NCBI GenBank assembly: GCA_017549805.1
Contig: JAFYNJ010000013.1
Location: 1-39,425 of the forward strand
Reading direction: 5' to 3'
DNA: 39,425 nucleotides
Origin: Bacteroidales bacterium
GTDB taxonomy: Bacteria > Bacteroidota > Bacteroidia > Bacteroidales > F082
In this document: piece by piece, positions 1 through 39,425 of the stretch
Layout of the letters: every line of letters begins with the position of its first letter
Position numbering within the stretch: the stretch's first letter is position 1
The notes under the pieces: model-generated
What the model was told of the DNA's origin: nothing
The model's database searches: none
What the model saw: the letters and a program-made list of their open reading frames with translations, nothing else
Made by a program: the position numbers and the translations under genes

Positions 1-729
1 GTGTGGTTCCCGATCAGTCCCAATGTCAAGCCGCAACGGTGCGACCAGTTTGCAGTTGGGTATTTCCGAAATTTCATGAACGATGCCGTTGAGACTTCGG
101 TGGAGCTATATTACAAGGACTTGAACAATGTCATTGATTTCAAGGATAACGCCATGACCTACGGCAATCTGTTGATCGACGGTGAGTTGCGAACAGGCAA
201 GGGACGCTCTTTTGGAGCGGAGTTCTTGATCAGGAAGAATACAGGGAAACTCACTGGATGGATTTCTTACACTTACTCACGTTCTTATCGCACCATCCCG
301 GGTATCAATTTCGGAAAAGAATATCGCTCGCCATACGATCGTCCGCATAACTTCGTCATTGTGGCCAATTACGATATCAATCCGAGGCTCAGTGTGGCAG
401 CCAACTGGATTTACAACACGGGCCAGCCGGTGACGTATCCCTTCGGACAATATACGTTGGGAGGGGTAACCTACGCCATTTACAACGGTAGTCGGAATGA
501 GAGCCGCTATCCGGCTTATCATCGTTTGGATCTGTCATTGACGTGGCAGCTGCCCGATCGTCGTTGGAAGCGCTGGGACAGCGAGTTGAACGTGTCGGTG
601 TATAATGCCTACGCCCATCACAATACTTGGGCGGTCACTTTCAAACAGGCCGACACGGGTGGCGTAACCACTGAAAAGATGTACCTGTTTTCAGCAGTGC
701 CTTCCATTTCGTATCAATTCAAATTCTGA
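1..729 (+). CDS. TonB-dependent receptor, C-terminal part (5' end outside window)
   Basis: The reading frame is open at the window edge, so only the last 242 codons are present and the GTG at base 1 is an internal valine. The product reads as alternating amphipathic beta strands with aromatic girdles (for example ELYYKDLNNVIDF, GWISYTYSRSY, YDRPHNFVIVANYDI) and ends in SYQFKF. A terminal aromatic residue is the usual C-terminal signal of outer-membrane barrels. The segments match the last strands of Bacteroidota TonB-dependent receptors with a carboxypeptidase-like N-terminal domain. A DUF4249 lipoprotein follows after 5 bases, a common pairing for this receptor type. The substrate cannot be told from the barrel end. 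Confident on class, not on ligand. Confidence 0.88.
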   Translation: MWFPISPNVKPQRCDQFAVGYFRNFMNDAVETSVELYYKDLNNVIDFKDNAMTYGNLLIDGELRTGKGRSFGAEFLIRKNTGKLTGWISYTYSRSYRTIPGINFGKEYRSPYDRPHNFVIVANYDINPRLSVAANWIYNTGQPVTYPFGQYTLGGVTYAIYNGSRNESRYPAYHRLDLSLTWQLPDRRWKRWDSELNVSVYNAYAHHNTWAVTFKQADTGGVTTEKMYLFSAVPSISYQFKF

Positions 730-734
730 ACGCC

Positions 735-1622
735 ATGAAGAAACTGATCTTTTTAATTCCATTGATGCTACTCTTCGCGATGCTTTCGTGTCGGGAAGAC
801 ATCATCGTTGATTTGGAGGAAGGCAGTCCGTTGATTGGCGTGGAAGGTTCGTTTACCGATGAGTTAAAGCAACATGAAGTGATTTTGAGCTATACGGCTG
901 ATTTCTACAATAGCGATGAGATCAAAATGATCACTGGTGCCAAGGTTGCCGTGACTGACGGTGTGGACACAATACCTTATTGGGAACAAGCAGATCGGCC
1001 TGGACATTATCTTACCGATTCGGTGGCGGGAAGGAAAAACACTTTGTACCGTTTATTGCTGGATGTGCCTGATGAGGCGGAGACCGATGGATTTGTGCAT
1101 CTTACTGCCGAGAGTTACATGAACGACAATATCGAGGTGATCGATTCGCTTGTGCTGAAGCCTTTCACCCTGTTCTCGGGCTTGCCGATGAAAGACACCA
1201 TTTATGCCATTTATCCTTATTTCCAGAGTCTGCCCGATCCTTCTATCGTTTATTTGGTTCGTCTTTTCGAGGATAGTATCTGTCAGTCGGATACGTTGAC
1301 CAAGGTGTTGGCCATCCCGATGGCGGGTTATGCGGGATACTATGTGAACGGTCCCGAGTTCCTGCTCACAAATGTGGAGATTGCCGTGGGAATGGTCAGG
1401 AGCAGTGAGTTGCACGACGGCGAAGTGTTCCGCCTCGACTTGTTGAGCATTCCCCTGGATTACATGACTTTCGTCTATAACCTAAGCATGTCGATGGGCA
1501 GCAACCCGATGATGGGTCCTCCCACGAATGTGATCACCAACATCCAGCCATCGGGCTCCGCCGTCGGCTGGTTCTATGCCGCTTCGGTGGCGTCGGTGGA
1601 GATGATCTATTCCAGGCCATAA
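735..1622 (+). CDS. DUF4249 family lipoprotein
   Basis: This 295-residue protein has a lipoprotein signal: a basic start, a hydrophobic stretch and a lipobox ending at Cys19 (AMLSC), followed by charged residues REDI. The mature part opens with a phrase typical of DUF4249 proteins (IIVDLEEGSPLIGVEGSFTDE), then a beta-rich region with TGAKVAVTDG and a GHYLTD motif. The ATG lies 5 bases after the upstream receptor's stop, so the two are almost certainly co-transcribed. In Bacteroidota, DUF4249 lipoproteins are routinely encoded directly after TonB-dependent receptors and are presumed to be surface or periplasmic partners of the receptor. The biochemical role is unknown. No Shine-Dalgarno is seen. 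Confidence 0.85.
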   Translation: MKKLIFLIPLMLLFAMLSCREDIIVDLEEGSPLIGVEGSFTDELKQHEVILSYTADFYNSDEIKMITGAKVAVTDGVDTIPYWEQADRPGHYLTDSVAGRKNTLYRLLLDVPDEAETDGFVHLTAESYMNDNIEVIDSLVLKPFTLFSGLPMKDTIYAIYPYFQSLPDPSIVYLVRLFEDSICQSDTLTKVLAIPMAGYAGYYVNGPEFLLTNVEIAVGMVRSSELHDGEVFRLDLLSIPLDYMTFVYNLSMSMGSNPMMGPPTNVITNIQPSGSAVGWFYAASVASVEMIYSRP

Positions 1623-1646
1623 TTCCACATTTCTTTAAATGGAATT
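1621..1646. other. Imperfect hairpin after DUF4249 gene
   Basis: AATTCCA at 1621-1627 is complementary to TGGAATT at 1640-1646, with a 12-base loop. There is no T-run behind it, so it is a weak candidate for transcript 3'-end formation or mRNA stabilisation between the receptor operon and the next gene. Confidence 0.3.
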
Positions 1647-1676
1647 GCTGGTTAACAAAAAATAGTGTATTATTGC
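1644..1676 (+). promoter_or_regulatory. Probable promoter of the lipoprotein gene
   Basis: TATTATTGC at 1668-1676 matches the Bacteroidota -7 consensus TAnnTTTGC except for one base, and ATTG at 1644-1647 lies 20 bases upstream as a partial -33 TTTG. Transcription would start near 1681, leaving a leader of about 70 bases before the ATG at 1751. Confidence 0.4.
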
Positions 1677-1750
1677 ATTGCAAAAGCATTTGTTCGTGGA
1701 CGAATCAATCTAATAAACACATAATTATTAACAGTTTAAAAACAAGTATC

Positions 1751-2581
1751 ATGAAAACAAAAGCTATTAAGACCTTCATGTTGGTTCTTATGAGTGTCTC
1801 TTTCTTGGCTTTCACTTCCTGCACTCCTCAGGATGATCCAACTCCAGACAACCCGACACCGGACAATCCGACAACTTCTGGTGACTCCTGGGCCTATCTT
1901 ATCAACGAGACGCCTCACGATGCAATTGTTAATGGCAACACTTTGACATACGGCGCCCACTCCTACACTGTGAGCGGTGAATTTGATTTTGAAAGCCCCG
2001 TCACGGGTCAATTAACTGAGCCCACCGCTTTAGTCACATTTACGAACATCCCTTCAGGTTACACTGAGTTTGAGGCTGTTTACAACAACCTTCTCGGTAA
2101 ATCCATTCAGGGTACTGCTGCCATGATTCCTATGGCCATGGAAATCTATGCTCGCAACGCTGAACTTGGTGAACGCTGCTTCAAGCTGATTTGCAATAGC
2201 GATGCTACAGTCGCAGGTATCGTTCGTATCCTGAAGACCAAATTCAACTATTCTACTTACAGCCCCGAAGGTGACCAGTATGTACAGCGTTATTTGCCAG
2301 CTGTTACCATGAAAGGCGCAGCTTGGAACAACGGCTATAATCCTTCGGAACCATATACATTGGAAATGTGCCGCTCTGCAAATGATCCTCAAGAAACTAC
2401 CTTTACGGGCTATGGTATGGTATATTACATCTATATCTTAGCTCCTGGTGGTTGGGACACTTTCCAACGTCAAGTTGAAATCTGGCAGCCCATGGGCTCG
2501 GATATGTATAAAGTATTCAATTGCCCTGCTGTTTACACCCAGTGCAAGAACATCTATGGCACTTGGAATGGCTTAAAATAA
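1751..2581 (+). CDS. Lipoprotein with conserved uncharacterised domain (possibly DUF6935)
   Basis: The frame is open from 1673, but ATG 1751 is preferred because it opens directly into a lipoprotein signal with its lipobox at Cys24 (AFTSC). The 276-residue product then has a Pro/Asp/Asn-rich linker made of repeated PTPDN units (about residues 30-42). A globular domain follows, with motifs NNLLGKSIQGTAAM, IVRILKTKF, DQYVQRYLPA and PYTLEMC, ending in YTQCKNIYGTWNGLK. I recall this domain as a conserved family of Bacteroidales and some Firmicutes, perhaps DUF6935, but cannot verify the name. Acidic residues just after the lipid-bearing cysteine (TPQDD) resemble a surface-export signal. The function is unknown. 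It has its own promoter and terminator, so it is probably monocistronic. Confidence 0.75.
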   Translation: MKTKAIKTFMLVLMSVSFLAFTSCTPQDDPTPDNPTPDNPTTSGDSWAYLINETPHDAIVNGNTLTYGAHSYTVSGEFDFESPVTGQLTEPTALVTFTNIPSGYTEFEAVYNNLLGKSIQGTAAMIPMAMEIYARNAELGERCFKLICNSDATVAGIVRILKTKFNYSTYSPEGDQYVQRYLPAVTMKGAAWNNGYNPSEPYTLEMCRSANDPQETTFTGYGMVYYIYILAPGGWDTFQRQVEIWQPMGSDMYKVFNCPAVYTQCKNIYGTWNGLK

Positions 2582-2601
2582 TCCGGTTCCATCAAGGAAT
2601 C

Positions 2602-2631
2602 AAAAAAGGGACGATTACTCGTCCCTTTTTT
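2602..2631. terminator. Bidirectional intrinsic terminator after lipoprotein gene
   Basis: A 7-bp stem, GGGACGA at 2608-2614 with TCGTCCC at 2619-2625, is extended by A6 on the left and T6 on the right (2626-2631). The T-run on the plus strand ends the lipoprotein transcript. The A-run gives a T-run on the minus strand as well. Confidence 0.85.
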
Positions 2632-2643
2632 GTTGGCCCATTT

Positions 2644-2672
2644 AAAAAGCCGCCCCGAAGAGCGGCTTTTTT
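2644..2672. terminator. Intrinsic terminator of the 2-oxoacid oxidoreductase operon
   Basis: AAAAAGCCGC at 2644-2653 pairs perfectly with GCGGCTTTTT at 2662-2671 around an 8-base loop. Read on the minus strand, the stem is followed by a T-run, 22 bases past the end of the operon's last gene. Confidence 0.85.
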
Positions 2673-2692
2673 CACGTTCATAAGCCTGGGAT

Positions 2693-3235
2693 TTAAGCTT
2701 CTTTCACGTTGTCCATGCCGACCTGAACGGCTTGCATGTTAAGTGGGATGAGCTTGTGGGCGCGCTCCGGCAGGGAGTGACGCAGGCCCTCTTCGACGTT
2801 CTTGTTGTCGATGATGGGGCGGAGCTTCAGGAAAGCACCCAAGATGATCATGTTGAACACCTTGCTGTTGCCCATGTCGGAAGCAAGCTGAGCACCCTCG
2901 ATGGTGTAGATGTGGATGTCCTTGCGGGTTGGCTTGTGCGTGATGCCGTTCGGATCATAGATCAAATAACCACCGGGTTTTACTTTGCTCTCGAACTTGT
3001 CGAGCGACTGCTGATTCAGAATAACGGCAGTGTCGAAAGCGTTGAGGATGGGGGAGCACACGCGCTCGTCACTCACGATGACCGTCACGTTGGCGGTACC
3101 GCCACGCATTTCCGGACCGTATGATGGCATCCAGCTGACTTCCTTGTTCTGCATGATACCACTGTAAGCAAGGATCTTACCCATTGACAAGACACCTTGT
3201 CCGCCGAAACCGGCTATAATAATTTCTTCTGTCAT
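2693..3235 (-). CDS. 2-oxoacid:ferredoxin oxidoreductase, gamma subunit
   Basis: A 180-residue protein of the pyruvate/ketoisovalerate oxidoreductase gamma family. It shows the family's N-terminal AGFGGQGVL (residues 8-16), the SYGPEMRGGTANVTVIVSDE stretch, and LNQQSLDKF. In this enzyme class the gamma subunit takes part in coenzyme A binding while the decarboxylation of a 2-oxoacid is coupled to ferredoxin reduction. It is the last gene of a four-gene minus-strand operon (ferredoxin, alpha, beta, gamma), 17 bases after the beta gene, with a terminator directly behind. The length is normal. The substrate (2-oxoglutarate or branched-chain 2-oxoacids) cannot be settled from this subunit. Confidence 0.92.
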   Translation of the reverse strand: MTEEIIIAGFGGQGVLSMGKILAYSGIMQNKEVSWMPSYGPEMRGGTANVTVIVSDERVCSPILNAFDTAVILNQQSLDKFESKVKPGGYLIYDPNGITHKPTRKDIHIYTIEGAQLASDMGNSKVFNMIILGAFLKLRPIIDNKNVEEGLRHSLPERAHKLIPLNMQAVQVGMDNVKEA

Positions 3236-3252
3236 TGCTTTGTAGGTTTTAG

Positions 3253-4062
3253 TTATTTCTTAATCAGCTCGAAGTTGTCCTTGAGGTCGCCCAGCGGATA
3301 CACGGGCAGCATGTTGTCTTGCAACCACTTGTTGGCATCGACAGCGCTCATCTTCCAGTTGGAGTTGCAGTTCGACACGATCTCGACGAAGTTCACGCCG
3401 TTCTTGTTTTCGATCTGGTTCTGGAAAGCCTTCTTGATGGCCTTCTTGGCGTTGCGCACGGCAGCGGGGCTGAACACAGCCTGACGGGTGACGTAGCGTG
3501 TGCCAGGAAGTTGGGCCAGCAGTTGGGTGATCTGGAGCGGGAAACCGTTGTTGGGGGTTCCGTCGGGCCACTGCGGCATACGGCCGTAAGGCGTGGTGGC
3601 GGTCTTCATGCCGACCAAGGTGGTAGGAGCCATTTGGCCGCCGGTCATACCGTAGATACCGTTGTTGACGAAGATCATGGTGATGTTCTCACCACGGTTG
3701 CAGGTGTGGATGGTCTCGCAGGTACCGATGGCAGCGAGGTCGCCGTCGCCTTGATAGGAGAACACGACCTTGTCGGGCCACACGCGCTTGATACCTGTGG
3801 CGCACGCCGGGGCGCGGCCGTGGGCGGCTTCGACGAAGTCAACGTCGAAATAGTCGTAGGCCATCACGGCGCAACCTACTGGAGACACGCCGATGGTTTT
3901 GTCGTCAACGCCGAGCTCTTCGAGCACTTCGGCGATGATGCGGTGGACGGTGCCGTGTCCGCAGCCGGGGCAGTAGTGGAACGGTTTGTCCGTCAGCAGC
4001 TTTGATTTTTCATAGACCAGGTTTTCAGGCTGGATGATATCTTGTAATGTGATTTCTGCCAT
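3253..4062 (-). CDS. 2-oxoacid:ferredoxin oxidoreductase, TPP-binding beta subunit
   Basis: A 269-residue thiamine pyrophosphate subunit. The N-terminal CPGCGH (residues 31-36) and the TPP/Mg signature GDGD (105-108) followed by NN (133-134) and YGMTGGQMAPTT are all intact, as in KorB/VorA proteins. It binds TPP and carries out the decarboxylation step of CoA-dependent 2-oxoacid oxidation in the cytoplasm. The start lies 4 bases after the alpha subunit's stop. An AGGAG run within the last alpha codons sits 9 bases before the ATG and could act as a modest ribosome-binding site. It is one of the few Shine-Dalgarno-like sequences in the window. Confidence 0.93.
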   Translation of the reverse strand: MAEITLQDIIQPENLVYEKSKLLTDKPFHYCPGCGHGTVHRIIAEVLEELGVDDKTIGVSPVGCAVMAYDYFDVDFVEAAHGRAPACATGIKRVWPDKVVFSYQGDGDLAAIGTCETIHTCNRGENITMIFVNNGIYGMTGGQMAPTTLVGMKTATTPYGRMPQWPDGTPNNGFPLQITQLLAQLPGTRYVTRQAVFSPAAVRNAKKAIKKAFQNQIENKNGVNFVEIVSNCNSNWKMSAVDANKWLQDNMLPVYPLGDLKDNFELIKK

Positions 4063-4066
4063 TGTC

Positions 4067-5152
4067 TTATTCTCCTATAATTTGTTTCTTCATAGCTTCG
4101 AGAACTTCTTCCGGGGTGTGGATGATACCACCGACGCGGCCAAAATGCTCGGCCTTCACGCGGCCGTTGCAAGCCAGCAGCACGTCTTCGATCATCTGAC
4201 CGCAGCTCAATTCAACAGAGAGGAATCCCTTGACGCCCTTGTCGATCAAGCCAGCGATGGCTTTGCTAGGATAAGGCCACAGGGTGATGGGACGGAGCAG
4301 ACCGACTTTCAGACCTTCGGCACGACCGAGTTGCACCGACTTCTGGGCGATACGGGCGCTGGAGCCGTAGGCAACGAACACGTATTCTGCATCGTCGCAG
4401 TCGATCATCTCATAACGTACTTCGTTCTTGGTCACTTCGTCATACTTGCGCTGCAGGGCGCGGTTATGCTCTTCCATGCGGGCGGAGTCGAGGTCCAAGG
4501 AAGTGATCACACGATGTTTCGTGCCACGCTCGCGGCCTGTCAGTGCCCAAGGATACTTGGCTTTGATTTCGGCTTCGGTGAGGCGCTTTTTCTGCTCGGG
4601 CAGAACGACCTTTTCCATCATCTGGCCGATGGCACCGTCGGAGAGGATGCACACTGCCATTCTGTACTTGAAGGCGAGATCGAAGCCCAGCGGCACGAAG
4701 TCGGCCATCTCTTGGACGGAAGCGGGGGCGAGGACGATGTTACGGTAGTCGCCGTTGCCGCCGCCCTTGGTGTTCTGGAAATAGTCGGCCTGTGAAGGTT
4801 GGATGGTACCTAAGCCCGGGCCGCCACGCACCACGTCGGCGAAGACACAGGGCACCTCGGCACCGGCGATGTAGGCCAGACCTTCCTGCTTCAGGCACAC
4901 GCCTGGGCTGGACGATGAGGTCATGACATGCTTGCCAGCGGCACCAGCGGCATACACCATGTTGATGGCTGCCAATTCACTTTCAGCTTGAAGAACGACC
5001 ATTCCGGTGCGTTCGTAAGGGTTCTGTTCCGACAGATACTCGATCACCTCAGACTGGGGGGTGATGGGATATCCGAAATAAGCATCGGCACCGCAACGGA
5101 TGGCGGCTTCGGCCAATGCCTCGTTACCCTTCATCAGTTTTAATTCTCCCAT
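4067..5152 (-). CDS. vorB: 2-oxoacid:ferredoxin oxidoreductase, alpha subunit (VorB/KorA type)
   Basis: A 361-residue subunit with the pyrimidine-binding TPP domain at the N-terminus (GADAYFGYPITPQSEV, residues 21-36), the ESELAAINMVYAAGAAGKHVMTSSSSPG stretch, then GGPGLGTIQPSQADYFQ, and a transketolase C-terminal-like domain (YGSSARIAQ, GLLRPITLWPYP). Bacteroidota orthologues are usually annotated as 3-methyl-2-oxobutanoate dehydrogenase subunit VorB, though KorA is closely similar and 2-oxoglutarate is an equally realistic substrate. It sits between the ferredoxin-like and beta subunit genes. Such enzymes either supply reduced ferredoxin from amino-acid breakdown or run in reverse as CO2-fixing synthases in anaerobes. 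Family assignment is firm, substrate is not. Confidence 0.9.
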   Translation of the reverse strand: MGELKLMKGNEALAEAAIRCGADAYFGYPITPQSEVIEYLSEQNPYERTGMVVLQAESELAAINMVYAAGAAGKHVMTSSSSPGVCLKQEGLAYIAGAEVPCVFADVVRGGPGLGTIQPSQADYFQNTKGGGNGDYRNIVLAPASVQEMADFVPLGFDLAFKYRMAVCILSDGAIGQMMEKVVLPEQKKRLTEAEIKAKYPWALTGRERGTKHRVITSLDLDSARMEEHNRALQRKYDEVTKNEVRYEMIDCDDAEYVFVAYGSSARIAQKSVQLGRAEGLKVGLLRPITLWPYPSKAIAGLIDKGVKGFLSVELSCGQMIEDVLLACNGRVKAEHFGRVGGIIHTPEEVLEAMKKQIIGE

Positions 5153-5188
5153 TATGTAAGTTTTTTGATTTGTTAGACAATAGGTTGA

Positions 5189-5413
5189 TTACAGGGCTTT
5201 CTTGTAAACCTTGATGACGCCGTCGGGGCAAGTGATGCCGCAGCTGGCGCAGCCGATGCAGGCTTCCGGGTTCGCCATGAAGGCGTAATTGTAACCTTTT
5301 CCGTTAACTTCTTTTGCCAGTTCGATGACCTTGCATGGGCAGGCTGTGATGCATACGCCGCAGCCTTTGCAACGCTCGATGTCAACGACGATGGCTCCTC
5401 TGAATTTTGCCAT
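5189..5413 (-). CDS. 2-oxoacid oxidoreductase delta subunit, 2x[4Fe-4S] ferredoxin
   Basis: A 74-residue ferredoxin with two complete CxxCxxCxxxCP motifs: Cys15, 18, 21, 25 and Cys52, 55, 58, 62. It shuttles electrons from the TPP/iron-sulfur core of the oxidoreductase to soluble ferredoxin. The frame is open 28 codons further upstream, but MAKFRGAIVVDIERCKGC is the natural start, because the extension is basic, unlike the family, and lies in AT-rich leader sequence. First gene of the minus-strand operon, with 36 bases before the alpha gene. I could not find a convincing -33/-7 pair upstream. TATTTTCG (minus strand, 5460-5467) is the best -7 match. Confidence 0.9.
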   Translation of the reverse strand: MAKFRGAIVVDIERCKGCGVCITACPCKVIELAKEVNGKGYNYAFMANPEACIGCASCGITCPDGVIKVYKKAL

Positions 5414-5534
5414 ATTGATTAAATTTTTGAGTTGATTATTTGTTCGTTTTTTGAATCCACGAAAATAGGGAATTTTGGCCAAATGGAGCGCTTTCACCTT
5501 TTTAATTTTTTAAAAGTTTTGTAATTTAGAATGA

Positions 5535-5569
5535 TTTTAAATTACCTAAAGGATTTTTGTTAAATTTGC
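5535..5569 (+). promoter_or_regulatory. Promoter of the unrecognised 220-residue gene
   Basis: TAAATTTGC at 5561-5569 is a perfect TAnnTTTGC -7 element. The -33 region is only T-rich (TTTT at 5535-5538). The start site would fall near 5574, giving a short leader of under 20 bases before ATG 5591. Confidence 0.6.
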
Positions 5570-5590
5570 ACATCTAAATGATTTTTAAAC

Positions 5591-6253
5591 ATGAGTTGGG
5601 TTAAAGATGAATACGTTCTTTCCTACAATGGAAAAAACGTCGCGTGGTATTACATTTTTGACAATCACACCTACGATTATACCGTGAGTAGCTGGGAAAG
5701 TGATCTTAAGGATTGCAAGGAACTGTTGGCTCAAAGAGGCTTGCTGAAGAATATCGAAGATGCGAAGAAGCCCGTTGCCGCCTTGGAGGCGATGATGACG
5801 GAAGAGAACCGAGTTAAAGGCAAGAAAAAGGCCATTTATGTGGATGGTCCGTTCACCTTGACGCGAATCCCGCAAGAAACAGGCGATCGTTTTTTGGTGT
5901 ATCGCTGTGGTGCGAAAAAAGAGGAGAATGGCTATTCGGAAAAGGATCACTCGGCTCCTCACTACGAGGGTCCCAAGACTCCAGAAGGGATGAGAGAATG
6001 GACTACATGGTATGCGTTTGAAGCCATGGATGACGGCACTTTTGTGGCGGCTCTCGACGAATCATGGTGGTGGGGTGGCGGCCACAACGACGGCGGCACC
6101 ATCCGCACTGAAATCCCTGAAGAATGGTTTGAACTACCCTACGACGAGTTCCTTGACAATGTGCTGTCCCTTTCAGCGGCTCGGCATTATGGCTTCACCG
6201 TAGAAGAATTGAAAGCAAAGAAAGGGTTGAAGGAATTCTTCGGATTTAAATGA
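5591..6253 (+). CDS. Uncharacterised protein, 220 residues, Trp-rich motif
   Basis: I do not recognise this family. The protein is soluble-looking, without signal peptide or membrane segment, and acidic. It has an N-terminal part with WYYIFDNHTYDYTVSSWESDL, a likely helical middle (residues 45-80), and a beta-rich C-terminal half. That half carries the striking motif DESWWWGGGHNDGG (around residues 153-166) followed by EIPEEWFELPYDEFL and a short helical end with VEELKAKKGLKEF. It has its own promoter and a perfect terminator, so it is monocistronic. It separates the ferredoxin oxidoreductase operon (divergent) from an aminotransferase (convergent). Codon use and base composition look like the neighbours, so nothing suggests recent transfer. 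It is probably a real protein, because frame, promoter and terminator agree. Confidence 0.7.
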   Translation: MSWVKDEYVLSYNGKNVAWYYIFDNHTYDYTVSSWESDLKDCKELLAQRGLLKNIEDAKKPVAALEAMMTEENRVKGKKKAIYVDGPFTLTRIPQETGDRFLVYRCGAKKEENGYSEKDHSAPHYEGPKTPEGMREWTTWYAFEAMDDGTFVAALDESWWWGGGHNDGGTIRTEIPEEWFELPYDEFLDNVLSLSAARHYGFTVEELKAKKGLKEFFGFK

Positions 6254-6281
6254 AAAAAGCGCTTCAAGGAAGCGCTTTTTT
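6253..6281. terminator. Bidirectional terminator between convergent genes
   Basis: A perfect 12-bp inverted repeat, AAAAAAGCGCTT at 6253-6264 with AAGCGCTTTTTT at 6270-6281 and a 5-base loop. It overlaps the last base of the upstream stop codon. T-runs on both strands serve both this gene and the aminotransferase gene converging from the right. Confidence 0.9.
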
Positions 6282-6301
6282 ATTGCTTTTTGTCTGTTTT
6301 C

Positions 6302-7624
6302 TCAACCTTTTACCGGGTGATCTTTGGCAAATGCGGCCAATCTTTCGGCCAGCACGGGGATCTCTTCCCTTTGGATGAGCGAGGTGCAGGCGCGGATGCC
6401 TTGCTTGGTGCTGCCGCAGGTGTCCAACGAGATGGCGGAGATGCCGTAGTACAGCATTTCTTCGACCAAGTCGGCACCGGTGAAGCCGGGATAGCAGTAG
6501 GTAAAATAGAAACCGTCGGCAATGGGCTCGCCGCAGTCCTTGTCGTAGGTGATGTAGAAGCCGTTGTCTGTGAAGGCCTTCTTCATCAGCTCAGCCTTGC
6601 GGCCATATTCCAACACATCGTCGCGGTAACGGTAGGTGCCGTCGTTGACGGCCTTGAGCACGGCGGCCAGGGCGTATTGTGCGGAGTGCGAGGTGCCGGA
6701 GCTCAACGGGTGCAGGGCACCGAAGAGGATGGCGCGCAGGAAGTTCTCCTGTCCGCAGAAGGCTTTCAGGTCGGGGAAGTGGCGTTGTGCCAACTTGTCG
6801 CTGATGCCGAGGATGGCGCAGCGCTCGCCGGCGTAGCTGAAGGCCTTGGAGCTGGAGATCATCAGGATGTAGTTGTCGGTGTATTTGCCCACGGAAGGCT
6901 GGAACGGAGCCTCACCGGGATGGCTGTAATCCTTGCGGAAGTCCATGCCGAAGTAGGCGAGGTCTTCCATCACGATGACGTCGTATTTCTTGGCCAGTTC
7001 GCCGATGATTTGCAACTCTTCCTCAGTCAAGCATACCCAAGTGGGGTTGTTGGGGTTGGAGTAGAGCAGGCTGTGAATGTTGCCCTTGCTCAAAATTTCT
7101 TCGAGTTTGCCACGCAGCTTCTCGCCACGGTATTCGTAGATGTCGAAATGCTCCATCGGGATACCGAGCACCTTGTTTTGGAACTTGTGCACCGGGAATC
7201 CCGGGTCGATGAAGAGCATGGTGTTCTTCTTGACATTGGTATGGCCGGCGATCATAAAGGAGGCAAAAGCGCCCTGCATGGAACCCACGGTGGGGATGCA
7301 GTTGGCGGCATCGACCTCAAGGTCGAGGAAACACTTGATGAAGCGAGAGGCTTCTTTCTTCAATATGGGAGCGCCGTCGATGGGGGGATAGTTGGCGGGG
7401 ACGCCGTCCTGAAGGGCTTTGATCTGGGCTTCGATGCCAACCTTCGCGGGTGGAAGGCCGGGGTTGCCGATCTCCATGTGGATGAACTTCTTGCCAGAAG
7501 CAGCTTCGATGTCGCGGGCCAACTTGTTGATCTCACGGATGCCAGCCTTGCCAATGCAGGCCAAGCCGCTTTCCGCAAAGAGTTTCTTCGCTACGTCAAC
7601 GGGAACGATATTGTTTTGCATCAT
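6302..7624 (-). CDS. Class I/II PLP-dependent aminotransferase
   Basis: A 440-residue fold-type I aminotransferase. It shows GNPGLPP near residue 55, NYPPIDG, the YSNPNNPTW substrate/PLP loop, EDLAYFGMDF, and the PLP-binding lysine in SSSKAFSYAGER (Lys260 when counted from the first Met). C-terminal GIRACTS supplies the carboxylate-binding arginine typical of aspartate/aromatic aminotransferase folds. The exact amino donor is not predictable from these motifs. Two adjacent ATGs (7622-7624 and 7619-7621) can start it. The first is used here. A clear -33/-7 promoter lies 58 bases upstream and the gene ends at a shared bidirectional terminator, so it is monocistronic. Slightly longer than the usual 390-430 residues. 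Confidence 0.9.
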   Translation of the reverse strand: MMQNNIVPVDVAKKLFAESGLACIGKAGIREINKLARDIEAASGKKFIHMEIGNPGLPPAKVGIEAQIKALQDGVPANYPPIDGAPILKKEASRFIKCFLDLEVDAANCIPTVGSMQGAFASFMIAGHTNVKKNTMLFIDPGFPVHKFQNKVLGIPMEHFDIYEYRGEKLRGKLEEILSKGNIHSLLYSNPNNPTWVCLTEEELQIIGELAKKYDVIVMEDLAYFGMDFRKDYSHPGEAPFQPSVGKYTDNYILMISSSKAFSYAGERCAILGISDKLAQRHFPDLKAFCGQENFLRAILFGALHPLSSGTSHSAQYALAAVLKAVNDGTYRYRDDVLEYGRKAELMKKAFTDNGFYITYDKDCGEPIADGFYFTYCYPGFTGADLVEEMLYYGISAISLDTCGSTKQGIRACTSLIQREEIPVLAERLAAFAKDHPVKG

Positions 7625-7681
7625 GATGATAATATTTTGATTTTTAATATTTTACAATTTGATACCTTTTAAATTGGCAGT

Positions 7682-7713
7682 GCAAAATTAGGCAATTTTT
7701 TATTTTTTTCAAA
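7682..7713 (-). promoter_or_regulatory. Promoter of the aminotransferase gene
   Basis: On the minus strand, TTTG (7710-7713) and TAATTTTGC (7682-7690) are separated by exactly 19 bases. This is the best textbook match to the Bacteroides sigma-ABfr consensus TTTG-N19-21-TAnnTTTG in the window. Confidence 0.8.
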
Positions 7714-7731
7714 AAATAATTGCTCGATTTC

Positions 7732-7762
7732 TTGGAGGTAACGAAAAAAGCTGTACTTTTGC
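7732..7762 (+). promoter_or_regulatory. Promoter of the tRNA-Val pair
   Basis: TACTTTTGC at 7754-7762 is a perfect -7 element, with TTGG at 7732-7735 as a partial -33 box 18 bases upstream. It lies 9 bases before the first tRNA. It is divergent from the aminotransferase promoter about 40 bases to the left. Confidence 0.7.
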
Positions 7763-7771
7763 ATCCGCATT

Positions 7772-7846
7772 GGGACGGTAGCTCAGTTGGTTTAGAGCGC
7801 ATGCTTGACAGGCATGAGGTCACAAGTTCGATCCTTGTTCGCCCCA
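7772..7846 (+). tRNA. tRNA-Val (GAC)
   Basis: A cloverleaf can be drawn: D arm AGCTCAGTTGGTTTAGAGC, anticodon stem CATGC/GCATG with loop TTGACAG (anticodon GAC, Val), T arm ACAAG-TTCGATC-CTTGT, discriminator A. The acceptor GGGACGG/TCGCCCC contains one A4-C69 mismatch and a terminal G-T pair. The 3' CCA is not encoded (CACA follows instead). The 5' third is nearly identical to the next tRNA-Val gene. Confidence 0.85.
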
Positions 7847-7852
7847 CACGAA

Positions 7853-7873
7853 GACGCTGCAAAGCGTCTTTTC
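7853..7873 (+). other. Hairpin between the two tRNA-Val genes
   Basis: AGACGC and GCGTCT around a 6-base loop (7853-7870), followed by TTTC. It may be a partial terminator or a processing site between the tRNAs. The arms share the GAGACGC/GCGTCTC core of the terminator at 7971-7994. Confidence 0.5.
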
Positions 7874-7884
7874 TATCAACGGGA

Positions 7885-7959
7885 GGGACGTTAGCCCAGT
7901 TGGTTTAGAGCGCTGCCTTCACACGGCAGAGGTCACTGGTTCGAGTCCAGTACGTCCCA
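7885..7959 (+). tRNA. tRNA-Val (CAC)
   Basis: Acceptor GGGACGT/ACGTCCC pairs perfectly. Anticodon stem CTGCC/GGCAG with loop TTCACAC gives anticodon CAC (Val). T arm is ACTGG-TTCGAGT-CCAGT and the discriminator is A. The only tRNA in the window with an encoded 3' CCA (7960-7962). The D stem has one C-A mismatch (GCCC/GAGC). Confidence 0.9.
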
Positions 7960-7970
7960 CCAGCTTTGTA

Positions 7971-7994
7971 GAGACGCATTGCGTCTCTTTTTTT
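7971..7994 (+). terminator. Terminator of the tRNA-Val transcript
   Basis: GAGACGC (7971-7977) pairs with GCGTCTC (7981-7987) around ATT, followed by seven Ts. With flanking GTA it belongs to the GTAGAGACG-type palindromes, seen again after rpoC. Confidence 0.85.
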
Positions 7995-8010
7995 ATTTGG
8001 TTTCCCATCG

Positions 8011-8039
8011 TTTCGTGTCCCATAAATCCCTATCTTTGC
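8011..8039 (+). promoter_or_regulatory. Promoter of dipeptidyl peptidase / radical SAM operon
   Basis: TATCTTTGC at 8031-8039 is a perfect -7 element, with TTTC at 8011-8014 as a weak -33 box at a 16-base distance. The predicted start near 8044 leaves a leader of about 17 bases. Confidence 0.6.
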
Positions 8040-8060
8040 CCATCATTTAATACTATTGCC

Positions 8061-10280
8061 ATGAAAGTAAAATATTTGCTGATCAGCCTGTTCCTTCTGA
8101 TGGGAACCCTTTTTGCCAATGCGCAGGAAAAACTGAACTTTACCCTTGAGGACCTTTACCAAAAGCCGACATTCTATGCCAAGAGCGTTCGCGGCATGAA
8201 CTCCATGAAAGATGGTGTCACCTATGGCAACTTCGAGAAAGGTGCCCTCAACATCTATAACTACAAAACCGGCAAGCTGGTGAAGACGCTCTTCGAAATG
8301 AAGGACCTGGTGCTGGAAGGTGAGGAGAAGCCCGTTCCCATGCAGAACTATGAGCTGAGCGACGACGAATCCAAGATTTTGGTGCTGACTGATATGGAGT
8401 CGATTTATCGCCATTCCTACACGGCAAACTACTATATCTATGATATCAAGACCAAGTCGCTGCAAGCGCTTTCGGACAATGGCAAGCAGCGTCTCGCCAC
8501 CTTCTCGCCCGATGCTACCAAGGTGGCTTTCATGCGTGACAATAACTTGTTTATCAAGGATCTGAAATCGGGTGAAGAGAAACAGTTCACCAACGATGGC
8601 CTTTACAACCATATTATTAATGGTGCTCCCGACTGGGTGTATGAGGAGGAATTCAGCTTCTCGCAGGGTTACTGCTGGTCGCCCGACGGCAAGAAGATCG
8701 CTTACATGAAGTTCGACGAGTCGAAGGTGAAGGAATTCCAGATGGAGGAGTTTGAGGGCCTCTATCCTGAATGGTACAGTTTCAAGTATCCCAAGGCAGG
8801 CGAGGACAACTCCATCGTGGAGATCTATGTGTACGACCTCGCTACGGGCAAGAGCGTGAAGATGGATACGGGCACCGAGACCGACATCTACCTGCCCCGC
8901 ATGATGTGGACCAAGGATCCCAACGTACTGGCCATCCAACGGCTGAACCGTCACCAGAACCATTTGGAGATCCTGGCTGCCAACGCCACTACGGGTGCCA
9001 GCCGTGTGTTCTACGATGAGACCAACGACTATTACATCGACATTACCGACGATTGGCATTTCCTTGAGGATGGCAAGCGCTTCCTCATGACTTCTGAGAA
9101 GAGCGGCTATAACCACATCTATCTTTACAACTTGGACGGCTCTTTGGTGAAGCAACTCACGGATGGTCCATGGGATGTGACCTCGGTCTATGGCTTCGAT
9201 GGCAAGGAAGTGTACTTCCAGGCCGCCAAGAACACGCCTACCGACCGTCAGATCTACGCCGTTAACCTGAAAGGCCAAATGCGCGAGGTGATCGGCCGCG
9301 TTGGCACCAACCAGGCTCGTTTCAGCAACGACTACAGCTACCTTATTAATATCAACTCGTCCATCAGCCAACCGCGTCAGTTTGAGCTTTACACCAACAA
9401 GGGCAAACTGGTGCGTGTGTTGGAGGACAACCATGAGTTTGCCGAGAAGCTGAACACCTTCAACCTCGGCGAGAAGAAGCTGATGAAGATCAGCGATCCC
9501 GCCTTTACCTTGCCTGATGGCAAACAGGTGGATGTGGACGCTTGGCAGATCCTGCCTCCCGACTTTGATCCGAACAAGAAATATCCAGTGTTGATCTACG
9601 TGTATGGCGGTCCTGGCCATCAGACGGTGAACAACTCTTGGGCCGACAGCGACTATTGGTGGATGCAATTGCTGGCACAGCACGGCATCATCAGTGTGTC
9701 CATCAACAACCGTGGTAGCGGTGCCCAAGGCGAGGTCTTCAAGAAGATGACCTATCTGCAACTGGGCAAATACGAAACCGAGGACATGATCACATTGGCC
9801 AAATACATGGCCAAGCAGCCGTACGTGGATGCAGACCATATCGGTATCTATGGATGGAGCTATGGCGGTTTTATGGCGGCCAACGGCATCACCAAGGGTG
9901 CCGATGTCATCAGCACTGCCGTTTCGGTGGCTCCCGTGACCAACTGGCGTTATTACGACAATGTCTATACCGAGCGTTTCATGCGCACTCCACAGGAAAA
10001 TCCTGATGGTTACGACAAGAATTCTCCAGTTCACAATACGGAGATGATCAAGGGCAACTACCTGCTTTGCCACGGCAGCGGCGACGACAATGTCCACTAC
10101 CAGAACGCCATGGAGCTCATCAAGGCCATGATCAGCAATGGCAAGCAGTTCGACTTGATGATTTATCCCAACAAGAACCACGGCATTTACGGCGGTTACG
10201 AGTACGGTGACGGCGAGTGCCGCATGCATCTGTTCACCAAGATCGACAACTTCCTGTTTGAGCATTTGCTGGGAGAGTAA
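8061..10280 (+). CDS. Dipeptidyl peptidase IV, S9 family serine protease
   Basis: A 739-residue secreted protease with a signal peptide (residues 1-21, cleaved after FANA). An eight-bladed beta-propeller (DPPIV_N, about 40-470) is followed by an alpha/beta-hydrolase catalytic domain (about 500-739). The catalytic triad is visible: Ser600 in GWSYGG, the Asp pair 675-676 in HGSGDDNVH, and His707 in KNHGIYGG. The glutamates of DWVYEEEF (195-197) match the site where DPP IV anchors the free N-terminus of the substrate, so removal of X-Pro dipeptides is likely. It closely follows the P. gingivalis DPPIV layout. It probably acts in the periplasm in growth on peptides. A radical SAM gene follows 5 bases later. 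Confidence 0.95.
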   Translation: MKVKYLLISLFLLMGTLFANAQEKLNFTLEDLYQKPTFYAKSVRGMNSMKDGVTYGNFEKGALNIYNYKTGKLVKTLFEMKDLVLEGEEKPVPMQNYELSDDESKILVLTDMESIYRHSYTANYYIYDIKTKSLQALSDNGKQRLATFSPDATKVAFMRDNNLFIKDLKSGEEKQFTNDGLYNHIINGAPDWVYEEEFSFSQGYCWSPDGKKIAYMKFDESKVKEFQMEEFEGLYPEWYSFKYPKAGEDNSIVEIYVYDLATGKSVKMDTGTETDIYLPRMMWTKDPNVLAIQRLNRHQNHLEILAANATTGASRVFYDETNDYYIDITDDWHFLEDGKRFLMTSEKSGYNHIYLYNLDGSLVKQLTDGPWDVTSVYGFDGKEVYFQAAKNTPTDRQIYAVNLKGQMREVIGRVGTNQARFSNDYSYLININSSISQPRQFELYTNKGKLVRVLEDNHEFAEKLNTFNLGEKKLMKISDPAFTLPDGKQVDVDAWQILPPDFDPNKKYPVLIYVYGGPGHQTVNNSWADSDYWWMQLLAQHGIISVSINNRGSGAQGEVFKKMTYLQLGKYETEDMITLAKYMAKQPYVDADHIGIYGWSYGGFMAANGITKGADVISTAVSVAPVTNWRYYDNVYTERFMRTPQENPDGYDKNSPVHNTEMIKGNYLLCHGSGDDNVHYQNAMELIKAMISNGKQFDLMIYPNKNHGIYGGYEYGDGECRMHLFTKIDNFLFEHLLGE

Positions 10281-10285
10281 GCGTC

Positions 10286-11041
10286 ATGATTCGTGAAGAA
10301 ACCGTTTTTGGGCCGATTTTCAGTCGTCGGCTCGGTAGTTCATTGGGTATCAATTTGCTACCGGTGAATGGGAAGATCTGTACCTTCGACTGTATCTATT
10401 GCGAATGCGGATGGAACAAAGATGGCCGCAACGATACACGTTTGCCCAAGGCGGCAGAGGTGCGCGAGGCGCTGGAAAACAAGCTGAAGCAATTGGTCAA
10501 GGACGGCACGTCGGTGGATTCCATCACATTTTCCGGTGACGGCGAATCAACCATCAACCCCGATTTTCCCCAGATCATCGATGATACGTTGGCTTTAAGA
10601 GATCAATATTATCCCTCAGCCAAGGTGTCGGTGCTCTCCAATGCCACCCAGGTGCATCGGCCTGAGATCTTCGCTGCACTCCGTAAGGTGGACAATCCCA
10701 TCATGAAGATTGATGCCCCGACTAATGAATTGGTGGAGAAGATCAACCATCCTGCCTCAGGATACGATGTGAATAGGGTAGTGGAGGCCTTGAAACAGTT
10801 CAACGGCGACTTCATTCTTCAGACCATGTTTCTGAAGAGCAAAGACTTCGATTCCTCTTCACCAGAGGTTTTGAATGGTTGGATGGACATCGTTCGGCTG
10901 CTCAAACCTCGTGAGGTGATGGCTTACACCATTGACCGTCCCACTCCAGAGGAAGGCTTGCAGAAGTTCACGGTGGAGGAGATGAGGGTGTTCCTGCAAC
11001 CCTTGATCCGAGAAGGTTTTAACATTCAGATTAAGGGGTGA
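10286..11041 (+). CDS. Radical SAM protein (COG0731-like)
   Basis: A 251-residue protein with the radical SAM cluster motif CxxxCxxC at Cys32, Cys36 and Cys39 (CTFDCIYC) and a GDGE motif (SFSGDGEST type) for SAM binding further on. The N-terminal VFGPIFSRRLGSSLGINLLP is typical of the COG0731 group, which includes relatives of the tRNA wyosine enzyme Tyw1. The bacterial members have no established substrate, so a tRNA role is only a suggestion. It starts 5 bases after the dipeptidyl peptidase stop and is probably translated from the same mRNA, although no functional link is obvious. The oxygen-labile cluster fits an anaerobe. Confidence 0.88.
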   Translation: MIREETVFGPIFSRRLGSSLGINLLPVNGKICTFDCIYCECGWNKDGRNDTRLPKAAEVREALENKLKQLVKDGTSVDSITFSGDGESTINPDFPQIIDDTLALRDQYYPSAKVSVLSNATQVHRPEIFAALRKVDNPIMKIDAPTNELVEKINHPASGYDVNRVVEALKQFNGDFILQTMFLKSKDFDSSSPEVLNGWMDIVRLLKPREVMAYTIDRPTPEEGLQKFTVEEMRVFLQPLIREGFNIQIKG

Positions 11042-11078
11042 GCTGAGAGGTGTCTTTTAAAGAAAAAAACAAAAAAAC

Positions 11079-11109
11079 TTCTTAGTAATCAAAAAAGTAG
11101 TATCTTTGC
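11079..11109 (+). promoter_or_regulatory. Promoter of rpsU
   Basis: TATCTTTGC at 11101-11109 is a perfect -7 element. The -33 region is weak (CTTC/TTCT around 11079-11082). The start would be near 11114, giving a leader of about 50 bases that contains the A6CGT6 palindrome at 11116-11129. Confidence 0.65.
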
Positions 11110-11148
11110 GCCCTCAAAAAACGTTTTTTAGTATTAACCATTTAAAAG

Positions 11149-11157
11149 AAGGAAGTG
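11149..11157 (+). promoter_or_regulatory. Strong Shine-Dalgarno sequence of rpsU
   Basis: AAGGAAGTG pairs with the 16S anti-Shine-Dalgarno (3'-UUCCUCCAC-5') at 8 of 9 positions and sits 7 bases before the rpsU ATG. This stands out in a window where most genes have no such sequence. In Flavobacterium bS21 helps hide the anti-Shine-Dalgarno and rpsU translation is known to depend on its own Shine-Dalgarno, so autoregulation is likely here. Confidence 0.7.
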
Positions 11158-11164
11158 TTTTAAA

Positions 11165-11362
11165 ATGATTATTATTCCTGTAAAAGAAGGCGAAAGCATC
11201 GACAGAGCTTTGAAGCGCTACAAGAGAAAGTATGAGAAGACCGGCGTCGTGAAGGAACTCCGTGAACGCCAAAAGTTCACCAAGCCCTCCGTCATCAAAC
11301 GCGCCCAGCGTCTGAAGGCTATCTACGTGCAGCAACTCCGTCAAGCTGAAGAGAATATGTAA
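11165..11362 (+). CDS. rpsU: 30S ribosomal protein bS21
   Basis: A 65-residue basic protein with the bS21 pattern: MIIIPVKEGESIDRALKRYKRKYEKTGVVKELRERQKF, followed by a lysine/arginine-rich helix. It sits on the small subunit platform near the 3' end of 16S rRNA. In Bacteroidota it forms, with bS18 and bS6, a pocket that sequesters the anti-Shine-Dalgarno, which explains why most mRNAs here lack Shine-Dalgarno sequences (established for Flavobacterium). Its own mRNA has a strong one. It has its own promoter and a long stem-loop terminator, followed by xerC and hpf in the conserved Bacteroidales order. Confidence 0.97.
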   Translation: MIIIPVKEGESIDRALKRYKRKYEKTGVVKELRERQKFTKPSVIKRAQRLKAIYVQQLRQAEENM

Positions 11363-11394
11363 TCTCGCCCGTAGGGAAAATAATTTTTTTGAAC

Positions 11395-11447
11395 AAAAAC
11401 TTCGTTGTGTAAGCTTTTTTGCTTATTTTTACAACGAAGTTTTTTTA
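11395..11447 (+). terminator. Nested stem-loop terminator after rpsU
   Basis: AAAAACTTCGTTGT (11395-11408) is perfectly complementary to ACAACGAAGTTTTT (11431-11444), followed by more Ts. The 22-base loop holds a second small hairpin (AAGC-T6-GCTT). Read-through past it would reach xerC, whose ATG lies 14 bases beyond. Confidence 0.75.
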
Positions 11448-11460
11448 TTGCCTTTTTGCG

Positions 11461-12342
11461 ATGCGAATCATCGAGCAGTTCATATCGTACATTCAAGCGG
11501 AACGGCGCTATTCCCCTCTGACGGCGAAGTCGTACCAGCGCGATCTGGATCGGTATGGCGATTACATGTCGGCTGCATACGGTGTGGACAATCTGTGCAA
11601 GGTGTCGACGCCGATGATCAAGTCGTTTTTGGTGTCGCTGAAGGACGAAGGCTTGTCGAATCGCAGCATCAACCGGATGATTTCCACCTTGAAAACCTTT
11701 TACAAGTACTGCCTCAGGGAGGGCTTGGTGGAGAAGTCGCCCATGTTCGGGATCAAGAATCTGAAGCAGCCCAAGAACTTGGTGAAATTTGTTCCTGAAA
11801 ACGATATTAATAAGGTGTCGTTTGAAAACAAGGATGAATACACAATAAAACGTGACGAATTGTTGTTTGAGATATTGTACCAGACTGGCATCCGGAAGGC
11901 AGAGCTGATTGGAATGCGTGACCAGGATGTTGACAAGTTGGCGATGAAGGTCAAGGTAAGGGGAAAGCGTGACAAGGAGCGCTTTATCCCGTTGAGTCGG
12001 GACTTGCTTGCGATGATCGGCCATTACCAGACCTTGCGGGATGAGCGTTTCGGGTCGCATGCCGACAGGTTGTTGTTGAATGACAAAGGGGAGGAGATGA
12101 CGCCATACTTTGTATATAATAAGGTGCATCGGATGTTGGAGGGGGTGACGAGCCTGAAGCAGAAAAGCCCGCATGTGTTGCGGCACACCTTTGCCACGCA
12201 CTTGTTGGACGAAGGGGCGAGCCTGGTGGCGATACAGAAGCTGTTGGGGCATGCCGACTTGGGGACGACCCAAGTGTATGCGCACAACACGATCGAGCAA
12301 TTGAAGAAGATACATCAACAAGCCCATCCAAAGGGTGGGTAA
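11461..12342 (+). CDS. xerC: Tyrosine recombinase XerC
   Basis: A 293-residue recombinase. It has an N-terminal SAM-like core-binding domain (residues 1-85, IEQFISYIQAERRYSPLTAKSYQRDL) and a catalytic domain with Arg145 (TGIRKAE), the beta-hairpin Lys (KVRGKRDKE), the HVLRHTFATHLL box, the second His (LLGHADLGTT) and nucleophile Tyr273 (TQVYAH). It resolves chromosome dimers at dif. The frame is open 14 codons upstream inside the rpsU terminator, so ATG 11461 is chosen. The conserved position between rpsU and hpf marks it as the housekeeping recombinase, not an integrase. The last residues (HPKGG) fall within a small palindrome of the hairpin cluster that begins at 12323. Confidence 0.93.
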   Translation: MRIIEQFISYIQAERRYSPLTAKSYQRDLDRYGDYMSAAYGVDNLCKVSTPMIKSFLVSLKDEGLSNRSINRMISTLKTFYKYCLREGLVEKSPMFGIKNLKQPKNLVKFVPENDINKVSFENKDEYTIKRDELLFEILYQTGIRKAELIGMRDQDVDKLAMKVKVRGKRDKERFIPLSRDLLAMIGHYQTLRDERFGSHADRLLLNDKGEEMTPYFVYNKVHRMLEGVTSLKQKSPHVLRHTFATHLLDEGASLVAIQKLLGHADLGTTQVYAHNTIEQLKKIHQQAHPKGG

Positions 12343-12383
12343 ACCCCTAAAGGGGATATTAAGAAACACACTCCCGAAAGGGA
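12323..12383 (+). repeat. Cluster of three small G/C-arm hairpins at the 3' end of xerC
   Basis: Three consecutive short palindromes: CCCATCC-AAA-GGGTGGG (12323-12339, overlapping the xerC stop region), CCCC-TAAA-GGGG (12344-12355) and TCCC-GAAA-GGGA (12372-12383). They fill the space up to the hpf Shine-Dalgarno. They have the look of dispersed Bacteroidota palindromic units and resemble the element at the end of recN. Confidence 0.6.
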
Positions 12384-12388
12384 ATAAA

Positions 12389-12397
12389 AGAAAGGAG
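12389..12397 (+). promoter_or_regulatory. Perfect Shine-Dalgarno sequence of hpf
   Basis: AGAAAGGAG is complementary over all 9 bases to the usual 16S 3' end (CUCCUUUCU) and lies 5 bases before the hpf ATG. It is the strongest Shine-Dalgarno in the window. Confidence 0.75.
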
Positions 12398-12402
12398 AAA
12401 TT

Positions 12403-12699
12403 ATGAAAGTAATGATCAATTCAGTCCATTTCAGGGCCAGCAGTGACCTTGAAGGATTCATCACCCAGAAGGTGGAGAAAGTCTGCAACAAGTACAGCGA
12501 TGTCATCGGCGCCGAGGTGAATTTGAAGTTGGACAACAACGACACCCCGGAAAACAAGATTGCCGACATCCGGCTGATGTTGAAGGGCGACGATTTGTAT
12601 GCCAGCAAGCAGTGCAAGAGCTTTGAGGAGGCCACGGATTTGGCTGTGGATGCCTTGAAAAAGCAGTTGGAGAAATACAAAGGCAAATTTGTCAAATAA
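12403..12699 (+). CDS. hpf: Ribosome hibernation-promoting factor, short form
   Basis: A 98-residue protein of the HPF/RaiA (sigma-54 modulation) family: MKVMINSVHFRASSDLEGFITQKVEKV, then ADIRLMLKGDDLYASKQCKSFEEATDLAVDALKKQLEKYKGK. The beta-alpha-beta-beta-beta-alpha fold and length fit the short form, which lacks the C-terminal dimerisation domain of long HPF. It binds the 30S decoding channel when growth stops and blocks mRNA and tRNA binding. It is the third gene of rpsU-xerC-hpf. Its near-ideal Shine-Dalgarno, against a background without them, suggests translational control linked to bS21 status or activity at low initiation capacity. No clear terminator follows. Confidence 0.93.
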   Translation: MKVMINSVHFRASSDLEGFITQKVEKVCNKYSDVIGAEVNLKLDNNDTPENKIADIRLMLKGDDLYASKQCKSFEEATDLAVDALKKQLEKYKGKFVK

Positions 12700-12768
12700 T
12701 TAAATAATTGGGAATCAACAATATAAAGAAATCAAAGGAAAATTTTTAAAAAAAAAGGATTAAAAATA

Positions 12769-12799
12769 TTGTCGGTTTCAAAAAAACATGTACTTTTGC
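12769..12799 (+). promoter_or_regulatory. Promoter of the tRNA-tuf-secE operon
   Basis: TACTTTTGC at 12791-12799 is a perfect -7 element, with TTG at 12769-12771 about 19 bases upstream. The region between hpf and this promoter (12700-12768) is A-rich and holds no other recognisable element. Confidence 0.7.
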
Positions 12800-12825
12800 A
12801 CACCCTTTCGAAAGAGAGGGTGTGC
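12798..12825 (+). other. Inverted repeat over the tRNA-tuf transcription start
   Basis: GCACACCCT (12798-12806) and AGGGTGTGC (12817-12825) form a perfect 9-bp inverted repeat with a 10-base centre containing TTCGAAAG. It begins inside the -7 element and spans the predicted start site, so it could be an operator or a 5' leader hairpin. Confidence 0.45.
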
Positions 12826-12858
12826 TTCTGAAAGGAGCCAAGTGTTCTTAGAAAGAGT

Positions 12859-12931
12859 GCCGGTATAACTCAGTTGGTAGAGTAGCTGATTTGTAATCAG
12901 CCTGTCGGCGGTTCGAGTCCGTCTACCGGCT
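12859..12931 (+). tRNA. tRNA-Thr (TGT)
   Basis: Acceptor GCCGGTA/TACCGGC is perfect. Anticodon stem GCTGA/TCAGC with loop TTTGTAA gives anticodon TGT (Thr). T arm is GGCGG-TTCGAGT-CCGTC, discriminator T, 3' CCA not encoded. First of four tRNAs ahead of tuf, an order common in Bacteroidales. Confidence 0.95.
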
Positions 12932-12947
12932 CTGAGTTGTACGAAGC

Positions 12948-13029
12948 GGGGGAGTCGCATAGTGGCAATTGCAACAGACTGTAAATCTGTCCTCGGATGA
13001 GTTCGGTGGTTCGAGTCCACCCTCCCCCA
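12948..13029 (+). tRNA. tRNA-Tyr (GTA)
   Basis: An 82-base class II tRNA. Acceptor is GGGGGAG/CTCCCCC, anticodon stem ACAGA/TCTGT with loop CTGTAAA (anticodon GTA, Tyr), a long variable arm (CCTCGGATGAGTTCG region) and T arm GGTGG-TTCGAGT-CCACC. Discriminator A, no encoded CCA. Confidence 0.95.
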
Positions 13030-13036
13030 CGATCAA

Positions 13037-13109
13037 GCGGAAGTAGCTCATTTGGCAGAGCGAAAGCCTTCCAAGCTTTAGGTGGCGGGTTCGAGCCCCG
13101 TCTTCCGCT
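13037..13109 (+). tRNA. tRNA-Gly (TCC)
   Basis: Acceptor GCGGAAG/CTTCCGC is perfect. Anticodon stem AAAGC/GCTTT with loop CTTCCAA gives anticodon TCC (Gly). T arm is GCGGG-TTCGAGC-CCCGT, discriminator T, no encoded CCA. It starts 7 bases after tRNA-Tyr. Confidence 0.95.
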
Positions 13110-13124
13110 CTGAAAAAGACAAAA

Positions 13125-13196
13125 GCCGATGTAGCTCAGCGGTAGAGCACTTCCTTGGTAAGGAAGGGGTCGGGAGTTCAATTCTCCCCATCGGCT
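13125..13196 (+). tRNA. tRNA-Thr (GGT)
   Basis: Acceptor GCCGATG/CATCGGC is perfect. Anticodon stem CTTCC/GGAAG with loop TTGGTAA gives anticodon GGT (Thr). T arm is GGGAG-TTCAATT-CTCCC, discriminator T, no encoded CCA. It lies 48 bases before tuf with no terminator between, so tRNAs and tuf share a transcript. Confidence 0.95.
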
Positions 13197-13244
13197 CGTT
13201 TTAGTGTTTATAGGATTCAATAACCTTAAATAATTTGAAATAAA

Positions 13245-14435
13245 ATGGCAAAAGAAAAATTCGAAAGAACTAAACCGCACGTCAATATTGGTACTATCGG
13301 CCACGTTGACCACGGCAAGACCACTTTGACCGCTGCTATCACCCTGCACCTGGCCAAGAAGGGTCTTTCAGAAATCAAGAGCTTCGATGCTATCGACTCC
13401 GCTCCCGAAGAGAAGGAAAGAGGTATTACCATTAACACCGCTCACGTTGAGTATCAGACTGAAAAACGTCACTATGCTCACGTTGACTGCCCTGGCCACG
13501 CCGACTATGTGAAGAACATGGTTACCGGTGCTGCCCAGATGGACGGTGCTATCATCGTGGTTGCCGCTACCGACGGTCCTATGCCCCAGACCCGTGAGCA
13601 CATCCTGCTCGCCCGTCAGGTCGGTGTGCCCCGCTTGGTGGTGTTCCTGAACAAGTGCGACCTCGTTGACGACGAAGAGCTCCTCGAGCTTGTCGAAATG
13701 GAAGTTCGCGACCTTCTCAGCAAGTATGAATTCGACGGTGAAAACACGCCTATCATCCGCGGTTCCGCTCTGGGCGCCCTCAACGACGACCCGAAATGGA
13801 CTCCCGCTATTGATGAGCTGATGGATGCCTGCGATACTTGGATTCCTGAACCTCAGCGTGCCGTTGACAAACCGTTCTTGATGCCTATCGAAGACGTGTT
13901 CTCCATCACTGGTCGTGGTACCGTTGCTACCGGCCGTATCGAAACTGGTGTCATCCACGTTGGTGACCCCGTCGATATCCTCGGTATGGGTGCTGAGAAA
14001 CTGAAATCAGTGGTTACCGGTGTTGAGATGTTCCGTAAGATCTTGGACGAAGGTGAAGCTGGCGACAACGCCGGTCTGTTGCTCCGCGGTATCGACAAGG
14101 ATGAAATCCGTCGTGGTATGGTTATTGCCAAGCCGGGTTCCGTGAAGCCTTATCACCACTTCAAGGGTCAGGTTTACGTCCTTTCAAAGGAAGAAGGCGG
14201 CCGTCACACCCCGTTCCGTAACAAGTATCGTCCTCAGTTCTACTTCAGAACCACCGACGTTACCGGTGAGATCACTCTCCCCGAAGGAATGGAGATGGTC
14301 ATGCCTGGTGACCACGTCACCATCGACGTTAAGTTGATCGCTGACATCGCCATGGACAAGGGTCTCCGCTTCGCTATCCGTGAAGGTGGCCGTACCGTTG
14401 GCTCAGGTCAGGTGATTGAGATCATCGACGATTGA
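13245..14435 (+). CDS. tuf: Elongation factor Tu
   Basis: A 396-residue EF-Tu, which brings aminoacyl-tRNA to the ribosome as a GTP complex. All G motifs are present: GHVDHGKTT (P-loop, about residues 19-27), the RGITI switch I, DCPGHADY switch II with the catalytic His, NKCD and the GSAL loop. The C-terminal beta-barrel domains end in [11 protein letters not shown]. Codon use is strongly biased, as expected for a highly expressed gene. It sits between four upstream tRNAs and tRNA-Trp/secE in one operon and has no Shine-Dalgarno (AATTTGAAATAAAATG). Whether a second tuf copy exists cannot be seen here. Confidence 0.99.
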
Positions 14436-14481
14436 TCAACACGTTGATTAAGTTCCAAAGGGAGGTCTGAAAGGGCCTCCC
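14432..14481 (+). other. Two hairpins between tuf and tRNA-Trp
   Basis: TTGATCAAC with GTTGATTAA (14432-14451) overlaps the tuf stop, and GGGAGG (14460-14465) with CCTCCC (14476-14481) comes next. The short TTAT tract after the second makes full termination unlikely. They could be RNA processing or partial attenuation sites separating abundant tuf mRNA from the downstream genes. Confidence 0.45.
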
Positions 14482-14487
14482 TTATCT

Positions 14488-14560
14488 ACGGGCGTAGCTC
14501 AGTTGGTAGAGCATCGGTCTCCAAAACCGAGTGTCGAGAGTTCGAGCCTTTCCGCCCGTG
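14488..14560 (+). tRNA. tRNA-Trp (CCA)
   Basis: Acceptor ACGGGCG/CGCCCGT is perfect. Anticodon stem TCGGT/ACCGA with loop CTCCAAA gives anticodon CCA (Trp). T arm is GAGAG-TTCGAGC-CTTTC, discriminator G, no encoded CCA. It is embedded between tuf and secE, the usual Bacteroidales arrangement. Confidence 0.95.
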
Positions 14561-14583
14561 CTTTGTGTAAAAGATTCAAGAAA

Positions 14584-14778
14584 ATGAAAATTGTAGATTA
14601 CGTTAAGGAAAGCTATACCGAGTTGAAAGAGAAGGTTTCTTGGCCAACTTGGAAAGAGTTACGTTCTAGCGTTATTGTGGTATCCATTGCTTCCCTAATT
14701 ATCGCCTTGGCGGTATTCTTGATGGATATTTCTTTTAAAAACCTTTTGGAATTGTTCTATCAACACGTACATTTCTAA
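14584..14778 (+). CDS. secE: Preprotein translocase subunit SecE
   Basis: A 64-residue small SecE: an amphipathic cytoplasmic helix (MKIVDYVKESYTELKEKVSWPTWKEL, with the conserved VSWPTW) and one membrane segment (about residues 29-50). SecE clamps SecY in the inner-membrane Sec channel. The open frame runs back through the tRNA-Trp gene, so the start is set at ATG 14584 by homology and by the tRNA boundary. It is followed by nusG as in almost all bacteria, 58 bases on. Confidence 0.95.
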   Translation: MKIVDYVKESYTELKEKVSWPTWKELRSSVIVVSIASLIIALAVFLMDISFKNLLELFYQHVHF

Positions 14779-14836
14779 TTGTGTTTATTGAATCTAATTA
14801 GCATTTTTGGGTTAACAGATCAATTTCACAGGGAAG

Positions 14837-15382
14837 ATGAACGCAACAAACGAGAAGAGATGGTATGTGATTAAGGCGATCAGTGGCAAGGAGAAAAAGG
14901 TAAAGGAATACCTTGAATCCGAGATCAAGCGCCTCAATTACCAGGACCGTATTTTTCAGGTTTTGATACCGACCGAAAAGTACTTCGAGGTCAGGAACGG
15001 CAAGAAAGTCTCGAAAGAGCGCAACTATCTGCCGGGCTATGTCCTCGTCGAGGCTATTCTGGAAGGCGAAGTCGTTCATGTCATTCGGAACGTTCCGAAT
15101 GTGCTCGGTTTCCTGGGAACCAAAGGCGAGCCTGATCCGCTGCGCCCTGCCGAAGTGAACCGTATCTTAGGTAAGATCGATGAACTTCAGGAAATGGGAG
15201 AAGGCAGCGACATCTCGTTCATGGTTGGCCAGTCGGTCATCGTCAACGAAGGACCGTTCAAGAGTTTCAGCGGCATTATCGAAGAGGTTAACGATGAGAA
15301 GAAAAAGCTCAAAGTCAGCGTCAAGATTTTCGGCCGCAAGACTCCTCTGGAACTGAGCTACTTCCAAGTGAAGTTGGAATGA
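14837..15382 (+). CDS. nusG: Transcription termination/antitermination factor NusG
   Basis: A 181-residue protein with the NGN domain ([23 protein letters not shown], then LPGYVLVEA and [13 protein letters not shown]) and a C-terminal KOW domain ([23 protein letters not shown], about residues 125-150). NusG binds the clamp of RNA polymerase, suppresses pausing and links it to Rho or the ribosome. Standard length. It lies between secE and rplK in the conserved order. Confidence 0.97.
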
Positions 15383-15436
15383 TAACCTATATGTGAATTG
15401 ACAGTTTCCTTATCATTTTAATGAAGGATTAAGAAA

Positions 15437-15883
15437 ATGGCAAAAGAAGTAAGCGGATTGATTAAACTGCAAATTAAAGGAGGAGCCGCGAACCCCGCTC
15501 CGCCCGTTGGTCCCGCATTGGGTTCCAAGGGTGTGAATATTATGGAGTTCTGCAAGCAGTTCAACGCCCGTACACAGGATCAGGCCGGCAAGGTTTTGCC
15601 CGTCATCATCACGGTGTATAAGGACAAGTCTTTTGATTTTATCATTAAGGCTTCCCCAGTGGCGGTCTCCATCATCGAAACAGCGAAGATCAAAGGCGGA
15701 TCCAAGGAACCGAACCGTACGAAAGTCGGCTCTTTGACTTGGGACCAAGTGAGAGAAATCGCCACCAACAAGATGAAGGACATGAATTGCTTCACCATCG
15801 AATCAGCCATGTCAATGGTGGCTGGTACGGCCCGTAGTATGGGAGTGAAGATTACCGGCGAATCACCTTTAAAGAAAGACTAA
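15437..15883 (+). CDS. rplK: 50S ribosomal protein uL11
   Basis: A 148-residue uL11: the N-terminal proline-rich segment ([39 protein letters not shown]) and the C-terminal 23S rRNA-binding domain ([24 protein letters not shown]). It forms the GTPase-associated centre with uL10/bL12. AAGGA 8 bases before the ATG is a modest Shine-Dalgarno candidate. First of the rplKAJL cluster. In many bacteria the L1 protein represses this mRNA, but I could not pick out a clear L1 site in the 54-base leader. Confidence 0.98.
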
Positions 15884-15924
15884 GTCTTTAATGCATTTGT
15901 AGAACAACAAAAAACTAAAGTTAA

Positions 15925-16620
15925 ATGTCAAAAGTTACTAAACAACGGAAAGAAGCTTTGGCTAAGTTCGACAAAAGCAAGAGTTACTCCTTGATTGAAG
16001 CGGTTAATATCGTTAAACAGATCACTTACACCAAGTTTGATGCTTCAGTGGACCTTAACATCCGTCTGGGCGTTGACCCACGTAAGGCCAACCAAATGGT
16101 CCGTGGCTCCGTCACACTCCCTCACGGCACAGGTAAGGTTGTCCGCGTCCTGGTGCTTTGCAACCCGGACAAGGCGCAAGAAGCTTTGGATGCTGGTGCC
16201 GACTATGTCGGACTGGATGAATACATCCAGAAGATTAAGGATGGTTGGACTGATATTGACGTGATCATCACCACTCCCAACATCATGCCTAAAGTCGGTG
16301 CTTTGGGTCGTATCCTCGGTCCCCGTGGATTGATGCCGAACCCGAAGACCGGTACGGTGACCATGGAAGTGGGAAAGGCTGTTCAAGAAGTAAAGGCCGG
16401 TAAGATCGACTTCAAGGTCGACAAATACGGCATCATCAATGCTGCAGTCGCAAAAGTCAGTTTCACTCCAGAGAAGATCTTTGATAACGCCAAGGAGCTC
16501 ATCTCCACTGTTATCAAATTGAAACCAGCAGCTGCTAAAGGTACTTACGTGAAGAGTGTTTACATTTCCAGTACCATGAGCCCGGGTGTGCAGATCGATA
16601 TTAAGTCAGTAGCAATCTAA
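15925..16620 (+). CDS. rplA: 50S ribosomal protein uL1
   Basis: A 231-residue uL1 of the L1 stalk: [31 protein letters not shown] at the N-terminus, the conserved [19 protein letters not shown] core, and [20 protein letters not shown] at the end. It contacts E-site tRNA and is generally the translational repressor of rplKA. No Shine-Dalgarno. It is 41 bases after rplK and 20 before rplJ. Confidence 0.98.
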
Positions 16621-16640
16621 ATTGGAAAGGAACTATTGAA

Positions 16641-17165
16641 ATGAGAAAAGAAGACAAACAAGTCATTATCGACTCCATACTCGCTGAACTGCAGGCTTGT
16701 CCCAATTTCTATCTGACCGACGTCTCCGACCTTAACGCCGAGAAGACCAGCCAGCTTAGAAGACAGTGCTTCAATAGTGGCATCAAGATGCTCGTTGTCA
16801 AAAACGCCCTGCTGCACAAAGCTATGGTGCAGATGGAAGGTAAGGATTACAACGATCTTTACGAAGTCCTCAAGGGCTCAACGGCCGTGATGCTGTGCGA
16901 GACGGGTAATGCCCCCGCCAAACTGATCAAGAATTTCCGTCAGAAGAATGATCGTCCTATATTGAAGGGCGCTTATATCGAGGAATGCTGCTACATCGGT
17001 GACAACATGCTTGACACCCTCTGCAACATCAAGTCGAAGAACGACCTCATCGCCGACATCATTGCCTTGCTGCAGTCGCCAATGAAGAACATCATCAGCG
17101 GCCTCCAGTCAGGCGGACACAAGCTCTCCGGTATTCTCGAGACGTTGTCAGAAAAGGCAGAATAA
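16641..17165 (+). CDS. rplJ: 50S ribosomal protein uL10
   Basis: A 174-residue uL10: N-terminal rRNA-binding domain (MRKEDKQVIIDSILAELQACPNFYLTDVSDLNAEKTSQLRRQC, then MLVVKNALLHKAM) and a C-terminal helix that holds bL12 dimers. An AAAGGA run 9 bases ahead of the ATG may help initiation. The usual long L10 leader is absent because rplA ends only 20 bases upstream, so any L10-L12 autoregulation would have to act inside rplA. Confidence 0.97.
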   Translation: MRKEDKQVIIDSILAELQACPNFYLTDVSDLNAEKTSQLRRQCFNSGIKMLVVKNALLHKAMVQMEGKDYNDLYEVLKGSTAVMLCETGNAPAKLIKNFRQKNDRPILKGAYIEECCYIGDNMLDTLCNIKSKNDLIADIIALLQSPMKNIISGLQSGGHKLSGILETLSEKAE

Positions 17166-17237
17166 CAAAAACATTGAATGTAAACATTCGCAAGAACAAA
17201 GTATTAAAATTGTATAACTCTAAAAAATAAATTAAAA

Positions 17238-17615
17238 ATGGCAGATCTTAAAGCTTTTGCTGAACAATTAGTGAATCTTACTGTTAAGGAAGTAAACGAA
17301 CTCGCTACCATTTTGAAAGAAGAATACGGTATTGAACCCGCTGCTGCTGCTGTTGCAGTCGCCGCTCCTGCTGCCGGTGGTGCCGCCGCCGCTGCTGAAG
17401 AGAAGACTTCTTTCGATGTTATCCTGAAATCAGCCGGCGCCGCTAAGTTGGGCGTTGTGAAACTGGTGAAGGAACTCACCAGCCTCGGTCTGAAGGAAGC
17501 TAAGGAACTCGTTGACGCAGCTCCCAAGGCTATCAAGGAAGGTGTGAGCAAAGACGAAGCCAATGCACTTAAAGCCCAACTCGAAGAAGCAGGTGCAGAG
17601 GTCGAAATTAAATAA
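17238..17615 (+). CDS. rplL: 50S ribosomal protein bL12
   Basis: A 125-residue bL12: N-terminal dimerisation domain ([32 protein letters not shown]), an alanine-rich hinge (about residues 34-55) and the factor-binding C-terminal domain ([36 protein letters not shown]). It recruits translation GTPases. It is preceded by a 72-base AT-rich spacer containing a small hairpin (GAATG-TAAA-CATTC, 17176-17189) and followed by a stem-loop before rpoB, so its expression can differ from that of the genes on either side. Confidence 0.98.
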
Positions 17616-17650
17616 GAAGGATTTATTTCCTGCAAAAATCGTGGCATTCA

Positions 17651-17698
17651 ACCTCAGTCCCAAGCAATTTTTAGGGACTGAGGTTTGTGCCGTTTTTT
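17651..17698 (+). terminator. Attenuator-like stem-loop between rplL and rpoB
   Basis: ACCTCAGTCCC (17651-17661) pairs perfectly over 11 bp with GGGACTGAGGT (17674-17684). A T6 run follows only 8 bases later (17693-17698), so this is either a partial terminator or an RNA processing site. It would lower rpoBC output relative to ribosomal proteins, as known at this junction in other bacteria. Confidence 0.7.
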
Positions 17699-17771
17699 CG
17701 CTCTAAGGAATTCGTTCCATTTTTTTTCGTTCGTTCTTTTATTTCCTTCACACACCTAAAATCTAAATACC

Positions 17772-21614
<3,843 letters not shown>

Positions 21615-21651
21615 TGTGAACTAGGTTTTGTAAATAATTATAGGAAGAAAT

Positions 21652-24600
21652 ATGGTCAATAACACAATCAATAGCAATTTTGCCAGTATTACGGTAAGTC
21701 TTGCCTCTCCGGAATCCATCCTCGCCCGTTCACACGGTGAGGTGCTGAAGCCGGAAACCATCAACTACCGTACCTATAAGCCGGAACGCGACGGTTTGTT
21801 CTGCGAGCGCATCTTCGGTCCTGTGAAGGACTGGGAATGCCACTGCGGCAAATACAAGCGCATCCGTTACAGAGGAACCATCTGCGACCACTGCGGTGTC
21901 GAGGTGACCGAGAAAAAGGTCCGTCGCGAGCGCATGGGTCATATCCAACTGGTGGTGCCGGTAGCTCACATCTGGTATTTCCGTTCCCTCCCGAACAAGA
22001 TCGGTGCTTTGTTGGGCATCCCTTCGAAGAAACTGGATTCGATCATCTACTACGAACGTTATGTGGTGATCCAACCCGGTGCGCTCGAAGGCGTTGAGAT
22101 CCCGAACGATTCCGAACACCGCAAGGTGGAGAAGATGGAGTTCCTCTCCGAAGAGGAATACCTCGACTTGCTGGAATCGCTTCCGATCGAGAACCAGTAC
22201 CTTCCTGACGATGATCCGAACAAGTTCATCGCCAAGATGGGTGCCGAAGCCATCTATGACCTCCTTTCAAGACTGGATCTGGACAAGGAGTCCTATATGC
22301 TTCGCGACAAGGCCAACTCTGAGACTGCACAGCAGCGCAAGCAGGAAGCCCTGAAGCGCTTGCAGGTCTTTGAATCGTTCCGTGAGGCCAACAAACACAT
22401 GGAGAACCGTCCTGAATGGATGATCGTGAAGATCGTCCCCGTCATCCCTCCGGAGCTGAGACCTCTCGTCCCGTTGGATGGCGGCCGTTTCGCCACCTCC
22501 GACCTCAACGACCTGTATCGTCGCGTCATCATCCGTAACAACCGTCTGAAACGACTCATCGAGATTAACGCTCCCGACGTTATTATGCGTAATGAGAAGC
22601 GTATGCTTCAGGAAGCCGTTGACTCGCTGTTCGACAACTCGCGCAAGTCGAGTGCCGTGAAGACCGATTCGAACCGTCCGCTGAAATCCTTGAGCGACAG
22701 TTTGAAAGGTAAGCAGGGTCGTTTCCGTCAGAACCTGTTGGGTAAGCGTGTCGACTACTCAGGCCGTTCCGTCATCGTGGTCGGTCCGGATCTGAACATG
22801 AACGAATGCGGTCTTCCCAAGGACATGGCTGCCGAGCTCTTCAAGCCGTTTGTCATCCGTAAGATGATCGAACGCGGCATCGTGAAGACCGTCAAGTCAG
22901 CCAAGAAGATCGTTGACCGCAAGGAACCTGTGGTTTGGGATATCCTTGAGAACATCCTGAAGGGCCACCCGATCCTGCTGAACCGTGCTCCTACACTGCA
23001 CCGTCTGGGTATCCAGGCCTTCCAGCCCAAGTTGGTCGAAGGCAAGGCTATCCGTCTGCACCCCTTGGTGTGTACGGCTTTCAACGCCGACTTCGACGGT
23101 GACCAGATGGCTGTCCACGTTCCGCTGGGCAATGCCGCCGTTTTGGAAGCCCAGATCCTGATGTTGGCTTCGCACAACATCCTGAATCCTTCCAACGGTG
23201 CGCCTATCACCCTGCCTTCACAGGACATGGTTCTCGGTCTGTACTACATCACCAAGCCTCGTAAGAGCACGCCCGAGCACATTGTGAAGGGCGAAGGTAT
23301 GTCGTTCTACTCACCGGAAGAGGTCATCATCGCCCACAACGAAAAGCGCGTTGACATGCACGCCATCATCAACTGCCGTGTCAAGGTCCGCGAAAAGGGC
23401 GAGATCGTCACCAAGAAGGTCGAAACCACCGTGGGTCGTGTCATCTTCAACCAAGTGGTTCCTGAAGGCTATGGCTACATCAACCAGCTCTTGACCAAGA
23501 AGTCGTTCCGTAGCATCGTCGGCGAGATGGTCCGTTTGCTCGGTACCGCCGTGACGACGAAGTTCTTGGACGACATCAAGAACATGGGTTACTACATGGC
23601 ATACAAAGGCGGTTTGTCGTTCAACCTCGGCAACGTCTTGGTTCCTGCCGCCAAGGAAAAACTCATCGGCGAGGCCAATGCCAAGGCTGCTGAGATCCGC
23701 GAATACGAAAAGATGGGTTTCATGGGCCCCAACGAGCGTTACAACCAAATCGTTGACCTTTGGACCGATGTCAATACCAAGCTGACCAAGGAGGTGATGG
23801 ATCTGCTGTCATCCGACGACCAGGGTTTCAACCCGGTTTACATGATGCTGCACTCCGGCGCCCGTGGTTCTGAGGCTCAAGTCTCACAGCTCTGCGGTAT
23901 GAGAGGTCTGATGGCCAAGCCTATGAAAGCTGGTTCCGGTGGTGCTGAAATCATCGAGAACCCGATTCTTTCCAACTTCCAGGAAGGCCTTTCCGTGTTG
24001 GAGTACTTCATCTCCACTCACGGTGCCCGTAAGGGTTTGGCCGATACCGCTCTGAAGACCGCTGACGCTGGTTACCTTACCCGTCGTCTGGTTGATGTTG
24101 CCCATGATGTCATCATCACGAGCAAGGACTGCGGTACCCTCCGTGGCTTGACCGTCTCGCGCGGTGAAGAAATCAAGGAAAAAGGCAAGCACTCCCTGCT
24201 TTACGACCGTATCCTCGGTCGTGTGGCTTTGCACGACATCTTCAGTCCTCTTACCGGTGAACTGATCGTTGCCGGTGGCGAGGAAATCAACGAAGAGTTG
24301 GCAGAAGCCATCGACGAGTCACCCATCGAGAGCGTCGAAATCCGTTCCGTGTTGACTTGCGAAGCCAAGCACGGTGTGTGTGCCAACTGCTATGGCCGCA
24401 ACCTCGCTTCGGGCAAACTGGTTCAGAAAGGTGAGGCTGTGGGCGTCATCGCTGCACAGTCCATCGGTGAGCCTGGTACCCAGCTGACCCTGCGTACCTT
24501 CCACCAAGGTGGTAAGGCTTCGAAGGGTGTTGTGGTCAACAGCACCGAAGCCAAGTACGACGGTGTGCTCGAAATCGACGAGCTCCGTTCGGTTGATGCT

Positions 24601-25962
24601 GAACGCGACGGCGTGAAATGCCAAATCGTCATCGGCCGTTCCGCCGAAATGAAACTCCACGACAAGAATACCGGTGTTGTCCTGATGACCACCAACATTC
24701 CTTACGGTGCCAAGCTGTATTTCGGCAATGGTGCCGAGGTCAAGAAGGGCGACAAGATTTTCGAATGGGACCCCTACAACGCAACCATCGTTTCAGAGTT
24801 TGCCGGTAAGGTCCGTTTCGTGAATGTGGTTGAAGGCATCACTTACCACAGTGAGACCATCGCCGAGACCGGATTTAGCGAGCGCGTGATCATTGAAGGC
24901 AAGAGAGGCACCAAGAATCCTCAAATCGAAATCATTGGTAACGATGATGAGATCTTGGCTGTCTATGACCTTCCTGTTGACGCTCACGTTGTCGTTGAGG
25001 AGAAAGACGACATCAAGGCTGGTGACCAATTGGTCCGTATCCCGCGTAACGTCTCTGGCGGCGGCGATATCACCGGCGGTCTGCCGCGTGTGACTGAGCT
25101 GTTCGAGGCTCGTAATCCTTCCGATCCGGCTGTGGTGTCCGAAATTGACGGCACCGTGCACCTGGAGAAGAAGCTCAAGCGTGGCAACCGTGAGATTGTG
25201 ATCACCTCCAAGACAGGTGACCAGAAGCGTTATCTTGTTCCTACCTCCAAGCAGATCCTGGCTCAGGAGAACGACTATGTGAAGGCCGGTCAGCCATTGT
25301 CTGACGGTGCCATCACACCGGCCAGCATCCTCGCCATCATGGGTCCGATGAAGGTGCAGGAATACATCGTCAATGAGGTCCAGAGCGTGTATCGTTCACA
25401 AGGTGTGACCATCAATGACAAGCACTTTGAAGTCATCGTCCGCCAGATGATGCGCAAGGTTGAAATCAGCGAACCTGGCGACACTCGCTTCCTTGAAGGC
25501 GAGTTGGTCAGCAAGCTGGCATTCCAAGAAGAGAACGACGAGATCTACGGCAAGATGGTCGTCACCGATCCCGGTGATTCCGAAACGCTTTCCGCAGGTC
25601 AGATTATCTCTGCCATGAAGCTGCGCGATGAGAACTCCTTGCTGAAACGTAAGGACCTCAAGTTGGTCGAGACCCGTCCCGCCGAGCCTGCCACGGCAAG
25701 CCAGGTGCTTCAGGGTATCACCCGCGCTGCTTTGCAGACCGACAGCTTCATGTCGGCTGCCTCCTTCCAGGAAACCACCAAGGTCTTGACGAATGCAGCC
25801 ATCAGTGCCAAGACAGACTATCTGCTCGGCATGAAGGAGAACGTCATCGTCGGACATAAGATTCCTGCAGGTACCGGTCTCCGCGAATATGACGACCTGA
25901 TCGTCGCTTCGCGTGAAGAATACGAGGAACTGAAGGAGAAAGGCGCAGTGCTCGCTGATTAA
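21652..25962 (+). CDS. rpoC: DNA-directed RNA polymerase subunit beta'
   Basis: A 1436-residue RpoC. The N-terminal zinc site is Cys63, Cys65, Cys78 and Cys81 (CHCG...CDHC). The catalytic magnesium loop NADFDGDQ has its aspartates at 480, 482 and 484. The bridge helix and trigger loop region ([20 protein letters not shown]) and the second zinc site ([17 protein letters not shown]) are also present, ending with the [21 protein letters not shown] tail typical of Bacteroidota. It follows rpoB by 37 bases with AGGAAG just before the ATG. A palindromic terminator ends the operon 20 bases after the stop. Confidence 0.99.
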
Positions 25963-25981
25963 GCCTTTACGGTAAATGAAT

Positions 25982-26015
25982 GTAGAGACGTGCCGCAGCG
26001 CGTCTCTACTTTTTT
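25982..26015 (+). terminator. Terminator of the rpoBC operon, GTAGAGACG-type palindrome
   Basis: GTAGAGACG (25982-25990) pairs with CGTCTCTAC (26001-26009) and is followed by T6 (26010-26015). The arms carry the same GAGACG core as the terminator behind the tRNA-Val pair, so they look like copies of one dispersed palindrome used as terminators. Confidence 0.85.
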
Positions 26016-26035
26016 AACAGACAAAAAACAATATC

Positions 26036-26344
26036 ATGGACGAAAAACAGAAGAATCAAATCAACATTGAACTGACCGACGAGGTGGCCAGTGGCGTTTA
26101 TTCCAATTTGGCTATCATCACCCATTCACCGACAGAATTTGTCCTCGACTTTGTGAGCATGATGCCTGGTACGCCCAAGGCCAAAGTCAAGTCGAGAATC
26201 GTCATGACGCCTCAGCATGCCAAGCGTCTTTTCAAGGCCTTGTCCGACAATCTGAGCAAATACGAGTCGAATTTCGGCACCATCAAGGAAGTGACCAACG
26301 AGGTGCTTCCACCGTTCACGATGGGACCGAAGGCGCAAGCTTAA
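26036..26344 (+). CDS. DUF3467 domain protein
   Basis: A 102-residue protein with the DUF3467 pattern: INIELTDEVASGVYSNLAIITHSPTEFVLDFVSMMPGTPKAKVKSRIVMTPQHAKRLFKALSDNL. The family is conserved directly downstream of rpoC in Bacteroidota. Its function is unknown. The gene lies 20 bases past the rpoBC terminator and no separate promoter could be recognised, so it may depend on read-through. Its stop codon overlaps that of the convergent lemA gene by 4 bases (TTAA, 26341-26344), with no terminator between them. Confidence 0.9.
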   Translation: MDEKQKNQINIELTDEVASGVYSNLAIITHSPTEFVLDFVSMMPGTPKAKVKSRIVMTPQHAKRLFKALSDNLSKYESNFGTIKEVTNEVLPPFTMGPKAQA

Positions 26345-26889
26345 CGGCCAAAATATGGATGTGTCTCAAACCCGAACCAGTCGGCGATAAGGCTGCTGGG
26401 GAAGCTGCGGATGGACTTGTTGTAGTCTTGCACCATCTCGTTGTAGCGGCGACGCTCGACAAGGATGCGGTTCTCGCTTCCCTCATATTGGGCTAAGAAG
26501 GTTTGATAGGTCTCCACCGCCTTGAGGTCGGGATAGTTTTCAACCGAAACAATTACGTCGTTTACGGCGTTGTCAAGCAGCTGCTGTGAATTCTCGAATT
26601 CCAGCAGCTGCTCTTCTGTCATGTTCTCGGGATCCACCTTGATGGCTGCAGCCTGCATGGCACGGTTTTTCACCACCTCGATTAAGGTGGTGCTCTCGTA
26701 GTTGGAGTATGCCTTCACCACGCTGACCAGGTTGGGGATGAGGTCCATGCGCCGCTGGTACACGTTCTCCACTTGTGACCAGGCCTGGGTCATCTTCTCT
26801 TGGGTTTTGACGAAGCTGTTGTATTTGGCGATGCCCCAAATGAGAGCGACAGCCAACAGGCAGAGGAGCAACCAAAGCGTTTTTTTCAT
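26341..26889 (-). CDS. LemA family protein
   Basis: A 182-residue LemA protein: one N-terminal membrane segment (residues 2-20, KKTLWLLLCLLAVALIWGIA) followed by a helical bundle with the family motifs YNSFVKTQEKMTQAWSQVENVYQRRMDLIPNLVSVVKAYSNYE and RRRYNEMVQDYNKSIRSFPSSLIADWFGF. ATG 26889 is preferred over the TTG four codons upstream. Membrane-anchored, periplasmic function unknown. It is often linked to TPM-domain genes, which are not present here. It starts 12 bases after the pyrI stop, which makes it the last gene of a pyrB-pyrI-lemA transcript. That partnership may be positional only. Confidence 0.88.
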   Translation of the reverse strand: MKKTLWLLLCLLAVALIWGIAKYNSFVKTQEKMTQAWSQVENVYQRRMDLIPNLVSVVKAYSNYESTTLIEVVKNRAMQAAAIKVDPENMTEEQLLEFENSQQLLDNAVNDVIVSVENYPDLKAVETYQTFLAQYEGSENRILVERRRYNEMVQDYNKSIRSFPSSLIADWFGFETHPYFGR

Positions 26890-26901
26890 GACGGGTTGCA
26901 A

Positions 26902-27366
26902 TTAGATGAATTCGATGTTCTCTTCTGAGGTGTATTTCTCGCAGTAGTGGCAGACCAGGCGAAGCTTGCCGTCCACATACTTCACGCGGAACTTGGTCGG
27001 GATGTCGTGCTCCTTGTTGGTGACGCAGTTCGGGTTGAAGCATTTCACGATGTGCTCGATGCGATCGGGGATGGTCACGGTTTGCTTGTTGATCACCTCG
27101 AACTCCTTGATCTCGATGATGGAGGCTGTGGGTGCCACCAAGGCAATCTTGTTCACGTCTTCGGTCGCGAAATATTTATCGGAGACTTTTACGAAGCCCT
27201 TGGTGCCGTATTTCTTGCTTTCCACGTTGATGCCAAGATACACCGGGTTGTTTATCTTGTCCAAGCCTAAGATCTTGACCACTTGGAACACTTTGTCGGC
27301 AGGGATATGGTCGATGACCGTGCCATTCTCAATGGCGGATACGATCAGTTCTTTTCTTTTTTCCAT
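26902..27366 (-). CDS. pyrI: Aspartate carbamoyltransferase regulatory subunit
   Basis: A 154-residue PyrI: N-terminal nucleotide-binding allosteric domain (LIVSAIENGTVIDHIPADKVFQVVKILGL) and a C-terminal zinc domain with Cys109, Cys114, Cys139 and Cys142, which holds the regulatory-catalytic interface. Its presence means the enzyme is the E. coli-like dodecamer, feedback-controlled by CTP. It is separated from pyrB by a 32-base spacer made almost entirely of heptamer repeats. No Shine-Dalgarno. Confidence 0.97.
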   Translation of the reverse strand: MEKRKELIVSAIENGTVIDHIPADKVFQVVKILGLDKINNPVYLGINVESKKYGTKGFVKVSDKYFATEDVNKIALVAPTASIIEIKEFEVINKQTVTIPDRIEHIVKCFNPNCVTNKEHDIPTKFRVKYVDGKLRLVCHYCEKYTSEENIEFI

Positions 27367-27370
27367 AACT

Positions 27371-27398
27371 TTTATCTTTTATCTCTTATCTTTTATCT
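27371..27398 (-). repeat. Heptamer tandem repeat filling the pyrB-pyrI spacer
   Basis: On the minus strand four consecutive units AGATAAA, AGATAAG, AGATAAA, AGATAAA (28 bases) lie between the pyrB stop and the pyrI start, ending 4 bases before the pyrI ATG. There is no other sequence of note in this 32-base spacer. Confidence 0.85.
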
Positions 27399-28319
27399 TT
27401 ATTTGAGTCCCAAAATTGCTGCGATAAGTGCTTGCCTTGCATACACGCCATTCTGTGCCTGTTGGAAATAGTAGGCCTTCGGGTTGGCATCCACGTCCAC
27501 ATGGATTTCGTTGACGCGCGGCAGCGGGTGCAGGATGCGGCAGTTGGGCTTGGCGTTGGCCAGCATGGCGTTGCGCAGCACGTAGGAATTCTTCACCTTC
27601 TCGTATTCCAGCGGATCGGGGAAGCGCTCGCGTTGCACACGGGTCATATAGATGATGTCGGAGTGGGGGATGACTTCCTCCAGCTCGGTAAACTGTTCGT
27701 ATTCAAGATGGGCGTCCTTGATGTGTTGTTTCACGGTTCTCGGCAGTTTGAGCTCAATGGGCGACACCAGGTTGAACTTGGCGTTGAAGTGGCTCATGGC
27801 TTCCACGAGGCTGTGTACGGTGCGGCCGTATTTCAAGTCGCCCACCAAGGTGATCTCAAGGTTTTCCAGCGTGCCTTGGGTCTTGCGGATGCTGTAGAGG
27901 TCGAGCATGCACTGGGTGGGGTGCTGGTTGGAGCCGTCGCCGGCGTTGATGATCGGCACCTTCGACACTTCGGAGGCGAATCGGGCGGAACCGTCGATGG
28001 GGTTCCGCATGACGATCAAATCGGCATAGCTGGCCACCATGGTGATGGTGTCGGCCAGCGATTCGCCTTTCTGGATGCTGGTTCCCGAGGTGCTGCTGAA
28101 GCCGATGACGTTGCCGCCCAAGAGCTGGATGGCGGTCTCGAAGCTCAGCCTTGTGCGGGTGGAAGGCTCGAAGAACAGCGACGCGATGATGCGTCCGTTG
28201 AGCAGGTTCTGATGCGGATTCTTCTCGAAGTCTTCTGCGATGTCAAGAACATGGCAGATCTCCTCCGGCGTGTAGTCGCTGATGGAAATCAGGCTGCGGT
28301 TTTTCAATGAGATGGACAT
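27399..28319 (-). CDS. pyrB: Aspartate carbamoyltransferase catalytic subunit
   Basis: A 306-residue PyrB, which condenses carbamoyl phosphate and aspartate, the first committed step of pyrimidine synthesis. The carbamoyl-phosphate motif FEPSTRTR (residues 50-57), the Ser/Lys loop [14 protein letters not shown], the HPTQ motif and the aspartate-binding VQRERFPDP and HPLPRVNEI are all intact. First gene of pyrB-pyrI-lemA. The leader upstream carries a strong promoter, a 20-codon ORF and a terminator hairpin, so transcription attenuation is likely. Start ATG 28319 has no Shine-Dalgarno. Confidence 0.98.
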
Positions 28320-28348
28320 AGTGTTATGTGTTTAGTTTGTTGATTATC

Positions 28349-28380
28349 AAAAAAAAGACGGTTACTAAATAGCAACCGTC
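28349..28380 (-). terminator. Leader terminator (attenuator) of pyrBI
   Basis: On the minus strand GACGGTT (28380-28374) pairs with AACCGTC (28363-28357) around a 10-base loop and is followed by eight Ts (28356-28349). It lies between the promoter and the pyrB start, 29 bases ahead of the ATG, so it must be passed by polymerase to express pyrB. Confidence 0.85.
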
Positions 28381-28427
28381 TCGATTCCTTTTATTAAGTT
28401 TTCCGGTGATACTTTTTCGTACATCAT
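28365..28427 (-). CDS. Candidate leader peptide of the pyrBI attenuator (pyrL-like)
   Basis: A 20-codon ORF beginning MMYEKVSP and ending ETVAI, with stop TAG (28367-28365) inside the loop of the attenuator hairpin. Its last codons form the hairpin's 5' arm, so a ribosome reaching the stop would prevent the terminator from folding. The ATG lies within a few bases of the predicted transcript start, so it would be translated as a (near) leaderless message. In enteric pyrBI a leader peptide, pyrL, plays this part: low UTP slows polymerase, the ribosome catches up and pyrB is transcribed. The placement is what supports it. The peptide itself has no recognisable similarity. Confidence 0.55.
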   Translation of the reverse strand: MMYEKVSPENLIKGIETVAI

Positions 28428-28430
28428 CGG
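28403..28430 (-). other. First hairpin of the pyrBI leader
   Basis: On the minus strand CCGATGATGT and GTATCACCGG can pair with one mismatch and two G-U pairs around an A-rich loop. It covers the leader ORF start and could act as a pause hairpin or regulate leader translation. Weaker evidence than the terminator. Confidence 0.4.
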
Positions 28431-28433
28431 AAT

Positions 28434-28463
28434 GCAAATATAGGAATAACTTTCAAAAACAAA
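28434..28463 (-). promoter_or_regulatory. Promoter of the pyrBI operon
   Basis: On the minus strand TATATTTGC (28434-28442) is a perfect -7 element and TTTG (28460-28463) is the -33 box at a 17-base spacing. The start would be around 28427-28430, about 110 bases ahead of pyrB. Confidence 0.75.
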
Positions 28464-28484
28464 GCCTTTTTTTGAAAAAAAAAC

Positions 28485-29069
28485 TTATTGATATTTCATA
28501 ACATTGAAGGCAATACCCAAGTAGGCAGCGTGAGCAGTGCAAGTGGCATTGATCTCGAACCATTTCCAGGGCACCACTGTGAGACCGGCGCCATAGTTGA
28601 AGTCGTTGCGGTGCCAAGTAGCGTGGTATTTGTGGTAAATGGTGTGCGAGGAGTAATCGATCTCGGCACTATAGCCCTCGGTGTAGCCTGTGGTGACACG
28701 GCTCCAGCCAATCAAAGGAGTGATAAACACATAGTCTTTGTAGATCGGAATTTGGTAACCTACGTTAAGTGTTAAAGCGGAATGGTCATCCCAGTCGCCT
28801 TGGATGAGACGGCTGTCGAATCGGTGATCAGGGCTAACATAAACAAAATCGATGTAGCCACCGGCGATGGAGAAGCTTCCGCCTACGCCGATATCGGAAA
28901 AATCCCATGTGTCGGCGATACCAAGATCGCTAACGTTTCGGTAACCGACAAGACCTGTGTTAAGGCCGACAACGGCACGATCCATGTTTTCTGAAAAGTC
29001 AAACCATTGGGCTTGGGCGCTGATCGTCATCATGGAGAACAGCACTGCGATAATTGCTAATTTTTTCAT
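28485..29069 (-). CDS. Small outer-membrane beta-barrel protein
   Basis: A 194-residue protein with a signal peptide (MKKLAIIAVLFSMMTISAQA, cleaved about residue 20), then alternating strands with aromatic ends (GGSFSIAGGYIDFVYVSP, DYVFITPLIGWSRVTTGY, FEINATCTAHAAYLGIAFNV). This resembles eight-stranded OmpA/OmpX-like porin-fold proteins common in Bacteroidota. I do not recognise a specific family. The start is 11 bases after the patatin gene's stop, so the two are probably co-transcribed. The role may be structural in the outer membrane. Another option is a surface protein under the same control as the phospholipase. Confidence 0.65.
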   Translation of the reverse strand: MKKLAIIAVLFSMMTISAQAQWFDFSENMDRAVVGLNTGLVGYRNVSDLGIADTWDFSDIGVGGSFSIAGGYIDFVYVSPDHRFDSRLIQGDWDDHSALTLNVGYQIPIYKDYVFITPLIGWSRVTTGYTEGYSAEIDYSSHTIYHKYHATWHRNDFNYGAGLTVVPWKWFEINATCTAHAAYLGIAFNVMKYQ

Positions 29070-29080
29070 AATATTTATTT

Positions 29081-31360
29081 TTAGAATGTGTAACCGAATG
29101 AGAAATACAAACTAAACCGGTTTTGATAGATGTTGCTCCATTGAGCCGTCAGTGAAATGGGACCTAAAGGACTGTTGTAGGCGTATTTCAGCCCTGCGCC
29201 ATGGGCATAATCAATTCTAAGCAGGCCGTTGTACATGGCTGTCAAATAATGGTTTCCGAAAAGGTTGTAGCGTAAGTCGCAACGGGCAATGGTGAGGAGG
29301 GAGGGCACTGTGCCAAATGTTTCCAAGTATGGAATGCCAATGAAAGGCAGTTGATTCTCGAAATGGCGTCCCTGGATCTCTCCTCCACACCTGTTTCTTA
29401 GGTTGTAGAAAGAGGTCTCGTTCAGGAAATACCGGCCATATACCTGCGGAATGATGGTCAGTCGTCCGTTCTTGGGTGTCATGTAGTATTGAAGGGCAAA
29501 ACCGATATCGAAGTTGTTGTTGCCGCCATCCATGGGGTCCCAATAATAATGGGAGTTCAAATCGGCATAAAGTCCGCGTTTGGCAAAATAGTCGTCATCC
29601 AAGCAATCGTATTCGATGTCAACAAAAGGAGTGAGGAATCTGTTGGGTATAAACCAAATGGAATCCAAGAAACTGCCTTCCAAAGAAGCGTTGTCGAAGG
29701 TGGTGCTTGTGTATGAAACGCCCACGACGGTGCTCAAGTTAAGTAAATGGAACTGCGATATGTAGGCGCTCAACTTGTTTTGGCGATAGTGCAGGTTGAC
29801 CAAATTATTGTCTGTGACATCCAAAGCAGAAGTCCTGAAATGCTCGTTCCTGTAATCGTAGGCCAAGTTAAAATTGGCCAAGCCGGCGCGAGAGTACGTG
29901 TAAGTCAGATTCACTTTCGGGTTGTAACTCAGTTTTGCGCTGAGGCTGAGTTTTGATCCATTGAACCTTTTTTCGTTTAGGCCGACTTTGAGCAACAAGG
30001 CAGAGCCTTCTTCGGTGTCGTAACGAACGCCCAGACCAAAGAGGTGAGGTTTTGCATGCTTTACGTTGATACTTAGATCGTATGCATTGGAGAGCCGATC
30101 GTTTTTGTGGATGGAGTCGGACTCTTTGACGAGGTAGGTGATCTCATCGAAACAGCCTGTGCCTCGATAGATTTTCATGGCTTTGTCGATGTCATTTTCC
30201 AGATAACGGTTTTCCTCGCGAAGCCCGCTTTTACGAAGAAGCCAACGGCTTTCCTTTTCACTCACGTCATTGAAGTTGATGGAGCGGATTGTCACCGAAT
30301 CTACTGATAGGTTTTTGGCATGAGGTGCGTGGAGCATCTTCATGACGGGTTGTCCTGCCGAGGCATCCACTGCCTCTTTGATGGCTAATAGCTGGTCGTG
30401 GAACTCGCTGGCCCGCTTGTAGCCTCTGCCTACCAAAGTGTCAATGGCTTCAGGGGTGAAGCTGAGCATGCCGAAACCGCTGATGTCGGGTATGATGTGT
30501 ACATCGCACATGGAGCGGTTGTCCACCCTTTTGGCGCTCGTGCTCGTGATCACGAGTCTTGCAAACACTTGAGGTAGCGACTTCAGATCATGGATGGTGA
30601 CATCTTTGGTGGAGGTCACCTCGACCCCGATGATAATGTCGGCCCCCATCTCACGTAGGACATCGGCTGGGAAGTTGTTCACCAAACCGCCATCCACCAG
30701 CACTTTGTCGCCGATGACGACCGGGGAGAACAATCCGGGAATGGCCATGCTGGCTCGCATGGCGGTGGGTACGCTGCCACTGCGGAGCACTACCTCTTTG
30801 CCTGTGATCATATCGGTGGCCACACAGGCAAAGGGGATGGGCATGTCGTTGAAGTCCATTTCCTCTTGGTAACCAACGCACAAATCGTTGAATAGGTTGA
30901 TTAGCGCGCTGTTGTTGACGTATGAGCTTGGCAACTGACTGATGAAACTGGAGCTCGGGTCGTTGTCGAAGAAATTGTCCGAACTGAACGGCACCTGAAG
31001 TTGCATGGTGCTATTGCGTTCACGCACTTCTTTCGATGTCAAAGGCCTCTCGATTTTGTTGCCAATATACTGCGACCAATCCATACCTGCGATGAGTTGG
31101 GTAAGTTCCTCAGGCGAATAGCCCATGGCATAGAAGCCGCCGATGATGGAGCCCATGCTGGTGCCTGCCACAAAATCGACAGGGATCCCCATCTCTTCGA
31201 TGTATTTCAGTACACCGATATGCGATGCGCCTTTGGCACCTCCACCGCCCAACACCACACCTACCTTAAGACGGGATGAGTTGGCTTCGTTTTGGGCAGA
31301 CAGGGGCGCAAAGGCTGTCAAAACAAGGATCACAGCAAGAGTTAAGGATAGTCTTTTCAT
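29081..31360 (-). CDS. Patatin-like phospholipase with POTRA and outer-membrane barrel (type Vd-like)
   Basis: A 759-residue protein with a signal peptide (1-22), a patatin domain (about 31-240) and a middle segment that looks POTRA-like (about 320-400, SVTIRSINFNDVSEKESRWLLRKSGL). A C-terminal surface-antigen/Omp85-type barrel (about 430-759) ends in FSLYFSFGYTF. The Ser-Asp dyad is visible: oxyanion loop GGGGAKG (38-44), nucleophile Ser68 in GTSMG, and Asp223 in VDGG. Such proteins are the patatin branch of type V secretion (PlpD-like). In Bacteroidota the patatin domain is usually thought to remain attached to the barrel. The activity is hydrolysis of (phospho)lipid esters at or near the outer membrane. 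First gene of a two-gene operon. Confidence 0.9.
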   Translation of the reverse strand: MKRLSLTLAVILVLTAFAPLSAQNEANSSRLKVGVVLGGGGAKGASHIGVLKYIEEMGIPVDFVAGTSMGSIIGGFYAMGYSPEELTQLIAGMDWSQYIGNKIERPLTSKEVRERNSTMQLQVPFSSDNFFDNDPSSSFISQLPSSYVNNSALINLFNDLCVGYQEEMDFNDMPIPFACVATDMITGKEVVLRSGSVPTAMRASMAIPGLFSPVVIGDKVLVDGGLVNNFPADVLREMGADIIIGVEVTSTKDVTIHDLKSLPQVFARLVITSTSAKRVDNRSMCDVHIIPDISGFGMLSFTPEAIDTLVGRGYKRASEFHDQLLAIKEAVDASAGQPVMKMLHAPHAKNLSVDSVTIRSINFNDVSEKESRWLLRKSGLREENRYLENDIDKAMKIYRGTGCFDEITYLVKESDSIHKNDRLSNAYDLSINVKHAKPHLFGLGVRYDTEEGSALLLKVGLNEKRFNGSKLSLSAKLSYNPKVNLTYTYSRAGLANFNLAYDYRNEHFRTSALDVTDNNLVNLHYRQNKLSAYISQFHLLNLSTVVGVSYTSTTFDNASLEGSFLDSIWFIPNRFLTPFVDIEYDCLDDDYFAKRGLYADLNSHYYWDPMDGGNNNFDIGFALQYYMTPKNGRLTIIPQVYGRYFLNETSFYNLRNRCGGEIQGRHFENQLPFIGIPYLETFGTVPSLLTIARCDLRYNLFGNHYLTAMYNGLLRIDYAHGAGLKYAYNSPLGPISLTAQWSNIYQNRFSLYFSFGYTF

Positions 31361-31416
31361 AGTTCAACATTTATTTTGGCAAATCAACCCTTTGTCTTTC
31401 CAGCAGGTCTCCAATG

Positions 31417-31444
31417 GCAAAAGTAATGATTTTCTCTTTACAAA
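31417..31444 (-). promoter_or_regulatory. Promoter of the patatin operon
   Basis: On the minus strand TACTTTTGC (31417-31425) is a perfect -7 element. TTTG at 31441-31444 is 15 bases upstream, shorter than the usual 19-21. It gives a leader of about 50 bases. Confidence 0.6.
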
Positions 31445-31467
31445 AAAAGAATTAAACGTATCTTTGC
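31437..31467 (+). promoter_or_regulatory. Promoter of argS
   Basis: TATCTTTGC at 31459-31467 is a perfect -7 element, with TTTA at 31437-31440 as a partial -33 box (18-base spacing). It is divergent from, and overlaps, the patatin promoter, so the two compete for the same 50 bases. Confidence 0.65.
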
Positions 31468-31492
31468 ACCAAGAATACAAAATAGCGAAACT

Positions 31493-33304
31493 ATGCTCGA
31501 AGAAATCCTCAAACAGCTATTTATCAAGTCGTTCAAGACCCTTTACGGACAAGAGCCGCCCGCGCAGCAAGTCAATTTCCAGAAAACAAGGCCCGAATTC
31601 GAAGGCGACCTCACCGTGGTGGTCTTCCCCTTTGGAAAACTTGCAGGCCGCAACCCTGAACAACTGGCCAACGAGATGGGCGCCGAAATGATGAAGGAAT
31701 CCACCATGATTGCCAAGTTCAATGTGGTGAAGGGCTTCCTCAATATCCTGATTTCCGATGCCTTCTGGCTGGATTTCTTCCGGGAGAACCATTTGAAAGA
31801 GGACTATGGCCGCAAAGAAGTGTCGGGTAAACCGGTGGTGGTGGAGTATTCCTCGCCGAATACCAACAAACCTTTGCACTTGGGCCATATCCGCAACAAC
31901 CTGCTCGGCTGGAGCGTGTCCGAAATTCTGAAAGCCAATGGCAAGAATGTGGTGCGTGTCAATCTGGTCAACGACCGTGGCATCCACATCTGCAAGAGCA
32001 TGCTGGCCTGGAAGAAGTGGGGCAACGGCTGCACGCCAGAATCAACAGGGAAGAAGGGCGACCACCTGATTGGCGACTTCTACGTGCTCTTCGACAAGAA
32101 GTTCAAGGAAGAGCTCAAGACATTGTTGCCTGCCGACTACGCAACGCTGGACGAAAAGGCCCAAGAGGAAGCCAAAGCCAAGGCTGAAGCCCAATCCATC
32201 TTGATGCAGGAAGCCCGTGAGATGCTGCGCAAATGGGAGGCCAACGACCCTGAAGTGCGCCAGCTTTGGGAGATGATGAACCAATGGGTGTACGACGGCT
32301 TCGATGTCACCTACAAGCGTTTGGGGGTGAGCTTCGAGAAGATCTATTACGAGTCGCAGACTTATCTGTTAGGCAAGTCGCTGGTACAGGAAGGCCTCGA
32401 AAAGGGTGTGCTCTATCGCCGCGATGACAACTCCGTTTGGTGTGACCTCCGCGATGAGGGCTTGGACGAAAAACTGCTGCTCCGTCGCGATGGCACCTCG
32501 GTATATATGACCCAGGATCTCGGCACTGCACAGTTGCGTGTAGAGGAATACAACCCCGAGAAGCTGATCTATGTGGTGGGCAATGAGCAAATCTACCACT
32601 TCGATGTGTTGAAGCGCGTGTTGGTGCGTTTGGGCCGCGAGTGGGGCAAGGACATCGAACACCTTTCCTATGGCATGGTGGAGCTGCCCAACGGCAAGAT
32701 GAAATCCCGTGAAGGCACGGTGGTCGATGCCGACGATTTGATGGATGAGATGGTGGCCACGGCTAAAGGCGTCTCCGAGGAACTTGGCAAGGCCAAGGAC
32801 CTCTCACCCGAGGATGCCGACAAATTATATCACACCATCGGTTTGGGTGCCTTGAAGTACTTTATCTTGAAGGTGGATCCCAAGAAGACCATGCTCTTCA
32901 ATCCCGCCGAGTCCATCGACTTCAATGGCAACACCGGTCCCTTCGTGCAATACACCCACGCCCGTATCTGCTCGGTACTCCGCAAGGCTTCCGAACAGGG
33001 CATCCAGCTCGAAAACGAGGTGAGGGTTACTGACCTCCAACCCAAGGAAAAGGAGATTATCGTGATGATGTACGGCTGGCCGATGGTGCTCAACCAAGCC
33101 GCCGAGGGCCGTAGCCCCGCGATGATTGCCAACTTCATCTTCGACCTCGCCAAGGAGTTCAACCAGTTCTACCAGGAGTGCAGCATCCTCCGCGAGGAAG
33201 ATGCCAACCGCCGCATGTTCCGTCTGCAGATCTGCGCCATGGTGGCCGCTTTGCTGAGGAACGCCTCTGAACTCCTCGGTATCGGCATGCCGGAGAGAAT
33301 GTAG
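31493..33304 (+). CDS. argS: Arginyl-tRNA synthetase
   Basis: A 603-residue class I synthetase that charges tRNA-Arg. N-terminal ArgRS-specific domain (residues 1-110), ATP motif HLGH (129-132, in SSPNTNKPLHLGHIRNN), the second signature KMKSREG (402-408, the relaxed KMSKS of ArgRS), and the C-terminal anticodon-binding DALR-type domain ending in MCAMVAALLRNASELLGIGMPERM-like sequence. Length slightly over the E. coli enzyme (577). Own promoter. A dispersed repeat unit lies between its stop and rsmE. Confidence 0.97.
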   Translation: MLEEILKQLFIKSFKTLYGQEPPAQQVNFQKTRPEFEGDLTVVVFPFGKLAGRNPEQLANEMGAEMMKESTMIAKFNVVKGFLNILISDAFWLDFFRENHLKEDYGRKEVSGKPVVVEYSSPNTNKPLHLGHIRNNLLGWSVSEILKANGKNVVRVNLVNDRGIHICKSMLAWKKWGNGCTPESTGKKGDHLIGDFYVLFDKKFKEELKTLLPADYATLDEKAQEEAKAKAEAQSILMQEAREMLRKWEANDPEVRQLWEMMNQWVYDGFDVTYKRLGVSFEKIYYESQTYLLGKSLVQEGLEKGVLYRRDDNSVWCDLRDEGLDEKLLLRRDGTSVYMTQDLGTAQLRVEEYNPEKLIYVVGNEQIYHFDVLKRVLVRLGREWGKDIEHLSYGMVELPNGKMKSREGTVVDADDLMDEMVATAKGVSEELGKAKDLSPEDADKLYHTIGLGALKYFILKVDPKKTMLFNPAESIDFNGNTGPFVQYTHARICSVLRKASEQGIQLENEVRVTDLQPKEKEIIVMMYGWPMVLNQAAEGRSPAMIANFIFDLAKEFNQFYQECSILREEDANRRMFRLQICAMVAALLRNASELLGIGMPERM

Positions 33305-33308
33305 TTTT

Positions 33309-33336
33309 CGTCATTGCGAGCGTAGCGAAGCAATCT
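33309..33336. repeat. Dispersed CATTGCGAG..GAAGCAATC-type palindromic repeat
   Basis: The unit runs from CGTCATTGCGAG to GCGAAGCAATCT in the 45-base gap between argS and rsmE and can fold with arms ATTGC/GCAAT. Very similar repeats recur in intergenic regions of Bacteroidota and other phyla. Only one copy lies in this window. Confidence 0.6.
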
Positions 33337-33349
33337 AACTTGACCCGTT

Positions 33350-34057
33350 ATGAACGTCTTTTATCTCAAAGCCGCCTCCGAAGGCCTCAACACCCTTCCC
33401 GAAGAGGAATCCAAACACTGCGTGAAAGTGCTGCGGATGACCGAAGGGGAGACCTTTTGCGTGACCGATGGGGAAGGCTTCCTATATGACGCGGAGTTGG
33501 TGGGAGCCCTGCCGAAACGGGCGACCGTCAACTTGACGAACAAACACCAGGGCTATGACCACTGGGGCTTCAAGTTAGAGATCGCCATCGCCCCGACCAA
33601 ACTCAACGAACGCACGGAGTGGTTCCTCGAGAAGGCCACGGAAATCGGCATCGACCGCGTGAGGCTGTTCACTTCTTATCATTCGGAACGCCGCGCCGCC
33701 AATGTGGAGCGCTTCCAAAAGGTGATGGTGGCTGCCATGAAACAAAGCATCAAATCAAGATTGCCGCAGGTTGACGATCTGGTGCCGTTTGAGAAACTGG
33801 TGAAACAACCTTTCGAAGGCCAGAAGTTCATCGCTTGGATCGACGATGATGTGAAGGATTGTCTCTGCAATCTATATCATAAAGGTGAAAACGCCTTGGT
33901 GCTGATTGGTCCGGAAGGGGACTTCAGTCCCGAGGAAGTGACCCTGGCCAAAGAGAACGGCTTTGTGCCTTGCAGCCTTGGTGATGCCCGACTGAGAACG
34001 GAAACGGCGGCACTGGTGGCCTGCCACACCATCCAACTCATCAATCAGATGCAATGA
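33350..34057 (+). CDS. rsmE: 16S rRNA (uracil-1498-N3)-methyltransferase RsmE
   Basis: A 235-residue SPOUT-family enzyme. N-terminal PUA-like domain (HCVKVLRMTEGETFCVTDGEGFLYDAEL) and a C-terminal knotted SPOUT domain with the family motifs EKATEIGIDRVRLF, SERRA, GPEGDFSPEE (from Gly187) and LGDARLRTETAAL. It methylates U1498 in the 30S decoding region using S-adenosylmethionine. The next gene starts at 34054, overlapping the rsmE stop (ATGA), so the two are translationally coupled. Confidence 0.95.
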   Translation: MNVFYLKAASEGLNTLPEEESKHCVKVLRMTEGETFCVTDGEGFLYDAELVGALPKRATVNLTNKHQGYDHWGFKLEIAIAPTKLNERTEWFLEKATEIGIDRVRLFTSYHSERRAANVERFQKVMVAAMKQSIKSRLPQVDDLVPFEKLVKQPFEGQKFIAWIDDDVKDCLCNLYHKGENALVLIGPEGDFSPEEVTLAKENGFVPCSLGDARLRTETAALVACHTIQLINQMQ

Positions 34058-34701
34058 AAAAGCTATTGGTTATAGTGCTGTTGCTCGCAAGTTGCTTTGC
34101 CCAGGCCCAGCAACTCAACATCGCCTTGCTGAAATACCGAGGCGGTGGCGACTGGTATGGTAACCCGACTTCCTTGCCCAATCTGGTGCGTTTTTGCAAT
34201 CAGGAGATTGGTACGGATATCAACCCTGATGTGCCTACGGTGGAACCTTCCAGTCCTGACATTTTCAATTATCCATACGTTTATATGACGGGTCACGGCA
34301 ATGTGGTGTTCGACGCCGTGGAGGCGCAAAACCTCCGTAATTACATGTTAGCAGGCGGTTTTCTGCATATCGACGACAACTACGGCATCCGCCAATACAT
34401 CGAGCCCCAGATGAAAAAGGTGTTTCCCGAACTGGATTTTGTGGAGCTGCCTTATTCGCATGACATTTTCAAGAAGCCTTATCCTTTTCCCAACGGCCTC
34501 CCCAAGATCCATGAGCATGACAACAAGCCACCCCAGCTATTTGCCTTGATTTATGAAGGACGCATCGTGTGCATCTTTACCTACGAGTGCGACCTCGGCG
34601 ACGGCTGGGAGGACCAACGGGTGCACCACGATTCGCAAGAAACCAGAGAAAAGGCTTTACGGATGGGAGCGAATATCCTGAGATACGTATTTGAGAATTG
34701 A
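34054..34701 (+). CDS. DUF4159 domain protein
   Basis: A 215-residue exported protein with a signal peptide (MKKLLVIVLLLASCFAQAQ). The DUF4159 domain is recognised by LNIALLKYRGGGDWYGNPTSLPNLVRFC, PYVYMTGHGNVVF, LAGGFLHIDDNYG and DLGDGWED. The fold is related to class I glutamine-amidotransferase/flavodoxin-like domains, but a catalytic Cys is not visible and the function is unknown. Periplasmic location is predicted. An ATGA overlap with rsmE implies co-translation. Downstream it converges with recN across an 84-base palindrome-rich gap, with no conventional T-run terminator. Confidence 0.88.
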   Translation: MKKLLVIVLLLASCFAQAQQLNIALLKYRGGGDWYGNPTSLPNLVRFCNQEIGTDINPDVPTVEPSSPDIFNYPYVYMTGHGNVVFDAVEAQNLRNYMLAGGFLHIDDNYGIRQYIEPQMKKVFPELDFVELPYSHDIFKKPYPFPNGLPKIHEHDNKPPQLFALIYEGRIVCIFTYECDLGDGWEDQRVHHDSQETREKALRMGANILRYVFEN

Positions 34702-34733
34702 GAGGCGGTTGTCCGTGAAAACAAATTGAAAAT

Positions 34734-34811
34734 CATCCGCCTTTGGCGGATGACAGCTCTATAGAAAACGGATTTTTCTATAGAGCTAGCATCCCCGAAG
34801 GGGATGCGGAT
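34734..34811. repeat. Compound palindromic element at the 3' end of recN
   Basis: Three adjacent perfect hairpins: CATCCGCC-TTT-GGCGGATG (34734-34752), a 14-bp stem AGCTCTATAGAAAA with its complement TTTTCTATAGAGCT (34755-34787), and GCATCCCC-GAA-GGGGATGC (34789-34807). The outer ends ATCCGC and GCGGAT are themselves inverted. It occupies the gap between convergent genes and runs into recN, providing its stop codon and last codons. Confidence 0.75.
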
Positions 34812-36462
34812 CCAATAACACCTCAGCTGCTTTGACCGCCTCTGGTGTGACCTTGTCGTTGCTGAGCATCTTGGCAATCTCGGTAACGCGTTCCTCCGAC
34901 TTCAAGAGGCGGATGTGCGACTGCGTGCGGACGCCTTCGTTGTCCTTGTAGATGAAGAAATGATGCGTCGCCTTGCTGGCCACCTGGGGCAGGTGGGTGA
35001 TGGCGATAAGCTGCAAGGCAGTGCCCATCTGCTGCAAGATGCTGCCGATCTTGGCGGCCACCTCGCCCGAAACGCCGGCGTCGATCTCATCGAAGATGAG
35101 GGTGGGGATGTAGTTGTGCTGCGACACCACGCTCTTGACGGAGAGCATCAATCGGGAGAGTTCGCCGCCCGAAGCCACCTTGCTAAGGTCGGCCACTTCG
35201 ATACCTTTGTTGGCGGAGAACAGGAAACGCACTTGGTCCAGACCGTTGGAGCCAAACGCTTTCAAGGGCTCCAAGACAACTTGGAACACGGCATGCGGCA
35301 TGGCCAGCTGCTTGGCGAGGTCGGTCACCTGCTTGCTGAAGGTCTTGGAGGCTTTTTCGCGTTGGGCATGAAGCTTCGAAGCCAGCTGTTGCAGCAACTT
35401 GGTCTGGTCGTTCAAGGCTTTCTCGGCTTTTTCAATCTCCTGGTCGATGTTCTCAAAGGCGTTCACCTTGGCTTCAAGCTCGTCACGAAGCTGGATCAAT
35501 GCGTCGAATTCCTTGGCGTGATGCTTCATCATCAGCCGGTTGAGCAGGTCGTAGCGCTCTTGCAATTCCTGTAGCTGCCCTTCGTCGAACTGGGCGTCAT
35601 TGCCGAGCCGATCCAGGTCGTAGGCGATGTCTTTCAACTCCACCTGGGCGCTTTCGATGCGTTGCTTCAACTCCTCCAAATTGGGAACAAGTTGTTCGAG
35701 TCGATGGAGCAGCGACGACAGTTCGTTGAGCTGAGGCAGGATGGCCGTCTCGGAGCTTTCCAGCAGACCGTTGGCACTGAACAGTAGCGACTTGATCTCC
35801 TCGGCATTTTCCATCACATTCAAGCTTTGCTCGATCTCGGCATATTCGCCTTCCTTGAGCTGGGCTTTTCTAAGCTCGTCAAGTTGGAATTTGAGGTAGT
35901 CGTTCTCGCTGAGGTTCTTCTCCGCCATGGCTTGGAGTTCCTTCAGCTGTCGGCCGAGTGCATTATATTGGGTAAATGCCGTTTTGTATTCGGCAAGCAA
36001 TGCGTTGTTTTGGGCAATCTCATCCAGGAGGTGGAGCTGGAAATCGGTATCGGTCAGCAGCAAGGAGTCGTGTTGCGAGTGGATGTCAACCAGCTGGTTG
36101 CCGATTTCCTTCAAGGTTTGCAACGATACCGGCGTGTCGTTGATGAAGGCACGCGATTTCTTTTGCGGGTTCAGCTCCCTGCGGATGATGCATTCCGTGG
36201 GGTCGAAGTCCAGGTCGTTCGCTTCGAAGGCGGTTTTCAGCTGGTCGTTGCCAAAGGAAAACACTGCTTCCACGATGCATTTCTGGTCCTTGTCGAACAG
36301 CACTCCCGTATCGGCGCGGTCGCCCAGCACGAAGCCAAGGGCGCCCAGGAGGATGGACTTTCCCGCGCCAGTTTCACCGGTAATGACGCTGAATCCATCG
36401 GTGAAATCGATGGACAGGTCTTCGATGAGGGCGTAGTTTTGGATATGGAGGTGCTGCAGCAT
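34786..36462 (-). CDS. recN: DNA repair protein RecN
   Basis: A 558-residue SMC-like ATPase. Walker A is GETGAGKS (residues 29-36), a central coiled coil occupies about 150-370, and Walker B and the signature lie near the C-terminus (LIFDEIDAGVSGEVA, ASGGELSRLMLSVKS). It acts early in double-strand break repair. Last gene of bamD-rpoZ-DUF4835-recN, 12 bases after DUF4835. The C-terminal tail DPHPLRGC and the stop codon are encoded by palindromic repeat sequence, which suggests the natural end was near EVLL and was replaced by the repeat. Confidence 0.95.
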   Translation of the reverse strand: MLQHLHIQNYALIEDLSIDFTDGFSVITGETGAGKSILLGALGFVLGDRADTGVLFDKDQKCIVEAVFSFGNDQLKTAFEANDLDFDPTECIIRRELNPQKKSRAFINDTPVSLQTLKEIGNQLVDIHSQHDSLLLTDTDFQLHLLDEIAQNNALLAEYKTAFTQYNALGRQLKELQAMAEKNLSENDYLKFQLDELRKAQLKEGEYAEIEQSLNVMENAEEIKSLLFSANGLLESSETAILPQLNELSSLLHRLEQLVPNLEELKQRIESAQVELKDIAYDLDRLGNDAQFDEGQLQELQERYDLLNRLMMKHHAKEFDALIQLRDELEAKVNAFENIDQEIEKAEKALNDQTKLLQQLASKLHAQREKASKTFSKQVTDLAKQLAMPHAVFQVVLEPLKAFGSNGLDQVRFLFSANKGIEVADLSKVASGGELSRLMLSVKSVVSQHNYIPTLIFDEIDAGVSGEVAAKIGSILQQMGTALQLIAITHLPQVASKATHHFFIYKDNEGVRTQSHIRLLKSEERVTEIAKMLSNDKVTPEAVKAAEVLLDPHPLRGC

Positions 36463-36474
36463 GGCTGGAAGGGA

Positions 36475-37395
36475 TTAGCCTTTCTTGGAGCCGCCTTGCA
36501 GGATGGCGTCGTATTGCGACGACTTCGACGGGTCGATCTGCTTCATGATGTTGGCCGCCTTGGTCTTTTCCTGTTGCGACCCTTCGCTGAAGACGTTGAT
36601 GATCTCGTCGCGCTTGGCTTCAATGATGAGCTGAAGCCAGAAACAGGTGGGGTAGGTGCTGTAAACGCTTTGGAGGTATTCCAGCGATTTCAGGATGGAA
36701 GCGCGTCCCTCGTCGGGTTTTTCCGACATCACGTCGAGACCCAGGCGGTGGTATTCATACATGAACTGGTGAAGCGGCTCGTAGCTGCTGTTGGTCATGT
36801 TTTCCGCCATCCAATAGCGGTTCTTGTTGCCGTCCATGGCCTTCCATCCCACTTGTGAGGAGCTTTGCGCATTGTTGACAATCTGCTGGGCCGCCTCAAA
36901 GAACGATTTGCCTCCGTCTTGTGAGAAGGAGTCGAAGTCAAGCCCGAGGAAGGTGTAAACATAGAACGCAAGGGTGGAAGTCAGGTCCGAGATGTGCGTG
37001 TTCATGCTGAAATCCAAAGGCTGTCCGTCCATGTAGTTGAAGGAGAATCGCTGGTCCACATAATTGATGATAGGAGAAGTGTAGCTGGCCTTGTAGCAGG
37101 GACGGCGGAGCGCCATGTTGATTTCGCCCGAGAAGGAATCGGAGCCCGTGCGTTCCTTGATGGTGATGGCGATGGAGCACTCGATCTTCTCGGTGGTCTT
37201 GAAGTTGATGTTGGTCCACTTCGTGTTGTTGATGAACTCGTAGATGGCTGTCTGCAGGCTTTCGAAGACGGTCTTGTCGGTGCCCGCAACTTGGTTGGAG
37301 CTGACGCGAATGTCGCATTTCAGCTCTTGGGCGGCCAAGAGGTTCGTGAAGAGCACGCAAACGGCTATGATGACGGAAACAAGGGATCTTTTCAT
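36475..37395 (-). CDS. DUF4835 family protein
   Basis: A 306-residue exported protein with a signal peptide (MKRSLVSVIIAVCVLFTNLLAAQ). The DUF4835 pattern is clear: ELKCDIRVSSNQVAGTDKTVFESLQTAIYEFINNTKWTN, the PCYKASYTSPIINYVDQRFSFNYMDGQPLDF segment and the helical C-terminal half. The family is widespread in Bacteroidota, always near recN/bamD, and its role is unknown, presumably envelope-related. It follows rpoZ by 3 bases. In many relatives coaBC sits at this junction, but not here. Confidence 0.9.
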   Translation of the reverse strand: MKRSLVSVIIAVCVLFTNLLAAQELKCDIRVSSNQVAGTDKTVFESLQTAIYEFINNTKWTNINFKTTEKIECSIAITIKERTGSDSFSGEINMALRRPCYKASYTSPIINYVDQRFSFNYMDGQPLDFSMNTHISDLTSTLAFYVYTFLGLDFDSFSQDGGKSFFEAAQQIVNNAQSSSQVGWKAMDGNKNRYWMAENMTNSSYEPLHQFMYEYHRLGLDVMSEKPDEGRASILKSLEYLQSVYSTYPTCFWLQLIIEAKRDEIINVFSEGSQQEKTKAANIMKQIDPSKSSQYDAILQGGSKKG

Positions 37396-37398
37396 GGT

Positions 37399-37734
37399 TT
37401 AGAACTCGTCCTGGGTGTCCTTTCTGGGGTTGCGGAAATAGATCTCGTCGTTAAGGAACTCGTGAATGGCAATCAACGTGGGTTTGGGCAAGCGTTCGTA
37501 GAATTTCGCGATTTCAATCTGTTCGCGGTTTTCGAAGACTTCTTCCAAGCTGTCGTTGTTGGTGGCAAACTCCTCAATCTTCTTGTTGAGCTCTTCTTTC
37601 ATCTCAGAGGCGATCTGGTTGGCACGCTTGGTCAGGATGGCCACGGTCTCATAGATGTTGCCTGTGCCTTTGTAAAATTGGTCTTTCTGACGGGTTACTA
37701 CCGTCGTTTCGGTTCTGATTTTCTTGAAATCCAT
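37399..37734 (-). CDS. rpoZ: DNA-directed RNA polymerase omega subunit, Bacteroidota type
   Basis: A 111-residue Rpb6/omega protein: MDFKKIRTETTVVTRQKDQFYKGTGNIYETVAILTKRANQIASEMKEELNKKIEEFATNN, then LPKPTLIAIHEFLNDEIYFRN. Omega stabilises the beta' fold. ATG 37734 is used, because an upstream extension (39 codons) would overlap bamD and has no family match. It begins 5 bases after bamD and ends 3 bases before DUF4835. The sequence diverges from E. coli omega, and recognition depends on the Bacteroidota context. Confidence 0.88.
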   Translation of the reverse strand: MDFKKIRTETTVVTRQKDQFYKGTGNIYETVAILTKRANQIASEMKEELNKKIEEFATNNDSLEEVFENREQIEIAKFYERLPKPTLIAIHEFLNDEIYFRNPRKDTQDEF

Positions 37735-37739
37735 GATGT

Positions 37740-38543
37740 TTAATATATGTTTTCTAATTTTTTTCTGGCTTTGTTGACGACAGGTTCCACCTCTTTCAGG
37801 TAGGGACTGTCGGGGAAAAGATAGCTGAGCGTGTTGTAGCGCTCGATGCACGATTCGTAACGCTCCTTCTGCTTCTCGGGTACGCTGTTCTCGGCATATT
37901 CGTAATAGGTCTTGGCCATGTCGCTGAGGATCTCCTCGCGATGGCTGGTGTTCGGATAGTTCTTCAGCAGGTTCTCGAAGCAGGTGATGGCTGCATTGTA
38001 GTTCTCCATCTTGTAATAAAGCAGGCAGATGTTGTAGTCCTTCTCCTCAAGCTTGTTGTTGAGATCGGCAAGAAGTTCCTTGGCGCGTGCTATGCTGTCG
38101 CTTTGTGGGTACTTCTCAATGTACGACTCGAATTGGGAGATGGCCGACAGGGTGTTTTTCTGGTCCAGGGTGGAGATAGGAGAGGTCATGTAGCTGCAAT
38201 AGGCGTTCATGAAAGCGGCATCCTCCGCGTCTTTTGAGAAAGGATAGGCGGTCACGAACTTGTTGAAGTAGTAGGCGGCAATCTCATAGTCGTGGGTCAG
38301 GTAGTAGCACATGGCCGTGCGATAGGTGATCATCTCGCCTTTCGGGGTGCTGCGGAACGAGTTCTGAAGCAGGTCGAAGAGCTGTAACGCCTTGTTGTAG
38401 TCCTTGCGGTCGTAATAGTCCATCGCCACCTCGTACTTCATGTCGTTGTCGGTACTTTTCAGGATACGGTTGAACTCGCTGCATGCAGTGCAACAAACCG
38501 TCAAACAGAAGAGCAGTCCTATAATAAGCCTACGATAATTCAT
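37740..38543 (-). CDS. bamD: Outer-membrane assembly lipoprotein BamD
   Basis: A 267-residue lipoprotein of the BAM complex that folds beta-barrels into the outer membrane. Lipobox CTAC gives Cys21 as the lipidated residue. The mature part is a run of five TPR-like repeats (for example KYEVAMDYYDRKDYNKALQLFDLLQNSF, YEIAAYYFNKFVTAYPFSKDAEDA, YNAAITCFENLLKNYPNTSHREE), matching BamD length and repeat number. First gene of the minus-strand bamD-rpoZ-DUF4835-recN operon. A -7 box lies immediately before the ATG, so the mRNA is probably leaderless or almost so. Confidence 0.93.
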   Translation of the reverse strand: MNYRRLIIGLLFCLTVCCTACSEFNRILKSTDNDMKYEVAMDYYDRKDYNKALQLFDLLQNSFRSTPKGEMITYRTAMCYYLTHDYEIAAYYFNKFVTAYPFSKDAEDAAFMNAYCSYMTSPISTLDQKNTLSAISQFESYIEKYPQSDSIARAKELLADLNNKLEEKDYNICLLYYKMENYNAAITCFENLLKNYPNTSHREEILSDMAKTYYEYAENSVPEKQKERYESCIERYNTLSYLFPDSPYLKEVEPVVNKARKKLENIY

Positions 38544-38546
38544 GCG

Positions 38547-38555
38547 GCAAAAATA
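38547..38555 (-). promoter_or_regulatory. -7 element of the bamD operon
   Basis: On the minus strand TATTTTTGC is a perfect -7 match only 3 bases ahead of the bamD ATG (38543-38541). The -33 region is not clear. The predicted start falls at or within a base or two of the start codon. Confidence 0.5.
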
Positions 38556-38596
38556 GCGAATTTTGTTGAATTGTTGTTGGTTTGGGCGTCGAATTG

Positions 38597-39425
38597 TTAT
38601 TTGATGGCGATTTTCAGGGTGGAAGTGGAGGCACCGTTATCCAGTCTCAACAGATAAACACCTTGGGGCAGACTCGTCTCTAGGTCGAGTTGGTCTTGGC
38701 ATTGGCCTTCCAGCATGATCTGGCCGAGACTGTTCATGATGCGGTAGTTGGTGATGCCATGGAGGCCTTCGATATGGAGGTGCCCGTCGGAAGGATTGGG
38801 ATATACGCTCACGCCATCCAGGCTGTTTTCGCCGACGCCGAGGTTGCGGATGTCAACAAATACAGAGGCGGTTGCTACATTGCCTTCACCGTCGGTGACG
38901 GTAACGATGTATTCCGTTGGCAACTCGGGCTTGGCAACGGGATTGGCTATATGGGAGTTGTTGAGGGTGGTGGCAGGCTCCCAGTGGTAGTAATAATTGC
39001 CGTCACCTCCTGTTACGACGGCATTGAGTTGGCTCTCTTCGCCTTCGTTGATTATTTCAGGATCGGCTGTGGCCACTACCTCAAGCGGGTCATACACAAT
39101 GCCGAGGCATCGCACGGTGGCTTGCCATCCCGTTCTGTTCACCGAAGCGTCGGAAGTAAAGCGGAATGTCAGGGCACCTGCCTCGTTGGTGGCGGTCACC
39201 GTTCCGGGACCGTTGAGGCCGTGATATTGTCCGATCTGCGTTGCAGAGGTCGAGGTGCCGTCATAGATATAGAGGAAGTCATAGCTGCTTTCCGTTTCAA
39301 AGCTGATAAACTCCACTTCGATCTGGGCGCCTTCCGTGGCGGGCATGAAGGTCAGGGTGTAATCGCGGTTGTTGCCATAGTTGCTATCAGCGCCGCCATC
39401 GTCATAGAATGCCGCGCTGCATGTG
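38597..39425 (-). CDS. Secreted CUB-domain protein with T9SS type A sorting signal (5' end outside window)
   Basis: Only the last 276 residues are present; the frame is open to the window edge and the ATG at 39346 is internal. From the N-terminal side: a CUB domain (CSAAFYDDGGADSNYGNNRDY.., FISFETESSYDFLYIYDG, ending ATVRC), a PKD-like beta-sandwich (VVATADPEIINEGEESQLNAVVTGGDGNYYYHWEP, ending YIVTVTDGEGNVATASVFV), and a type A sorting domain (SVYPNPSDGHLHIEG, MNSLGQIML, LPQGVYLLRL) reaching the C-terminus. The sorting domain directs export through the type IX secretion system and attachment to the cell surface. CUB domains often mediate protein or sugar binding, and a protease or adhesin domain may lie upstream. 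Confidence 0.85.
   Translation of the reverse strand, partial: TCSAAFYDDGGADSNYGNNRDYTLTFMPATEGAQIEVEFISFETESSYDFLYIYDGTSTSATQIGQYHGLNGPGTVTATNEAGALTFRFTSDASVNRTGWQATVRCLGIVYDPLEVVATADPEIINEGEESQLNAVVTGGDGNYYYHWEPATTLNNSHIANPVAKPELPTEYIVTVTDGEGNVATASVFVDIRNLGVGENSLDGVSVYPNPSDGHLHIEGLHGITNYRIMNSLGQIMLEGQCQDQLDLETSLPQGVYLLRLDNGASTSTLKIAIK

Follow-up and report, generated by a model that had tools for sequence, protein, structure and literature searches.

The aspartate carbamoyltransferase genes described here lie on the minus strand of a 39,425-nucleotide stretch of a Bacteroidales genome, and this whole stretch is referred to as the window. The catalytic chain is encoded by pyrB at 27399..28319 (TIGR00670, 365.9 bits, cut-off 236.95), and the next gene is pyrI, which encodes the regulatory chain, at 26902..27366 (TIGR00240, 150 bits, cut-off 148.55). 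Directly after pyrI, an ORF at 26341–26901 on the minus strand could belong to the pyrBI operon. It resembles MamQ at 93.8 bits, below the cut-off of 250, and presumably encodes a LemA-type protein. The assembly (G000) holds the pyrBI region twice, with 26925–29942 of the window (contig C13) repeated at 15762–18779 of contig C14 (3018 of 3018 bases identical), and its contamination is listed as 7.58.

Anatomy of the Leader

A promoter is located between the upstream gene (28485–29069) and the terminator that precedes pyrB. On the minus strand, its −33 element is TTTG (28460..28463) and its −7 element is TATATTTG (28435..28442), a match to TAnnTTTG; both follow the consensus TTTG/TAnnTTTG given in the available part of PMC7366714. 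In Flavobacterium psychrophilum, TAnnTTTG is placed at −12 to −5 in the accessible portion of PMC9723704. If this spacing is valid here, transcription is predicted to start at C 28430, 3 nt from the 28427 given in an earlier note on this DNA, and the leader ATG falls at +4. The leader ORF (28365..28427, minus strand) consists of 20 codons and a TAG stop, and its end forms the 5′ arm of a terminator hairpin (28355..28382, minus strand), which is followed by a T8 tract at 28349..28356. In the 7-bp core, 28380–28374 pairs with 28363–28357, and the stem can be extended to 12 bp (28382–28355) with an ATTT loop. The ATG of pyrB, at 28319, lies 112 nt after the predicted +1. A short ORF that runs into a sequence-predicted intrinsic terminator is therefore situated directly in front of pyrB, as in a leader of the pyrL type. 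Overall, the 93-nt leader folds better than 200 of 200 dinucleotide shuffles (z −5.0).

The promoter pair, the 20-codon ORF that begins within a few bases of the predicted start and the 7-bp terminator with T8 had all been recognized in the earlier note, and all three were found again. Its further remark that the TAG stop lies in the terminator loop applies to the 7-bp version; in the 12-bp version, only the T of the stop is in the loop.

Relatives of the Locus

Two sets of relatives were compared. The best-80 set contains the best 80 loci (L031–L110) of a longer list, obtained by a scan with the PyrB of the window, and amounts to 81 loci with the window itself. Of the 81, 68 carry a −7 box, and 63 of these 68 also have a terminator; the promoter is present and the terminator missing in L033, L036, L045, L051 and L070. 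Among the 13 loci without a −7 box, L056, L066 and L080 were left out because the contig ends too near pyrB, and L098, L102–L107, L109 and L110 are nine more distant loci in which the rule found no box. The remaining one, L040, has lost the whole leader, and by eye only an upstream-gene terminator is present.

For the family set, 60 genomes were sampled, of which 57 have this pyrB. Forty-eight upstream regions were examined (L266–L293 and 20 more), and the rule identified 46 leaders. The regions of G605, G607, G616 and G620 and the second copy in G574 are outside the 48, L101, L097 and L094 (G420, G417, G416) are counted in the best-80 set, while G521 and G594 belong to the genus and are handled elsewhere. 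Since G521 is, by its coordinates, the genus member G119, the family set represents the window's own family. One region (L297) ends too early, another (L290) failed the rule and is such a leader by eye, and in L269 the rule misassigned the start. The loci are almost all from metagenome assemblies, and the genus leaders are related by descent, so the counts overstate independence.

The start rules slightly favour boxes before pyrimidines and G, and a neutral rule gave nearly the same outcome. In this neutral check, exactly one strict TAnnTTTG is in range in 62/63 best-80 leaders, where the range is 40–130 nt before the terminator, and in 41/46 family leaders. When starts are taken from strict boxes only, they are CCG in 49 and TTG in 13 leaders of the best-80 set, and CCG, CTG and TCG in 19, 16 and 2 of the 41 in the family set.

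An Open Frame without a Conserved Peptide

An ATG is found at +4 in 59 of the 63 terminator-bearing leaders of the best-80 set. The earlier note had staked its reading on the ORF being kept wherever the hairpin is kept, and the relatives speak for the ORF: 58 of these 59 frames are open past the terminator 5′ arm, where mononucleotide shuffles predict 9.4. After clustering at 70% identity, 9/9 are open against 1.1 expected from the same type of shuffle. The sole exception is L034, a member of the window's clade, in which the ORF stops 9 nt before the hairpin. The anticipated ending in the terminator loop turned out to be the minority form, as 51 of the 59 ORFs pass the entire hairpin.

A fairer frame test, which uses dinucleotide shuffles and runs from 6 nt after the A of ATG to the terminator, replaced an earlier +1-frame control because ATGA contains TGA, which biases the +1 frame. 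In the best-80 set, 62/63 frames were open against 17.6 expected, with 18 and 33 open in the other two frames and a stop density of 0.0007 per codon, compared with 0.055 and 0.042. The family set gave a similar picture (40/45 open, 12.6 expected, 10 and 13 in the other frames; 0.0049 stops per codon against 0.066 and 0.056). When all leaders were clustered at 60% identity, 11/14 were open (3.9 expected), and at 55%, 6/7 (2.4 expected). The 40 family ORFs that reach the hairpin comprise 35 that run through it and five that stop at or in it; three others end within the 15 nt that precede it (L289, L293, L295), and two stop earlier (L283, L291).

The peptide itself behaves differently from the frame. 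In gap-free comparisons, mean column entropies at the three codon positions were 0.63, 0.74 and 0.70 in 16 leaders and 0.81, 0.93 and 0.90 in 19 leaders. The codon positions vary alike, which indicates that the open frame is kept and the peptide is not, and the synonymous codon change that had been suggested as a signature was not found. The position of the leader ATG also shifts, from +4 in the genus to +6 or a site between +17 and +25 in most of the family.

A Hairpin at the 5′ End Encloses the Leader Start Codon

Folding of the window leader predicts a hairpin at 28403..28430 (minus strand) that begins at the predicted +1 and has the leader start codon inside. Predicted RNA 5′ ends in the best-80 set are CCG (50) and UUG (13), and those in the family set are CCG (19), CUG (20), UCG (2) and five others. 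The mean pairing probability of +1 to +3 is 0.89 in the best-80 set and 0.85 in the family set, compared with 0.40 and 0.38 when the rest of the leader is shuffled, and it exceeds 0.5 in 58/63 and 39/46 leaders, respectively.

The paired letters covary. In a collection of 104 distinct 5′ ends, the opening three letters have their reverse complement downstream in 65/66 CCG, 19/19 CTG and 2/2 TCG leaders; all 19 CTG leaders have CAG, and none has CGG. The reverse complement of TTG is found in 8/12 TTG leaders and also in 47/66 CCG leaders, so no covariation support comes from this group, and the 12 or 13 TTG leaders have a weak 5′ hairpin or none. Extended to the first six letters, a complement is present in 33/104 5′ ends, compared with 1.5% when the leader bodies are swapped. 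The first ATG lies within the hairpin span in 91 of the 104 and after it in 5; a hairpin of this type is missing in 7, and 1 lacks an ATG in this region. Between genus and family, the hairpin stays at the predicted +1 while the ATG moves.

The computed stability depends on the first transcribed nucleotides. Removal of two 5′ nucleotides changes the mean folding energy of 109 leaders from −5.9 to −2.45 kcal/mol, and 74 of them lose half or more of their computed stability; the window hairpin goes from −6.7 to −1.8 kcal/mol. A hairpin of this kind recalls E. coli pyrC, which is controlled by start-site choice. In the K-12 record of pyrC, a CCG start is likewise combined with a hairpin that weakens as the start moves, with computed energies of −8.1, −5.0, −3.0 and −1.6, compared with −6.7, −3.8, −2.3 and −1.6 for the CCG leaders here. 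The difference from pyrC lies in what is enclosed: the hairpin surrounds a leader start codon ahead of a terminator instead of the enzyme gene's own ribosome site.

In one subgroup (L043, L050, L052, L055, L064 and kin), a small extra hairpin can be seen by eye about 30–50 nt into the leader, and its sequence varies (GCGCC..GGCGT or GCGTC..GACGT).

The U-Rich Tract and Its Apparent Loss in the Window's Clade

Leaders of the best-80 set occur in a long and a short form. In the long leaders (n = 53), the terminator hairpin begins at about +90 to +113, and the last two 10-nt bins before it contain U at 0.56 and 0.53, compared with only 0.19 to 0.33 in earlier bins. In 52/53 cases, the most U-rich 15-nt window of the last 35 nt surpasses that of the remaining leader. 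The family set shows the tract less strongly (0.47 for the last 10 nt and 0.34 before). In the ten short leaders, which are the window and nine relatives, the hairpin starts at +48 to +52, and no U tract is present (3–5 U in the best 15 nt). The window has 4 U in its best 15 nt before the terminator, so the absence of a U-rich pause tract, pointed out previously as unusual, is correct for the window and does not extend to its kin with long leaders.

In a quick tree built from pyrB DNA (96 rows), the ten short leaders form one group with L033 and L036 (support 100), and this group is nested inside the long-leader rows. For this reason, the shortening looks derived: the window leader appears to be a shortened copy of the family form, and the absence of the U tract appears to be a secondary loss in its clade. 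The 5′ hairpin is kept in all ten short leaders despite this loss. By eye, many long leaders have an extra hairpin (GGAATC..GATTCC and similar) ahead of the U tract, and the window keeps only the 5′ half of it.

Further losses have occurred among the relatives. L033 and L036, close relatives of the window, have kept the promoter and the 5′ hairpin and have lost the terminator, and their pyrB starts about 40 nt after the predicted +1, which would place the hairpin before pyrB itself. In L045, L051 and L070, only the promoter and the letters CCGA are left, and the hairpin, leader ORF and terminator are gone. Natural losses have in this way separated the parts of the leader from one another: one clade is without the U tract, L033 and L036 are without the terminator, and L045, L051 and L070 are without everything except the promoter.

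Other pyrB Regions and Wider Searches

A further 154 upstream regions were examined, in batches of 116 and 38, the latter with three regions from outside the order. Two of the 154 proved to be genus members, which leaves 152. By rule, 86 of these have no terminator and 66 have one, and in 51 of the 66 an open stretch of at least 50 codons stops no more than 20 nt before the terminator, as at an ordinary gene end. In many other Bacteroidales families (L126:64-1398 and many of L152–L231), pyrB is preceded by a conserved gene of about 444 codons, which ends some 8 to 14 nt ahead of a terminator in front of pyrB.

A near-leaderless ORF (ATG at +3 to +6) that reaches the terminator is found in 8 of the 152 regions, a count given without a chance expectation. 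These are L144 and L153 in one family, L181 and L327 in another, L321 and L337 in a third, and L215 and L333. Four of them (L144, L153, L181, L327) also pair +1 to +3, with probabilities of 0.77 to 0.99. In L321 and L337, the ATG is at +5, the ORF stops at the terminator 5′ arm and no clear 5′ hairpin is seen; this form is perhaps independent or older. A first ATG at +11 or later reaches the terminator in L135, L138, L174, L188, L198, L229 and L319.

At E 1e-50, pyrB of this kind is present in 8/149 genomes of the class, three of them outside the order, and other kinds of pyrB would escape this threshold. An exact-motif search of eight genomes, which would overlook looser versions ahead of other pyrimidine genes, gave 12 matches, of which seven are pyrB leaders and five lie elsewhere; in G000, both matches are the pyrB leader and its copy. 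The same 18-base match to the promoter plus CCGATG also occurs about 12–13 kb from pyrB at G011:C1:256579, G015:C58:12967 and G017:C14:8451.

Interpretation and Competing Explanations

The best explanation of these features is a pyrBI transcription attenuator of the pyrL type in which the start of the leader would be gated by a pyrC-like 5′ hairpin, and from the sequence we assign this a probability of about 0.6. For the window itself, attenuation coupled to leader translation and gated by the 5′ hairpin is the most likely reading. The earlier note had already proposed a pyrL-like attenuator, and the comparison supports its core, a predicted translated leader near the 5′ end that overlaps a terminator in front of pyrBI; what it overlooked is the covarying hairpin around the start codon. 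Polymerase would start at a pyrimidine (predicted C 28430), and the hairpin would form around the leader start codon. With the leader untranslated, the terminator would form and pyrBI would be off. A ribosome that starts within the first nucleotides and follows polymerase closely would cover the terminator 5′ arm and allow read-through. In most relatives, low UTP may slow polymerase at the U tract so that the ribosome gains time, as at E. coli pyrL. The window's clade has no U tract, so control there would be expected to depend on the frequency with which the leader AUG is opened, which would be set by the 5′ hairpin and possibly also by the transcription start nucleotide.

In E. coli pyrL/pyrBI, the leader ORF also overlaps an intrinsic terminator right before pyrB at a similar distance: pyrL has 44 codons, and its terminator T8 is at nt 108–115 from the ATG. 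The long relatives share with pyrL the U-rich stretch before the terminator. According to the available part of PMC10135430, termination at pyrL occurs at high UTP, and at low UTP the polymerase pauses, which allows a coupled ribosome to block the hairpin and leads to read-through; close coupling is also described in the accessible portion of PMC5021804, and one study, as far as its available text goes, found the pyrL pause to be independent of NusA and of a hairpin (PMC9291695). By analogy, this described logic fits the long relatives. Unlike pyrL, whose ATG stands behind a purine-rich GGGAGG, the leaders here have their ATG at +4 in the window, and a covarying 5′ hairpin surrounds the start codon. 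The window differs from pyrL additionally in its missing U tract and in a 20-codon ORF that ends in the loop.

Within Bacteroidota, short ORFs in long 5′ UTRs of B. thetaiotaomicron resemble attenuation leaders (PMC7366714), and there are hints of leader-peptide attenuation ahead of amino-acid operons in F. psychrophilum (PMC9723704), both according to the parts of these papers available to us. The same excerpts report that 5′ UTRs shorter than 10 nt (3.7%) and leaderless messages (5.5%) are rare (PMC7366714, PMC9723704) and describe Bacteroidota as being without Shine-Dalgarno sequences (PMC9723704); unlike the present analysis, they name no pyrB leader or such a 5′ hairpin. In the portions at hand, a leader-gene survey that covers Bacteroidetes names no pyrB leader (PMC4833913), and PMC6245113 and PMC13328217 contain nothing on Bacteroidota. 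Among the top-ranked literature matches, with subscription journals mostly outside the coverage, no published description of such a pyrB leader was found.

A simpler reading is that only polymerase speed relative to ribosome position matters, as in pyrL, and that the 5′ hairpin does no more than make the message more stable or adjust the basal translation of the leader. The long leaders, with their ORF, U tract and terminator, agree with this, and much of what 5′ hairpins do is general. It is nevertheless unlikely, since the window's clade lost the U tract and all ten of its short leaders retain the hairpin, L033 and L036 retain it without a terminator, and a hairpin from the predicted +1 encloses the ATG in 91/104 distinct 5′ ends.

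It is improbable that the terminator merely ends the upstream gene (28485–29069) or fixes a low pyrBI level, with the ORF being incidental. Terminators close behind a long frame are common upstream of other pyrB genes (51/152), and this is the sole type at L040; however, the window has its promoter downstream of the upstream gene and ahead of the terminator, and the leader frame is open far beyond chance.

A leader RNA that binds a ligand or a protein (a riboswitch or a PyrR-type site) or an amino-acid attenuator can hardly be expected here. A match to the PyrR site does overlap the leader, yet it scores 20.7 bits where the gathering score is 54, the PyrR protein match reaches 22.5 bits against a cut-off of 138 in a search that detected its controls, and no Rfam family attains its gathering score over the leader. 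Runs of at least three Asn are found in 11 leaders, of Gln in 2 and of Ile in 2; set against this, the leader peptide is not conserved, and the other residues checked (Arg, Asp, Cys, Glu, His, Trp, Tyr, Met, Ala, Gly and Pro) form no runs. PyrR attenuation and the Rfam families were rejected or weakened by these scores, as was attenuation by Arg or Asp by the lack of codon runs. The terminator 5′ arm can pair upstream, as in an antiterminator, with a probability above 0.5 in 29/109 leaders (mean 0.38), figures that stand without a shuffled control. By eye, no T run that could serve reiterative transcription follows the predicted start. The inverted repeat at +1 could also be read as an operator in the DNA to which a repressor binds, with the leader being secondary. 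This is very improbable, as the span varies from 16 (L099, L101) to 24 (L100), 28 (window) and about 34 nt (L277) and the pairing includes G-U pairs.

A Possible Two-Step Pyrimidine Sensor

The pyrL-like attenuator with a gated leader start could go one step further. A start-site switch of the pyrC type may operate ahead of the attenuator of the pyrL type within one leader, which would make it a two-step pyrimidine sensor; this extension is tentative, and we would give it somewhat less than even odds. When CTP and UTP are plentiful, transcription would start at the +1/+2 pyrimidines, the hairpin would hide the AUG, the leader would not be translated and the terminator would act. When they are scarce, transcription would start two to three bases later on G or A, and the hairpin would fail. 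The practically leaderless message would then be translated at once, and the following ribosome would prevent termination. Pyrimidine sensing at initiation is the boldest and an unproven step of this proposal.

The proposed attenuator would demonstrate translation-coupled attenuation of pyrBI in Bacteroidota, achieved by near-leaderless translation together with a hairpin at the 5′ end. Since natural losses have separated its parts, the coupling of polymerase and ribosome in Bacteroidota could be tested directly with small reporters. If the two-step reading is true, such a switch has been kept through a family of Bacteroidales that is mostly uncultured, and the window's clade, which is devoid of the U tract, would rely on the start-site step alone.
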